Assembly (NCBI RefSeq): GCF_002356355.1
Contig: NZ_AP018052.1
Coordinates: forward strand, 1,860,001 to 1,924,000
Length of the DNA: 64,000 nucleotides
From: Thiohalobacter thiocyanaticus
GTDB taxonomy: Bacteria > Pseudomonadota > Gammaproteobacteria > Thiohalobacterales > Thiohalobacteraceae
Direction: 5' to 3'
Position numbers and translations under genes: made by a program. The notes below the pieces were generated by a model. That model was given only the letters and a program-made list of their open reading frames with translations. It made no database searches and was not told the origin of the DNA. Numbering within the stretch: the stretch's first letter is position 1; the number at the start of each line of letters is the position of its first letter. Of this stretch, positions 1 through 64,000 are shown one piece after another.

Positions 1-228
1 GGCATTGAGCCTGCCGCCCTCGAACCAGCGGATATGCGCCTGGTGATAGTCCCATTCCAACACCTTGTCCCAGGGCTTGAACCAGGTCAGGAACTGTTCG
101 GCCTGTTCGGACCAGAAGCCCTCGGGATCCTCGATCGAACGGCGGTACATGCTGTCGTACTGCGCCGTGTCGATCAGGGCGTTGGCCGCGAAGTCATCCG
201 GAACGGGATGGACCTTGATATCCGACAT
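1..228 (-). CDS. acs: Acetyl-CoA synthetase, N-terminal fragment (runs off window)
   Basis: Acetyl-CoA synthetase makes acetyl-CoA from acetate, ATP and CoA in the cytoplasm. Only the first 76 codons lie in the window; the rest is beyond base 1. The reading frame is open to the edge and holds the family's N-terminal signature: SMYRRSIEDPEGFW (about residues 26-39), a WFKPWDKVLEWD stretch and an IRWFEGGRLNA stretch at the cut end. The ATG at 228 is preceded by a strong AGGAGG (on the minus strand) at normal spacing. It is transcribed away from the DsrE-like gene at 483. The family call is inference from this N-terminal motif alone; propionyl-CoA synthetase is a less likely alternative. Confidence 0.85.
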   Translation of the reverse strand, partial: MSDIKVHPVPDDFAANALIDTAQYDSMYRRSIEDPEGFWSEQAEQFLTWFKPWDKVLEWDYHQAHIRWFEGGRLNA

Positions 229-385
229 AGAGCCTCCTGGTGCCGATGGGTTGCCTGCGCCGGCCGCTTGATCAGGGCGCGGCGGCCGCTTCCAGTCCCG
301 CGCGCGACGGGCAGGCCACCATTCTAGCCCAGAGCGGCCGTACATGTGGAGTCATGGCGGTGAGGCTGCACGACAACGCGAACAC

Positions 386-409
386 GCAGCCGGAATAAAA
401 ACCGGCTGC
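386..409. other. Perfect 8-bp hairpin in leader of DsrE-like gene
   Basis: GCAGCCGG at 386-393 pairs with CCGGCTGC at 402-409 across an A-rich 8-base loop. It lies about 75 bases upstream of the DsrE-like start codon. There is no U-tract after it, so it is not a standard terminator on the plus strand. A role in the mRNA leader is possible but unproven. The rest of 229-482 shows nothing else I can support. Confidence 0.35.
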
Positions 410-482
410 CGGATCTCTAGTGAGGGAGTGCCGGCAACATCGAAAACAGATTCATCTACACCGCGTCAGGAGGAACGAGATC

Positions 483-956
483 ATGAAACACATCATTGCC
501 GCCGTGCTGGCCGGCCTGTTGGGGATGCTTTCCACAGCAGGCCTGGCCGGGGACTATGAAAAGCAGAAGGTGGTCTATCACATCAATTATGATGATCCAA
601 AGCTGCAGACAGCTGCCATGCGCAATATCCAGAACCACATCAATGCGGTTGGCGCTGAAAATCTGGATGTGCGTGTCGTGATGCACGGCAATGGCCTGAG
701 TTTGCTGCTGACCCCCGAAGCCGGCGAACGGCTGGAAAAGTTCAGAATCGGCAACGCCGATCAGAAGATGGCAGCGCGTATCGATGGGCTGCGCGGCCAG
801 GGGGTGAAATTCAACGTCTGCAACAACACCGTGCGCGGACGCAACGTGGATATTGCCGCCGATCTGCATTACGTCAACGAAGAGGATATCGTGCCCAGCG
901 GCGTGGCCGAGGTATCACATCTGCAGCAACAGGGTTTTACCTATATCAAACCCTGA
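483..956 (+). CDS. Secreted DsrE/DsrF-like family protein
   Basis: A 157-residue protein with a Sec signal peptide (MKHIIAAVLAGLLGMLS, then cleavage near AGLAGD) and a mature DsrE-like fold. KVVYHINYDD opens the domain, a VRVVMHGNGLSLLL strand follows, and VKFNVCNNTVRG carries its only cysteine, about residue 117. DsrE-type proteins act in sulfur relay or sulfur oxidation; periplasmic members such as this are poorly characterised, so the substrate is unknown. The start at 483 has an AGGAGG box 6-7 bases upstream; a longer frame from 420 lacks one. It stands alone, convergent with gluQ. The lone Cys is in the position expected for a persulfide carrier in this family, which is inference. Confidence 0.8.
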   Translation: MKHIIAAVLAGLLGMLSTAGLAGDYEKQKVVYHINYDDPKLQTAAMRNIQNHINAVGAENLDVRVVMHGNGLSLLLTPEAGERLEKFRIGNADQKMAARIDGLRGQGVKFNVCNNTVRGRNVDIAADLHYVNEEDIVPSGVAEVSHLQQQGFTYIKP

Positions 957-984
957 GCGGTGGGCTGCCGGTCCGACGCCCGGA

Positions 985-1893
985 TCAGATCTGATCCGGC
1001 GCCGGCTTTGTCAGGATTCCCCTGAGCCTGTCCACCTGCCAGTGATTCAGGGCCCAGTCCCAGAAACTGCTCAGCGACGCTGCCCGCAGCCGCTCAGGCG
1101 GGCTGAGTTCCAGAAAGGCGGCGGCCCGCCACAGCATTTCCACGGGATCGGCGTCCTCCAGTCCCGGCGCATGGGTCTGTTTGCTCAGCTTGTCACCCGC
1201 GGCATTGACCGCGACGGGAACGTGCATGTAGTTGGGCCGCGGCAGGCCGAGTTGGGTCTGCAGCCAGCACTGGCGCGGCGTCGAGCCCAGCAGGTCACTG
1301 CCGCGCACCACATCGGTAATGCCCTGGTCGGCGTCGTCGATGACCACGGCGAGCTGGTAGGCAAACAGGCCATCGGCACGGCGGATGACGAAGTCACCCA
1401 ACTCCCGGCCGAGGTTCTGGCAGATGCGCCCCTGCAGCCGGTCCTGCAGGCCGATTTCCGCATCCGCAACCCGCAGCCTCACCGCCCGCGGCCTTTTGCC
1501 TGACGGCAGGCCCTCGCGGCAGGTTCCCGGATAGATCGGCCCCTCGGCACCGAAACGGGCGTCCTGCAGGATGTCCTGTCGGCTGCAGCCGCAGTGAAAG
1601 GCCTGCCCGCCGGCGAGCAGCCGCTCGAGTTCCGCCTGATAGACCTCGCTGCGCCGGCTCTGATACCAGACCGGCCCGTCCCATTCGAAACCGAACCGGT
1701 CAAGGGTGTGCAGGATGCTGTCGGCCGCCCCCGGCATCTCGCGCGGCGGATCCAGGTCCTCCATGCGCACCAGCCAGTGTCCGCTCCGGCTGCGGGCATC
1801 CAGATAACTCGCCATGGCGGCGATCAGGGAGCCGATATGCAGCGGCCCGGTGGGAGAGGGTGCGAAGCGGCCGCGATAGGGGATGTGGTTCAT
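985..1893 (-). CDS. gluQ: Glutamyl-Q tRNA(Asp) synthetase
   Basis: 302 residues, typical for GluQRS, a truncated glutamyl-tRNA synthetase paralogue that glutamylates the queuosine base of tRNA-Asp. Visible landmarks are the HIGH-type motif FAPSPTGPLHIGSLIAA at the N-terminus, a zinc-site pattern CGCSRQ ... YPGTCREG around residues 100-125, and the KMSKS-type loop GDKLSKQ near residue 230. It lacks the anticodon-binding domain of full GluRS. It lies 115 bases downstream of dksA on the same strand, the classic gammaproteobacterial dksA-gluQRS order. queF, needed to make the queuosine substrate, is also in this window at 7001-7390. Start ATG at 1893. Confidence 0.95.
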   Translation of the reverse strand: MNHIPYRGRFAPSPTGPLHIGSLIAAMASYLDARSRSGHWLVRMEDLDPPREMPGAADSILHTLDRFGFEWDGPVWYQSRRSEVYQAELERLLAGGQAFHCGCSRQDILQDARFGAEGPIYPGTCREGLPSGKRPRAVRLRVADAEIGLQDRLQGRICQNLGRELGDFVIRRADGLFAYQLAVVIDDADQGITDVVRGSDLLGSTPRQCWLQTQLGLPRPNYMHVPVAVNAAGDKLSKQTHAPGLEDADPVEMLWRAAAFLELSPPERLRAASLSSFWDWALNHWQVDRLRGILTKPAPDQI

Positions 1894-2008
1894 GGGGGGA
1901 TTCTATCCAACCCATGCGAAGGGAGGGAACTGACGCCGGGCCGCTCCGGTCCGTCCCTGTCCGGACGGAACAGGGACGATTCCGGAACCAGCATACGCGC
2001 CTGCGGAC

Positions 2009-2710
2009 CTATTTGCCCATGTGCTTCTCGCGGATCTCGTCGAGGGTCTTGCAGTCGATGCACAGCGTCGCAGTGGGACGGGCCTCCAGTCGGCGGATGC
2101 CGATCTCGATGCCGCAGGATTCGCAGTAGCCGTACTCGTCATGATCCAGCTTGTCCAGCGCCTCGTCGATCTTCTTGATCAGTTTGCGCTCGCGGTCGCG
2201 GGTGCGCAGCTCGAGACTGAACTCGGATTCCTGGGTCGCACGGTCGTTGGGGTCGGGGAAGTTGGCCGCCTCGTCCTGCATGTGATGCACGGTCCGGTCG
2301 ACCTCTTCCATCAGTTCACGTTTCCAGGCCCAGAGCAGGTCGCGGAAGTGCGACTTCTGGTCCTCGTTCATGTACTCCTCGCCGGCCGCTTCCTGGTAGG
2401 GCGCGATCTCTTCGATCAGCGTGGTACCCTTGCCGCCGACCTTGTCTGCCGCGGGCGCCTTTCTGGCTGCCGGTTTTTTCGCCGCAGCCTTCTTCACCGC
2501 GGCCTTTTTCTTCACCGTGGCTTTCTTTGCCGTCGTCTTCTTGCCTGCGCTCTTTTTGGCAGCCGTTTTCCCGGCGGCAGCTTTCTTGACCGCTGCTTTT
2601 TTCTTCACCGCGGCCTTCTTGGCGGGCGCGGCCTTTTTCTTGACTGCGGTTTTCGCTGCCTTCTTTGCAACCGCCTTCTTCTTGGCGGTGGCCTTTTTCT
2701 TGGTAGCCAT
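2009..2710 (-). CDS. dksA: RNA polymerase-binding factor DksA with lysine/alanine-rich N-terminal extension
   Basis: DksA binds the RNA polymerase secondary channel and works with ppGpp. The C-terminal about 140 residues are canonical: the coiled-coil tip [14 protein letters not shown] with both aspartates, and the four-cysteine zinc finger CESCGIEIG ... LCIDCKT. The first about 90 residues are an unusual extension made almost only of K, A and T, starting [12 protein letters not shown] and resembling the tail of histone H1 or AlgP. E. coli DksA is 151 residues; this is 233. The extension is in frame and begins at an ATG with an upstream GGAG, so it looks translated. Some other gammaproteobacteria also have extended DksA. 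Likely cotranscribed with gluQ. Confidence 0.93.
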
Positions 2711-2927
2711 CCAGCTCTCCTACATGGATCGGTGACTGCGGATTGTCCCGGTTCAACGCCGACGGACCGTCACGGCGAAAAACTACAAGCGGGTAAGTTT
2801 CGGGATACAGGGAGCCCGAGTCAAGCCCGCAGACGGGCGATTTTCCCGCCTGCAGGGCCGTGACGATGAAAACCGGCCCCGGCTCGGGTAAGCTTGGCCG
2901 CCTTCATATCCTGGAGAAGCCCATTCG

Positions 2928-3722
2928 ATGACGGAATTACAGGCATTGCTGTTTGATGTGGACGGAACCCTGGCCGAGACCGAGGAGGTCCACCGTGAGG
3001 CCTTCAACGCCGCGTTCGCCGCGGCCGGACTGGACTGGCACTGGGATCAGGCCACCTATGGTGATCTGCTGGGCGTGACCGGCGGGCGCGAGCGTATCCG
3101 TTTCTTCCTGGAGAAATACCGGCCTGCCTTCAGTCCGCCCGCCGACCTGGATGCCTGGATCGCCGATCTGCACAAGGCCAAGACCCGCATCTATACCGAA
3201 CGTGTTGCCGGGGGCGGGGTGCCGCTGCGCCCCGGGGTGCGGCGGCTGCTGGAGGAGGCCCGCGCCGCCGGACTGCGGCTGGCCATCGCCACCACGACCA
3301 CACCGGATAACGTCATCGCTCTGCTCAAGGCGAGTCTCGCACCGGATGCGGAGGACTGGTTCGAGTTGATCGCGGCGGGTGGCATCGTTCCCAGCAAGAA
3401 GCCCGCCCCGGATATCTATCACTATACCCTCGAGGCCATGCAACTGAGCCCGCAGGCCTGTCTGGCCCTGGAGGACTCGCACAACGGCCTGATTTCGGCA
3501 CTGGCGGCCGACATCCCCACCCTGATCACGGTCAGCCATTACACCCGGGGGCAGGATTTCAGCGGCGCCGCCCTAGTGGTGGATCAGCTGGGCGAACCCG
3601 GTCAGCCGTTCCGGCTGCTGGCAGGCGAGGCGGGCGAGGCCGACTGTGTCGATGTCGCCCTGCTGCGGCGACTGCACCGCGCCTGCCGGAGCGCTGCGCC
3701 GGGACGCGCCGAGGCCCCCTGA
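2928..3722 (+). CDS. HAD-superfamily phosphatase, CbbY-like
   Basis: 264 residues with all HAD motifs: motif I LLFDVDGTLAET (nucleophile Asp near residue 10), motif II at AIATTTTPDNV, a lysine loop at VPSKKPAPDIY, and motif IV at LALEDSHNG. The cap domain and the GVTGGRERI segment match the CbbY group, whose characterised members remove phosphate from xylulose-1,5-bisphosphate, an inhibitor by-product of RuBisCO. No RuBisCO gene lies in this window, so that substrate is inference. The stop codon overlaps the next start as TGATG, so it is translationally coupled to the aminotransferase. GGAGAA precedes the ATG. Confidence 0.85.
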   Translation: MTELQALLFDVDGTLAETEEVHREAFNAAFAAAGLDWHWDQATYGDLLGVTGGRERIRFFLEKYRPAFSPPADLDAWIADLHKAKTRIYTERVAGGGVPLRPGVRRLLEEARAAGLRLAIATTTTPDNVIALLKASLAPDAEDWFELIAAGGIVPSKKPAPDIYHYTLEAMQLSPQACLALEDSHNGLISALAADIPTLITVSHYTRGQDFSGAALVVDQLGEPGQPFRLLAGEAGEADCVDVALLRRLHRACRSAAPGRAEAP

Positions 3723-4888
3723 TGCCGCCGCGGGCCGCACGCCTGGGGGACATCCGCCCGTTTCATGTCATGCGCCTGCTGGAGCGAGCGCGTGAACTGG
3801 AGGCGAGCGGTCGGAATATCGTGCATCTGGAGATCGGTGAGCCGGATTTCGCCACGCCGCAGCCGATTGTCGCAGCCGGGCGTCAGGCCCTGGAGGACGG
3901 ACGGGTGCACTATACGCCCGCACGCGGGCTGGCCACGCTGCGGCAGGCAGTTAGCGGGTATTATCGCGAGCGCTACGGCGTCGACGTCGATCCGAACCGC
4001 ATCCTGATCACGCCGGGTGCCTCGGGTGCGCTGCAACTGGCATTGGCGGCGCTGGTCGATCCGGGCATGGGCGTGATGCTCTCCGACCCCGGTTATCCCT
4101 GCAACCGCAACCTGGTGCGGCTGGTCGAGGGCGTGGTGCGGGCGGTGCCGGTGGGGGCGGCCGATGGCTATCAGCTCACCCCGGAACTGGCTGCGGCACA
4201 TTGGCGCGCCGACACGGCCGCACTGCTGGTCGCCACGCCGGCCAATCCTTCCGGTACGCTGCTGTCGCGTGCCGCCCTGGCGGAACTGGCCGAACTGTGC
4301 CGGAACCGCGGCGCGGCCCTGATCGTGGACGAGATCTACCAGGGCCTGACCTATGACGCCGAGGACATCACCGCGCTCGCGTTCGGCGAGGACATCTTCG
4401 TCATCAACAGTTTCTCCAAATTCTTCGGCATGACCGGCTGGCGCCTGGGCTGGCTGGTCGTCCCGGCCGATTATGCCGCCGACCTGGACGTACTGGCGCA
4501 GAATCTGTTTCTGGCGGCCGGGACCCTCTCCCAGCACGCCGCACTCGCCGCCTTCTCACCCGAGACGCGGGCAATCCTGGAACAGCGCCGGGAGACCTTC
4601 CGACAACGGCGCGATTTCCTGCTGCCCGCGCTGCGTGAACTGGGTTTCGATATTCCAGTCACCCCCGAAGGTGCCTTCTATCTCTATGCCAACTGCAGGG
4701 CATTGACCGGGAACAGCTTCGAATTCTCGCAGCGGCTGCTGGAGGAGGCCGGCGTGGCCCTCACGCCCGGGATCGACTTCGGCGATCACCGCGCCGGTGA
4801 GCATGTGCGCTTCGCCTACACCACCTCGCTGGAGGCGCTGGAGGAGGGGGTTGAGCGGCTGCGGCGGTTTCTCTGCGGACAGGCGTAG
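3722..4888 (+). CDS. Class I/II PLP-dependent aminotransferase
   Basis: 388 residues of the fold-type I aminotransferase family (AspC/AlaA-like). Seen: substrate-site region LEIGEPDFATPQPIV near residue 40, PGASGAL for cofactor phosphate binding near 98, NPSGTLLS near 175, the Asp that contacts PLP in IVDEIYQGL, and the PLP lysine in NSFSKFFGMTGWRLGW near 230. The substrate cannot be read from sequence. It overlaps the upstream phosphatase by one base. The last codon is odd: its TAG stop is the TAG of a dispersed GTAGGATGGGT palindrome that starts at 4885, so the final residues are defined by the repeat. Confidence 0.88.
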   Translation: MPPRAARLGDIRPFHVMRLLERARELEASGRNIVHLEIGEPDFATPQPIVAAGRQALEDGRVHYTPARGLATLRQAVSGYYRERYGVDVDPNRILITPGASGALQLALAALVDPGMGVMLSDPGYPCNRNLVRLVEGVVRAVPVGAADGYQLTPELAAAHWRADTAALLVATPANPSGTLLSRAALAELAELCRNRGAALIVDEIYQGLTYDAEDITALAFGEDIFVINSFSKFFGMTGWRLGWLVVPADYAADLDVLAQNLFLAAGTLSQHAALAAFSPETRAILEQRRETFRQRRDFLLPALRELGFDIPVTPEGAFYLYANCRALTGNSFEFSQRLLEEAGVALTPGIDFGDHRAGEHVRFAYTTSLEALEEGVERLRRFLCGQA

Positions 4889-4977
4889 GATGGGTGGAGG
4901 CGCTTCGCGCCGCAACCCATCATGGTCCCTGGCCCGGCCCTGCGATGATGGGTTGCGCTGCGCTCCACCCATCCTAC
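4885..4977. repeat. GTAGGATGGGT-type palindromic repeat between convergent genes (copy A1)
   Basis: Two imperfect hairpins back to back, with ends GTAGGATGGGTGGAG and CTCCACCCATCCTAC (exact reverse complements) and inner arms around CGCAACCCATCATGG and CGATGATGGGTTGCG. Both ends carry TAG when read inward: the left TAG is the stop of the aminotransferase, the right one the stop of cysZ on the other strand. Related copies lie at 45720-45805 and 52696-52778, and a diverged one at 32048-32125. It probably also folds in the transcripts of both genes. Confidence 0.85.
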
Positions 4978-5717
4978 TCCGCCTGATCCAGATCTTTCAT
5001 CCCCTTCACCCACAACGCCGTCGCCCCCGCCACCGCCGCCGGCATGGCGATGAAGTTCAGCACCGGGATCATGGTCATCAGCATCGCCCCGGTGCCGAAG
5101 CCGAGGGTCAGCAGTCGCCGCTCGCGGGCGCGCGCCCGCTGCGCCTTGAACAGCAGGCCATGGTTGCCGAGCGGCGGATCCAGGTATTCCAGGGCCAGCA
5201 TCCAGGCGCTGAACAGGGCCCACAGAAAGGGCGCGAACAGGTTGAGCCCGGGGATCAGGAAGGTCAGCCCCACCGGGATGGCCCAGAGCACGAAATACAG
5301 CAGCTTCTGCACCTCCGCCAGCAGGGTGGCCGGCAGTTCCTTCAGCAACTGTTTCCAACTCTCGCCACCGGGCAGGGGCTGATCGGTCAGGTGCTTCTCC
5401 ACCGCCTCGGCCAGCAGGCCGTTGAAGGGGGCGGCGATCAGGTTGGCCACCAGGGTGAAGCTGTAGAAGATGATCAACAGGGCGCTGATGGCCAGCAGCG
5501 GCCACAGCAGGTACTGCAGCCAGTCCAGCCAGGCCGGCAGCCAGCCCGTCACCATTGCCATCAACTGCTGAAACCAGCCATAGGCCGCGTAGAGCAGTCC
5601 GGCGAACAGCAGCAGATTGACCAGCAGCGGCACCAGCACGAAGCGGCGCAGGCGCGGACGCTGGATCAGGCGCAGGCCTTCGAGCATGAAGGCGAAGCCG
5701 CGGGGGAAGTCGGTCAT
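4974..5717 (-). CDS. cysZ: CysZ-type sulfate transporter (EI24/CysZ family)
   Basis: 247-residue inner-membrane protein of the CysZ family, which imports sulfate for assimilation. Four to five hydrophobic segments are seen: VLVPLLVNLLLFAGLL near residue 30, YLLWPLLAISALLIIFY near 70, FVLWAIPVGLTFLIPG near 135, and a C-terminal pair ending MIPVLNFIAMPAAVAG. The loop LVANLIAAPFNGLLAEAVE is a family signature. The ATG at 5717 follows GGAGCG; an in-frame ATG at 5756 lies inside the upstream kinase gene and is less likely. It sits 13 bases after the kinase stop, so the two are probably cotranscribed. Its TAG stop is contributed by the palindromic repeat it shares with the aminotransferase. Confidence 0.88.
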   Translation of the reverse strand: MTDFPRGFAFMLEGLRLIQRPRLRRFVLVPLLVNLLLFAGLLYAAYGWFQQLMAMVTGWLPAWLDWLQYLLWPLLAISALLIIFYSFTLVANLIAAPFNGLLAEAVEKHLTDQPLPGGESWKQLLKELPATLLAEVQKLLYFVLWAIPVGLTFLIPGLNLFAPFLWALFSAWMLALEYLDPPLGNHGLLFKAQRARARERRLLTLGFGTGAMLMTMIPVLNFIAMPAAVAGATALWVKGMKDLDQAE

Positions 5718-5730
5718 GGTGTCGCTCCGT

Positions 5731-6996
5731 TTACAGTCCCTGTGCCAGCCGGGCACTGCCGTAGGCGGCCTCCTGCTGCGGGGCCAGGCTCACCTGACAT
5801 TGCAGCAGTCGCGCCCGGATGGCCCGCCAGGGTGCATTGCCCGCCCCGCCGCCACTGCTCAGCACCTGCGTCGGCCAGGGGGCGCCCAGGTCGCGCAGTC
5901 GCCGATAGCCGCTGCGTTCGATGCGCGCCAGCCCTTCCAGTATGCCCTGGAAGAATTTCAGATCCGACGTCGGCCGCGGATGCAGCTTGGGCATGCGTCC
6001 GGGATCGTTCCAGGGGAAACGCTCGCCGGGGGCGGGGAGAGGATAGTATTCGAGACAGGTGGGGCGATCGGGTCGCAGGCGCGGGGTCAATGCAGCCAGA
6101 TCGGCTTCGCTGAAGTGCTGCCGCAGCACTGCGCCGCCGGCATTGGACGCGCCGCCCGCCAGCCAGAGTTGACCCAGCCGGTGGCTGTAGATGCCATAGT
6201 CCGGGGCGAATACCGGCTGCGGGGACAGCACCTTGAGCACAAGGGTCGAGCCCAGCACTGTCACTGCCTGGCCGGGACGGCTGGCGCCGGTGGCGATCAC
6301 GGCGGCCGTGCTGTCGGTGGTGCCGGCGCATATGGTCGCCGCCGTCGGAAATCCCCAGCGTCGGGCCAGGTCCGGCAGCAGCGGCCTCAGCGGCGTCCCG
6401 GCGGGCTGGATCGCCGGCAGCAGCCCGGCGTCCAACCCCAGCCGCTGCAGCCATTCCGGCCAGCGCCGCCGCACCGGATCGTAGCCCAGTTTCAGCGCGT
6501 TGTTCTCGTCGCCCTGATCGAAACGCCCGCTCAGCCGCCCTGCAATCCACTCGGCCTGGTGCAGGGCGCGTGCTCCCTGCACTGGATACCGCTCACGCAG
6601 CCACAGCAGCTTGGCCAGGCTCGAACTGGCGCTGTGTACCGGAGCCTCGGGCGGTGCGGCGGCGGCGATGTGTGCCAGCGGGTCGGCCGCACGGGCATCG
6701 TTGTACATCAGGGCCGGGGTCAGTGGTGTGCCGTCGGGGGCGCACAGCAGCAGGGTGGCGGCGGTGCCGTCCACGGCGACCCGCTCGACCCGCGCGAGGG
6801 CGCTGCGGGCCGCGAGTTCATCGAGTACCCGCTCCAGGGCCTGCCACCACTGGCCGGGATCCTGTGACACAGCCGTGCCGGCGCGCTGCGGCGCGGGCAG
6901 GCCGGTCCGCGCCTCGGCCAGGATGCTGCCATCAGAATCGATTGCGCAGGCGCGCACACCTGAGGTGCCGAAGTCGATGCCCAGGGCATGGGGCAT
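5731..6996 (-). CDS. FGGY-family carbohydrate kinase, ribulokinase/xylulokinase-like
   Basis: 421 residues, shorter than most FGGY kinases (about 480-500). The N-terminal phosphate-1 loop is LGIDFGTSGVRACAID; AVDGTAATLLL and the metal-site MYNDARA follow; CAGTTDSTAA is the phosphate-2 region; LSSGGGAGNA near residue 385 is the adenosine site. The short length and LGIDFGTSGVR start recall the cyanobacterial/plant D-ribulose kinase group, so D-ribulose is the best substrate guess, on family resemblance only. It starts just below queF (4 bases apart, same strand) and is followed by cysZ, giving a queF-kinase-cysZ transcription unit. Confidence 0.82.
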   Translation of the reverse strand: MPHALGIDFGTSGVRACAIDSDGSILAEARTGLPAPQRAGTAVSQDPGQWWQALERVLDELAARSALARVERVAVDGTAATLLLCAPDGTPLTPALMYNDARAADPLAHIAAAAPPEAPVHSASSSLAKLLWLRERYPVQGARALHQAEWIAGRLSGRFDQGDENNALKLGYDPVRRRWPEWLQRLGLDAGLLPAIQPAGTPLRPLLPDLARRWGFPTAATICAGTTDSTAAVIATGASRPGQAVTVLGSTLVLKVLSPQPVFAPDYGIYSHRLGQLWLAGGASNAGGAVLRQHFSEADLAALTPRLRPDRPTCLEYYPLPAPGERFPWNDPGRMPKLHPRPTSDLKFFQGILEGLARIERSGYRRLRDLGAPWPTQVLSSGGGAGNAPWRAIRARLLQCQVSLAPQQEAAYGSARLAQGL

Positions 6997-7000
6997 CGGA

Positions 7001-7390
7001 TCAGGGCAGGCTGACGGGCGGGGCGGGCTGCCAGTACTCGGCGCGGTATTCGGCCACCACGGTGGTATAGATGCCGCCGCGCACGTTGAACTCGGCGGTG
7101 AGTCGCATGAAGCGCGGCTGGATGGCCGCCACCAGATCGTCGAGGATGCGATTGGTCACCGCCTCGTGGAAGGCGCCCTCGTCACGGAAGGACCAGACAT
7201 AGAGCTTGAGTGATTTCAGCTCGACGCATTTGTGCTCGGGCACGTATTCCAGGTCCAGGGTGGCGAAGTCCGGCTGACCGGTCTTGGGGCACAGACAGGT
7301 GAACTCGGGCACCCGGATGCGGATGGTGTAGTCGCGTTCGGGCTGTGGGTTATCGAAGGTTTCGAGGTCTTTACTGGGCTGGGACGGCAT
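7001..7390 (-). CDS. queF: NADPH-dependent 7-cyano-7-deazaguanine reductase QueF (short form)
   Basis: QueF reduces preQ0 to preQ1 in queuosine synthesis. The 129-residue length matches the short, unimodular type. Key features: the catalytic-cysteine segment [15 protein letters not shown] near residues 29-44, the NADPH/substrate segment [19 protein letters not shown] near 58-76, and [11 protein letters not shown] near the C-terminus. The ATG at 7390 gives the expected N-terminus; the frame stays open further upstream but that part has no homology features. First gene of a probable unit with the sugar kinase and cysZ, divergent from smc. Confidence 0.95.
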
Positions 7391-7481
7391 GGGTCGGGAT
7401 ACGGGATCGGGTTGCTGTGGCCGGAGCCTGGCTCCGGGGTGATCAGGGCTCGACGGTGCACGGTTCCGGCCCCGACGATTG

Positions 7482-7490
7482 TGGTAGGAT
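7482..7490 (+). promoter_or_regulatory. Possible extended -10 element for smc-zipA-ligA
   Basis: TGGTAGGAT gives a TGn-extended -10 (TAGGAT) about 130 bases before the smc start. No convincing -35 is present. The queF-smc gap (7391-7622) also has a GGAGCC/GGCTCC hairpin near 7424-7436 and a short tandem CCTGAATCCTG-like motif near 7598; I see no small gene there. Confidence 0.3.
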
Positions 7491-7622
7491 ACCGCACTTG
7501 CGCGGCGGGGCTCCAGACTGTTTGCCCGCCATTCCGTGCTGATGCCGCCACCGTCGGGAAGGAGTCCCGGACCGTGCCGGGTCAGCTTGTATCCAGAATC
7601 CTGAATCCTGTATCTTGCCCCG

Positions 7623-10600
7623 ATGCGTCTGACCAAAATAAAACTGGCCGGTTTCAAGTCCTTCGTCGACCCCACCACCATCCATATCCCGACCAACCTG
7701 GTCGGCATCGTCGGCCCCAACGGCTGCGGCAAATCCAACACCATCGACGCCGTGCGCTGGGTCATGGGCGAATCCTCGGCCAAGCATTTGCGCGGCGACT
7801 CCATGGCGGATGTCATCTTCAACGGCTCCAACGCCCGCAAGCCGGTGGGGCATGCCAGCGTCGAACTGATCTTCGACAACAGCGAGGGCAAGGTCACCGG
7901 CCAGTACGCGCACTACAACGAGATCTCGATCAAGCGTCAGGTCTCGCGCGACGGCCAGTCCAACTACTATCTCAACGGCACCCGCTGCCGGCGTCGCGAC
8001 ATCACCGATATCTTCCTCGGCACCGGCCTGGGGCCGCGCAGCTACTCCATCATCGAACAGGGTATGATCTCGCGCCTGATCGAGGCCAAGCCGGAGGAAC
8101 TGCGTATCTTCCTGGAAGAGGCCGCCGGTATCTCCAAGTACAAGGAGCGCCGCCGCGAGACCGAGAACCGGATCCGGCATACGCATGAAAACCTGGGTAG
8201 ACTCAATGACTTGCGTGAGGAAATTGAGAAATATCTGGATAAGCTGCAGCGCCAGGCGCGCACCGCCGAACGCTACAAGGAGCTCAAGCAGCAGGAACGC
8301 CGGCTGCGGGCGGAACTGCTGACGCTGAAGTACTCGGCCCTGCATCATGAATTCGCCGACAAGGAGCGCGCCATCAAGGAGCAGGAGACGGCCCTGGAAG
8401 GCGTGGTCGCCGAGCAGCGTCACATCGAGGCCGAGATCGAGAAATCGCGTGAAGCCCTGGTCGAGGCCAACGAGACCTTCAACGAGGTGCAGGGCCGCTA
8501 TTATGGCCTGGGTGCCGAGATCGCCCGGCTGGAACAGGCCATCCAGCACAGCAAGGAAAGCCGCCAGCGCCAGCAGGAGGAACTGAAGAAGGCCGAGCAG
8601 GCCTGGAACGAGGTCGAGGCCCACATCAGCGTCGACAGCAGGCGCCTGGAGGAGTTGGACGCCGAACTCACCGAAAAGCAGCCGGTACTGGAACAGCTTC
8701 AGGCCAGGGCGGAGACATCGCGCGAGGCGCTGCAGCAGGCCGAGCAGGCGATGCAGCAGTGGCAGACCGAGTGGGAAGACTTCAACCAGCGTGCCGCCGA
8801 GCCGCAGCAGACGGCCCAGGTGGAGCGCGCCCGCATCGATCAGCTGGAGCGCCAACTGACCCAGTACGAACAGCGCCTTTCCCGGATTGAGGAAGAGAAA
8901 AACCGTCTTTATGACAGTCAGTTACAGCATGAAATTGATGCTATTTCGAGCCAAGAGGCGGAGCATGCCGGGGCGGTCGAAACGAAACAGGCGGAACTCG
9001 ATTCAGCGCGCAGCCGAATCAACGAGCTAAGAGAACAACTTCAAGGTCGTCAGCAGGAGTTGGAATCCCTGCACAGCCGTCAGCAGGAGACCCGCGGCCG
9101 GCTGGTGTCGCTGGAGGCGCTGCAGAAGGCGGCCCTGGGCAAGGAGGGCGGTGCGGTCGCAGCCTGGCTGGAGTCGCGCGGCCTGCATGAGGCGCCACGC
9201 CTGGCCGAGCAGCTGCAGGTCGAGCCCGGCTGGGAGCGCGCGGTCGAGACGGTGCTGGGGGCTTATCTGGAGGCCGTGTGCGTGGACGACCTTGCCCGAC
9301 CGGCCCAGGCGCTGGAGGAATTGGGCGAAGGTTCCCTGACGCTGTTCGACACCTCGGTGAACACCGGCACCGCGCCCGCCGGTGACCGGGCGCTGGTGGC
9401 CAGGGTCAGTGCGCCCTGGGCCCTGGATGGCCTGTTCGATGGGGTGCAGGCCGTGGACAGTCTCCCCGAGGCCCTGGCGCTGCGCTCGCAGCTTGGTCCG
9501 GATCAGTCGGTCATCACCCGTGACGGCATCTGGCTGGGCGCGCGCTGGCTGCGCCTGAGCCGGGATCAGGATGCCCAGGCGGGTGTCCTGGAAAGAGAGA
9601 AGGAAATCAATGATCTGTCAAAGACTCTTGAGACTCTGGTTGAGGAAATAGAGCACAAGCAGACCGCTCTGCAGCAGGCCCGCGACGAACTGCACGGCCT
9701 GGAACAGCAGCGCGACGAACTGCAGACCGGGGTCAACCAGGCGCACCGCGCCCACAGCGATCTGCGCGCCCAGTTGAGTTCCAAGCGCTCGCGCCAGGAA
9801 CAGATCCACAATCGACGCGAAGCCCTGGACAAGGAAGCCGGCGAGATCCGCGGCCAGCAGCAGAACGACACCGACACCCACGGCTCGGCCCGCAGCCGCC
9901 TGCACGAGGCCATGGCGCAGATGGATACCCTGGCGCGCGAACGCGAGCAGCGCGAGGCCGACCGCGAGCGTTACCGCCAAGCCCTGCAGACGGCGCGCCA
10001 GCAGGCCCAGACCGACCGTGACGAGGCCCATGGCCTGGCGATCCAGGTCGAGTCCATGCGCACCGCGCTCAAGAGCACCCGCGAGAACCTGGAACGCATG
10101 CAGGGCCAGCAGACCCACCTGCGCCAGCGCACCGAGGAACTGCAGCAGGCCATCGCCGCCGGCGAGGCGCCGCTGCGCGAGCAGGAGCAGGAACTGGAAC
10201 GGCTGCTGGCGCAGCGCAGCGAGGTGGAGAAGGAACTGCAGGCCGCCCGCCGCTCCGTGGAGGAGATCGAGCACAACCTGCGCAGCCGGGAACAGAACCG
10301 CCAGCGCAAGGAACAGGACAGCCAGCGCCTGCGCGAGGAACTGGGCCAGCAGCGCATGGCCTGGCAGGAACTCAAGACCCGCAGCCAGACCCTGCTGGAG
10401 CAACTGAACGAGACCGGCTACGAGCTGGAAACCCTCAGGCAGGAGTTGTCGGAGCAGGCCAGCATCGAAGCCTGGTCAGACGAGCTGGAGAAGCTCGAGA
10501 CCCGCATCCAGCGGCTGGGGCCGATCAACCTGGCGGCAATCGAGGAATTCGAGGAGCAGTCCAAGCGCAAGGAGTATCTGGATGCCCAGCACAAGGATCT

Positions 10601-11129
10601 GACCGATGCGCTGGAGACGCTGGAGAATGCCATTCGCAAGATCGACCGCGAGACCCGCACCCGGTTCAAGGAGACCTTCGACAAGGTCAACACCGGACTG
10701 CAGGCCATGTTCCCGCGCCTGTTCGGCGGCGGTCACGCCTACCTGGAATTGACCGGCGAGGATCTGCTGGATACCGGTGTGGCGGTCATGGCCCGGCCGC
10801 CGGGCAAGCGCAACAGCACCATCCACCTGCTCTCCGGCGGCGAGAAGGCGCTGACCGCCGTGGCGCTGGTGTTCGCCATCTTCGAACTCAACCCCTCGCC
10901 CTTCTGCATGCTCGACGAGGTGGATGCGCCGCTGGACGACGCCAATGTCGGGCGCTTCTGCGACATGGTGCGGGAGATGGCCGAGCGGGTGCAGTTCATC
11001 TTCATCACCCACAACAAGATCACCATGGAGTTGTCGAACCAGCTGATCGGCGTGACCATGAACGAGCCGGGCGTCTCGCGCCTGGTGGCGGTCGACATCG
11101 ACGAGGCCGCGCAGATGGCGGCCATGTGA
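7623..11129 (+). CDS. smc: Chromosome segregation protein SMC
   Basis: 1168 residues, full length for bacterial SMC, the ATPase core of condensin. Walker [10 protein letters not shown] is near residue 35, then a long coiled coil, a hinge around residues 500-640 (the [15 protein letters not shown] to SRDQD stretch), the return coiled coil, the ABC signature [15 protein letters not shown] near 1070 and Walker [16 protein letters not shown] near 1098. It begins a compact run with zipA and ligA. Oddity: short AT-richer patches interrupt otherwise GC-rich codon use in the coiled-coil arms (about 8170-8245, 8880-8960 and 9590-9660). No MukBEF genes are present. Confidence 0.97.
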
Positions 11130-11147
11130 GTCCGGAAGGGGTAGTGC

Positions 11148-13936
<2,789 letters not shown>

Positions 13937-14072
13937 GCACACCGCGCCTGCGCATCTCCGCACGCGAAGGGGCAGCGGCGGTTCGTGCCGTGCGGATCGC
14001 TCCCCGGCCGCTGGCAGCCTCCGGCCTCTGCCCGGGCCCGGAACCCGTTGCACCCCCCGGATGATCCTGCCA

Positions 14073-14101
14073 TTGGCCCGCCAGGGCCGGGGGCGCATAA
14101 T
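14073..14101 (+). promoter_or_regulatory. Sigma-70-type promoter for the DUF1631 gene
   Basis: TTGGCC at 14073-14078 and CATAAT at 14096-14101 are separated by exactly 17 bases. A start near 14108 would leave a leader of about 50 bases. The rest of the ligA-DUF1631 gap (13937-14139) is GC-rich with no gene I can support. Confidence 0.5.
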
Positions 14102-14160
14102 ATGTAGGATGACGATCAGGGCCGGGATGCCCGCCACGCATGAATGGAACCGGACGAATA

Positions 14161-16515
14161 ATGACAAGTACAGCACAGGGGCGCACCACTCCGCTCGGCG
14201 GCAAGTTCGGCAAGCTGATGGAAAGCTGCCGGCGCATGACCCGCTCGCATCTCGCGCCGCTCATCCACGCCCTGCTCGAGCAGGCGGAAATCGCATTGCT
14301 GGAAGCCGCCGACAAGGCCGGTGACAACCAGAAGCAGCTGCAGTATTTCGACACCATGAACCTGGTCAAGCGCAACCAGGACCGGCTCGCCGAGCGCTAC
14401 CTGCAGGCGGTCGATGCCGGCTTCGAGAATTTCATCCAGGGACGGTTGCCGGCCACCGGCGGCAGCGGCCTGGCCGGCCTGAAGATGCAGCAGCTGGCAC
14501 TGGTGGACAAGCAGGCCATCGAATACGAACTGCCGGTCAGGAACCTCGTCGCCAAGGCCAATGCCGCCTATGCCGATGCCCTCTACGGCCTCGACCAGCG
14601 CCTGGCCGTCGTCAATGGCGGTGACCGGGTGGCGGAGCCGGTCCAGCCCGGCGGACCGATGCAGCTGGCCCAGGCCTTCGCCGACGCGCTGCAGGATATC
14701 GAGATGGAAAAACCCGTCCTGCTGATCCTGTTCGCACTCTATGACCGCCATGTCATCCGCGAACTGCAGGCCTATTACGAGGAATACAACCGGCGGCTGG
14801 TCGGCGCCGGCATCCTGCCCAACCTGCGCTACGAGATCCGCAAGCATCATGATGCCCGACAGGCGCGGCCGACAGCGCCGCCCGCAGCCAGCGAGGCGCA
14901 GGGTGGCCGCGGCGCCGACAGCGGTTTCTCGGTGGTGGACGCCCCGGCGGGTGCCGCCGGCGAGGAGAGCATGCACCCACCTGCCAGCCGCGGGTCGGCC
15001 GGTCACGGCGGGTCCGGCGGCGGCACGGGCAATGCGATGCTTTCCGATGAGGAACTGGATCTGCTCACCGATCTGCGCCGTGGCGTGGCCTCGCATCGCG
15101 GCGAGGCAGAACCGGACAGCCGGCAGCTGCCGCCGGAACAGCGCGAATCCAGCCGCCGCCGCATCGTGCAGTCGGCCCAGAGCATCCAGGAGACCTATGC
15201 CGAGGGGGGTGGCGCGGCCCAGGATCTGGACCAGCTGATCACCAACCTGGAAGTGGATGCCGATCTGCTCGGCCATCTGCAGACGGTCATCGACACCGAG
15301 CGGCGCCAGATCGAAAGCGCAGTGGACCAGGCGGCGCTGGATCCCGAGGACGCCGACATCATCGACCTGGTCGGACTGCTGTTCGAGCGCATGCTGGCCG
15401 AGGAGCGTCTACCCAATGCGGTCAAGGCGCTGCTCAGTCGGCTGCACACGCCTTATCTCAAGATCGGACTGCTGGACAAGGCCTTCTTCATGCGCAACGA
15501 GCATCCGGCGCGGCGACTGCTGGACCGGATGGTCGATGCCGGCGCCCACTGGGTGGTCGAAGATGATCTGCAGCGCGGTATCTTTCCCTGCCTGCGCGAA
15601 ACCGTGGAGCGGATCATGCAGGACTACGCGCAGGACCCACAGCTGTTCCAGGACCTGGAGCAGGGGCTTGGTTCGCACATCGAGGAACTCGAACACAAGA
15701 CCGGGATCATCGAGAGCCGCGCCGTGGAGGCGGCCAACGGCCAGGAGCGGCTGGGGCAGGCACGGCGGCGCGCGCACGCCGAGATCGCCCGCATCGTCGC
15801 CGAACGCCATCTGCCCGAGGAGGCCGCCGTTCATCTGACCCAGGTCTGGGCGGAGAAGCTGATGTTCATCCTCCTGCGCGAGCATGACGGCGAGGCCAAC
15901 CCGGCCTGGAAGCTGGCCACCCGGGTGCTGCAGGATATCGTCGACAGTATCGAACCCCCCGAATCCGAGGCCGAGTGCGAACGCCGTCGGGCACGGCTGC
16001 CGCGAATGCAGACGGCGATCCGCGACTCGCTGGGTGAACTGAGCGAATACGGGCGCAAGGATACGCCGGAACTGATGAAACGCATCCAGGCCTGGCAGGA
16101 GGCGGCCTGCGATCCCCAGGCCGCTCCCGCAACCACGCCGGTCCGGCTGGAGGTGCTGGATCTCACCCTGCCCGAGCAGGCCGGGACGGACTCGCCCGAA
16201 ACCCGGCTCTCGGCCCTGGAGCAGACCCATGCCGAGCACCTGGAGCAGATCGATTACGGCACCTGGTTCCAGTTCATCGAGCCGGACAGCCGGCCGCGGC
16301 GACTGCGTCTGGCCTGGTACAGCAAGCTCAGCAAACGCTACCTGTTCGTCGATCCCATGGGGGTGAAGGCCGCCGAGTATTCGCGCGACCAGTTGGCGCG
16401 GCGGTTGGCCGCGGACACCGCCCGGATCGTGCAGCAGGACACCCGGGCCTTCGTCGACCGGGTCATGGATACGGTCCTGTCCTGGATCGCCGATAAGAAC
16501 CCGACCAATCGATGA
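14161..16515 (+). CDS. DUF1631 family protein
   Basis: 784 residues (791 if the in-frame ATG at 14140 is used; 14161 has a GGAC nearby and is preferred). Function unknown. Mostly alpha-helical and charged, with a low-complexity Gly/Ala/Pro linker near residues 225-300. Family landmarks: KLMESCRRMTRSHLAPLIH at the N-terminus, LPNAVKALLSRLHTPYLKI mid-protein and, near the C-terminus, WFQFIEPDSRPRRLRLAWYS followed by YLFVDPMGVKAAE. That last block resembles a degenerate PilZ beta-barrel without the RxxxR motif; this is inference. No signal peptide or membrane segment, so cytoplasmic. A true PilZ protein follows 22 bases later. Confidence 0.85.
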   Translation: MTSTAQGRTTPLGGKFGKLMESCRRMTRSHLAPLIHALLEQAEIALLEAADKAGDNQKQLQYFDTMNLVKRNQDRLAERYLQAVDAGFENFIQGRLPATGGSGLAGLKMQQLALVDKQAIEYELPVRNLVAKANAAYADALYGLDQRLAVVNGGDRVAEPVQPGGPMQLAQAFADALQDIEMEKPVLLILFALYDRHVIRELQAYYEEYNRRLVGAGILPNLRYEIRKHHDARQARPTAPPAASEAQGGRGADSGFSVVDAPAGAAGEESMHPPASRGSAGHGGSGGGTGNAMLSDEELDLLTDLRRGVASHRGEAEPDSRQLPPEQRESSRRRIVQSAQSIQETYAEGGGAAQDLDQLITNLEVDADLLGHLQTVIDTERRQIESAVDQAALDPEDADIIDLVGLLFERMLAEERLPNAVKALLSRLHTPYLKIGLLDKAFFMRNEHPARRLLDRMVDAGAHWVVEDDLQRGIFPCLRETVERIMQDYAQDPQLFQDLEQGLGSHIEELEHKTGIIESRAVEAANGQERLGQARRRAHAEIARIVAERHLPEEAAVHLTQVWAEKLMFILLREHDGEANPAWKLATRVLQDIVDSIEPPESEAECERRRARLPRMQTAIRDSLGELSEYGRKDTPELMKRIQAWQEAACDPQAAPATTPVRLEVLDLTLPEQAGTDSPETRLSALEQTHAEHLEQIDYGTWFQFIEPDSRPRRLRLAWYSKLSKRYLFVDPMGVKAAEYSRDQLARRLAADTARIVQQDTRAFVDRVMDTVLSWIADKNPTNR

Positions 16516-16537
16516 AATCTGGCTGACGGAGCCGTTA

Positions 16538-16870
16538 ATGGAAGAGAAACGCCAACATGCCCGCAAGGCCGTTCCCGCCGGGGTCCGGGTCCGTGACCTG
16601 AATACCGGCCAGGAACTCGGCACCCTGCTGAACCTCTCGACCAGCGGCATGATGATCTTCTGCGAGCAGCCGCTGCCGGCCAATGCCGTCTACCAGTGCG
16701 AACTGGAACTCGGCGCTGCCGCCCGGAGCGGGGAACCACTGCGCCTCGGGGTGGAATCCCTCTGGTGCCAGGCCTCGGAACAGCCGGGGGCCTGGTGGGC
16801 CGGACTGCGGATCATCGATATCGAGCCCGGCCACAGCGCCAGCCTGGAGCGCTACCTGGACGAACTCTGA
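16538..16870 (+). CDS. PilZ domain protein
   Basis: 110 residues, a single PilZ domain that should bind cyclic di-GMP. The two required motifs are present: the N-terminal arginine switch RQHARK (residues 5-10) and the loop LNLSTSGMMI (about 32-41), matching D/NxSxxG. A short hydrophobic barrel follows and ends WWAGLRIIDIE. It is just downstream of the DUF1631 gene and likely cotranscribed; a GGxGDEF-type cyclase lies at the far end of this window. Output target not evident. Confidence 0.88.
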   Translation: MEEKRQHARKAVPAGVRVRDLNTGQELGTLLNLSTSGMMIFCEQPLPANAVYQCELELGAAARSGEPLRLGVESLWCQASEQPGAWWAGLRIIDIEPGHSASLERYLDEL

Positions 16871-16915
16871 CGTGCATGCGCGTGCGCAGGCATGTGTCCC
16901 GCTATGCTGTCGAAC

Positions 16916-17833
16916 ATGAAAGGTTTGCTGCTGTTTTCCCTGCTCCTGCTGTCGCCGCTGATGGGGCGCGCTCAGGATTTCCCCCTGCCGCCGCAGGACG
17001 TGGATCTGGTCGGCCGGGTCCAGGTGATCGAGGCTGCCCATGAGGATACCCTCCTGGATATCGCCCGCCGACATCAACTCGGCCACGACGAGATCCTGCT
17101 GGCCAATCCCGGCGTGGACCGCTGGCTGCCGGGAGACGGCACTGCGGTTACCCTGCCGACCCGTTTCATCCTGCCGGCCGGCGAGCGCGAAGGTCTGGTA
17201 CTGAATGTGCCCGAAATGCGCCTTTACTATTATCCACCGGCAGCCGGCGGTGAAAGGCGGGTAGTGCGGACCTGGCCGGTCAGCGTCGGGCGCATGGACT
17301 GGAACACCCCGCTGGGCAGCTGGAAGATCATCCGCAAACAGACCGATCCGGCCTGGTATCCGCCCGCTTCGATCCGCGAGGAGGCCGCGGCCCGCGGCGA
17401 ACCGCTGCCGGAGGTGGTGCCGGCAGGGCCCGACAACCCGCTCGGCCAGCATGCGCTGCGCCTGAGCGTGCCGGGCTATCTCATCCACGGCACCAACAAG
17501 CCCTGGGGCATCGGTATGCGGGTCACACACGGCTGTATCCGCATGTACCCGGAGGATGTTGCTGTCCTGTATGAACAGGTGCCGGTCGGCACGCCGGTGC
17601 GGATCGTCAACCAGACGGTGAAGGCGGGGTGGCTGCTGGGAACCCTGTACCTGGAGGTGCATCCCCCGCTGGAGGAGGACCGGCCCGGGCGTGATCAGCT
17701 GCTGTCCATTGCCCTGGATGCCATCGAGGCGGCGACCGAGGGGCGCCCGCCGGTGCGCCTGAGCGGCAGGCGGATCAAACAGGCGGTGGAGAATCCGAGC
17801 GGCTATCCGGTCGCGGTCTCGCTCCCGGAATGA
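16916..17833 (+). CDS. L,D-transpeptidase with LysM domain (YbiS/ErfK type)
   Basis: Periplasmic enzyme that forms 3-3 peptidoglycan crosslinks or attaches Lpp to peptidoglycan. The start at 16916 gives a clean signal peptide (MKGLLLFSLLLLSPLMGRAQ); in-frame ATGs at 16892 and 16904 are alternatives. A LysM motif lies around residues 40-85 (EDTLLDIARRHQLG, then LANPGVDRWLPGDG). The YkuD catalytic domain has GYLIHGTNKPWGIG and THGCIRMYPED with the nucleophile Cys near residue 205. The layout matches E. coli YbiS/ErfK/YcfS. The Lpp-like lipoprotein encoded convergently 39 bases away is a plausible substrate. Confidence 0.92.
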   Translation: MKGLLLFSLLLLSPLMGRAQDFPLPPQDVDLVGRVQVIEAAHEDTLLDIARRHQLGHDEILLANPGVDRWLPGDGTAVTLPTRFILPAGEREGLVLNVPEMRLYYYPPAAGGERRVVRTWPVSVGRMDWNTPLGSWKIIRKQTDPAWYPPASIREEAAARGEPLPEVVPAGPDNPLGQHALRLSVPGYLIHGTNKPWGIGMRVTHGCIRMYPEDVAVLYEQVPVGTPVRIVNQTVKAGWLLGTLYLEVHPPLEEDRPGRDQLLSIALDAIEAATEGRPPVRLSGRRIKQAVENPSGYPVAVSLPE

Positions 17834-17836
17834 GGC

Positions 17837-17864
17837 GCCGCCCTGCACAGGCCGGCAGGGCGGC
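17837..17864. terminator. Strong GC hairpin between convergent genes
   Basis: GCCGCCCTGC at 17837-17846 pairs perfectly with GCAGGGCGGC at 17855-17864 across an 8-base loop. It lies in the 39-base gap between the L,D-transpeptidase (plus) and the Lpp-like gene (minus). There is no T-tract on either side, so it would be an atypical or bidirectional structure-only terminator. Confidence 0.5.
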
Positions 17865-17872
17865 GGTCCGTC

Positions 17873-18154
17873 TTACTTGTACATGGACTTCTTGAACATG
17901 CGGTCGATCTTGGCGTCGGTCTCCTCGGCCTTGGCCTTGGCGGCGGCCGCGTCGTCCTGGGCCTCTTCGGCCAGGGTGCGGGCGGCGGCCGCATCGCTCC
18001 TGGCCGCGGCGGCCTCGGCGGCGGCGGCGTCCGCGGTACTCTGCGCCCGTTCGATATCGGAACGCAGCTGATCGATTTCGCCGGTGCTGGCGCAGCCGCC
18101 GAGGGCGAAGGCGCCGAGGAGCAGGATGGCGCCGGTTCGTGTCGTTTGTTTCAT
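17873..18154 (-). CDS. Lpp/OprI-type alanine-zipper lipoprotein
   Basis: 93-residue outer-membrane lipoprotein. The signal peptide ends in the lipobox LGGC (Cys near residue 21); the mature part is an alanine-rich heptad helix (AAAAEAAAARSDAAAARTLA) and the chain ends KKSMYK with a terminal lysine, the residue that is linked to peptidoglycan in Lpp. The ATG at 18154 follows GGGAG; longer frames upstream lack a start signal. It is flanked on both sides by L,D-transpeptidase genes, the enzyme class that performs this linkage. Covalent attachment is inference from the C-terminal Lys. Confidence 0.88.
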   Translation of the reverse strand: MKQTTRTGAILLLGAFALGGCASTGEIDQLRSDIERAQSTADAAAAEAAAARSDAAAARTLAEEAQDDAAAAKAKAEETDAKIDRMFKKSMYK

Positions 18155-18241
18155 TGTCGCGTCTCCCTGTGACGAGGGGTGGGTGAAAGAAACCTTCTGT
18201 GGTGAACGGGTCTCACATCGCAGTATATCCAAGCCCCGTGG

Positions 18242-18805
18242 CTATTCAATGACCACCCTCACGCCTTTGTCGATCCATTGAGCCAGATCATCCACCTGTT
18301 CGTTGGTCAGGGCGATGCAGCCCTCGGTCCAGTTGAAATCGGCATGCACCGCCGGGTCGCCATCCCCCAGCCCGTGAATGCCGATGTAACCGCCCAGGGC
18401 CGTATGCTGCGGCGGCTCGATGCCCCGCTGCAGGGCCTGGCGGATGCGCTCGAACTGCGTCGCTGTGATACGGCCTGCCTGCAGCCCGGCGCGGGCATGG
18501 GCGAGGTTGGGATAATCCAGGCCGTAGAAGCGGTGGAAGTCGGTGCGCGGGGCGATGCGCACGATGTGGAACTCGCCCAGCGGGGTCATGCCGTCGCCGG
18601 CACGCTTGGCCGTGGTGGTGCCGTAACGGCCGATGGCGATATTGTCGTAGGTGCGCAGCCGCTCACCATTGTGCATGACATGGAGTTCCAGGCGGTCGGT
18701 ATCCACCCGCAGCCAGACCGGCGGCCGCTCCGGCGCTTCGGCCGCGGCCAGGCCGGTCAGCAGCAGGCAGAGCAGCCCCGCGCAGCCGCGCCTAAGCCGG
18801 CTCAC
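18242..18805 (-). CDS. L,D-transpeptidase family protein (YkuD domain, YafK-like length)
   Basis: 187 residues with a signal peptide ending near GLAAAEA. The YkuD domain is shown by GDGMTPLGEFHIV, GGYIGIHGLGDGD and the catalytic NWTEGCIALTN with Cys near residue 166. Unlike the neighbour at 16916 it has no LysM. It may crosslink peptidoglycan, link or release Lpp, or have another acceptor; sequence cannot decide. Its start lies inside the 3' end of the Mqo-like gene (14-base overlap), so it is probably the last gene of the glcD-E-F-mqo unit, an unexpected partner for a glycolate operon. Confidence 0.85.
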   Translation of the reverse strand: MSRLRRGCAGLLCLLLTGLAAAEAPERPPVWLRVDTDRLELHVMHNGERLRTYDNIAIGRYGTTTAKRAGDGMTPLGEFHIVRIAPRTDFHRFYGLDYPNLAHARAGLQAGRITATQFERIRQALQRGIEPPQHTALGGYIGIHGLGDGDPAVHADFNWTEGCIALTNEQVDDLAQWIDKGVRVVIE

Positions 18806-20141
18806 CCGGGGCGTCCAGTTCGGCGGTCAGGGCCGTGGCGTCGATCGCCGCCCCCAGAAAGTCCGCCAGGCTGCGCAGGTCCTTCTCGGCATTGTCCAGG
18901 CAGGAGGTGCCGCCGGGCGAGGGCGTCATGTTGAAGATCGCGCCCTGGCCGGTGTCGATCTTGGCCTCGCCCATCAACAGCTTCGCATTGGGCTTGTCGA
19001 TCAGCTGCGGGCGGATGCCGCCGAAACGGCGGGCGAAGCTGAGATCGCCATAGCGCAGACCCGGCACGATCTTGCGCACGTCCCGCAGGAACAGCCCCTT
19101 GCGCAGCACCGGCACCTCGAACAGCAGGTTCTTGGCCATGTAGTGGCGGATATCGCGGACCTTGAGCAGATCCCACAGCACCTGGGCCACCCGGCGGTCG
19201 AAGCGCAGCACGCGCAGGAAATCCGGCAGGGTGCGGTAGTTGTAGCGCTCCAGGATGGGCAGGATGAGCGCGGTGGGGCCGAAGCGGGTCTTGCCCGGCA
19301 CCATCACGTCGGGATCGCCGTGGATGGCGGCAAAGGGCAGCTTGTCGTTCTGCACGGTATAGACCTTGCCGTTGAGGATCTGCGGGGTGAAGTAATAGCT
19401 GCCGGCCACCGGCAGGCAGGAATACTCCAGGCCATAGCCCAGATCCTGCGCCAGCTTGAGGCTGTGGCCGCCGGCGCAGACCACCAGCGCGCGGGTGCGG
19501 TAGCAGGCCTGGCCGCTGTCCACCCGCAGGCCGCCGTCTTCGATGACGATCTGCGTGACCGGTTCGTTGTAGCGCACATCCACCTGCTTGCCGGGCACGG
19601 CCCGGGCCTGGCGCAGGAAGGAGCGCGATACGGCGCCGAAGTCCACCGCCGTGTATTCATCGGTCGACCCCAGCGCCAGCAGCGGTTCCGGACGCAGGTG
19701 CCCGTCGGCGCCGGTGGCCACGGCCGGCTCGATGCGGGCGATGTCCTGCTTCTCCAGCAGCCGCAGCGCGGGATAGTGCGGGCTGAGGCTGTCGAAGCGT
19801 TTGCGCAGCCCCGCGCACTCGGTCTCGCCGACGCCCAGCACCATCTTGGGATACTTGAAGATCAGATGCTCGCGGTCCGGCTGGGCAAGACAGTAGTTGG
19901 CCAGCTTGCGCGCGGCCTGCTGCACCTTGAGCGCCTTGTCCAGGCTGTAGTTGGTCTCGATGTCGCCGCAGTGCAGGGTCTGGCTGTTGTTGCTGGAGAG
20001 GGTGTTGACCTGCGCCGGGGCGGCATACTTCTCCAGGATGCCGATGCGCTCGATATCGCTGTAGCGGGCCGCCAGGTACAGCAGGGCGGTGCCGGAGATG
20101 CCGGCACCGATGATGAGCAGGTCGTATTGATCGTTGGACAT
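18792..20141 (-). CDS. FAD-dependent oxidoreductase, malate:quinone oxidoreductase-like
   Basis: 449 residues. The N-terminal FAD-binding Rossmann motif is YDLLIIGAGISGTALLYLA; the segment TLSSNNSQTLHCGDIETNY replaces the region that in Mqo holds substrate-site Asn and Ser residues; a C-terminal FAD contact is near FNMTPSPGGTSCL. Length and layout fit the shorter Mqo-like group, which passes electrons from malate (or another 2-hydroxy acid) to quinone. The position right after glcDEF suggests use of glyoxylate-derived malate or a related hydroxy acid, as inference. The ATG at 20141 is used; the upstream frame runs into a dispersed repeat. Confidence 0.8.
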   Translation of the reverse strand: MSNDQYDLLIIGAGISGTALLYLAARYSDIERIGILEKYAAPAQVNTLSSNNSQTLHCGDIETNYSLDKALKVQQAARKLANYCLAQPDREHLIFKYPKMVLGVGETECAGLRKRFDSLSPHYPALRLLEKQDIARIEPAVATGADGHLRPEPLLALGSTDEYTAVDFGAVSRSFLRQARAVPGKQVDVRYNEPVTQIVIEDGGLRVDSGQACYRTRALVVCAGGHSLKLAQDLGYGLEYSCLPVAGSYYFTPQILNGKVYTVQNDKLPFAAIHGDPDVMVPGKTRFGPTALILPILERYNYRTLPDFLRVLRFDRRVAQVLWDLLKVRDIRHYMAKNLLFEVPVLRKGLFLRDVRKIVPGLRYGDLSFARRFGGIRPQLIDKPNAKLLMGEAKIDTGQGAIFNMTPSPGGTSCLDNAEKDLRSLADFLGAAIDATALTAELDAPGEPA

Positions 20142-20182
20142 GCGTTGCCTGGATATGGTTATTGGAAAAATTCCAAATGTGG

Positions 20183-20217
20183 CGTCATTGCGAGGCGCGC
20201 AGCGCCGCGGCAATCCC
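20183..20217. repeat. Half copy of CGTCATTGCGAGG-type repeat
   Basis: CGTCATTGCGAGGCGCGCAG and the following CGCCGCGGCAATCCC form one arm of the repeat seen in full at 47241-47326. It sits in the 102-base gap between glcF and the Mqo-like gene. Next to it, TTGGAA-AAA-TTCCAA at 20162-20176 is a perfect small inverted repeat. Confidence 0.65.
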
Positions 20218-20243
20218 TGACCAATGCGGATCCGGATGCTGAA

Positions 20244-21461
20244 TCAGCCCGCATCGGCATCCAGCAATTCGATCCAATGTCGCACCGGCTGCTCAGATTC
20301 GGTCTGCAGATGCAGCTGGCAGCCGACGTTGGCGGTGGCGATGAGCTCGGGCCGGCCGGCTCCGAGCGCGGCCAGCTTGTTGTCGCGCAGCCGCGCGGCC
20401 AGTTCGGGCTGGGTGATGGAGTAGGTGCCGGCCGAGCCGCAGCACAGGTGTTTGTCCGCCACCGGCGTGAGCTGGTAGCCCAGCCGGGTGAGGATGCCCT
20501 CGACGATCTCCGGCAGCTGCTGGCCGTGCTGCAGGGTGCAGGGCGGATGATAGGCCACCCGGCGGCCGCCGCCGTCAATGTCCAATGCCCCGATATCCTC
20601 CTGTTGCAACACCTCGGCCGGATCCTTTGCCAGTTCACTGACCCGGACCGCTTTCTCGGCATATGCCGGATCGTCGGCCAGCAGCTTGCCGTATTCCTTG
20701 ACGAAGACCCCGCAGCCGCTGGCGGTGACCAGGATCGCCTCGGCGCCCTGTTCGATGTCCGCCCACCAGGCATCGATGTTGCGCCGCATCATGGCGCGTG
20801 CCTCGTCGGCGGCGGCGAAGTGATGGCTCATGGCGCCGCAGCAGCCCGCCGCCGGTGCTTCGATGAGCTGAATGCCGAGCCGGTCCAGCACCCGGGCGGT
20901 GACCGCATTGGTGGCCGGGGTCGCGACCGACTGCACGCAGCCGGCCAGGGCCAGCATGCGGCGCGAATGGGTGACGGTCGGCCAGGCGGGCACGGCCTGT
21001 GCCGGCGGCAGCTTGTGCCGCAGTCCGGACGGCAGCAGCCGGGCGAAGCCCCGGCCGAGTCCGAGCAGGGGGCGGAAGCGTCTGGGATAAGGCAGAACCA
21101 GGCGCAGGGCGCGTTGCAGCAGCCGCTCAGCGGCAGGCCGCGGCAGCCGCCGGTCCAGCTCCTCGCGACCGATGTCGAGCAGGCGGTGATAGTTCACCCC
21201 CGAGGGGCAGGTGGTCTCGCAGGCGCGGCAGGTCAGGCAGCGGTCCAGGTGCAGGCGGGTATGGCTGCCGGGCTCGTTGCCTTCCAGCATCTGTTTGATG
21301 AGATAGATGCGGCCGCGCGGACTGTCCAGCTCGTCGCCCAGCAACTGATAGGTCGGGCAGGTGGCGGTGCAGAAGCCGCAGTGCACACAGCTGCGCAGGA
21401 TGCGATCGGCCTCCTGGCCGGCGGCGGTGGCGAGCAGGGTTTCGGGCAGGCGCGTCTGCAT
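20244..21461 (-). CDS. glcF: Glycolate oxidase iron-sulfur subunit
   Basis: 405 residues. Two [4Fe-4S] ferredoxin motifs lie near the N-terminus, CVHCGFCTATCPTY (about residues 25-38) and CLTCRACETTCPSGV (about 75-89). Two CCG-domain motifs follow, GCCGAMSHHF near 212 and LCCGSAGTYS near 345. It carries electrons from the GlcD/GlcE flavin subunits towards quinone. Its start codon overlaps the glcE stop (TGATG). The C-terminal tail after residue 385 is short and unremarkable. Confidence 0.95.
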   Translation of the reverse strand: MQTRLPETLLATAAGQEADRILRSCVHCGFCTATCPTYQLLGDELDSPRGRIYLIKQMLEGNEPGSHTRLHLDRCLTCRACETTCPSGVNYHRLLDIGREELDRRLPRPAAERLLQRALRLVLPYPRRFRPLLGLGRGFARLLPSGLRHKLPPAQAVPAWPTVTHSRRMLALAGCVQSVATPATNAVTARVLDRLGIQLIEAPAAGCCGAMSHHFAAADEARAMMRRNIDAWWADIEQGAEAILVTASGCGVFVKEYGKLLADDPAYAEKAVRVSELAKDPAEVLQQEDIGALDIDGGGRRVAYHPPCTLQHGQQLPEIVEGILTRLGYQLTPVADKHLCCGSAGTYSITQPELAARLRDNKLAALGAGRPELIATANVGCQLHLQTESEQPVRHWIELLDADAG

Positions 21462-22519
21462 CAGAGTTCCGGGTACATGCGGCCGGGATTGAGAATGCCC
21501 TGCGGGTCCAGCGAACGCTTGATGCGCTGGTGCAGGGCCAGCATGGGCGGTGGCAGCGGATGAAAGCGCGCTGTCGCCTCATCACCGTGACGATACAGGG
21601 TGGCGTGGCCGCCGGCCTCGGCTGCCTGACGGCGGATGCGCTCGGCCGGCTGGCGGCTGGCCAGCCAGCGCAGACCGCCGCCCCAGTCGATCAGTTGGGC
21701 CGCGTCCAGGCCCAGCGGCGGACTCGCCGGTGCCACCGCGCAGCGCCACAGTGGTGCCTGATGGCGGAAGAAGCTCAGTTCCTGCTCGCGCAGTCGGCGC
21801 CAGAAGCGGTCGGGATCGGGATGCGCCTCGCCGCCGAGCTTCCGGCTCGCCGCCTTCACCGCGGTCTCGGCGCCGCTCAGACGCAGGTACAGATGATCGC
21901 CGTCGTAGCAGGCGCCCGACAGGGGCAGGGGATCGCCGCCCCAGTCGTTCATCAGTTCGATGGCCTCGGCCTCGCTGCGTTCCTGCACCAGGGTCTGTTC
22001 CGTCTCGGGCCGCGGCAGCACCTTGAGGCTGGCTTCGAGGATCACGCCCAGGGTGCCGTGGGCGCCGACCTGCAGCCGCGAGAGATCGTAACCGGCGACG
22101 TTCTTCATCACCTCGCCGCCAAAGTGCAGGTCCTCGCCGCGGCCATTGAGCAGCCGGCAGCCCAGCATGAAATCACGCGCCGCCCCGGCCCAGGGCCGGC
22201 GCGGGCCGGACAGGCCGGCGGCCAGGGTGCCGCCCAGCGTGGCGGTGTCACCGTAATGCGGCGGCTCGAAGGCCAGCATCTGGCCCTCGGCGGCGAGCAG
22301 GTCCTCGATCTCGCGCAACGGCGTGCCGGCGCGGGCGGTGATGACCAGTTCGCTCGGCTCGTAGTGCAGGACACCGCTGTGATCGTGCAGCGACAGGGCT
22401 TCGCCCCTGACCGGATGGCCGAGAAAGGCCTTGGTGTTGCCGCCATGGAGGTGGAGTGGCATGCCGCTGTCGGCGGCAGTCCGCACCCGCTCTGCCAGTT
22501 CGACCGTCATGTCGCACAT
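21461..22519 (-). CDS. glcE: Glycolate oxidase FAD-binding subunit GlcE
   Basis: 352 residues. PCMH-type FAD-binding fold with PLHLHGGNTKAFLG near residue 20, EPSELVITARAGTPLREIE near 52 and LGGTLAAGLSGPRRPW near 90. GlcE is the smaller flavoprotein partner of GlcD. The ATG at 22519 overlaps the glcD stop as TGATG; an ATG three codons later (22510) is the alternative. The C-terminus keeps HGDEATARFHPLPPPM and the family-typical LDPQGILNPGRMYPEL ending. Confidence 0.93.
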   Translation of the reverse strand: MCDMTVELAERVRTAADSGMPLHLHGGNTKAFLGHPVRGEALSLHDHSGVLHYEPSELVITARAGTPLREIEDLLAAEGQMLAFEPPHYGDTATLGGTLAAGLSGPRRPWAGAARDFMLGCRLLNGRGEDLHFGGEVMKNVAGYDLSRLQVGAHGTLGVILEASLKVLPRPETEQTLVQERSEAEAIELMNDWGGDPLPLSGACYDGDHLYLRLSGAETAVKAASRKLGGEAHPDPDRFWRRLREQELSFFRHQAPLWRCAVAPASPPLGLDAAQLIDWGGGLRWLASRQPAERIRRQAAEAGGHATLYRHGDEATARFHPLPPPMLALHQRIKRSLDPQGILNPGRMYPEL

Positions 22520-24000
22520 CAGAAGCGCTCCAGTTCCGGGTGCGGCAGCTGGCCCTGATGCACATGCATGGCGCCGAACTCGGCGCAGCGGTGCAGGGTG
22601 GGCACGGCCTTGCCGGGATTGAGCAGGCCGGCCGGATCGAAGGCCGCTTTGATGGCGTGGAACTGCGCCAGCTCCAGCGGCCGGAACTGGACGCACATCT
22701 GGTCGATCTTCTCCATGCCCACGCCATGCTCGCCGGTGATGGTGCCGCCGACCTCGACGCACAACTCCAGGATGCGGCCGCCGAATTCTTCGGTGCGTTC
22801 GAGCTCGCCCGGGTTGTTGGCATCGTAGAGGATGAGCGGATGCAGGTTGCCGTCGCCGGCGTGAAAGACGTTGGCCACGGCGAGGTCGTACTCACGTGAC
22901 AATTCGCCGATGCGGGTGAGCACCTCGGCCAGGCGGCTGCGCGGGATGGTGCCATCCATGCAGTAGTAGTCCGGCGAGATCCGGCCCACGGCCGGGAAGG
23001 CGGCCTTGCGCCCCTGCCAGAAGCGGGCGCGCTCGGCCTCGTCGGTGGCGGTACGTACTTCCACCGCACCATGCGTCTGCAACAGCCGGCGCACCTGGCT
23101 GATATGTTCGGAGACCTCCTCGTTGGTGCCGTCCAGTTCGCACAGCAGGATGGCCTCGACCTCGGGATAGCCGGCATGCACGAAGTCCTCGGCGGCGCGG
23201 ATGGCCAGCCGGTCCATCATCTCCAGTCCGGCCGGAATGATGCCGGCGGCAATGATCGCGCCGACCGCATGGCCGGCCCGGGCGACGTCGTCGAAGGCGG
23301 CCAGGATGACCTGGGCGCGTTCGGGAATCGGCAGCAGCTTGACGGTGACCTCGGTGATGACCCCGAGCATGCCCTCCGAGCCGGTCATCAGCGCCAGCAG
23401 GTCGTAACCGGGCGCATCGGGTGCGGCATTGCCGATGCGCAGCCGCTCGCCGTCGATGGTGAGTATTTCCAGTTCGACCAGGTTGTGCACGGTCAGGCCG
23501 TACTTGAGGCAGTGCACGCCGCCGGAATTCTCCGCCACATTGCCGCCGATGCTGCAGGCGATCTGGGAGGAGGGATCGGGCGCATAGTAGAGACCATAGG
23601 GTTTCGCCGCCTCGGAAATGGCCAGGTTGCGCACCCCGGGCTGGACCCGCGCGGTGCGGTTGCGCGGGTCGATGTCGAGGATGCGGTTGAATTTCGCCAG
23701 GCTGAGCAGGATCCCCTCGGTGTGGGGCAGGGCACCGCCCGACAGGCCGGTGCCGGCACCGCGCGCCACCACCGGGATGGCATGTCTGCTGGCATAGCCG
23801 AGCACGGCCCGGACCTGCTCCACCGTCTCCGGCAGCGCCACTGCCAGCGGCAGTTGCCGGTAGGCGGACAGGCCGTCGCACTCGTAGGGATGCAGGTCCT
23901 CGGGCAGGTGCAGCAGACCGGCATCGCCCAGCAGCGCCTGCAGATCGGCGATGATGCGGGCGCGGGAAGGACGTTCAACTGTGCTGGCGGCTGTGGACAT
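22519..24000 (-). CDS. glcD: Glycolate oxidase catalytic FAD subunit GlcD
   Basis: 493 residues, normal for GlcD, which oxidises glycolate to glyoxylate at the membrane with GlcE and GlcF. The FAD-binding PCMH domain has VVARGAGTGLSGGALP near residue 78 and GNVAENSGGVHCLKYG near 150; the FAD-oxidase C-terminal domain has VFHAGDGNLHPLILYD near 385 and ITGEHGVGMEKI near 425. First gene of the tightly coupled glcD-glcE-glcF cluster. Glycolate in an autotroph would come from RuBisCO oxygenation; the CbbY-like phosphatase at 2928 fits that picture, as inference. Confidence 0.96.
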   Translation of the reverse strand: MSTAASTVERPSRARIIADLQALLGDAGLLHLPEDLHPYECDGLSAYRQLPLAVALPETVEQVRAVLGYASRHAIPVVARGAGTGLSGGALPHTEGILLSLAKFNRILDIDPRNRTARVQPGVRNLAISEAAKPYGLYYAPDPSSQIACSIGGNVAENSGGVHCLKYGLTVHNLVELEILTIDGERLRIGNAAPDAPGYDLLALMTGSEGMLGVITEVTVKLLPIPERAQVILAAFDDVARAGHAVGAIIAAGIIPAGLEMMDRLAIRAAEDFVHAGYPEVEAILLCELDGTNEEVSEHISQVRRLLQTHGAVEVRTATDEAERARFWQGRKAAFPAVGRISPDYYCMDGTIPRSRLAEVLTRIGELSREYDLAVANVFHAGDGNLHPLILYDANNPGELERTEEFGGRILELCVEVGGTITGEHGVGMEKIDQMCVQFRPLELAQFHAIKAAFDPAGLLNPGKAVPTLHRCAEFGAMHVHQGQLPHPELERF

Positions 24001-24159
24001 CGGCTCTGCTGATCCGGTCGGGATACATGCAACTTTAACATTTATGTCCGGGAGATTAACCTTCGGCGGTCCGGGTTATTGCCGGGCCGCAGGCTTGCCC
24101 CGGCATGCGCGGCGCCGGACAATGCATCATCATTTCACTGAGCGGACACAGGACGTCAC

Positions 24160-24816
24160 ATGGACCCTCAATTCTGGCTCGAGCGCTGGGACAACAACCA
24201 GATCGGTTTTCATCAGGACGAGATCAACACGCACCTGCAGCGTTTCTGGCCGCAACTCGGCCTGGCGCCGGACAGTCATGTGTTCGTGCCGCTGGCCGGC
24301 AAGACGCTGGACCTGCTGTGGCTGGCCGCTCAGGGCCACCGGGTGACCGGGGTCGAGATCAGCGAACGGGCCGTGCGCGCCTTCTTCGACGAGAACGACC
24401 TGACGCCGCAGGTCCGTGACACGGACGGCTTCCGCCTGTGGCAGGCCGGTGAGATCACCCTCATGGAAGGCGACTATTTCGATCTGATACCGGAGGAACT
24501 CGGCCCGCTGGATGCCGTGTTCGACCGTGCTTCACTCATTGCCCTGCCGCCGGCCATGCGTCCGGGCTATGCCCGCCAGCTGCAACGGCTGGCCCCGGCC
24601 TGTCCCGTGCTGCTGGTCACACTGGACTATGATCAGGACGAAATGGACGGACCGCCCTTCGCCGTCAGTGCCGGGGAGGTCGAACAACTCTACGCGGCCA
24701 GCCACCGGATCAGTCCGCTGGACGTGCTGGATGTGCTGGCCGAAAACGCCCGCTTCCGCGAACGCGGTCTGACCCGGTTGGAGGAGCGCGTCTATCGGCT
24801 GGCGCCCCTCGCCTGA
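24160..24816 (+). CDS. tpm: Thiopurine S-methyltransferase family protein
   Basis: 218 residues, the usual length of bacterial TPMT, a SAM-dependent methyltransferase. In bacteria the family methylates selenium or tellurium compounds and thiopurines. Visible: N-terminal FWLERWDNNQIGFHQ, the SAM motif HVFVPLAGKTLDLLWLA near residue 45, VTGVEISERAV near 68, MEGDYFDL near 105 and the acidic FDRASLIALPP near 125. It is divergent from glcD; no operon partner. Physiological substrate unknown. Confidence 0.93.
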   Translation: MDPQFWLERWDNNQIGFHQDEINTHLQRFWPQLGLAPDSHVFVPLAGKTLDLLWLAAQGHRVTGVEISERAVRAFFDENDLTPQVRDTDGFRLWQAGEITLMEGDYFDLIPEELGPLDAVFDRASLIALPPAMRPGYARQLQRLAPACPVLLVTLDYDQDEMDGPPFAVSAGEVEQLYAASHRISPLDVLDVLAENARFRERGLTRLEERVYRLAPLA

Positions 24817-24884
24817 CAGCCGGCCTCTGCGCTTTTCTCACGAAAACAGCCCGTTGTATTGCCTTTCTGCTAAGTTCTGACAGC

Positions 24885-24946
24885 TAACGGCCGTTATAGG
24901 CATTAGTCCCGTCCGCAGCGACGGCCGGCTGGATCCGGCCGCTGCT
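24885..24946. other. Palindrome and hairpin upstream of the VWA gene
   Basis: TAACGGCCGTTA at 24885-24896 is a perfect 12-base palindrome, a possible operator. Downstream, GGCCGG (24923-24928) pairs with CCGGCC (24935-24940), with flanking CAGCGAC/GCTGCTG extending the stem imperfectly. Both lie in the 193-base gap before the VWA gene at 25010. No promoter with good spacing is evident. Confidence 0.4.
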
Positions 24947-25009
24947 GGAAAGGGTCGAATAGTCTGTAAAACATGGTGTTACGTCAGGGATAGAGAAAGG
25001 ATCGAGATT

Positions 25010-26728
25010 ATGGAGCGCAGCCTGAGCGGCCGTCCGGCCGCTGCCCCGTCCCCGTTCCGCCGCCGCGCCGGCGCCCTGCTGCTGGCGGCTGGTCTGTGGC
25101 TGCTGGCGATGACGGCCTCGGCCGCCGACAGCGATTTCGTGGCCGCCGGGTCGAGCGCCGGCGTCGATGCAGTGTTGATCATCGACAGTTCCGGCAGCAT
25201 GAAGGAGACCGATCCCCGGCGCATGCGGGTTCCCGCCGCGCGCATGTTCATCTCCCTGCTGGGCGATGACGACCGGGTGGGGGTGATCAGCTTCAGCGAC
25301 AAGGGCTACCCGGTCGCCCACCTCACACCGGCTACCGAGGCCAATCACCGGCAGCTGTTCGCGGCCGTCGACAAGGTCTCCGCCCTCGGCGCCTATACCA
25401 ACCTGCATGCCGCACTGGAAACCGGCCGCCGGATGCTGGACGCGGCGGACGGCGAGGATCGGCGGCGCCTGCTGCTGCTGATGTCCGACGGCAGGATGGA
25501 CACGGGCGACTTCGACCAGGACCAGGCGCTCACCCGTGCCATCGAAGAGGACATGATCGGCGAATTGCGCGCAGCCGGCATCGAGGTCTACACCCTGGCC
25601 TTCACCGAGGCCTCGGACATGCCCCTGCTGCGTACCATCGCCAGCGGCACCGACGGCATTTCACGCCTGGCCTCGAATGACCGCGAACTGCACCGCGTCT
25701 TCAGTACCCTGTTCGAGAGTGCGAAGAAACCCGACATGCTGCCGATCGAGGGCGGCGAATTCCTGGTCGACGACGCCATCGAGGAGGTCACCGTGGTGGC
25801 CTCGAAGCACACGCCGGGCTCCGAGATCAAGTTGATCATGCCCGATGCGCGTGTCATCCGGCCCGAGGTCGCAGGCCCGGCCGTGCGCTGGCATGAATCC
25901 GACGGCTTCGACATGATCACCATCGACCAGCCGCCGGCCGGTACCTGGCGGCTGGTCTCCGACGGCGCCGACAACCGCGCCTACGTGGTGACCGACATGC
26001 GTCTGGAAGGCCGGCTCGATGTCACTGAGCCCGCCATCGGTGAACAGATGCAGGCCCGGGCCTGGCTGGAGCAGGGCGGCGAGCCGATCACGGCGGCCGA
26101 GATCCTCGATCACACCACCTTCCGGATGGAGATCATTCCGCCCGAAGGGGAGTCGCGGCACCTGTCGCTCGCTGCCGATGCAGCAGCCGATCCGGGCCGT
26201 TTCCTGCAGGACTTCGAATTCACCCGGCCGGGCTCGCATCGCATCCGGCTGATTGCCAGCGGCCAGACGTTCACGCGGGAGAAATCCCTGTTCGTGGAGG
26301 TGCCGCCGTTGCCGGAAGGGGCAACGTCGTCGACGCCTGAACCGGAAGCCGCAGTCGAGCCCGAATCCGAGCCCGCCGTCGAGGCAGAGCCCGAGCCTGC
26401 CGCCGAGCCCGAACCCGAGCCTGAACCTGAATCTCAGGCCGAGCCGGAACCGGAACCGGAGCCGGAGGCCGGAATCCCGCCGGCCCTGCAGGAGGAGATC
26501 ATCGATCCGGCACCCGAAGCGGAAGACAAGGCGGAGACACAGACCGGGCCCGGCCTGGGCCTGATTCTGGGTCTGTTCGTCCTGGCCAATGTCATCATTG
26601 GCGCGGCGATCGGCGGTTTCATCTGGTGGCGCAGACGCCGTCGCCGCAAGGCCGCCGCCCGCGGCGAGGCGGATACCGAGTCAGACACAGACGCGGACGA
26701 ACAGGACGAGGGTCCTGCAAAGGACTGA
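25010..26728 (+). CDS. von Willebrand factor A domain membrane protein
   Basis: 572 residues. Signal peptide (LLLAAGLWLLAMTASAAD), then a VWA domain from about residue 45 with an intact metal-ion-dependent adhesion site: DSSGSMKETD (DxSxS), a Thr in the AYTNLHAAL region and LLLMSDGRMD. A beta-rich domain of about 180 residues follows, then a Pro/Glu repeat region (many PEPEPE-type units, about 430-500), one transmembrane helix LILGLFVLANVIIGAAIGGFI near 525 and a basic cytoplasmic tail WWRRRRRRK. Topology: VWA outside, tail inside. Function unknown. The next gene, 22 bases on, encodes another single-pass membrane protein and is probably its partner. Confidence 0.85.
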   Translation: MERSLSGRPAAAPSPFRRRAGALLLAAGLWLLAMTASAADSDFVAAGSSAGVDAVLIIDSSGSMKETDPRRMRVPAARMFISLLGDDDRVGVISFSDKGYPVAHLTPATEANHRQLFAAVDKVSALGAYTNLHAALETGRRMLDAADGEDRRRLLLLMSDGRMDTGDFDQDQALTRAIEEDMIGELRAAGIEVYTLAFTEASDMPLLRTIASGTDGISRLASNDRELHRVFSTLFESAKKPDMLPIEGGEFLVDDAIEEVTVVASKHTPGSEIKLIMPDARVIRPEVAGPAVRWHESDGFDMITIDQPPAGTWRLVSDGADNRAYVVTDMRLEGRLDVTEPAIGEQMQARAWLEQGGEPITAAEILDHTTFRMEIIPPEGESRHLSLAADAAADPGRFLQDFEFTRPGSHRIRLIASGQTFTREKSLFVEVPPLPEGATSSTPEPEAAVEPESEPAVEAEPEPAAEPEPEPEPESQAEPEPEPEPEAGIPPALQEEIIDPAPEAEDKAETQTGPGLGLILGLFVLANVIIGAAIGGFIWWRRRRRRKAAARGEADTESDTDADEQDEGPAKD

Positions 26729-26750
26729 CTGATCGCAACAGGCCGATGCC

Positions 26751-28313
26751 ATGATACAACTGCACATATACGGCATGCTCGCCATCCTGGAGGTCCTGCT
26801 GCTGGTCTCCGTCGTGGCCGGCTGGCTGTATGTGCGCAACCGCCGGAACAACCGCACCATTGCCCACCTCACTGCCTCGCTGCAGCAGCGCGGCGAACCG
26901 GCCACCGCGTCCGAGCCACCGGTTGCAGATGCAGCGTCCACACACGCCGCCGCCGTTGACCAGAGCCGGAGCTTTTCCGATTTCCTGCGTGAGGAGTTGG
27001 ATGCCTCCAGCGTCATGCTGGGCTCGGATGCAGCGCCGGAGTCCGGCAGCGCAGCCGACCCCGAGTCCGATTCCGCTGACGAGCAGGCGCAGGTGCGCCA
27101 GATGCTGGCTGCGCGCCACCAGTTCCTGCAACTGGAACTGGATACCCAGGACATGCGCCAGGATCCGCAGGCGCGGCGCCGGCATATCGTGGAGCAGATG
27201 CATAGCCTGCTGGCGACCTTCACCCCGGCCGCAGTCGGGACGGCGGAAACGGAGCCCGTCAGCGAACCGGATGCCGACAGCGACGCACTGGCACGCGAAC
27301 AGCAGTTGGAAAGCCAGCTGTCGCACCTGCGCACCGTGGTCGGCAACCAGCAGGACGTGATGCGCGAACTGCGCCAGCTGCTGGAGCAGGAAATGGGCGA
27401 GTCCGAGGAGATGCGCGAGATCATCGCCAGGCTCCAGGACGCCGAGGCCAGCAGTCTCGAACTCGAACGTTCGCTCGAAGTGATGGGCAAGTCGACAGCA
27501 TCGGGAACGGAGGCGGGCGGTTATCAGTCCAGTCCGGATTCCGACATGCTGCGTAATCTGGTCGGCAGCCAGCAGCAGACCATCAGCCGGCTGCAGACCA
27601 TGCTCAAACAGTCCGTCGGCGAAAAGGAAACCTCGGTGGAGTTGCGCGACGCCATGGAAAAGATCCAGCGCTCGAACCAGGAACTGGGCACCTGCGTCAT
27701 GGTGCTCGAGGACGAGAACAGCATGCTGCGTGACCAGATCCAGTCGCTGCAGTCGCAGCTGGATGACTTTCTGGGGGTGCAGGATACGACCGCCGACGCC
27801 GAGCGCGAGTCGCAGCCCGGGGCCGGTGTCGAAGCGGCGCAGGAAGAAGACGTGCTGAATGCAGAGTCGGAGGCCGCAGCAACGGCAAGCGAGCCGAGCC
27901 CCGATCCCGAACCCGTCGATGACACGCAGGTGCAGACGCACGCAGATCCCGATATCGCAGCGATGGCGGCCGGGGACGGGATCGAGACCGTTGACGCGGA
28001 TGAGAGATTGAATGACATGGATGCCGCGCCCGCAACCGCTGCTGAACCGCAGGCAGAGCCCGAAACGGCAGCGGTCGAGGATATCGACGCCCTGCTGGAA
28101 GCCACCGCGTCCACAGCCGACGAACCGCCGCCGGAACAGTCGCCGGCGCCGGGCACGGCAAGCGGTACAGCAGACGATACCGGCGCATCCGACGAGGAAG
28201 GTAACCACGCCGGTATCAATACCCTGAAGGACATCGACCTCGACAGCGACGGGGACGCGACCCTGAGCGACGAGGACATCGACGCCCTGCTGTCGGGCCG
28301 GAAACAGAACTGA
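26751..28313 (+). CDS. Single-pass membrane coiled-coil protein with two DIDALL motifs
   Basis: 520 residues, not assigned to a known family. One N-terminal transmembrane helix (ILEVLLLVSVVAGWLYV, residues 12-28) is followed by basic RNRRNNR, placing the rest in the cytoplasm. Acidic linkers alternate with coiled coil (about 180-270, EQEMGESEEMREIIARLQD, and 300-345, LEDENSMLRDQIQSLQSQL). The acidic C-terminal third holds EDIDALLEAT near residue 445 and ends LSDEDIDALLSGRKQN. These resemble the N-terminal EIDALL peptide of FliM that binds CheY-P, suggesting a docking site for a response regulator; this is inference. Cotranscribed with the VWA gene. Confidence 0.75.
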   Translation: MIQLHIYGMLAILEVLLLVSVVAGWLYVRNRRNNRTIAHLTASLQQRGEPATASEPPVADAASTHAAAVDQSRSFSDFLREELDASSVMLGSDAAPESGSAADPESDSADEQAQVRQMLAARHQFLQLELDTQDMRQDPQARRRHIVEQMHSLLATFTPAAVGTAETEPVSEPDADSDALAREQQLESQLSHLRTVVGNQQDVMRELRQLLEQEMGESEEMREIIARLQDAEASSLELERSLEVMGKSTASGTEAGGYQSSPDSDMLRNLVGSQQQTISRLQTMLKQSVGEKETSVELRDAMEKIQRSNQELGTCVMVLEDENSMLRDQIQSLQSQLDDFLGVQDTTADAERESQPGAGVEAAQEEDVLNAESEAAATASEPSPDPEPVDDTQVQTHADPDIAAMAAGDGIETVDADERLNDMDAAPATAAEPQAEPETAAVEDIDALLEATASTADEPPPEQSPAPGTASGTADDTGASDEEGNHAGINTLKDIDLDSDGDATLSDEDIDALLSGRKQN

Positions 28314-28395
28314 GTCTCAGCACCGGCGAGTCAATCTGGCAATCGGATTGCGCCTGACGTACCCTTGCCCGCTGTTGCAAGACGGATCAGCAGGC

Positions 28396-30716
<2,321 letters not shown>

Positions 30717-30729
<13 letters not shown>

Positions 30730-31262
30730 CACAAATCCTGCTGCGTTTTCTGCCGCTGAGCGCTCTGCTGCTCGCGGCCTGCGCCACCGCGCCGCCGGGC
30801 GAGCGTGCCCCGGTGATCGACGCCGGCAGTCCGGCGGAATCGGATATCGGCGGCGCTGTGTCAAGCTCACCCCGCAGCGTGGATCAGGCCCCCACGACCG
30901 TGGAGGTAATACCGTTGGAGCGCGCCGCCCCGCCGGCCGGCAGCCCGGCCGTGGCCAGCCTGCTCGGTCAGGCCGAGGCGGCCAGCCGCGAGCGTGACTG
31001 GTCGGCGGCGGCCGTGTCACTGGAACGCGGTCTGCGCATCGAGCCGCGCAATCCGGTGCTGTGGAACCGTCTGGCCGAGGTCCGGCTGCAGCAGGGCCAG
31101 TTCCGCCAGGCCGAACAACTGGCGGCCAAATCGAACAGCCTCGCCGGCGGCGATCGCCTGCTGCAGACGCGCAACTGGCGCCTGATCGCCCGGGCCCGAC
31201 GCCAGCTGGGGGACGAACCCGGCGCGGTGGAGGCCGAACGCCGGGCAGAAGCCTTTCGCTAA
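30717..31262 (+). CDS. TPR lipoprotein, candidate PBP1B activator (LpoP-like)
   Basis: 181 residues. Lipoprotein signal peptide with lipobox LLAAC (Cys near residue 21), a disordered Pro/Ala/Ser linker to about residue 75, then tetratricopeptide helices: LLGQAEAASRERDWSAAAVS, LERGLRIEPRNPVLWNRLAEV, QGQFRQAEQLAAKS. It starts 13 bases inside the 3' end of mrcB, so it is coupled to PBP1B synthesis. In Pseudomonas aeruginosa the PBP1B activator LpoP is an outer-membrane lipoprotein with TPR repeats; architecture and gene position both match here. Activation of PBP1B is therefore inference, not shown. Confidence 0.8.
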
Positions 31263-31299
31263 CCGGCTGTCAACGTTGTAGAATGCCCACATTCTTCTG

Positions 31300-31392
31300 C
31301 TCTCCCTCGATGGGAGGGGTGAGGGAGGGTGAGTTTGACTGGGACTGCCTGCTCGCCCCCTGCGGCCTCCCCGTCGAGGGGAGGAGGAAGCG
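31300..31392. repeat. Decayed CTCTCCCT/GAGGGAGGGT repeat
   Basis: CTCTCCCTCGATGGGAGGGGTGAGGG opens, and CCCCGTCGAGGGGAGGAGG closes, an imperfect inverted repeat. It resembles the repeat at 55690-55800. It fills most of the 182-base gap before 31445. No coding frame in it looks real. Confidence 0.45.
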
Positions 31393-31444
31393 TCTACCGG
31401 GCAGAACGCGGCACAGCCCGGTTCAACTGGAGCGACCGGGCATC

Positions 31445-31981
31445 ATGGCCGAACCGGAATCAAACCCTAACGACAGGCCGGCCGAGGACGAGAACCCCTA
31501 CGCCGTCGACAAGCTGATCTCCCAGGCCCGGCGACTGGCCGCCGACTACTGGCGCGCCACCGGTAAGCCGTTGCCCGGCATCAGCGCCGAGATCGCTGAG
31601 AACGACGCCGCCCGATTGCTCGATCTGGAACTGGCCGAGGACCGCCAGGCCGGCTTTGATGCCGTCGGCCGCGGTGCGCGCGAGGGCCGCCGCATCCAGA
31701 TCAAGTGCCGCACCATCTTCGATGAGAGCAAGTCCGGCCACCGCCTTGGCCAGCTCAAGCTGGACAGGGACTGGGACAGCGTGGTGCTGGTGCTGATGGA
31801 CGACAGCTACGAGCCTACCGAGATCTACGAGGCCGACCGCGATGTCATCATCGAGACCATCGACGCGGCCGCCGCCAGCAAACGCAGCAAGCGCGGTCCC
31901 TTGTCCATCGCCCGTTTCAAGGCCATCGGCCGCCTGGTCTGGACCCGGGAGGAGGGCGTCCTCGAGAATGACGAGGGCTGA
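31445..31981 (+). CDS. Conserved hypothetical protein, possible nuclease-like fold
   Basis: 178 residues, cytoplasmic, acidic, no membrane segment. Not assigned to a named family. ISAEIAENDAARLLDLELAE leads to a strand-like RRIQIKCRTIFDE, then LDRDWDSVVLVLMDDSYEPT and a C-terminal RGPLSIARFKAIGRLVW helix. The spacing of acidic residues and the strand IQIK is reminiscent of PD-(D/E)xK proteins, where QxK can replace ExK; weak inference. The ATG at 31445 follows the decayed repeat; the frame stays open upstream only through lipoprotein sequence in another frame. Neighbours give no functional clue. Confidence 0.7.
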   Translation: MAEPESNPNDRPAEDENPYAVDKLISQARRLAADYWRATGKPLPGISAEIAENDAARLLDLELAEDRQAGFDAVGRGAREGRRIQIKCRTIFDESKSGHRLGQLKLDRDWDSVVLVLMDDSYEPTEIYEADRDVIIETIDAAAASKRSKRGPLSIARFKAIGRLVWTREEGVLENDEG

Positions 31982-32047
31982 GGGCGGCATCAACGCAGAA
32001 GACACAGGGTGGAATTAATCGGATCACCGTCATTCCGGCGCAGGCCC

Positions 32048-32125
32048 GTAGGTCGGGTTAGCGTAGCGTAACCCGACACAGCCCGGTACGAGTCGGATTA
32101 CGCCCTGCGGGCTAATCCGACCTAC
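32048..32125. repeat. Diverged GTAGG(T)CGGGT-type palindromic repeat (copy A2)
   Basis: GTAGGTCGGGTTAGCGTAG at the left and CTAATCCGACCTAC at the right are inverted, with inner arms GTAACCCGACA and GTCGGATTACG. Same architecture as 4885-4977 but with CGGGTT replacing TGGGTG. It ends 29 bases before the yoaA start, so it could affect the yoaA leader. Confidence 0.75.
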
Positions 32126-32154
32126 TTGTTGACTCACCAGAACCCTACCCTATC

Positions 32155-34100
<1,946 letters not shown>

Positions 34101-34104
<4 letters not shown>

Positions 34105-34796
34105 CCGCCGCCGCCGATCGCATCCTGGCCCTGGATACGGCCACCGAGGCCTGCAGTGCCGCCCTGTATGTGCAGGGAGATATCACCTCGCGCTGCCTGG
34201 TGGACCCGCGCGGCCATGCGCGCAACCTGCTGCCGATGATCGAGGTGCTGCTGAGCGAGGCCGGTCTGAAACTGCAGCAGCTCGACGCCATTGCCTTCGG
34301 CCGCGGTCCCGGCAGCTTCACCGGCCTGCGCATCGCCGCCGGCATTACCCAGGGCCTGGCCTTTGCCGCCGGATTGCCTGTCATCCCGGTCTCGACCCTT
34401 GCCACCCTGGCACAGGGCGCCGACAACGACGCGGTGCTCGCCGCCATCGACGCCCGCATGCACGAGGTCTACTGGGCCGCTTTTAGCCGCGACCGCGACG
34501 GCGTCATGCAGCCGGTCGTGGAGGAGGCCGTGTGCCCGCCGGACCGCGTGACCTGTCCCGGCAGAGGCGAATGGCAGGCCCGCGGCAGCGGCTGGAAGGC
34601 CTACGGTGACGCCCTGAACAACCACTGCACCGGGCGCATCGTCCAGTACGAACCCGAGGCCCTGCCGCACGCCGCCGACATGATTCCCCTGGCCCTGCAA
34701 CTGTACCGGCAGGGCCGGAGCGTCAGCGCCGGGCAGGCGGTGCCGGTCTACCTGCGCGACCAGGTGGTGCAGACCGCGAAGCTGGAATCGAAGTAA
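34101..34796 (+). CDS. tsaB: tRNA threonylcarbamoyladenosine biosynthesis protein TsaB
   Basis: 231 residues. TsaB partners TsaD (with TsaE) to make t6A37 in ANN-decoding tRNAs. ASKHA-fold N-terminus ILALDTATEACSAALYV, the family signature GRGPGSFTGLRIAAGITQGLA near residue 70, PVIPVSTLATLAQGA near 95 and AIDARMHEVYWA near 115 are all present. Order yoaA-tsaB with ATGA overlap is common in gammaproteobacteria. Confidence 0.96.
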
Positions 34797-34798
34797 TA

Positions 34799-34821
34799 AA
34801 CGCCTTTGCGTTGAGATTTTA
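34799..34821 (+). terminator. Weak hairpin after tsaB
   Basis: AACGC-CTTT-GCGTT followed by GAGATTTTA. Only five pairs, so termination may be partial and the next small gene could be read through. Confidence 0.35.
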
Positions 34822-34839
34822 ATGATTCAAGGAACAGTC

Positions 34840-35106
34840 ATGGATCTAACCGTCCTGGAGGAAACCCGACAGATCGTCAGTGACAACACCCATGGCGGCG
34901 CTTCACTGCTGTTGTTTGCCCTGCTCAAGACACTGTCCGCCGAGAACGGTCAGTATCTCTACCTGCTGAACAAGCTGAAGGACATGACGCCCGAGACCCG
35001 CCGGCTCGCCTACCGACTGATGGAACTGATGGCGCAGGGGGGCAACGAGACCGGGGAGTGGAAGACCACAGTTGCCGAGATCGAGGAGATGATCCGCAAG
35101 GGTTGA
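34840..35106 (+). CDS. Small hypothetical cytoplasmic protein
   Basis: 88 residues, unknown. Predicted all-helical: TVLEETRQIVSDNTHGGASL, LLFALLKTLSAENGQYLYLL, DMTPETRRLAYRLMELM and a C-terminal TTVAEIEEMIRKG. No signal peptide. The ATG at 34840 is chosen because AAGGA lies 6-7 bases upstream; an ATG at 34822 lacks this. Codon use is like its neighbours, and the good ribosome site argues it is real. A role cannot be inferred from tsaB upstream or the lipoprotein downstream. Confidence 0.7.
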   Translation: MDLTVLEETRQIVSDNTHGGASLLLFALLKTLSAENGQYLYLLNKLKDMTPETRRLAYRLMELMAQGGNETGEWKTTVAEIEEMIRKG

Positions 35107-35153
35107 GTCGCTGTCATCGCCACCTGCATGAAGGAGTCATTCGAGGAGTCGCC

Positions 35154-35510
35154 ATGAAACCACTACAGCTTATTGCCCTGTTCTCACTGATGACCTGTAC
35201 TGTCGTTGCCGGCTGTACCCATACCCGGCAGGCGCAATTGCTCAGTGTGTATAAATATGATGGCTCGGTGCAGTGTGAGGACGGCGGAATAACTGTCGAG
35301 AATATGCGGCGTGAGCTGGTCAATGCCGGGGTGGAGGTGATCTGCGGACAGAAGGCCCGGGACGGCAGGGCCTACCCCGCCATGTGCGGGGCGGCGACCG
35401 GCCGGATCAATGTCTACACCATCGACGCGACGGATCTTGATGCCGCCGAGGCACAGGGCTTCAAGTCGGTCGAGACGCTGCCCGACGCCCGGATTCCGCC
35501 CTGCGAATAG
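35154..35510 (+). CDS. Small secreted cysteine-containing lipoprotein-like protein
   Basis: 118 residues. N-terminal signal LIALFSLMTCTVVAGCTHT, with VAGC at residue 20 a likely lipobox. The mature part has four more cysteines (VQCEDGGI, VEVICGQ, YPAMCGAA and the near-terminal PPCE), which could form two disulfides in the periplasm. The segment DGGITVENMRRELVNAGVEV is predicted to be a small alpha/beta unit; GRINVYTIDATDLDAAEAQGF follows. No family recognised. GAGGAG precedes the ATG at 35154. Confidence 0.75.
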   Translation: MKPLQLIALFSLMTCTVVAGCTHTRQAQLLSVYKYDGSVQCEDGGITVENMRRELVNAGVEVICGQKARDGRAYPAMCGAATGRINVYTIDATDLDAAEAQGFKSVETLPDARIPPCE

Positions 35511-35522
35511 CCGTTTTCGCGG

Positions 35523-36128
35523 TTATTCCGCTACCGCCTTCTGAATCAGCGGCACCAGCGCCTCAGGCAGCTGGATGCCGCCGGTCAGAGCGAATTCCTG
35601 TGCCCGCGGCGACATCTTGCGCCAGGTGCGCTGGATGATGGTGATCCACTTCTCCTCATCGTATTCAGGGTGCTTGCCGGCGAACTCTTCCATGTAGTGT
35701 TCGATGAAGACGAGGGCGGCGATGTCCTCCACCATCTGGGTGTCCGGGTTGCGCTTGAGCGCCTTCTTGCCCACAGCCTGCTTGACGCGGTCGACGAAGG
35801 CCTCGTCGTAGCCGGCCTGTTCCAGCAGGGCGCCGACGGTTTCGGCATGGAAATCATAGAGGGCGGTGCGCCACTGATGGTAGCCCTTGCGGTCCATCGG
35901 GTAATCGCTGCGAGGCGATTTCCAGCGCTGGATATGCTGCGCGCGCACGGCCAGTTTGGCGGCGGCGTCGGCCTGCGGGTCGAAACGCTCGATCATGTCG
36001 CTCATGCGATGACCGTAGAGCAGTTCCTTGGGCCAGCTTTCACCGTCGACGGTTTCCTGGTTGGGGTCTTCGCGATTGGCGGCGTCGATCAGTTCGACGG
36101 CGCGGTCGAATTTAGCGGTATCTGACAT
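35523..36128 (-). CDS. DUF4202 family protein
   Basis: 201 residues, cytoplasmic. The motif-rich N-terminal half matches DUF4202: FDRAVELIDAANREDPNQET, ELLYGHRMSDMIERF, AVRAQHIQRWKSPRSDYPMD, then YDFHAETVGALLEQAGYDE and MVEDIAALVFIEHYMEEFA. The conserved His and Asp residues (GHRM, RAQHI, FHAE, VEDIA) look like an HD-type metal site, so a hydrolase is plausible; not demonstrated here. Start ATG at 36128; the frame continues upstream without a signal. It is convergent with the lipoprotein gene, only 12 bases apart. Confidence 0.85.
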   Translation of the reverse strand: MSDTAKFDRAVELIDAANREDPNQETVDGESWPKELLYGHRMSDMIERFDPQADAAAKLAVRAQHIQRWKSPRSDYPMDRKGYHQWRTALYDFHAETVGALLEQAGYDEAFVDRVKQAVGKKALKRNPDTQMVEDIAALVFIEHYMEEFAGKHPEYDEEKWITIIQRTWRKMSPRAQEFALTGGIQLPEALVPLIQKAVAE

Positions 36129-36222
36129 GCAGGAATTCCTTGTTGTGATACCCGCAGAGTTTACCCCAGGCCCTGCGTTTCCAGCCAGCCGGACTTCTTC
36201 CTCGCTCCTCACTCCTCACCCC

Positions 36223-36252
36223 ATAAAAAAACCCGCGCAGATGCGCGGGTTG
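36223..36252 (-). terminator. Rho-independent terminator of the DsrE2 unit
   Basis: On the minus strand, AACCCGCGCA-TC-TGCGCGGGTT is followed by a run of seven T. It lies 27 bases past the stop of the DsrE2 gene at 36279. Confidence 0.9.
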
Positions 36253-36278
36253 TTGTATTAAGGGAGTGAGCGACGGAA

Positions 36279-36872
36279 TCAGATGAACAGGCAGACGTCG
36301 GACTCGCGCGCCACCGGCATGAAGTAGGTCGCGCCGACATAATCCAGGCCGTCGATGAACTCGCTGGAATCGAAGCCGAACACGTCCACCGTCATCTGGC
36401 AGGCGGACATCTTCACCTCAGCCTCGATGCACAGCTCGCGCAGTTCCTCGACCGTGGCCACGCCCTTGTTCTTGAAGGTCTTCTTCATCAGGGAGGTGGC
36501 GACCTTCTCGAAGCCCGGGATGCCGGCCATGATCAGGTTGGGCATCGGCCAGGTGATGTTCTGGAACCACTTGGGACCGAAGGGCATCTTCATCGGCATG
36601 GCCGGGTTGCCCAGCGGGCTGACCTCGGAGGGGATCTCCTTCTTCAGCAGCAGCAGGCCGTAGAAGGTGAAGAAGATGTGGGTGTCCCAGCCCAGGGCCG
36701 CGGCGGTGGAGGCCAGGATGAAGGGCGGATAGGCCCAGTCCAGGGTGCCCTTGGTGGCGATCAGCGCCATGCTCGGGGTCTTGCTCTGTTCGATGGCCTG
36801 GAGCTTCTGCGGCAACAGTTCGTCGAGCTTCTGGTTCAGCCACTGGTCCATCTGTGCATTCGGTTCAGTCAT
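36279..36872 (-). CDS. DsrE2-type protein (DsrE/DsrF/DrsH-like family)
   Basis: 197 residues of the DsrE2 group. These are sulfurtransferase-type proteins often encoded with rhodanese and TusA in sulfur oxidisers. Key parts: SMALIATKGTLDWAYPPFIL near residue 34 (opening strand and helix), WDTHIFFTFYGLLLLKK near 62, and the conserved-Cys segment EAEVKMSACQMTVDVFGFD near 150, with a second Cys in LRELCIEAE. Hydrophobic helices suggest membrane association. It follows a 143-residue unknown protein on the same strand (82-base gap) and ends at a strong terminator, so the pair forms a transcript likely controlled by the divergent TetR. Confidence 0.88.
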   Translation of the reverse strand: MTEPNAQMDQWLNQKLDELLPQKLQAIEQSKTPSMALIATKGTLDWAYPPFILASTAAALGWDTHIFFTFYGLLLLKKEIPSEVSPLGNPAMPMKMPFGPKWFQNITWPMPNLIMAGIPGFEKVATSLMKKTFKNKGVATVEELRELCIEAEVKMSACQMTVDVFGFDSSEFIDGLDYVGATYFMPVARESDVCLFI

Positions 36873-36954
36873 GTGAGGTCTCCTCGATCGGTCATGTACA
36901 GGGTCCCTTTATTGCCGTCATGTTGTCTTGTGCGCGGGACGGCACGCGCCGGCT

Positions 36955-37386
36955 TCAATAGCCGAATTCACCCACCCAATCACCGGAACGGTGATCGATG
37001 CTCACCCATTTCGGGATAAAGGCATCGGCTCGCTTCGCCGGCATGGTCCTGACCGGCGGCTCGCCTTCCAGGGTATCGATATTGCAGACTTCGGCGACGA
37101 TGGGGCGGAACAGCAGGCTGAGGCCGGGATAAAGCTCGACCGGTTCCAGTACCGACTCCGGTGCGGTATCCGCCTGGTGAAAGCGTAGACGCTTGCGCAG
37201 CAGACAGCTGAAAAACAACTCCATCTCCACCACCATCGCGGCGCCGAGCGCCTCAGCCGCCCGGCGGGCACGGGGTGTCAGGGTCGCGGTGATGGGTCTG
37301 CCCCGGAGGAAAACGGTAAAACTGCCTTCCGGCAAGGGCCGGGCCATGTCCCGGGCGGGGCGGGTCTGGATGGGTGTGCCGGTCAT
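36955..37386 (-). CDS. Hypothetical protein upstream of dsrE2
   Basis: 143 residues, no recognised family, no signal peptide or membrane helix. Recognisable segments: LPEGSFTVFLRGRPITATL, an Ala-rich helix RARRAAEALGAAMVVEMELF with a single SCLLRKRL cysteine, LYPGLSLLFRPIVAEVCNID with a second Cys, and a C-terminal KWVSIDHRSGDWVGEFGY. The ATG at 37386 follows an excellent GGAGG. It is the first gene of the unit leading to dsrE2, divergent from a TetR regulator with a likely operator at its own promoter. Function in sulfur transfer is a guess by context only. Confidence 0.7.
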   Translation of the reverse strand: MTGTPIQTRPARDMARPLPEGSFTVFLRGRPITATLTPRARRAAEALGAAMVVEMELFFSCLLRKRLRFHQADTAPESVLEPVELYPGLSLLFRPIVAEVCNIDTLEGEPPVRTMPAKRADAFIPKWVSIDHRSGDWVGEFGY

Positions 37387-37419
37387 CAAAGGCCTCCTTC
37401 GCCGGTATGGGCCTGGAAA

Positions 37420-37467
37420 ACAAACCAGTTGGTATGTAAAATAGACCCTCACCTGAGGAAAAGTCAA
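37420..37467 (-). promoter_or_regulatory. Promoter and TetR-type operator for the DsrE2 unit
   Basis: Minus-strand -35 TTGACT (37467-37462) and -10 TATTTT (37443-37438) are 18 bases apart. Immediately downstream, covering the expected start point, is the inverted repeat ACAAACCAGTTGGTATGT (37420-37437), which matches its own reverse complement at 14 of 18 positions. That layout fits repression by the divergent TetR. A plus-strand TATAAG at 37485 could be the -10 of tetR but lacks a good -35. Confidence 0.6.
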
Positions 37468-37570
37468 GTAAATGAGTATGTATTTATAAGCTACTGTTCT
37501 TGCAGGCATTGAAAACGATGGGACAAAAGAGGGGACGCCAGAGATCGCGCCCCGTATCATGGTCAGACTT

Positions 37571-38188
37571 ATGTCAACCGAAGAACGCCACCGCACCCGC
37601 AATCCGGACGCCACCCGCCGGCGCATCCTGGAATCCGCCTATCAGGAGGTCTACCGTCACGGCTACCAGGGCACGCGTCTGGATGACGTGCTCAAGGCCA
37701 CCGGGCTGACCAAGGGTGCGCTGTATCATCATTTCCCCAACAAGCAGGCCCTGGGCTACGCGGTGGTCGAGGATGTGATCCGCGGGATCATCAGCGACAT
37801 CTGGCGCAAGCCGCTGGAGCAGGCCGAGGATCCACTGAGCAGCATCATTCATACCATCAGGCACATGGATCGCCTGGCCGGGGATCAGATCACCACCCTG
37901 GGCTGTCCGCTCAACAACCTGGCCCAGGAGATGTCGCCGCTGGACGAGGGCTTCCGCCGGCGCATCGACGCGGTGTACCAGGACTGGCGTGCCTGGTTGG
38001 CACGGGCGCTGGAGCGCGGCCGCGCCCGGGGCCGGATCCGGGCCGACGTGGACTGCGAACAGGTCGCCACCTTCATTGTGGCCGCCTTGACCGGCTGCAT
38101 CGGCATCGCCAAGAATGCGCAGAGCAAGGAACCGCTCAATCACTGCGGCGCCGGCCTGATCAGCTATCTGGAGTCGCTGCGCGCCTGA
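37571..38188 (+). CDS. TetR/AcrR-family transcriptional regulator
   Basis: 205 residues from the ATG at 37571 (37559 is an in-frame alternative adding four). The DNA-binding domain is RRRILESAYQEVYRHGY then TRLDDVLKATGLTKGALYHHFPNKQALGYAV, a textbook TetR helix-turn-helix. The ligand domain has the LmrA/YxaF-like block TTLGCPLNNLAQEMS. Cysteines occur there and in VDCEQV, TGCIGI and NHCGAG, so thiol or persulfide sensing is possible; inference only. Divergent from the DsrE2 unit and 39 bases upstream of an MMPL exporter, which it may also control. Confidence 0.9.
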   Translation: MSTEERHRTRNPDATRRRILESAYQEVYRHGYQGTRLDDVLKATGLTKGALYHHFPNKQALGYAVVEDVIRGIISDIWRKPLEQAEDPLSSIIHTIRHMDRLAGDQITTLGCPLNNLAQEMSPLDEGFRRRIDAVYQDWRAWLARALERGRARGRIRADVDCEQVATFIVAALTGCIGIAKNAQSKEPLNHCGAGLISYLESLRA

Positions 38189-38227
38189 GACCGCCGCCGA
38201 TACCACACCAACGAGAATAATAACCGG

Positions 38228-40516
38228 ATGATTACCCGACTGGCCGAACGGATCCTGCGTCTGCGCTGGCTGCTGATCCCGCTGCTGCTTGTGCTGACGC
38301 TGCTGGCCGGTGCAGGTGCGGGGAAACTGCACTTCACCAACGACTATCAGATCTTCTTCAGCAAGGAAAATCCCCAGCTGCTCGCCTTCGAGCGGCTGCA
38401 GGACACCTACACCCAGAACGACAACATCCTGTTCGTGCTGGCGCCCGAAGACAGTGAGGTATTCACCCGCGACACCCTGGCCGCGGTCGAGTGGCTGACC
38501 GAGCAGGCCTGGCAGATCCCCTATTCACTGCGGGTCGACTCCATCAGCAATTTCCAGCACACCTACGCCGAGGCCGACGATCTGGTGGTGGAAAACCTGG
38601 TCAGCAACGCCGCCGATCTGGACCCGGCAGAGATCGAGCGCATCCGCCGAGTCGCCCTGAGTGAACCGCTGCTGGTCAACCGTCTGATCGCCCCCGATGC
38701 CGAGGTTACCGGCGTGAACGTGGTGCTGCAGCTGCCGGGCGAAAACCTGACCGAGGAAACCCCCGAGGCGGTCGCGCACGCCCGGGACCTGGTCGAGCGC
38801 TTCCAGGCGCGCTACCCCGGCATCGAGGTCTACACCACCGGCATGGTGATGATGAACAACGCCTTCTCCGAGGAGACGCGGCACGATATGGCGACCCTGG
38901 TGCCGGCCATGTTCGCGTTGATCTTCGTGATCCTGCTGCTGTTGCTGCGTTCACTTACCGCCAGCCTTGCCACCTTCGTCGCTATCGGCCTGTCGATCCT
39001 CACCGCCATGGGCATGGCCGGCTGGCTTGGCATCACCCTGTCGCCGCCATCGGCCTTTGCGCCGCAGATCATCATGACCCTGGCCCTGGCGAACTGCGTG
39101 CACGTGCTGGTCAATTTCCTGCACAACATGCGACTGGGTCACGCCCGCCGTCAGGCCATGCTGGAGAGTCTGCGCATCAACATCCAGCCTATCTTCCTGA
39201 CCAGTCTGACCACCGCGATCGGCTTTCTCAGCATGAATTTCTCGGATGCGCCGCCGTTCCGGGATCTGGGCAACATCGTTGCCATGGGCATGGGCGCGGC
39301 CTTTGTGGCCTCGATCTTCCTGCTGCCCGCACTGATGCTGGTGCTGCCGCTGCGGGTACGTCCGCAGCCTGAGACCCGGCGCGTGGCGATGGACCGGCTG
39401 GCCGAGTTCTGTATCCGCCGCAAGCGCCCGCTGCTGTGGGGCATGAGCGCTCTGATCCTGCTGCTGATCGCCTTCATTCCCAGAAATGAACTCAATGACG
39501 AATTCGTCAAGTATTTCGATCCGTCCATCGAGTTCCGCGCCCACACCGATTTCGCTGTCGAGCATCTCACCGGCATGTACACCATCGAGTATTCGCTGCC
39601 GGCGGGCGAGCCGGGCGGCATCGCCGATCCGGGTTTCCTGAGTCGGGTCGAGGCCTTCGCCGACTGGTACCGGCAGCAACCGCAGGTGATGCACGTCAAT
39701 ACCTATACCGAAATCATGAAGCGCTTGAATATGAACCTGCATGGCGACGATCCGGATTGGTACCGTCTGCCACGGGAGCGCGAGCTGGCGGCCCAGTATC
39801 TGCTGCTCTACGAGATGTCACTGCCCTACGGACTGGATCTGAACAACCAGATCAACGTCGACAAGTCGTCCACGCGGCTGACCGTGACCGTGGAGTCAAT
39901 GTCGTCCAACGATCTGCTGGCGCTCGAGGCGCGGGCCCAGGCCTGGCTGCAGGAGCACGCCCCGGAACAGGTAACGGAGGGGGCCAGTCCCACGGTGATG
40001 TTCGCGCATATCGGCAAGCGCAATATCCAGAGCATGCTGGGCGGCACCACGCTGGCCCTGGTGCTGATCTCTATGATCCTGATCCTGGCGCTGCGTTCGC
40101 TGCGCATCGGCCTGATCAGCCTGATCCCCAACCTGGTCCCGGCGGCCATGGCCTTCGGCCTGTGGGGGCTGCTGGTCGGGCAGGTGGGGCTGGCGCTGTC
40201 GGTGGTCACCGGCATGACGCTGGGCATCGTGGTGGACGATACGGTGCATTTTCTGAGCAAGTATCTGCGGGCGCGGCGCGAACAGCACCTGTCCAGCGAG
40301 CACGCCGTGCGCTATGCCTTCCACACGGTCGGTACGGCGCTGTGGATGACCACGCTGATACTGGCGGCCGGCTTTCTGGTGCTGGCGCAGTCCGCCTTCG
40401 AGGTCAACGCCGGGATGGGTATGCTCAGTGCCATGACCATCCTGCTGGCACTGCTGGCCGATTTCCTGCTGCTGCCGCCGCTGCTGATGGCGCTGGATCG
40501 ACGGCGCAATTACTGA
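38228..40516 (+). CDS. RND/MMPL-family membrane exporter
   Basis: 762 residues with twelve predicted membrane segments in the RND pattern: one N-terminal (LIPLLLVLTLLAGAGAG), a large outer loop, five grouped around 215-380 (ALIFVILLLLLRSL, FVAIGLSILTAMGMAG), then the same arrangement repeated (LLWGMSALILLLIAFIP; ALVLISMILILALRSL; LALSVVTGMTLGIVVDDTVHF). The conserved GIVVDDTVHF is the family's proton-relay-like motif. Shorter than AcrB and without an adaptor gene, so it is of the MMPL type that moves lipids or hydrophobic molecules. Substrate unknown. Follows tetR by 39 bases, likely cotranscribed. Confidence 0.88.
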   Translation: MITRLAERILRLRWLLIPLLLVLTLLAGAGAGKLHFTNDYQIFFSKENPQLLAFERLQDTYTQNDNILFVLAPEDSEVFTRDTLAAVEWLTEQAWQIPYSLRVDSISNFQHTYAEADDLVVENLVSNAADLDPAEIERIRRVALSEPLLVNRLIAPDAEVTGVNVVLQLPGENLTEETPEAVAHARDLVERFQARYPGIEVYTTGMVMMNNAFSEETRHDMATLVPAMFALIFVILLLLLRSLTASLATFVAIGLSILTAMGMAGWLGITLSPPSAFAPQIIMTLALANCVHVLVNFLHNMRLGHARRQAMLESLRINIQPIFLTSLTTAIGFLSMNFSDAPPFRDLGNIVAMGMGAAFVASIFLLPALMLVLPLRVRPQPETRRVAMDRLAEFCIRRKRPLLWGMSALILLLIAFIPRNELNDEFVKYFDPSIEFRAHTDFAVEHLTGMYTIEYSLPAGEPGGIADPGFLSRVEAFADWYRQQPQVMHVNTYTEIMKRLNMNLHGDDPDWYRLPRERELAAQYLLLYEMSLPYGLDLNNQINVDKSSTRLTVTVESMSSNDLLALEARAQAWLQEHAPEQVTEGASPTVMFAHIGKRNIQSMLGGTTLALVLISMILILALRSLRIGLISLIPNLVPAAMAFGLWGLLVGQVGLALSVVTGMTLGIVVDDTVHFLSKYLRARREQHLSSEHAVRYAFHTVGTALWMTTLILAAGFLVLAQSAFEVNAGMGMLSAMTILLALLADFLLLPPLLMALDRRRNY

Positions 40517-40577
40517 TCCGGCCCGGTCCCTGCCTGCGGGTCATCCCCTGTCTTCCACCGGCAATACCGACCCAATC

Positions 40578-40591
40578 TTGATTCAAATCAA
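40578..40591. promoter_or_regulatory. FNR/ANR-type box upstream of sqr
   Basis: TTGATTCAAATCAA is a perfect match to the consensus TTGAT-N4-ATCAA; the symmetry extends one more base each side (C...G, 40577-40592). It is centred about 77 bases before the start point predicted from the sigma-54 signature. It suggests oxygen- or redox-linked control by a CRP/FNR-family protein. Confidence 0.7.
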
Positions 40592-40635
40592 GCTTTGCAG
40601 CGTCATGACACGCCTGACAGGCAGTTCCGCTTCCC

Positions 40636-40650
40636 TGGCATAGATTCTGC
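40636..40650 (+). promoter_or_regulatory. Sigma-54 promoter of sqr
   Basis: TGGCATAGATTCTGC has the obligatory GG (40637-40638) and GC (40649-40650) exactly ten bases apart; consensus TGGCAC-N5-TTGC is matched at most positions. The start point would be near 40662, with a 34-base leader. TGACA at 40606 and 40615, and CTGTC-T-GACAG at 40657-40667, are candidate activator half-sites nearby. Confidence 0.65.
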
Positions 40651-40695
40651 TCTATCCTGTCTGACAGAATGCATTCACATTGCAGGAGAACAGTA

Positions 40696-41967
40696 ATGGC
40701 ACATATTGTCATCATCGGCGCCAGCACCGGCGGCATGCCCGCCGCCTACGAGATCAAGGAAGCCCTGGGCAGCGACCACAGGGTGACCGTCATCAACGCC
40801 ACGCCGGATTTTCATTTCGTACCCTCCAATCCCTGGGTGGCCGTGGGCTGGCGCAGCCGTGCCGACATCAGCTTCGACATCAAGCCCAGGCTGGAGAACA
40901 AGGGTATCGATTTCATCCCGGTCGCGGTCAGCGAGATCAAGCCGGACGACAACAAGCTGGTCCTGACCGACGGCCAGGCCATCGACTACGACTACCTGGT
41001 GATCGCCACCGGTCCCAAACTGGCCTTCGACGAGATCGAGGGATTGGGGCCGGATGGCTTTACCGAGTCGGTCTGCACCGTCGGGCACGCGGAGAAGGCC
41101 TATGGCGGCTGGCAGAAATTCGTGCATGAACCGGGGCCGATCGTGGTCGGCGCGGTACAGGGTGCTTCCTGTTTCGGGCCGGCCTATGAATTCGCCTTCA
41201 TCATGGACGCGGATCTGCGCAACCGTAAACTGCGCGACAAGGTCCCCATGACTTTCGTGACCTCAGAGCCCTACATCGGCCATCTCGGCCTGGGCGGGGT
41301 GGGCGATTCCAAGGGCATGATGGAATCCGAGCTGCGCCAGCGTCATATCAACTGGATCACCAACGCCAAGGTCGACCGGATCGAAGCCGGAAAGATGTAC
41401 GTCTCCGAACACAATGACGATGGCGAGGTGATCAAGCAGCACGAACTGCCGTTCAACTATTCCATGATGCTTCCGGCCTTCAAGGGCGTGGATGCCGTTG
41501 CCGCCCTGGGCGAGGAACTGGTCAACCCGCGCGGCTTCGTCAAGGTCGACGAGTACCAGCGCAACCCCAAATGGCACAACATCTATTCCGTGGGCGTATG
41601 CATCGCCATCCCACCGGTGGAAGCCACGCCGGTGCCGACCGGCACACCCAAGACCGGCTACATGATCGAGTCCATGGTCACGGCCGTGGCGCACAACATA
41701 AAGAATGACCTGGAGAGCAAGCCCGTGGACCGGGAGGCGACCTGGAACGCCATCTGCCTGGCCGACATGGGCGATACCGGCGTGGCCTTCGTGGCCATGC
41801 CGCAGATCCCGCCGCGCAACGTCTCCTGGATGAAGAAGGGCAAATGGGTGCACTACGCCAAGGTCGCCTTCGAAAAATACTTTCTGTCCAAGATGAAGCG
41901 CGGCTCAACCGAGCCGGTGTACGAGAAGTACGTGCTGAAGGCGATAGGCATCGCCAAGCTCAAATAG
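40696..41967 (+). CDS. sqr: Sulfide:quinone oxidoreductase family flavoprotein
   Basis: 423 residues. Oxidises sulfide to zero-valent sulfur and reduces quinone at the membrane. The FAD motif is HIVIIGASTGGMPAAYEI; LVIATGPKL is the second nucleotide contact. Three cysteines sit in the places of the SQR redox triad: ESVCTVGHAEKAYGG near residue 125, QGASCFGPAYEFAF near 158 and YSVGVCIAIPPVEATP near 308. Flavocytochrome c subunits have only two, which favours SQR. A basic amphipathic C-terminus (YEKYVLKAIGIAKLK) could bind the membrane. The ATG at 40696 has AGGAGA upstream; an ATG at 40669 precedes it in frame without one. The subtype (type VI or III) cannot be fixed by eye. Confidence 0.88.
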   Translation: MAHIVIIGASTGGMPAAYEIKEALGSDHRVTVINATPDFHFVPSNPWVAVGWRSRADISFDIKPRLENKGIDFIPVAVSEIKPDDNKLVLTDGQAIDYDYLVIATGPKLAFDEIEGLGPDGFTESVCTVGHAEKAYGGWQKFVHEPGPIVVGAVQGASCFGPAYEFAFIMDADLRNRKLRDKVPMTFVTSEPYIGHLGLGGVGDSKGMMESELRQRHINWITNAKVDRIEAGKMYVSEHNDDGEVIKQHELPFNYSMMLPAFKGVDAVAALGEELVNPRGFVKVDEYQRNPKWHNIYSVGVCIAIPPVEATPVPTGTPKTGYMIESMVTAVAHNIKNDLESKPVDREATWNAICLADMGDTGVAFVAMPQIPPRNVSWMKKGKWVHYAKVAFEKYFLSKMKRGSTEPVYEKYVLKAIGIAKLK

Positions 41968-41980
41968 GAAGGAAGACGCA

Positions 41981-42005
41981 CTCATGGCCGCCTTCGCGGC
42001 CTGAG
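41981..42005 (+). terminator. Stable hairpin after sqr
   Basis: CTCA-T-GGCCGC-CTTC-GCGGCC-TGAG forms a ten-pair stem with a UUCG-like tetraloop neighbourhood and one bulged T. No T-tract follows, so it may act in mRNA 3'-end stability or partial termination before the regulator gene. Downstream, TTCGGA (42023) and TCCGAA (42037) form another small inverted repeat. Confidence 0.5.
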
Positions 42006-42106
42006 TGTCATAACATGTCATATTCGGAGGATTGTATCCGAACGTGACTTTTGCTGTCATTGGACGACACTGTCATGAACAATTCTGACTTGATACGGGA
42101 AGCCCC

Positions 42107-43450
42107 ATGTCAAACCGAATCCGTCCCAGCTGTGAGCAGATCATCGATATCATGCCGAACCCCTTCGTGGTCATCGATGGCGATTTCAATATCGTCGCGG
42201 CCAATCGAAGCTACCGCGAGCGCTACGGTGTCGAGTCCGACCAGATAGTCGGTCGCAAGTGTCACCAGGTCTCACACCATTCCGATGAGCCCTGCAGCCA
42301 CCATGGCGAGCACTGCCCGCTGGAGGAAGTCTTCAATCGGCGCCAGGCAACCCAGGTCATGCACATCCACTATGATGGCAACGGACGCGAGGAATACGTC
42401 CAGCTGCATGCCAGCCCCCTGCTGGATGACGACGGCCGGGTGCGCTATATCGGCGAAACCATTTTCCCGGTTGCGGCACCGGATGCGACCACCGATACCC
42501 TGCTGGTCGGCCGTTCAAGGCCGCTGCTGCGCATGACCAGTCTGCTGCAGCGGGTCGCCCCCACCCAGACCACGGCGCTGCTGCTGGGCGAAAGCGGGGT
42601 GGGCAAGGAGGAGGTGGCCAAGTACATCCACCATTATTCCCGTCGCGCCAACGGCGCCTTCATCGTGGTGGATTGCGGGGCGCTGGGCGAGAGCCTGATC
42701 GAGAGTGAGTTGTTCGGATACGAGAAGGGCGCCTTCACCGGCGCGGCCCAGCGCAAGAAGGGGCTGTTCGAGGCCGCCAACGGCGGTACCCTGTTCATCG
42801 ACGAGGTGGGCGAACTGCCGCTGCCCCTGCAGACCAAACTTCTGCGGGTACTGGAAAGCGGGCAGATCCGGCGTATCGGGGGTACCGACTACATCGATGT
42901 GGACGTGCGCATCATCACCGCCACCAACCGCGATCTTCAGCGCATGGTCGCTGCCGGCGAGTTCCGCCAGGATCTGTATTATCGTCTGTCCGCCTTCCCG
43001 GTCTATGTCCCGACCCTGCGTGAACGCAAGGACGACATCCCGCAGCTGGCCGAGCACTTCCTCGCCGGCATGGAAGGGGCGGACCGGCACCTGCCGTTGT
43101 CCGCAGAGGTGATCGAGGCACTGCTGGATCATGATTATCCGGGCAATGTGCGCGAACTGCGCAATATCATCGAGCGGGCCGCCATCCTGGCCGCCGACGA
43201 CATGATCCGGCCCGAGCACATCGTGTTCGAGGATACCCAGACGCCCATCGACACCCAGGTGCCCTCACACCGTACCGACACGCTGCTCTCGCGGCGCAGT
43301 GGCCGGCTCAGCGCGCAGGACGTGATGTCGGCCCTGGATCGAGCCAACGGCCACCGCGCCCGGGCCGCCGGGCTGCTGGGCGTGAGCGAACGCACCCTGT
43401 ATCGCTACATCAGCAAGCTCAAGCTCGATATCAGCCATCCAGCACCCTGA
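42107..43450 (+). CDS. PAS-containing sigma-54-dependent activator, likely regulator of sqr
   Basis: 447 residues. An N-terminal PAS domain ([19 protein letters not shown]) contains a Cys/His cluster, [20 protein letters not shown] followed by CPLEEVF, that could bind a metal, heme or react with sulfur species. The AAA+ domain has Walker [10 protein letters not shown], the sigma-54 contact loop KGAFTGAAQ, Walker [13 protein letters not shown] and the arginine-finger region [15 protein letters not shown] Fis-type helix-turn-helix ends it ([20 protein letters not shown]). There is no receiver domain, so signals are sensed directly. It lies 139 bases after sqr, whose promoter has a sigma-54 signature. 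Confidence 0.9.
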
Positions 43451-43466
43451 TCGGCAGTGGCCGACG

Positions 43467-43521
43467 CTGACATCCTGTCAGCCTCTGCCGTCATCCGGCA
43501 GCCGCTGTCAGACACCGACAG
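43467..43521. promoter_or_regulatory. Inverted repeats with TGTCA/TGACA half-sites
   Basis: CTGACA-TCC-TGTCAG at 43467-43481 is a perfect inverted repeat, and CTGTC-N7-GACAG lies at 43505-43521. The same half-site appears near the sqr promoter and four times at 42006-42075. Here it lies between the 3' ends of the activator and rhodanese genes, an odd place for an operator. Confidence 0.4.
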
Positions 43522-43530
43522 GTGCGGGCG

Positions 43531-43562
43531 CAAAAAATAAAAAGAGCGGCCACTGGCCGCTC
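43531..43562 (-). terminator. Rho-independent terminator of the rhodanese unit
   Basis: On the minus strand GAGCGGCC-AGT-GGCCGCTC is followed by TTTTTATTTTTT. It lies 26 bases after the rhodanese stop. Confidence 0.93.
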
Positions 43563-43588
43563 CGTGAGGAACTCCGGCAACGCCGGGG

Positions 43589-44254
43589 TTACTTGGCCTT
43601 GCCCCCGACGGTGGTCAGACCCAGGATCTCCCAGTTCTGCATGCCGCCGCGATACCACTTGATCTTGTGCGCCGGGTAGCCGAACTTGAGCAGGGACTGG
43701 ATGTTGTTCGGGGACTGGCCGCACCACATGCCGTTGCAGAACATCACCAGCGTCTTCACATTGCTGAAGTCCCACAGGCCTTCCTGCTTGCGCGCGCCGA
43801 ACTGGTTTTCCAGGATATCCTCGATGGTGAAGGGATCGGAGCGGCTGGCATTGAGCTGGGTCCAGGGGATATTGACCGAGCCGGGGATGGTGCCGCGCTC
43901 GATCCAGTCCGGCGTGCGTGAATCGATGACCAGGATGCTGTCGTCGCCGTTCTCCTTGCGCTGCAGGTAGTCCAGCATCTCGGTCTCGGCGATGGTCTCT
44001 ACGCCCGGCGCCAGTTGCATCGGCTGAATGCAGAAGGGCGGGCACTTGCGCGAGGTCTTGGAAAAGGCCGGATCGACCGTGTTCTTCTCGTTCTGATTGC
44101 GCATGATGGTGACCTTCTTGCCCTGATGGGTCACGGTCACGCTGGGAAGATCGGGCGTGATCTTGACGGCAAGCTCGTCATCGGCGGCCAGGGCCGGTGC
44201 GCTCAGGCACAGGCCCAGCAGGATGCTCGATACAGTGGTACGGATGCGATTCAT
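43589..44254 (-). CDS. Periplasmic rhodanese-domain protein
   Basis: 221 residues with a signal peptide (ISSILLGLCLSAPALAAD-type, cleaved near residue 24). A small N-terminal beta domain (AVKITPDLPSVTVTHQGKKV) is followed by CPPFCIQPMQLAPGVETI and a rhodanese domain: ILVIDSRTPDWIERGTIPGS, the active loop VMFCNGMWCGQSPNN and a last strand KIKWYRGGMQNWEILG. The active loop has two cysteines and is longer than that of sulfurtransferases of the CRKGV type, so its activity is uncertain. ATG at 44254 with GGAGAG upstream. Ends at a strong terminator and follows a 43-residue secreted protein gene on the same strand. Confidence 0.88.
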   Translation of the reverse strand: MNRIRTTVSSILLGLCLSAPALAADDELAVKITPDLPSVTVTHQGKKVTIMRNQNEKNTVDPAFSKTSRKCPPFCIQPMQLAPGVETIAETEMLDYLQRKENGDDSILVIDSRTPDWIERGTIPGSVNIPWTQLNASRSDPFTIEDILENQFGARKQEGLWDFSNVKTLVMFCNGMWCGQSPNNIQSLLKFGYPAHKIKWYRGGMQNWEILGLTTVGGKAK

Positions 44255-44336
44255 CGCGTCTCTCCTCTCTGGTGTGTTATGCGTTGGTGGTTCGATTGCG
44301 CACCTGCCGGTGCACGGATGGATACGGTTGACCGCG

Positions 44337-44468
44337 TCAGCAATCGGGATCTTCGGGAATGACGGGTTCCTCGGTTCCGCCGTTGCCGTCATCGCCATCG
44401 GCGTCCTCTGCCGCCAGGGCAGGGTGGGCCGTGATCAGCGCCAGCAGGATAATGCTCCAGTAAGGCAT
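44337..44468 (-). CDS. 43-residue secreted acidic peptide
   Basis: A very short gene. It encodes MPYWSIILLALITAHPALAA (signal peptide with an ALA-A cleavage site) followed by a 23-residue acidic mature peptide rich in Asp, Gly and Glu and ending PEDPDC with one C-terminal cysteine. The ATG at 44468 is preceded by GGAGGAG at ideal spacing, strong evidence for translation. It lies between DAHP synthase and the periplasmic rhodanese on the same strand. The terminal Cys next to a periplasmic rhodanese suggests a sulfur-carrying peptide, which is speculation. No known family recognised. Confidence 0.65.
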   Translation of the reverse strand: MPYWSIILLALITAHPALAAEDADGDDGNGGTEEPVIPEDPDC

Positions 44469-44512
44469 CTCAGACTCTCCTCCATGGTGGCATTCATTCC
44501 GAGGCGGGACGG

Positions 44513-45634
44513 TCAGGGTTCGGCCGTATGCTCCCGCATCAGTGCCACTCGGTTCAAATAAGCCTCGCGGGCTATCTGAACGTCTTGCAGGAAGAGTGCC
44601 AACTCATCCAGGCGCAGCGCCTGGGGGCCGTCGACCAGGGCCTTTTCCGGCACCGGGTGGAAATCCACCAGCACCATGTTGGCCCCGGCGATCACGCCCT
44701 GGGCGGTGACGTGCATGGCATCGAGCAGCCGGTCGGGCGCGCGGTCGCGGCTGCCGACGGAATGGGAGGGATCGATGCACACAGGCAGGCGGCTGAGACG
44801 TTTGACCACCGGCACGTGGGCGAAGTCGACAAAGTTGCGGTGCGGATCGCCCATGTTGGTCTTCATGCCGCGCAGGCCGAACACGATCCGGCTGTTGCCC
44901 TCGCTGGCAAGATACTCGGCCGCGTTGAGCGATTCCTCCAGGGTGATGCCGAAGCCGCGCTTGAGCAGTACCGGCATCTCGGACTGGCGACCGACCGCTT
45001 TGAGCAGTTCGAAGTTCTGGGTGTTGCGGGTGCCGATCTGCAGCATCACGCCGGTCGGGTGCCCGGTCTGATCCAGGGCCTCGTGGATCTCGCGGACATG
45101 GTTTTCATGGGTGACCTCCATGGCGATGACACGGATGCCGTACTTGCCGGCCAGCTCGAACACATAGGGCAGACAGCTCTTGCCGTGGCCCTGGAAGGCG
45201 TAGGGACTGGTGCGCGGCTTGTAGGCGCCCATGCGGGTGCAGACCTGGCCGTGCTCCTGCAGCGCCTGCATCATCATCTCGACGTGCTTCGGCGTATCGA
45301 CGGCGCACAGTCCGGCGAAGACATGCAGCTCGTGCTGGCTGAAGGTCACGCCCTTGTAGGTGAATTCCAGCGAACGCTCGTTGTCGTGATGGCGACCGAT
45401 GATACGATACTCCTCAGAGATGCGCACCACCCGTTCCACCGTCGGCAGGGTGGACATCTCATCGACCGCGAGGACGCTGGTGTTGCCGATGAGATAGATC
45501 TCGGTCAGCGTTTGCTCGGCGCCCACCACCCGGTGCGTGCGGGTCTGGATGTTGGGCAGCTGCTCGAGAAAGTTCATCAGCTGCCGGTAGGCATCGGAGT
45601 CGGGATCGGTGTTGGGTTCGAGGATGAGGATCAT
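44513..45634 (-). CDS. 3-deoxy-7-phosphoheptulonate (DAHP) synthase
   Basis: 373 residues. First enzyme of the shikimate pathway: phosphoenolpyruvate plus erythrose-4-phosphate. It has the N-terminal ferredoxin-like regulatory domain of the Thermotoga-type enzyme (MILILEPNTDPDSDAYRQLM to about residue 90) and a barrel with the metal Cys in GLCAVDTPKHVEMM, GAYKPRTSPYAFQGHG, LLKRGFGITLEESLNAAEY, VFGLRGM, VCIDPSHSVGSRDRAP and MVLVDFHPVPEKALVDGPQA. KDO8P synthase is excluded by the CxxxKPRTSPYxFQG-type motif and the N-terminal domain. Divergent from bioA. Confidence 0.92.
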   Translation of the reverse strand: MILILEPNTDPDSDAYRQLMNFLEQLPNIQTRTHRVVGAEQTLTEIYLIGNTSVLAVDEMSTLPTVERVVRISEEYRIIGRHHDNERSLEFTYKGVTFSQHELHVFAGLCAVDTPKHVEMMMQALQEHGQVCTRMGAYKPRTSPYAFQGHGKSCLPYVFELAGKYGIRVIAMEVTHENHVREIHEALDQTGHPTGVMLQIGTRNTQNFELLKAVGRQSEMPVLLKRGFGITLEESLNAAEYLASEGNSRIVFGLRGMKTNMGDPHRNFVDFAHVPVVKRLSRLPVCIDPSHSVGSRDRAPDRLLDAMHVTAQGVIAGANMVLVDFHPVPEKALVDGPQALRLDELALFLQDVQIAREAYLNRVALMREHTAEP

Positions 45635-45662
45635 GGGGCGCGGTCCTGTGAGATTGCCGGGA

Positions 45663-45690
45663 TTGTTGTTGCTTTTGTGGGCTGTATACT
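45663..45690 (+). promoter_or_regulatory. Sigma-70-type promoter for bioA
   Basis: TTGTTG (45663-45668) and TATACT (45685-45690) are 16 bases apart. The start point would fall near 45697, at the first of two 26-base direct repeats. No BirA-type operator is recognisable. Confidence 0.5.
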
Positions 45691-45836
45691 AACGGAAAAT
45701 TTCGACACCAGGCCAGTGAGTAGGATGGGTGTAGCACAGCGTAACCCATCGCCGTCCGCCGGCCGGGTGATGGGTTACGGCGCCGTGCGCCTTCACCCAT
45801 CCTACTCGTCAACGGGAAATTTCGACACCAGGCCAG
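45691..45836. repeat. 26-bp direct repeats flanking a palindromic repeat in the bioA leader (copy A3)
   Basis: AACGGAAAATTTCGACACCA then GGCCAG at 45691-45716 recurs at 45811-45836 with a single change (A to G at the sixth base). Between them, 45720-45805 is a GTAGGATGGGT...ACCCATCCTAC palindrome like those at 4885 and 52696. The direct repeats could be a target duplication or slippage product. The element puts about 120 extra bases between the bioA promoter and its start codon. Confidence 0.85.
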
Positions 45837-45843
45837 CGATATC

Positions 45844-47160
45844 ATGAGCATCCACTGCCCCGGCCCGGCCAGCGCGGCCTTCGAGCAGGACTGGCGGCGC
45901 TTCGACCGCGAGCACCTCTGGCACCCCTACAGTTCGCTCACGCAGCCGATCACCGCCTACCCGGTGAGCGGCGCCAGCGGTTCCCGCATCCGGCTTGAGG
46001 ACGGCCGCGAACTGATCGATGGCATGGCCAGCTGGTGGTCGGCCATCCACGGCTACAATCACCCGGCGCTCAATGCCGCCGTCCGCGATCAGCTGGATGC
46101 CGTGGCCCATGTCATGTTCGGCGGCCTGACCCACCGTCCGGCCGCGCGGCTGGGCGCCACCCTGATCGATATCACCCCGGAGCCGCTGCAATACGTCTTC
46201 TTCGCTGACTCCGGCTCGGTGTCGGTGGAGGTCGCCATCAAGATGGCGCTGCAGTACTGGTTCGCGCAGGGTCACAGCCAACGCAACAAGCTGCTCACCA
46301 TCCGCGCCGGTTATCACGGCGACACCTTCGGCGCCATGTCGGTATGCGATCCGGTCGGCGGCATGCACCATCTGTTCACCGGTGTGCTGCCGCAGCATCT
46401 GTTCGCCCGCATGCCGGACTGCCGCAATGACGAGGAGTGGCGCGAATCCCAGCTCGCCGAACTCAGGCAGCATCTGGATCACGCCAGCCACGAGATCGCG
46501 GCGGTGATCCTCGAACCCATCGTGCAGGGCGCGGGCGGCATGCGCTTCTACTGTCCCGAATTCCTGCGCCGGGCGCGCGCTCTGTGCGATGCCCACGACG
46601 TGCTGCTGATCTTCGATGAGATCGCCACCGGTTTCGGCCGTACCGGCGAGTTGTTCGCCATGCACCATGCCGATGTGGTGCCCGATATCCTGTGCCTGGG
46701 CAAGGCCCTGACCGGCGGCTACATGACCCTGGCCGCGACCCTGTGCAACGCGCGGGTGGCCGAGGGCATCAGCGAACATGATCCGGGTGTGTTCATGCAC
46801 GGGCCGACCTTCATGGCCAACCCGCTGGCCTGCAGCGTGGCGCAGGCCTCGCTGGAGTTGCTGCTGGAATCGGATTGGAAGACGAATATCGCCCGCATCG
46901 AGTCCGCGCTGGAAACCGGTCTCTCCCCCTGCCGGGAACTGGAACAGGTGCGCGACGTGCGGGTGCTGGGCGCGATCGGGGTGGTGGAGCTGATCCATCC
47001 GGTGGACATGCACACGCTGCCCGAGGCCTTCGTCCAGCGCGGGGTCTGGGTGCGCCCCTTCCGCAACCTGGTGTATGTGATGCCGCCCTACATCATCAGT
47101 GATGACGAACTGGCGACCCTGACCGGGGCGATGTGCGAGGTGGTGCGGGAGTGTTGCTGA
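45844..47160 (+). CDS. bioA: Adenosylmethionine-8-amino-7-oxononanoate aminotransferase
   Basis: 438 residues, standard BioA, the third step of biotin synthesis (amino transfer from SAM to KAPA). Signatures: DREHLWHPYSSLTQPI at the N-terminus, LIDGMASWWSAIHGYNHP near residue 58, FADSGSVSVEVAIKMALQYW near 120 (with SGS in place of the common SGSVAVE), the PLP Asp in LLIFDEIATGFGRTG and the PLP Lys in CLGKALTGGYM near 285. Stands alone; other bio genes are outside the window. The ribosome site is weak, possibly because a repeat element lies in the leader. Confidence 0.95.
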   Translation: MSIHCPGPASAAFEQDWRRFDREHLWHPYSSLTQPITAYPVSGASGSRIRLEDGRELIDGMASWWSAIHGYNHPALNAAVRDQLDAVAHVMFGGLTHRPAARLGATLIDITPEPLQYVFFADSGSVSVEVAIKMALQYWFAQGHSQRNKLLTIRAGYHGDTFGAMSVCDPVGGMHHLFTGVLPQHLFARMPDCRNDEEWRESQLAELRQHLDHASHEIAAVILEPIVQGAGGMRFYCPEFLRRARALCDAHDVLLIFDEIATGFGRTGELFAMHHADVVPDILCLGKALTGGYMTLAATLCNARVAEGISEHDPGVFMHGPTFMANPLACSVAQASLELLLESDWKTNIARIESALETGLSPCRELEQVRDVRVLGAIGVVELIHPVDMHTLPEAFVQRGVWVRPFRNLVYVMPPYIISDDELATLTGAMCEVVRECC

Positions 47161-47184
47161 GTAGTTCAGGCCCAGGCGGTGTGT

Positions 47185-47403
47185 AACGCAGAGGACGCGG
47201 AAACACGGAGGCGCAGAGTCTGATGGGGAAAAGCAAGGACCGTCATTGCGAGGAACGAAGTGACGTGGCAATCTCCAATCGGTTGCTATTGCCGCATGAG
47301 ATTGCCACGCTGCGCTCGCAATGACGGGTCATATTTTTCCTTATGTAAGCGTCTTTAGCCTTGATATTCCTTAGCGCCTCCGCGCCTTAGCGCCCTCCGC
47401 GTT
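47185..47403. repeat. Nested dispersed repeats between bioA and aguB
   Basis: Outer pair: AACGCAGAGGACGCGG at 47185 onwards and, inverted, CTCCGCGCCTTAGCGCCCTC then CGCGTT ending 47405, a CGCAGAG-type repeat. Inner element at 47241-47326: CGTCATTGCGAGGAACGAAG with the closing CTGCGCTCGCAATGACG, a dispersed palindrome also seen as a half copy at 20183. Nothing coding is visible in 47161-47435. Confidence 0.75.
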
Positions 47404-47435
47404 GCCAGCGCCACACCCCAGTCAACATCGCCAAC

Positions 47436-48320
47436 TCAATCCCGATACCGCTTCACCATATCTCCATAGGCATCGATGCGCCGATCGCGCAGATAGGGCC
47501 AGAGCCGGCGCACCTGCTCGCTGCGGGCCAGGTCGATGTCGACGACCAGGGTCTCGGTCTCCCCGCCGGCGCGGGCCAGGATCTCGCCCTGGGGGCCGGC
47601 GACGAAGCTGCCGCCCCAGAACCGGCTGCCGGCGGTCTGGCCGGAGGGGTCGGGCTCGAAGCCGACCCGGTTGCAGGCCAGCACCGGAAGATTGTTGGCC
47701 ACGGCGTGAGCGCGCTGGACCGTCTCCCAGGCCTCGCGCTGGCGCTGTTGCTCCTCGGGGGTGTCGTCCGGGTCCCAGCCGATGGCGGTGGGGTAGAGCA
47801 GCAGTTCGGCGCCGGCCAGGGCCATCAGGCGCGCGGCCTCGGGATACCACTGGTCCCAGCACACCAGCACCCCCAGCCGGCCGACGGCGGTGTCGATGGG
47901 GGTGAAGCCGAGATCGCCCGGGGTGAAGTAGAACTTTTCGTAATAGCCGGGATCGTCCGGGATGTGCATCTTGCGATAGCGTCCCGCCAGCCGGCCGTCG
48001 GCGTCCAGCACCACCGCGGTGTTGTGGTACAGGCCGGCGGCGCGGCGCTCGAACAGGGAGGCGACGATCACCACGCCGAGCTCGGCGGCCACAGCGCCAA
48101 GCCGATCGCTGCTCGGGCCGGGAATGGGTTCGGCCAGGTCGAAGTGGCGCGTCTCCTCGGTGACGCAGAAGTAGCGGCTGTTGTGCAATTCCTGCAGCAG
48201 CACCAACCTGGCCCCGCGCCCGGCGGCCTCGCGTACCCCCGCGAGCATGGTTTCCAGGTTGGCAGCGGTGTCTTCGCCGCAGCCGCGCTGCACCAATCCC
48301 ACTGTCAGGGTCCGTGTCAT
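47436..48320 (-). CDS. aguB: N-carbamoylputrescine amidase
   Basis: 294 residues, nitrilase superfamily. The catalytic triad is visible: Glu in VLLQELHNSRYFC near residue 42, Lys in GRYRKMHIPDDPGYYEKFYF near 117 and Cys in LGVLVCWDQWYPEAARLMAL near 155. Together with agmatine deiminase it turns agmatine into putrescine, ammonia and CO2. The ATG at 48320 overlaps the aguA stop by 4 bases; the frame stays open upstream inside aguA. The C-terminus ends GDMVKRYRD as in the family. Confidence 0.94.
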   Translation of the reverse strand: MTRTLTVGLVQRGCGEDTAANLETMLAGVREAAGRGARLVLLQELHNSRYFCVTEETRHFDLAEPIPGPSSDRLGAVAAELGVVIVASLFERRAAGLYHNTAVVLDADGRLAGRYRKMHIPDDPGYYEKFYFTPGDLGFTPIDTAVGRLGVLVCWDQWYPEAARLMALAGAELLLYPTAIGWDPDDTPEEQQRQREAWETVQRAHAVANNLPVLACNRVGFEPDPSGQTAGSRFWGGSFVAGPQGEILARAGGETETLVVDIDLARSEQVRRLWPYLRDRRIDAYGDMVKRYRD

Positions 48321-49372
48321 ACCGGTTCCTTCACGTCGCCCAGCACCCCGCGCGGCAGTTGCATGGTGACACAATGCAGGCTGCCGTACTGGCGGATCAA
48401 GGGACGGCAGTCCAATGCGACCAGCTCGCGGTCGGGGAAGGCGGCGGCCAGACGCTCGCATGCCAGCGCGTCCTGCGGATCACCGTACACCGGCACCAGC
48501 ACGGCCTGGTTGAGAATCAGGAAATTGGCATAGGTCGCGGGCAGGCGCCGGCCTTCGTCGTCCCGGATCGGCGCCGGCAGGGGCAGGGGAATGAGCGTGT
48601 AGGGTTTGCCATCCGGCCGCCTGAGGGCCTCGAGTTCGCGCTGCATCTCCTGCAGCGGCACATAATGATGATCGGCCGGGTCCTCGCACTGCACATGGGC
48701 GATGGTGTGTTCGTCGCAGAAGCGGGCGAGGGTGTCGATGTGGCCGTCGGTGTCGTCGCCCTCCAGTACGCCGTGTTCCAGCCACAGGATGCGCTCCACA
48801 CCCAGGTGCCCGCGCAGCCGCTGTTCGAGTTCGAAGCGGTCCAGTCCGGGATTGCGTCCGGGGCTGAGCAGACAGGACACCGTCGTCAGCAGGCTGCCGG
48901 CGCCGTCGACCTCGATGCTGCCGCCCTCGAGCACCAGATCGACCGGTTCCCGCGGGGTGGCGCCGAAGGCCCCGGCCTCGGCCAGGCGGGCGGTGATGCG
49001 GTTGTCGAGTTCGGCGGGGTATTTGCCGCCCCAGCCGTTGAAGTTGAAGTCCAGCAGTACCGGCCGGCCGGAACGCTGCACCGTGATCGGTCCGTGGTCA
49101 CGGGCCCAGCTGTCGTTGGAGGCGGCCACATAGAGCTCGACCCGGTTGAGGTCGGCGCAGGAGTGCATCAGCAGATCGGCGACGTGGGCACGGTGGTCAT
49201 CGTCATGGCAGGCGATCAGCGCGGTCTCGCGCTGCGCGATCTCGCAGGCCAGACGCGCGAACAGGGCGTCGACCTGGTCGATGTGGGCGGCCCAGTCGCC
49301 GTGATAATGCGGCCAGGTCAGCATGACCGCATCCTGCGGGGCCCATTCGGGCGGGAGGTAGGGACGGGTCAT
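48317..49372 (-). CDS. aguA: Agmatine deiminase
   Basis: 351 residues of the peptidyl-arginine-deiminase fold. Features: N-terminal LPPEWAPQDAVMLTWPHYHGDW, the active-site Asp in NDSWARDHGPITV, the conserved NGWGGKYPAE, LVLEGGSIEVDGAG, WLEHGVLEGDDTDGHIDTLA and the catalytic Cys near the end in YGSLHCVTMQLPRG. Overlaps aguB by ATGA; the two enzymes form a putrescine-synthesis operon. The adjacent small secreted protein gene (49389) lies 16 bases upstream and may be cotranscribed. Confidence 0.95.
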   Translation of the reverse strand: MTRPYLPPEWAPQDAVMLTWPHYHGDWAAHIDQVDALFARLACEIAQRETALIACHDDDHRAHVADLLMHSCADLNRVELYVAASNDSWARDHGPITVQRSGRPVLLDFNFNGWGGKYPAELDNRITARLAEAGAFGATPREPVDLVLEGGSIEVDGAGSLLTTVSCLLSPGRNPGLDRFELEQRLRGHLGVERILWLEHGVLEGDDTDGHIDTLARFCDEHTIAHVQCEDPADHHYVPLQEMQRELEALRRPDGKPYTLIPLPLPAPIRDDEGRRLPATYANFLILNQAVLVPVYGDPQDALACERLAAAFPDRELVALDCRPLIRQYGSLHCVTMQLPRGVLGDVKEPV

Positions 49373-49388
49373 GCGGGGCAGGGTGAGG

Positions 49389-49673
49389 TCAGGGCTGGTC
49401 GCGGTGCACCACCGCGTGGATGACGCGGTCGTGCTCGAAATAGACAGTGAAATCCGGATAGTCCCAGCGGGTGATGGGCGGCTCGCCGATGGCGGCATGC
49501 GCCTCGCGCGGCGCCCCGAACCGGCTGCGCACGCTGTCCATCGAACTGCTCCGGGACGGGGTCTGCACCGAGGCGCTCTCTTCGACGGCCTTGATCAGCA
49601 GGACCTCGGCCCGGGCGGGCAGGGCCAGCAGCGTCAGGGCCAGGATGGCGAACAGGGGCGAAAACCGGTACAT
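49389..49673 (-). CDS. Small secreted protein, SmpA/OmlA-like
   Basis: 94 residues with a signal peptide (FAILALTLLALPARAE). The mature part has SMDSVRSRFGAPREAHAAIG and EPPITRWDYPDFTVYFEHDR then VIHAVV, the pattern of small periplasmic proteins related to the SmpA/OmlA (BamE-like) fold. Widespread in gammaproteobacteria with no assigned role. The ATG at 49673 follows AGGAG; an ATG at 49691 is the in-frame alternative. Confidence 0.75.
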   Translation of the reverse strand: MYRFSPLFAILALTLLALPARAEVLLIKAVEESASVQTPSRSSSMDSVRSRFGAPREAHAAIGEPPITRWDYPDFTVYFEHDRVIHAVVHRDQP

Positions 49674-49800
49674 GGTTGAATCTCCTTGCAAAGCAGGCTT
49701 GGCGGCAACTATATCACGGCCCCTGTGGAATGCGAATCAGGCAGCATGCCGGTCCGCGGGCGGCGGTAAAGTCCCGCCCGCTGGTGCCGACATAGCTGGC

Positions 49801-50673
49801 ATGAGCCGTTCCCGGATTCGCCATTGCTGGTTTATCGCCCTGGGACTGGGGCTGGGCATACCGGCCGCCCCGGCGCAGATCCCTGCCCAACACTATCAGG
49901 CGGATTTCGAGACCGCAGACTGGCGGGTGCAGGCTGACGGACGCGCCTGCGCACTGAGCCATGAGGTGCCGGGCTTCGGCTCGGTCCGCTTCGTCCAGCG
50001 CTGGGCCGAGCCGCTGCGCTTCCAGGTGCAGGTGCCGATGGCGGTCACCGACTATACCGCCGTCACCATCCGCTCGACTCCCGCCCCCTGGCAGCACCAT
50101 GCCCAGGGCCGGGATATCGGTCGGGTGCCGGTCACCGGCACCATGCAGCCACTCGATCTGCGCGGCGCCACGGTGCGCACCCTGCTGCACGAACTGGAGC
50201 AGGGGCACTTCACGCGGCTGGACTGGCAGCCCGTCCAGGCCTCGGCCGAACCCCTGGCGGTGACGGTCTCGGCGGTGCGGTTGCGCCAGGCCCTGCCGGC
50301 GTTCCAGCGCTGCCTGGCCGGCATCATGCAACTCGATTTCATGCCGAGCGGCGAATACAGCGTGACCTTCGACAGCAATTCGACCCGCCTGGGCTATCTG
50401 GCCCGACGCGCGCTGGAACCGGCGGTGCAGCGTTACAAGGCCGGCCGCGGCATCACGCGTGTGGTGGTCGCCGGACACAGCGACCGCAGCGGCACGGCCA
50501 TGGCCAACGAGAGGATCTCCCTGGCGCGTGCCCGCGCGGTGCGCGACTACCTCACCCGGCGCGGCATTCCCGCCAGCCGCATCGAGGTGCGCGGCTACGG
50601 CGAGCGCTGGCAGCCCGATCCCGGTAATCCGGCCGGCAACCGCCGCGCCACGGTCTGGCTGGTGGAGAAATAA
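49801..50673 (+). CDS. MotY-like protein with OmpA C-terminal domain
   Basis: 290 residues. Signal peptide (FIALGLGLGIPAAPAQ), a MotY-type N-terminal domain (HYQADFETADWRVQADGRAC, ALSHEVPGFGSVRFVQRW) and an OmpA peptidoglycan-binding domain (ITRVVVAGHSDRSGTAMANE, LSLARARAVRDYLTRRGIP-type, IEVRGYGERWQPDPGNPAGN). Cysteines in GRACALS and FQRCLAG match the disulfide pair of Vibrio MotY. MotY is part of the T-ring that anchors flagellar stators. No flagellar genes surround it, which is common for motY. A general envelope OmpA-family role is the alternative. Confidence 0.83.
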   Translation: MSRSRIRHCWFIALGLGLGIPAAPAQIPAQHYQADFETADWRVQADGRACALSHEVPGFGSVRFVQRWAEPLRFQVQVPMAVTDYTAVTIRSTPAPWQHHAQGRDIGRVPVTGTMQPLDLRGATVRTLLHELEQGHFTRLDWQPVQASAEPLAVTVSAVRLRQALPAFQRCLAGIMQLDFMPSGEYSVTFDSNSTRLGYLARRALEPAVQRYKAGRGITRVVVAGHSDRSGTAMANERISLARARAVRDYLTRRGIPASRIEVRGYGERWQPDPGNPAGNRRATVWLVEK

Positions 50674-50763
50674 CCCCACGCCGAGCCGGCAACTGCGGGA
50701 CCGTCCGCTGCCCTGAACACCCGCGCGATTCGCAATCACACGGAAGTGTGGTTTAATCCGCGC

Positions 50764-52011
50764 ATGTTTCGCCCCTACGAAATCTTCATCGGGCTGCGCT
50801 ATACCCGCGCCAAGCGTCGCAACCACTTCATCTCCTTCATCTCGCTGGTTTCCATCCTCGGCATCGCGCTGGGCGTGACCGCGCTGATCACGGTGCTGTC
50901 GGTGATGAACGGCTTCGAGAACGAATTGCGCACCCGCATCCTGGGCATGGCCTCGCACGCCACCATCAGCACCGCCGGCGGCGGCATCGACGACTGGGAA
51001 GGCATTGCGCGCCAGGTAACGCAGCATCCCGAGGTGATCGGTGCCGCGCCCTTTGTCCGCGGCGAGGCCATGCTGGCGTTGAACGAGCGGGTCAGCGGGG
51101 CCATGCTGCGCGGCATCCTCCCGGACCGGGAGGGGGCGGTCTCGGACGTGGGCGAACACATGAAGCTGGGCCGGCTCGGGGATCTGCGGGCCGGCGAGTA
51201 CGGCATCGTGCTGGGCAGCGAGCTGGCCTACAGCCTGGGGGTGCAGGTGGGCGATCGTGTCACCGTCATCAGTCCGCAGGCCACCGTCACCGTCGCCGGG
51301 GCGCTGCCGCGGCTGCGCCGTTTCACCGTGGTCGGCCTGTTCGAGGTGGGCATGTACGAATACGACCGCGGCGTGGCCCTGGTGCATATGCAGGATGCGG
51401 CGAGGCTGTTCCGACTCGACGGCCAGGCCAGCGGGCTTCGGCTGCAGCTGCGCGACCTGTTCGAGGTCAAGCGGGTGGTCGCCGAGTTGAGCCGGGATCT
51501 GCCCGTGCGCTACCGGCTGTCCGACTGGACCCGCGAGCATTACAACTTCTTCCGCGCCATCCAGACCGAGAAGCGGGTCATGTTCGTGATCCTGGCCCTG
51601 ATCGTCGCGGTGGCGGCGTTCAATATCGTCTCCACCCTGGTGATGGTGGTCACGGACAAGCAGGCCGACATCGCCATCCTGCGCACCCTGGGCGCGACCC
51701 CGGCCTCGGTGATGGCGGTGTTCACCATTCAGGGACTGGTCATCGGCATCTTCGGCACCCTGCTGGGCATGGCCGGCGGCATCGCCCTGGCATTGAACGT
51801 GGAGACCCTGGTGCCGGCCATCGAGCGCCTGTTCCAGGTCGAGTTCCTGCCGGCCGATGTCTACTACATCAGCAACCTGCCCTCGGATCTGAACTGGAAC
51901 GACGTCTGGCGCATCAGTTCAGTGGCCTTCGTGCTGAGCCTGCTCGCCACCCTGTATCCGGCCTGGCGGGCCTCGCGCACCCAGCCGGCGGAGGCATTGC
52001 GCTATGAATGA
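50764..52011 (+). CDS. lolC: Lipoprotein-releasing ABC transporter permease LolC/LolE type
   Basis: 415 residues from the ATG at 50764; a GTG at 50746 with GGAA upstream would add six. Part of the LolCDE machine that extracts outer-membrane lipoproteins from the inner membrane. Four transmembrane helices in the MacB/FtsX pattern: [20 protein letters not shown] near residue 25, then [40 protein letters not shown] and [20 protein letters not shown] at the C-terminal end, with a large periplasmic domain between. The start [20 protein letters not shown] is a family signature. Overlaps lolD by 8 bases. Only one permease gene is here, as in species with a LolF-like homodimer. Confidence 0.92.
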
Positions 52012-52699
52012 CGCAGGCATGCCGGTGGTCGAGTGCCGCAATCTGGGCAAGACCTTCATCCAGGGGCAGTACCGGGTGGAAGTGCTGCGCGGGGTGGATC
52101 TCACGGTGGCGCCGGGGGAACGCCTGGCGGTGGTCGGCGCCTCGGGCAGCGGCAAGAGCACGCTGCTGCATCTGCTCGGCGGACTGGATATCCCCAGCGC
52201 CGGCGAGATCCGGGTCGACGGCCGGCCGATCAACACGCTGAGCGACCGCGACCGCGGCCTGCTGCGCAACCGGGCGCTGGGTTTCGTCTACCAGTTCCAT
52301 CATCTGCTGCCGGAGTTCAGTGCGCTGGAGAATGTCGCCATGCCGCTGTTGATCCGCGGCGAGCCGGTACACAGTGCGCGCGACCAGGCCGCCCGGCTGC
52401 TGACCCAGGTCGGGCTGGGCGGGCGGCTGCGGCACAAGCCGGGCGAACTGTCCGGCGGCGAGCGTCAGCGCGCGGCGCTGGCCCGGGCGCTGGTCACGCG
52501 GCCGCGCTGCGTGCTGGCCGACGAGCCGACCGGGAACCTGGACCGGGCCACCGCCGAGGAGGTCTACAGCCTGATGCTGGAACTGAACCAGGAATTCGAC
52601 ATCAGCTTCGTGATCGTCACTCATGACCCGTCGCTGGCCGCGCGCATGGACCGGGTGGTGGAACTGGTCGACGGGAAGATCAGTTACGAGGGAGAGTAG
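52004..52699 (+). CDS. lolD: Lipoprotein-releasing system ATP-binding protein
   Basis: 231 residues. ABC ATPase of LolCDE. Walker [21 protein letters not shown] near residue 45, the LolD-type Q-loop [20 protein letters not shown], signature [15 protein letters not shown] near 148 and Walker [13 protein letters not shown] near 170. Coupled to lolC by an 8-base overlap. Its stop is the TAG at the left edge of the palindromic repeat at 52696, so the last residues (ISYEGE) end exactly at the element boundary. Confidence 0.95.
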
Positions 52700-52778
52700 G
52701 ATGGGTGGAGCGCAGCGCAACCCATCATGACGCGGTGAAACGATGGGTTGCGGCGCACCGCGCCTTCACCCATCCTAC
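52696..52778. repeat. GTAGGATGGGT-type palindromic repeat between convergent genes (copy A4)
   Basis: Ends GTAGGATGGGTGGAGCGCAG and CCTTCACCCATCCTAC, inner arms CGCAACCCATCATGACG and CGATGGGTTGCGGCG. Its left TAG is the lolD stop and, read on the other strand, its right TAG (52777-52775) is the stop of the DUF2062 gene. The arrangement is identical to copy A1. Confidence 0.85.
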
Positions 52779-53299
52779 GAGAGTTCCCTCGGCACCGGCA
52801 TCTTTTTGCGCCGATAGCGGCGAATGACATACAGGCGCCACAACAAGCGCACGCAGACATAGCCCAGGGCCGCCGCCAGCACGCCGGCGATCAGGCTGCC
52901 GAGCAGCAGCGGTTGCCACACACTGCCCAGGGTGTGCAGGGCGTCCCAGGTCAGGGTGAAATCCAGTTTCACCGGCGGCTCGCCCAGCAGCCAGGTACCC
53001 AGCCGATAGGTGGAATAGAATACCGGCGGCATGGTCAGCGGATTGGTGGTGAAGATCAGCACCACCGTTGCCGGCAGATTGACCCGCAGCCAGATCGCCA
53101 GCAGGGGACCGAGCAGCAGCTGGCCGGGGATCGGCAGCAGGGCGCAGAACAGGCCCAGCGCCACGCCGCCCGAGATCGAGCGCCGGTTCAGGTGCCACAG
53201 GTTCGGGTCATGCAGCCGGTGGCCGAAGCGGCGCAGCTGCGGATGATCGCGCAGCTTGACCGCGTCCGGCAGATATTTTCTGATCAGGTGTCTGGGCAT
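52775..53299 (-). CDS. DUF2062 family membrane protein
   Basis: 174 residues. The DUF2062 core is ISGGVALGLFCALLPIPGQL followed by LLGPLLAIWLRVNLPATVVL and a Pro-rich TNPLTMPPVFYSTYRLGTWL loop, then a second hydrophobic hairpin LLGSLIAGVLAAALGYVCVR and a basic tail RRYRRKKMPVPRELS. Inner-membrane protein of unknown function. The TAG stop lies in the repeat shared with lolD. Divergent from comEC. Confidence 0.88.
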   Translation of the reverse strand: MPRHLIRKYLPDAVKLRDHPQLRRFGHRLHDPNLWHLNRRSISGGVALGLFCALLPIPGQLLLGPLLAIWLRVNLPATVVLIFTTNPLTMPPVFYSTYRLGTWLLGEPPVKLDFTLTWDALHTLGSVWQPLLLGSLIAGVLAAALGYVCVRLLWRLYVIRRYRRKKMPVPRELS

Positions 53300-53369
53300 G
53301 TCCTCTGCACCCGACCGGCAGGGAGGCCGGCCGCATCAATAATTCCTTGCAACGTGTTCAGGGACGAAC

Positions 53370-55703
53370 ATGTATCGCTACGCCATCGCCTTTCTCGGCG
53401 GCACCCTGTGCCTGCCCCTGTGCTTCAGCCGTCTGCCCGACCCGGTGTGGGGCTGGGCGCTCGGCGCACTCCTGCTGTTCAGCCTGGTGCGACGCCGGTT
53501 CCAGCTGGCCGCCGTCCTGGCCGGCCTGGCCGGCTTCTGGTGGCAGGCAGCGGTGCAACTGCAGTCCCAGCTGCCGCCGGCGCTCGAAGGCGAAGATATC
53601 ATCCTGGTCGGCACGATCGATGACATCCCGGCCCGCGGGCCGCGGGTGCTGCGGTTTCCCTTCCGCGTCGAGGGACGCGAAGACGCGCCTCTCCCTATAG
53701 CGTTCCCGCGGCGCCTGCGCTTGAGCTGGTACGACCCGCAGCAACTGCCGCGGGTGGGGGAACGCTGGCGACTGCGGGTGCGGCTGAAGGCCCCCTGGAG
53801 TTTCCGCAACCCCGGCGGCTTCGATTACGAGGCCTGGCTGTTCCGCCAGCGCATCGGCGCCACCGGCTATGTGCGGGATCAGGCCGGCGCACGCCTGGGC
53901 GGACCGGCCTGGTACCGGCCGGCGGCCTGGCGTCAGGGTGTCCACGCGGCCCTGGAGGAACGGATGCGGTCGCGTCCGGGCGGGGCGGTGGTCCTGGCGC
54001 TGGCGCTGGGCGCCCGCCACGGGCTGACGGATGCGCAGTGGGAACTGTACCGGCTGACCGGCACCAGCCACCTGATGGCCATTTCGGGGCTGCATGTGGG
54101 GCTGGTCGCCGGGCTCTGCTTCGGGCTGGTCCGGCTGCTCTGGGCGGCCAGCCCGGCGCTGGTGCGGCGGCTGGCCGCGCCCCGGGCCGCAACGCTGGCG
54201 GCCATGAGCGGGGCCCTGGGCTATGCCGCCCTGGCCGGTTTCTCCATCCCCACCCAGCGGGCGCTGATCATGGTCTGGCTGGTCTGTGCGGCCCTCTGGC
54301 TGCAGCGGCAGCTGCATCCGCTGAACACCCTCGGGCTGGCCCTGATCCTGGTGCTGCTGCACGACCCGCTGGCGGTGCTGGGCAGCGGGTTCTGGCTGTC
54401 GTTCGGGGCGGTGCTGCTGCTGGTGCTGTTCCATCTGCGCCTGCGCCAGGCCGGGCCGGCCGCCACTCCCGCAGGGCGTTTCCGGCGCCTGGTCCAGGCC
54501 CAGCTGCTGCTCAGTCTCGGGCTGATGCCGCTGACCGTCCTCAACTTCCATACCGTCGCCTGGCTCTCCCCGCTGGCCAACCTGATCGCCATTCCCTGGG
54601 TCAGTCTGCTGGTGGTGCCCCTGACCCTGCTCGGTGTCGCGCTGTTCGCGCTGGCGCCCGGGCTGGGCGAGGCCCTGTGGGATCTGGCCGGGCTGGCCTA
54701 CAGTGGCCTGGAATGGCTGCTGGCCCGGCTGGCGGCCCTGCCGCTGGCCGACCTGCATCTGGCCCGGCCAATGTGGGCAGTGGTCGCCGCCCTGGCCGGC
54801 ATTCTCGGTCTGCTGCTCTGGCGCGGGCAGCCCCGGTACAGGTGGGCATTGCTGCTGTTGTTCCTGCCGCTGCTGCTGTATCCGACCCCGCGGCCGCCGC
54901 TGGGCACGGCCTGGGTGGACGTGCTGGACGTGGGTCAGGGCCTGGCCGTCGTGGTGCGTACCCGCAGCCACACGCTGGTCTACGACACCGGCCCCCGCTT
55001 CACCTCCGGACTGGACACCGGTGCCGCCGTGGTCGCGCCCTTCCTGCGCACGGTGGGGCGTACGGATGTCGACGCCCTCATCGTCAGTCATGGCGACAAC
55101 GATCACAGCGGCGGTGCGCCCGCGCTGATCGCCGCCTTCGATCCGGTGCGGATACTCTACAGCGATCCGCCCGCGCCGGCCCCGCGGGCCAGGCCCTGCC
55201 GCGACGGCCAGGCCTGGAACTGGGATGGCGTGGACTTCCGCCTGCTGCATCCGGCCGACGCCGGCCGCGACCGCAACGATGCCTCCTGCGTGCTGCTGGT
55301 CGAGTCGGCGGCCGGCGCCCGACTGCTGCTGCCGGGCGATATCGAGGCCGGAGCGGAATATGCGCTGCTGCGCCGGCACGCTGCCAGCCTGCGGGCCGAG
55401 GTGCTGGTGAGTCCGCACCACGGCAGCCGCACCTCGTCGACGCCGGCTCTGGTCCGGAACGTGGCGCCGGGTCTGGTGATCCATCCGGCCGGGCGCGGCA
55501 ATCGGTACGGCTTTCCGCATCCCGACGTCACCGCCCGCTATGCGGCAGTGGGCGCACGCCAGCCGATCAGCGGCTGCAGCGGCGCGCTGCAGCTGCATCT
55601 GGACGCGGCGGGCGAGGTACCGGCGCCGCCAGGTTACCGCGAACGCGCCCGTCGCCTGTGGCATCGGCCGGATCCGGGTTGTGCTCCAGCCCCCTCACCC
55701 TGA
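53370..55703 (+). CDS. comEC: DNA internalisation competence protein ComEC/Rec2
   Basis: 777 residues. N-terminal membrane helices and the DUF4131 region, then the Competence domain (GTSHLMAISGLHVGLVAGLC near residue 230, PTQRALIMVWLVCAALWLQR near 295) with many transmembrane helices, and a C-terminal metallo-beta-lactamase domain (WVDVLDVGQGLAVVVRTRSH, SHGDNDHSGGAPAL, VLVSPHHGSRTSS). It forms the channel for single-stranded DNA uptake. The chain ends CAPAPSP and its TGA stop lies in a dispersed CCCTCACCCTGACCC repeat, so the repeat has defined the C-terminus. Confidence 0.94.
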   Translation: MYRYAIAFLGGTLCLPLCFSRLPDPVWGWALGALLLFSLVRRRFQLAAVLAGLAGFWWQAAVQLQSQLPPALEGEDIILVGTIDDIPARGPRVLRFPFRVEGREDAPLPIAFPRRLRLSWYDPQQLPRVGERWRLRVRLKAPWSFRNPGGFDYEAWLFRQRIGATGYVRDQAGARLGGPAWYRPAAWRQGVHAALEERMRSRPGGAVVLALALGARHGLTDAQWELYRLTGTSHLMAISGLHVGLVAGLCFGLVRLLWAASPALVRRLAAPRAATLAAMSGALGYAALAGFSIPTQRALIMVWLVCAALWLQRQLHPLNTLGLALILVLLHDPLAVLGSGFWLSFGAVLLLVLFHLRLRQAGPAATPAGRFRRLVQAQLLLSLGLMPLTVLNFHTVAWLSPLANLIAIPWVSLLVVPLTLLGVALFALAPGLGEALWDLAGLAYSGLEWLLARLAALPLADLHLARPMWAVVAALAGILGLLLWRGQPRYRWALLLLFLPLLLYPTPRPPLGTAWVDVLDVGQGLAVVVRTRSHTLVYDTGPRFTSGLDTGAAVVAPFLRTVGRTDVDALIVSHGDNDHSGGAPALIAAFDPVRILYSDPPAPAPRARPCRDGQAWNWDGVDFRLLHPADAGRDRNDASCVLLVESAAGARLLLPGDIEAGAEYALLRRHAASLRAEVLVSPHHGSRTSSTPALVRNVAPGLVIHPAGRGNRYGFPHPDVTARYAAVGARQPISGCSGALQLHLDAAGEVPAPPGYRERARRLWHRPDPGCAPAPSP

Positions 55704-55800
55704 CCCTCTCCCACCAGGGAAAAGGGGAGGTCTCGGAGACGGCCGAGCGAGACAGCATTGGTTTCCTTCTCCCCTCAGCGGGAGGGGGCCGGGGGGAGGG
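55690..55800. repeat. CCCTCACCCTGACCCTCTCC-type inverted repeat at the comEC 3' end
   Basis: CCCCCTCACCCTGACCCTCT at the left with GGGAGGGGGCCGGGGGGAGG at the right form a long imperfect hairpin containing two smaller hairpins (CCAGGGAAAAGGGGAGG, CTTCTCCCCTCAGCGGGAGG). The comEC stop TGA is inside the left arm. It occupies most of the 172-base gap before the exbB-like gene. A decayed relative is at 31300-31392. Confidence 0.75.
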
Positions 55801-55875
55801 GGCAAGAGTGATGCATGAGCAGGCCCGAACCCGTATCATACGTCGGGTTTACGGAAACCTTGCGAGGGATGCCAC

Positions 55876-56511
55876 GTGCTGGAACTGGTCAAAGCCGGCG
55901 GCTGGCTGATGCTGCCCATTATCGCCTGTTCGGTCATCGCCCTGGCGATCATCGGCGAGCGCCTGTGGATGCTGCGCATGCGCCGGGTGGTGCCGCGGCA
56001 CCTGGTCGCCCAGGTCTGGACCTGGATCCGCGACCAGCAGCTGGACAATGTCCATATCCATTCCCTGCGCACCGGCTCACCCATGGGCCGGGTGCTGGCC
56101 GCCGGCCTGGTCAACCGCCACCATGACCGCGACGTCATGCTGGAGGCAATCCAGGACACCGGCCGCCACGCCGCCCTGGAACTGGAGCGTTACCTCAACA
56201 GCCTGGGCACCATCGCCGCCATCACCCCGCTGCTGGGCCTGCTCGGCACCGTGATCGGCATGATCAAGGTGTTCTCGGTCATCACCACCCAGGGCGTGGG
56301 CGATCCCGGCGTGCTCGCCGGCGGCATCTCCGAGGCGCTGATCACCACCGCCGCCGGCCTGACCGTGGCCATCCCCAGCCTGATGTTCTATCGCTACTTC
56401 CGCGGCAAGGTCGACATGCTGGTGGTGCGCATGGAGGAGGAATCCATGAAGCTGGTCGAGGTGATGCAGGGCGAGCGCGAGGCCGACATCGAAGGCGGGG
56501 AGGCGGCATGA
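55876..56511 (+). CDS. exbB: MotA/TolQ/ExbB proton-channel protein
   Basis: 211 residues, starting at a GTG. Three transmembrane segments: GGWLMLPIIACSVIALAIIG near residue 10, AAITPLLGLLGTVIGMIKVF near 115 and ALITTAAGLTVAIPSLMFYR near 157. The middle pair with LGTVIGM and TTAAGLTVAIP is the channel signature. It and the next gene form an ExbBD pair without TonB, placed before msbA-lpxK as in many gammaproteobacteria. Whether it energises TonB or supports lipopolysaccharide export is unknown. Confidence 0.92.
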   Translation: MLELVKAGGWLMLPIIACSVIALAIIGERLWMLRMRRVVPRHLVAQVWTWIRDQQLDNVHIHSLRTGSPMGRVLAAGLVNRHHDRDVMLEAIQDTGRHAALELERYLNSLGTIAAITPLLGLLGTVIGMIKVFSVITTQGVGDPGVLAGGISEALITTAAGLTVAIPSLMFYRYFRGKVDMLVVRMEEESMKLVEVMQGEREADIEGGEAA

Positions 56512-56929
56512 AGCTGCGCACCCGCGAGCGGGCCGAGCCCGATGTCAATCTCACGCCGCTGATCGACGTCGTCTTCCTGCTGCTGATCTTCTTCATGATC
56601 TCGACCACCTTCGAGCGCGAGGCCCAGCTCAAGGTGGATCTGCCCGAGGCCAGCACCGAGGCGGCCGAGGCCCCGCCCGAGCGGCTGGAGGTCACCATCA
56701 AGGGCAGCGGCGATATCTACATCAACGATCAGCAGGTGGTGAACAACAAGCCGGAGACCATCAAGCGCGCCATCGAGGAACTGCTCGGCGACAAGCGCGA
56801 CCTGCCCATGATCATCCGCGCCGACAGTGACAGCGCCCTGCAGTACGCCGTCACCCTGATGGACATCGCCCGTCAGCTCGAGATCAGGCAGGTGTCGCTG
56901 GCCACCGTGCAGACCGACGCCGGGCAGTG

Positions 56930-56930
<1 letters not shown>
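56508..56930 (+). CDS. exbD: ExbD/TolR-type biopolymer transport protein
   Basis: 140 residues. One membrane anchor with the conserved proton-binding Asp, EPDVNLTPLIDVVFLLLIFF, followed by a periplasmic domain (LEVTIKGSGDIYINDQQVVN, LPMIIRADSDSALQYAVTLM). Overlaps the exbB-like gene by ATGA and the msbA start by one base (TGATG), so all three are coupled. Confidence 0.93.
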
Positions 56931-58680
<1,750 letters not shown>

Positions 58681-58684
<4 letters not shown>

Positions 58685-59724
58685 TCTGGAACCGCCTCTG
58701 GTACGAAGGCCATCCCCTGGCGCTGGCGCTGACCCCGCTGGCGCTGCTGTACTGCGCGGCGGTATGGTTGCGCCGCCAGGTCTACCGCCTGGGCCTGCGG
58801 CGCGTTCACCGGATGGGCGTGCCGGTGATCGTGGTCGGCAATATCACCGCCGGCGGCACCGGCAAGACCCCGCTGATCGCCTGGCTCGCCGCCCGGCTGC
58901 GTGAGCAGGGCTACCGGCCCGGCATCATCGCCCGCGGCTACGGCGGCAGGGCCCGCCACTGGCCGCAGCAGGTGCGCCCCGACAGCGACCCGCGCACGGT
59001 CGGTGACGAACCCGTGCTGCTGGCCCGGCGCACCGGCTGCCCCATGGCCGTCGGCCCGGACCGCGTCGCCGCCGCCCGCGCGCTGCTGCAGCACAGCGAC
59101 TGCGACATCCTGATCAGCGACGACGGCCTGCAGCACTACGCCCTGGCGCGCGACATCGAGATCGCCGTGGTCGACGGCGACCGCCGCTACGGCAACGGCC
59201 TGTGCCTGCCCGCCGGCCCGCTGCGCGAACCCCGCTCGCGGCTGCAGGAAGTGGATCTGATCGTCTGCCACGGCACCCCCGGCCGCGGCGAGTTCGGCAT
59301 GCACTATGTCGCAGGGCAACTGATCAATGTGCACGACCACGAGCAGCGTCTCGATCCCGACCAACTCCGCGGCCGGCAAGTAGATGCAGTCGCCGGCATC
59401 GGCCACCCCGAGCGCTTCTACCGCCTGCTGGAACGCCAGGGCCTCAACTGCCGCAAACAGCGCAGCTTCCGCGATCATCACGCCTACAGCGAGACAGATT
59501 TCGACTTCGCCGACGCCCACACCCCGGTCGTCATGACCGAAAAGGACGCCGTCAAATGCGAACGCCTGGCCCGGGACAACCTCTGGTACCTCCCCATCCA
59601 GGCCGAACTCGACCCGCGCATGGAATCCCGCCTGCAACGCCTGCTCCCTCAGTCCCGTCATCCCCGCGAAGGCGGGGATCCAGTGACAACAGCGGTATCT
59701 GGATCCCGGCCTACGCCGGGATGA
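58681..59724 (+). CDS. lpxK: Tetraacyldisaccharide 4'-kinase with repeat-derived C-terminus
   Basis: 347 residues. LpxK adds the 4'-phosphate in lipid A synthesis. N-terminal membrane anchor (PLALALTPLALLYCAAVWL), P-loop VVGNITAGGTGKTPLIAWLA near residue 55, GIIARGYGGRAR, VGDEPVLLARRTGCPM, LISDDGLQHYAL and VVMTEKDAVKCERLARDNLW near 280. The normal domain ends about residue 325 (SRLQRLLPQ). The last about 22 residues (SRHPREGGDPVTTAV onwards) are read from a dispersed CGTCATCCCCGCG palindrome, and the TGA stop lies in that repeat. Coupled to msbA by ATGA. Confidence 0.94.
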
Positions 59725-59726
59725 CG
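59656..59726. repeat. CGTCATCCCCGCGAAGGCGG-type palindrome inside the lpxK 3' end
   Basis: CGTCATCCCCGCGAAGGCGG at the left and CGGCCTACGCCGGGATGACG at the right are imperfect inverted arms with inner ATCCAGT/CTGGAT. It adds codons to lpxK and provides its stop. A half copy is at 60885-60913. Confidence 0.85.
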
Positions 59727-59832
59727 TTGAGAGGCAACACAACCGCGCTCTATACAACCATCTGAACGCCTTAGACGAACCCCCTGAATGCGTTACACTA
59801 TCCCCACGCAATAACCACCCCCGGACACACCC

Positions 59833-60033
59833 ATGGACAAAAAACTCCTCGACATCCTCGTCTGCCCCGTCTGCAAGGCCCCCCTGGTCTACCTCAAGGC
59901 CGAACAGGAACTGATCTGCCGCGGCGACCGCCTGGCCTATCCCATCCGCGACGGCATCCCGGTGCTGCTGGCCGACGAAGCCCGCGAACTCGGCCCGGAA
60001 GAGGAAGTGCCTGAGGGTCCGAAGACGGCATGA
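59833..60033 (+). CDS. Trm112 family protein (YcaR-like)
   Basis: 66 residues. [20 protein letters not shown] and [20 protein letters not shown] then LADEARE are the Trm112 signature with a CxxC zinc-type pair at residues 10-13 (the second pair is reduced to one Cys). In eukaryotes Trm112 activates methyltransferases; in bacteria the role is unclear. Stop overlaps kdsB by 4 bases, the usual ycaR-kdsB pairing. Confidence 0.93.
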
Positions 60034-60791
60034 GCTTCAAGGTCGTCATCCCGGCGCGCTACGCCTCCAGCCGCCTGCCGGGCAAGCCGCTGCTGGAGAT
60101 CGTCGGGCGCCCTATGCTCGAACACGTCTACCGCCGTGCTTGCGAGAGCGGGGCAGGGGAGGTCATCGTTGCCACCGACGACGACCGCATCCGCGAAGCC
60201 GCCGAAGCCTTCGGCGCCGGCGTCGCCATGACCGCCGCCGACCACCCCTCCGGCACCGACCGCATCGCCGAAGTGGCCGAGACCCGCGACTGGCCCGCCG
60301 ACGCCATCATCGTCAACCTCCAGGGCGACGAACCCCTGATGCCACCGAGCCTGATCCGCACCGTCGCCGACGATCTAGAGGCCCACCCCGACGCCGACAT
60401 CGCCACCCTGTGCGCCCCCATCGACTGCGCCGAGGACTTCTTCGACCCGCATATCGTGAAAGTGGTGCGCGACCACAAAGGCTATGCCCTGTATTTCAGC
60501 CGCGCCCCCATCCCCTGGGACCGCGACGAATTCGCCACCGGCAGCAAGACCCTGCCCAAGGGCGTGCCGCACCTGCGCCACATCGGCATGTACGCCTACC
60601 GTGCCGGTTTCCTGCAGCACTACCGACAGCTGGAACCCGCACCTATCGAGAACAGCGAAATGCTGGAACAACTGCGGGCGCTGTGGCACGGTGTACGTAT
60701 CCATGTCGCCGAAGCGCCGGAGACGCCGGGGCATGGGGTGGATACGCAGGCTGATCTGGAACGGGTAGCGGGACTGCTGGCAGCGGAGTGA
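60030..60791 (+). CDS. kdsB: 3-deoxy-manno-octulosonate cytidylyltransferase
   Basis: 253 residues. KdsB activates Kdo as CMP-Kdo for lipopolysaccharide. [20 protein letters not shown] (nucleotide site) opens it, then [40 protein letters not shown] and [14 protein letters not shown], and a C-terminal [20 protein letters not shown]. Fully typical. Ends the msbA-lpxK-trm112-kdsB envelope block. Confidence 0.97.
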
Positions 60792-60884
60792 ACGCCGGCG
60801 TTGAATCAGTGGCGAAAACCGAGTTGGAGTGAGTGAAACCCCTTTACACGCGGTCGCGATTATTGGCTGCAACACCAAAAACGC

Positions 60885-60913
60885 CGTCATCCCCGCGCAG
60901 GCGGGGATCCAGT
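60885..60913. repeat. Half copy of CGTCATCCCCGCG-type repeat
   Basis: CGTCATCCCCGCGCAGGCGG followed by GGATCCAGT matches the left arm of 59656-59726. It lies in the leader before the DUF2442 gene; no right arm is present. Confidence 0.7.
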
Positions 60914-60963
60914 ATCTCCGACAGGAGAGATGCCTTACAAGATCGATCCATTGTGAGGTAATC

Positions 60964-61251
60964 ATGCATTGGGATGTCACAAAAGTACGCCCACTGGACG
61001 ACCACCAGATTTATGTCGAGTTGGAGGACGGTCGCAAGGACATATTCGACCTCAAGCCGTATCTGGATCATGGAGTGTTCAGAGAACTCAGGGATAAGGA
61101 GTATTTTTCCAGAGTCGGCATCGTGCTTGGGGCGGTCACCTGGCCGCATGAGCAGGATATTGCGCCAGAGACACTGATTTCAGGATTGAAGCCAGTAGAG
61201 CATAAACAAAACTTTGGCCAAACATGGATCGAATCGAGAAATATACTCTGA
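60964..61251 (+). CDS. DUF2442 family protein
   Basis: 95 residues. The N-terminal part MHWDVTKVRPLDDHQIYVEL, then KDIFDLKPYLDHGVFRELRD and VTWPHEQDIAPETL, is a clear DUF2442 domain, a small protein usually next to a DUF4160 partner in a possible toxin-antitoxin pair. No DUF4160 partner is next to it here. The last about 23 residues are an unusual extension after PETL and end in AT-richer DNA, close to the start of the AT-rich cassette. GAGGT precedes the ATG at 60964. Confidence 0.83.
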   Translation: MHWDVTKVRPLDDHQIYVELEDGRKDIFDLKPYLDHGVFRELRDKEYFSRVGIVLGAVTWPHEQDIAPETLISGLKPVEHKQNFGQTWIESRNIL

Positions 61252-61354
61252 CCCCAGATATCCCGGATATCGCAGGCTTGATGAAGCGTAATCAAATCAG
61301 TGCATGAATTAAATTGATGGCTTATATCAAAGAAGAAGTAAAGGAGGGGAAGGG

Positions 61355-61828
61355 ATGATAGCAGTGGGAGTAAATCAGGAAACGGGTGAGACATACAAAG
61401 TAGATTCTGACGAAATCGACCGTGAATATATTGAATCAATGTCGATATTTAGGAAAGCAGATACTGAAATTAAGAAACAAATCGATAACCTGGATATATC
61501 GGCAGATGCAAAATCATTGCTCTATGCATTTTCAAGCGCCACGATAAAGGCTGGCGAGTACATCGTTAAGATAGGAAGAAAAATCATAGACTATGTATGC
61601 AGGATATTGGACGAATTTCCGAATACATCATTCGGCATGGTATTTGGCGCTATTGCGGGCTTTCTGGTCTCGTCAATTCCGCTTCTCGGTGTTGTGCTGG
61701 GGCCTTTAGTGGCACCGATTTTAATGGCGTTCGGCCTGTTTGGCGGATTGATGGAGGATTTGAAGGACAAGGCATTAGCAAGAAAAATCTCGGAGATTAA
61801 TGGAAAATTCACTCCTCTGCGTGCGTAG
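61355..61828 (+). CDS. Unknown small membrane protein of the AT-rich cassette
   Basis: 157 residues, no recognised family. The N-terminal half is charged and helical (SIFRKADTEIKKQIDNLDIS, LLYAFSSATIKAGEYIVKIG); residues about 90-135 are a hydrophobic Gly-rich hairpin (FGMVFGAIAGFLVSSIPLLG, VVLGPLVAPILMAFGLFGGL), then a short cytosolic tail KDKALARKISEINGKF. A strong GGAGGGGA precedes the ATG. Base composition is unlike its surroundings: bases 61441-61500 hold 19 G+C of 60. It overlaps nothing and is 9 bases before the TerB-like gene, so the two are one operon. Confidence 0.8.
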   Translation: MIAVGVNQETGETYKVDSDEIDREYIESMSIFRKADTEIKKQIDNLDISADAKSLLYAFSSATIKAGEYIVKIGRKIIDYVCRILDEFPNTSFGMVFGAIAGFLVSSIPLLGVVLGPLVAPILMAFGLFGGLMEDLKDKALARKISEINGKFTPLRA

Positions 61829-61837
61829 GGAATCGTC

Positions 61838-62674
61838 GTGGAGCAAAAAAACAATAATCAGTGGTTCGATGATATAGATACAATCATTGATGAGCCGCTA
61901 AAATTCAAGGCAAGGCTTTCTATCGGTGAGAACGCTTACGCGTCACTCAGGGTAAAGAACAAGGTGATAGAAATCTGGGATGCACTTGGTGCGGCATCTA
62001 CAGGTGCAGCCATTGCGCAATCATCAGCCGTGGCATCAACTTTTTTTGCACCAAGCTGGTTTCTTTCTGCTTTAGGGGTTGGAGCGGCGGCGACTCCCAT
62101 CGGATGGGTTGTTGCGGCAGGATTGTTTACAGGCGGCGCCTGGGTGGGAATTAGTCGGTATGTAAAGAACAATACCAGCAGTCGCGTCACAGTCATTCCT
62201 CAATTCATTAATACACCGATGGACGTTCTGGCACTTGCCTTATTTGACCTTATCGCGCCTTTGGCCCTGAGGGTGGCAATCATTGATGGTGAAATTGACG
62301 AGTCAGAGAAAATATCGATAACCAACAGTTTTATTAATGATTGGGGGTATAACGAAGAGTTTGTCAATGAGGGGCTTTTATTCATTGAATCCAATATATC
62401 TGAATTTTCTATAGCAGAGCTCGCGAGCAGTCTGGCGGAATACAAGAAGGAAAACCCTGATTGCAGTTACGATGATATGTCAAAAGAAATTTTGCATCTT
62501 CTCAGGGAGGTGATCGAGGCAGATGGGAGGCTTGATGAAAGGGAGGATATGGCGATTGAGCGTATTGACCGAGTCTTCAAGGAAGTTAATAAACTAAAAT
62601 TTAAATCGAGGATAAAATCAATCCTCGAAAAGCTTAGCACCAAAAGGTTCCATCGAGCACGTCCGGATCATTAA
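61838..62674 (+). CDS. Membrane protein with C-terminal TerB-like domain
   Basis: 278 residues, starting at a GTG. After a charged start, residues about 45-115 are hydrophobic and Gly/Ala-rich (ALGAASTGAAIAQSSAVAST, FLSALGVGAAATPIGWVVAA), a likely membrane hairpin. The C-terminal half resembles TerB/tellurite-resistance-type helical domains, with the two acidic motifs RVAIIDGEIDESEKISITNS and REVIEADGRLDEREDMAIER that bind metal in TerB. The C-terminus is basic (KFKSRIKSILEKLSTKRFHR). Such TerB domains appear in stress and conflict systems; function here is unknown. Second gene of the AT-rich two-gene operon. Confidence 0.8.
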   Translation: MEQKNNNQWFDDIDTIIDEPLKFKARLSIGENAYASLRVKNKVIEIWDALGAASTGAAIAQSSAVASTFFAPSWFLSALGVGAAATPIGWVVAAGLFTGGAWVGISRYVKNNTSSRVTVIPQFINTPMDVLALALFDLIAPLALRVAIIDGEIDESEKISITNSFINDWGYNEEFVNEGLLFIESNISEFSIAELASSLAEYKKENPDCSYDDMSKEILHLLREVIEADGRLDEREDMAIERIDRVFKEVNKLKFKSRIKSILEKLSTKRFHRARPDH

Positions 62675-62697
62675 ATATTAACGGGTACATCAGTGGC

Positions 62698-62751
62698 GGG
62701 GTCAGGTCTTGCATTGCAACACGCGAATGCTTGATTGCAAGACCTCACCCC
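62698..62751. repeat. REP-type hairpin (GGGGTCAGGTCTTGC palindrome)
   Basis: GGGGTCAGGTCTTGCA and TGCAAGACCTCACCCC are inverted 16-base arms with one mismatch around a 22-base loop. This motif is typical of REP elements linked to REP-associated tyrosine transposases; no such gene lies in the window. It sits between the TerB-like gene and the next small gene. Confidence 0.75.
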
Positions 62752-62755
62752 GTTG

Positions 62756-62803
62756 TTAATGGGTAATCCATATTTTATGCTGAAGATGGTGAACACCCAT
62801 TAA
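62756..62803. other. Inverted repeat upstream of small membrane gene
   Basis: TTAATGGGT (62756-62764) and ACCCATTAA (62795-62803) pair perfectly across 30 bases. Possible terminator of the TerB unit or operator of the next gene; undecided. Confidence 0.4.
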
Positions 62804-62850
62804 AACCCAACCCCTCTTCAAGGTCTGTATATTTACACAACAGGAAACAG

Positions 62851-63243
62851 ATGATGCCGAAGCAGATTAGAAGGGAGGGCGGTAGCGTCAATTATCTTTT
62901 GCTATTTGTGATCATCCTGATGGCAGTAGTCATTGGCAACCTGGCATCGGACTGGATCGAGCTGAAGTGGGTTGAACATCAGACGGCGCAGGCAATATCT
63001 GCGTTCAATGATGAAATTAATGATGCAGCACAGGAGCAGCGCCAGCGCAACCTCCGTCTTCAACACCAGACGCAGGAAGAAAGAAAACGGAGTCCTACAG
63101 GGGTGAAGTTGGAAAGGGTATGCACCGATTGGATGCGGGCGGACGAGGAATACGATTCATATACCACGCAGACTGGTCGCGAGAAGCACTGCACAAACTA
63201 TCGCAAGTTTATTCAATCGGGCATAATCCCGCGATCTAAGTGA
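62851..63243 (+). CDS. Small single-pass membrane protein of unknown function
   Basis: 130 residues. Basic start (MMPKQIRREGG), one membrane helix VNYLLLFVIILMAVVIGNLA, then a long charged helix (QAISAFNDEINDAAQEQRQR, NLRLQHQTQEERKR) and a C-terminal VKLERVCTDWMRADEEYDSY with HCTNYRKFIQSG; the two cysteines may pair if it faces the periplasm. AGGAAA precedes the ATG. Intermediate base composition. It belongs to the AT-rich cassette by position, not by any shared motif. Confidence 0.72.
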   Translation: MMPKQIRREGGSVNYLLLFVIILMAVVIGNLASDWIELKWVEHQTAQAISAFNDEINDAAQEQRQRNLRLQHQTQEERKRSPTGVKLERVCTDWMRADEEYDSYTTQTGREKHCTNYRKFIQSGIIPRSK

Positions 63244-63265
63244 ATAATGGGGCAGCGCCCTTCAT

Positions 63266-64000
63266 ATGCCGGAATTCCTGCAAAAAGATATTTTGATGAC
63301 CATGAACGGAAATGATCCTGACAGCCTGTACAAGACCTTATTGGAGTCGACCAAGGCCATCCCCTGGAAGATCAACTGGCAAAGCAAGGAGTTCGAGTAC
63401 ATCGGGCCCCAGATCGAGAAGTTGCTGGGCTGGACTCAGGACAGTTGGGCGACCGCCCAGGACTGGATCGACCGGATTCATCCGGAAGACCGTGAGGAGA
63501 CGGCGAACCTGTGCGTCTCTCAATCCGAGCACGGCATTGATCACGAGGCCGATTACCGCGCTCTGACGGCCGACGGCGGCTATGTGTGGGTACGCGACGT
63601 GGTGCATGTCATCCGCGAGAATGGTGTTACCACCGCCCTGGTCGGCTTCATCTTTGACATCTCCGAGCGCAAACGCATGGAAGACGTGCTGGTCAAGCTG
63701 AACAAGCAGCTGGAGTCGTTTTCCTTCAATGATGCGCTGACCGGCGTCGCCAACCGGCGGATGTACGATCAGACCGTGGCAGCGGAATGGGCCCGTGCAC
63801 AGCGGCATCAGGAGCCCCTGTCGCTGATCGTCCTGGATATCGACCATTTCAAGGCATACAACGACTGCCACGGTCATGTCACGGGCGATGACTGCCTGAA
63901 GACCGTCGCAAGCCTTCTGGAGGGGGTATCGTCACGCTCCACGGACCTGCTGGCCCGTTACGGCGGTGAGGAGTTCGTGCTGTTATTGCCCGATACCGAT
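63266..64000 (+). CDS. PAS-GGDEF diguanylate cyclase (3' end beyond window)
   Basis: At least 245 residues, open to the edge. A PAS_3-type domain comes first (PWKINWQSKEFEYIGPQIEK, WTQDSWATAQDWIDRIHPED, GGYVWVRDVVHVIRENG, FDISERKRMED), a short linker helix, then a GGDEF domain (DALTGVANRRMYDQTV, LIVLDIDHFKAYND with the metal Asp, and the active-site ARYGGEEFVLLLPDTD at the cut). GGEEF is a functional variant, so it should make cyclic di-GMP, the ligand of PilZ proteins such as 16538-16870. Start is uncertain: 63266, 63296 or 63302. No membrane helix is seen. Confidence 0.9.
   Translation, partial: MPEFLQKDILMTMNGNDPDSLYKTLLESTKAIPWKINWQSKEFEYIGPQIEKLLGWTQDSWATAQDWIDRIHPEDREETANLCVSQSEHGIDHEADYRALTADGGYVWVRDVVHVIRENGVTTALVGFIFDISERKRMEDVLVKLNKQLESFSFNDALTGVANRRMYDQTVAAEWARAQRHQEPLSLIVLDIDHFKAYNDCHGHVTGDDCLKTVASLLEGVSSRSTDLLARYGGEEFVLLLPDTD

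Follow-up and report, generated by a model that had tools for sequence, protein, structure and literature searches.

What switches on the sulfide:quinone reductase gene (sqr) of Thiohalobacter thiocyanaticus is the question raised by the short stretch of DNA ahead of it. A preliminary description of the window, that is, of the whole 64,000-nt stretch analysed, had noted there a sigma-54 signature, an FNR-type box, repeated TGACA motifs and a palindrome, and had proposed that sulfide oxidation is placed in this way under both a redox/oxygen signal and a sulfide-type signal.

The sqr promoter and the neighbouring activator

The sqr gene (40696..41967, plus strand) encodes a type I sulfide:quinone reductase (SQR) of 423 aa, the type being assigned by reference to the Acidithiobacillus enzyme, and phmmer matched its product to the SQR structures PDB 3sz0/3t31 (E 6e-166), the homology with 3sz0 being full length over residues 2-423. 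Translation is placed at 40696 rather than at 40669, where the open frame has its first ATG and the ORF finder put the start, because the SQR homology begins at 40696, which aligns with residue 1 of the PDB SQR, and a good ribosome site (Shine-Dalgarno motif AGGAG) lies just 5′ of it; position 40669 is only 7 nt past the predicted transcription start. An MMPL/RND-type transporter gene (38228-40516) ends 180 nt ahead of the sqr start, and a few kb upstream lies, on the other strand, a gene for a DsrE2 sulfur carrier (36279-36872; NCBIfam SulfCarrDsrE2, above cut-off). The DNA 5′ of the sqr promoter differs in G010, the third species of the genus, where the promoter module is kept and the upstream neighbourhood has changed.

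The gene said beforehand to encode a PAS sigma-54 activator is indeed present after sqr, and its product belongs by sequence to the FisR family, as a predicted persulfide sensor. This gene, fisR (42107..43450, plus strand), encodes an N-terminal sensor, an AAA+ sigma-54 interaction domain and a C-terminal Fis-type helix-turn-helix (Pfam PAS_4, Sigma54_activat and HTH_8, respectively). The sensor carries Cys52, Cys63 and Cys70, spaced as C-x10-C-x6-C, a motif found in all 41 FisR homologues including that of Cupriavidus metallidurans and in none of three outgroup sigma-54 activators (0/3). Phylogenetically, the window FisR falls in a gammaproteobacterial clade, apart from the Thiobacillus-type and Cupriavidus-type clades. 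In C. metallidurans, fisR is divergent to a persulfide dioxygenase-like (PDO) gene and an SQR-like gene, both identified by reading translations, as would be expected from the Cupriavidus FisR system already studied; the two FisR proteins group as homologues with the common three-cysteine motif, though their subclades differ. The genome of T. thiocyanaticus encodes a second FisR (1147631-1148938, within locus L041, 1144000-1152500), which groups with the Cupriavidus type; its gene is divergent to a PDO-like gene with a sigma-54 site of its own (TGGCACATCGCTTGCA) and has a YeeE/TsuA-like transporter gene on its other side. Convergent to the fisR of the window lies a gene for a Rhodanese-domain protein (Pfam Rhodanese) with an apparent signal peptide (43589..44254, minus strand), and a rhodanese gene adjoins fisR in six of the seven family genomes with a sqr-fisR pair. 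Ahead of the rhodanese gene, a further sigma-54 match (TGGCACTCTTCCTGCA, 44601-44586, minus strand) was not accepted, since it falls within the last coding stretch of the adjacent gene, which encodes an aldolase (DAHP synthase-like), and may be conserved for coding reasons.

The GG-N10-GC signature noticed upstream of sqr is worthless alone, with 811 occurrences on the plus strand of the window, but here it forms part of TGGCATAGATTCTGCT (40636..40651, plus strand), which has TGGC at -24 and TGC at -12 at the exact sigma-54 spacing. With the -24 GG at 40637-38 and the -12 GC at 40649-50, the computed geometry predicts a transcription start at 40662. Under a hand-made weight matrix based on consensus values, TGGCATAGATTCTGCT was the top-scoring sigma-54 16-mer on both strands of the whole 64 kb, and rpoN is encoded in the genome (RpoN match of 239 bits). 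Comparison with orthologous sqr genes, which the preliminary description had proposed as a check, covered the family genomes and 80 named loci and yielded 85 scoreable sqr upstream regions. A strong sigma-54 site was present in 27 of the 34 with a fisR neighbour, so that linkage of fisR to a sulfide/persulfide-oxidation gene is there combined with a sigma-54 promoter, and in none of the 51 without one (Fisher 5e-16, a value that overstates independence among related loci, although on the side without fisR there is no exception); in the remaining seven of the 34 no such site was found within 300 nt of sqr. From this split we judge the sigma-54 promoter of sqr, a prediction from sequence, to be real. 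Across the three species of the genus the -24 and -12 elements, the core of the FNR-type box, GTCATGACA and TGACA are invariant or nearly so. A DNA search of the sqr promoter against plasmids gave no match.

The palindrome CTGTC-T-GACAG (CTGTCTGACAG, 40657..40667), which does lie across the predicted start, was rejected as an operator: perfect 5+1+5 palindromes number 136 in the window, CTGTC-N-GACAG is not above chance, and in the three-species alignment the palindrome is absent from G010. On these counts it is best read as a chance occurrence.

An FNR-type box ahead of the promoter

The perfect TTGAT-N4-ATCAA box reported upstream of sqr is likewise there (TTGATTCAAATCAA, 40578..40591, centred at -77.5 from the predicted start), and it is the only perfect FNR box in the window. 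Dinucleotide shuffling of the 300-nt sqr upstream region produced such a box in 0.04% of cases (P ~0.0004), and the genome contains seven perfect boxes against none for a reversed control pattern. All three species of the genus retain the box (TTGATTCACATCAA and CTGATCCAGATCAA being the variants), which is weak evidence of selection, as the three are close relatives. Outside the genus the conservation looked for does not extend to sqr-activator pairs: in the 85-locus comparison no fisR-linked sqr had the box, and with both cores intact and 9-10 of 10 matches its occurrences were confined to the genus (all three species) and to L054 and L055, two family members whose sqr has no fisR neighbour. 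Conservation beside sqr-activator pairs is accordingly seen for the sigma-54 site and, within the genus, for the box, which fails the check in fisR-linked sqr genes elsewhere. In L054 and L055 the box (ATGATCTATATCAA) lies exactly 22 nt before TATCAA, the geometry of class II FNR-dependent sigma-70 promoters. The distribution of the box across the family would thus give three sqr layouts within one family, one FNR/sigma-70-like, one FisR/sigma-54 and one combined.

The box could have lost its function, as a remnant of an ancestral sqr promoter of the FNR/sigma-70 kind, or could have arisen by chance and been kept by descent. Among fisR-linked sqr genes the box occurs in one genus only, whose species are close, and the other perfect boxes of the genome precede mixed genes, as one would then expect. 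The core TGAT-N4-ATCAA is nevertheless kept in G010 despite almost complete divergence of the sequence just upstream, and we regard a relic or chance site as a somewhat unlikely explanation. Another possibility is that the box serves a separate, overlapping sigma-70 promoter giving anoxic, FisR-independent expression, as the class II spacing in L054 and L055 and a weak -10 hexamer in the window (TATCCT, 40653-40658; TATCAT in G010), roughly at class I distance downstream, might suggest. However, at class II spacing the window has the hexamer CTGACA, which is no -10, the class I distance is about 2 bases off and a -35 is not visible, so that the position is unsuited to activation of a sigma-70 promoter by FNR and we consider this reading unlikely. 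The pattern of an FNR box with a sigma-54 promoter was found in six of 369 genomes of the class, namely that of the window and five others, which were dismissed as parallels because they precede unrelated genes wherever the gene could be seen. The FNR box on the sqr promoter is unusual and, among the fisR-linked sqr genes compared, genus-specific, and a function for it is plausible.

Predicted FisR operators on both sides of sqr

The two TGACA motifs nine bases apart, at 40606-40610 and 40615-40619, are present as described, and TGACA-N4-TGACA is unique in the window. The operator to which they probably belong was derived from the 220 nt before fisR in 35 loci, where TGTCA/TGACA was counted 135 times and 13.8 would be expected, with enrichment in all groups and TCATGACA as the top word (21/35 loci). 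The FisR operator is thus predicted to be a palindrome resembling TGTCATGACA, not a tandem of TGACA. Upstream of sqr, CGTCATGACA (40601..40610, centred at -56.5) agrees with TGTCATGACA in 9 of 10 positions and is invariant in the genus as GTCATGACA, and the second TGACA (40615..40619, plus strand), invariant there with its 4-nt spacing, would be an additional half-site; we accordingly take both TGACA motifs to be predicted FisR half-sites. A TGTCATGACA box within one mismatch appeared in 1.3% of shuffles of the sqr upstream region. With at most one mismatch, 22 boxes were found in 18 clade-B upstreams and none in the 51 sqr upstream regions without fisR, where TGTCA/TGACA shows no clear enrichment either (24 vs 18.6 in dinucleotide shuffles). 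Conservation of TGACA-type sites beside orthologous sqr-activator pairs, also proposed as a check, is therefore seen at the level of the locus. A genome-wide FisR regulon could not be drawn from perfect TGTCATGACA, which has zero sites in the genome, and a literature search with TGTCATGACA returned no FisR-related title among the matches listed. In the megaplasmid of C. metallidurans CH34 (L175), the fisR-PDO intergenic region contains TGCCA/TTGGCA repeats rather than TGTCATGACA, which suggests that the Cupriavidus-type FisR subclade may use a different operator.

The arrangement of operators depends on that of the genes. Divergent fisR genes prevail in the Thiobacillus-type clade, whose boxes thus serve a shared region; in the clade of the window FisR, fisR lies 3′ of sqr on the same strand, and in most of this clade the operator stands between the two genes, about 1.3 kb past the sqr promoter. 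In same-clade loci outside the genus the sqr-fisR gaps (1.7 kb in all) contained 10 boxes, the sqr bodies (15.2 kb) none and the upstream DNA (6.4 kb) two, both from one genome; a sigma-54 site before fisR was absent in all but one of these loci. The sqr-fisR intergenic region of the window (41968..42106) has four TGTCA sites, at 42006, 42016, 42055 and 42071, which we propose as the main FisR operator cluster, and in the genus a near-perfect box and a half-site also stand ahead of the sqr promoter. The position of the operator hints at a native downstream enhancer, and the cluster may activate sqr from downstream, autoregulate fisR, or both. One could go further and suppose that the sqr promoter of this FisR clade is driven mainly from such an enhancer about 1.3 kb on, with FNR gating added in the genus as an AND gate of sulfide and low oxygen, an extension that we hold only tentatively. 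It may also be that FisR activates sqr from the downstream cluster only, CGTCATGACA-N4-TGACA being dispensable, as the counts outside the genus would allow; the upstream site is, however, invariant in the genus and the cluster may serve autoregulation of fisR instead, so that we think this rather improbable.

Proposed control and its relation to known systems

We consider it quite likely that sqr is transcribed from a sigma-54 promoter starting near 40662 that is switched on by the adjacent FisR, and that the FNR-type box tunes this output in the genus. Conservation of promoter and operators, gene linkage, the cysteines and the genes for sigma-54 and FNR are seen directly in the DNA, and from them we infer the binding, the signal, the position of the start and whatever effect FNR may have. 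FisR would sense sulfane sulfur or persulfide via Cys52, Cys63 and Cys70 and would bind operators of the TGTCATGACA type, namely the imperfect one at 40601-40619 and the cluster at 42006-42075; bound FisR would reach the sigma-54 RNA polymerase by looping and use its AAA+ domain to melt the promoter, SQR thus being made during sulfide oxidation. The FNR-type box at -77.5 would have been added or kept in the genus, where low oxygen most likely tunes the FisR-dependent output. The sigma-54/FisR part of this proposal is well supported by the comparisons, and its FNR part is plausible. A canonical FNR with C-x2-C-x5-C and a fourth cysteine is encoded in the genome (299 bits, the NCBIfam cut-off being 228), so that an FNR with Fe-S cysteines accompanies the TTGAT-N4-ATCAA box; the FNR gene (L003) is preceded by a perfect box and followed by a cytochrome cbb3 oxidase-like gene. 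That the box is read instead by the DNR/NNR-type (nitric oxide) regulator, a CRP/FNR-family protein encoded beside norC/norB-like genes, with a similar recognition helix and without the N-terminal cysteine cluster, seems quite improbable, given that the box of the canonical FNR gene itself suggests that this box type is an FNR target.

Sigma-54 control of sqr, which the preliminary description did not know as established, has in fact been established since 2017, for FisR in Cupriavidus and later in Acinetobacter, as PMC7315123, PMC9774590 and PMC12170894 indicate. The sulfide-oxidising genes of Cupriavidus pinatubonensis JMP134 are under FisR and sigma-54 (Li et al. 2017, Mol Microbiol 105:373, as cited in PMC9774590 and PMC7315123), and known FisR proteins combine three conserved cysteines with sigma-54 (the same two articles). 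To judge from these, the window resembles that system in having a sigma-54 promoter ahead of sulfide-oxidation genes, an adjacent Fis-type AAA+ activator and three sensor cysteines, whose spacing was checked on the relative C. metallidurans, and departs from it in that the gene controlled encodes a type I SQR, fisR lies downstream on the same strand, the predicted operator resembles TGTCATGACA, there is an FNR-type box in addition and FisR belongs to another subclade. In Acinetobacter baumannii a FisR-controlled PDO1-SQR operon has been described (Walsh et al. 2020, PMC7315123), in which sqr is likewise sulfide-induced, with a FisR activator and a predicted sigma-54 promoter; unlike in the window, that FisR is without regulatory cysteines and divergent from the operon, and the portions of the article consulted report no FNR box. 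A precedent for positive action of FNR on a sigma-54 promoter is E. coli c5038, encoding an alpha-ketoglutarate transporter, which has its own activator (KguR) and whose output rises with FNR in anoxia, although gene, activator and signal differ and c5038 has no link to sulfur (PMC5318444). Class II FNR-dependent sigma-70 promoters have the same box, and the sqr upstream regions of L054 and L055 match their spacing exactly, whereas in the window the box lies 44 bases before the sigma-54 promoter and not 22 before a -10.

What this locus would add to the known FisR/sigma-54 control is thus the genus-specific FNR-type box and the putative operator cluster 3′ of sqr. With the TGTCATGACA operator, derived from sulfur oxidisers of both the beta- and the gammaproteobacteria, regulons of FisR become easier to predict, and the clade whose operators occur only behind the target gene provides a test in nature of whether an enhancer can act from there. 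Should the FNR box prove functional, sulfur and oxygen together would govern sulfide oxidation in the genus through a single sigma-54 promoter, with a bearing on micro-oxic sulfide removal.
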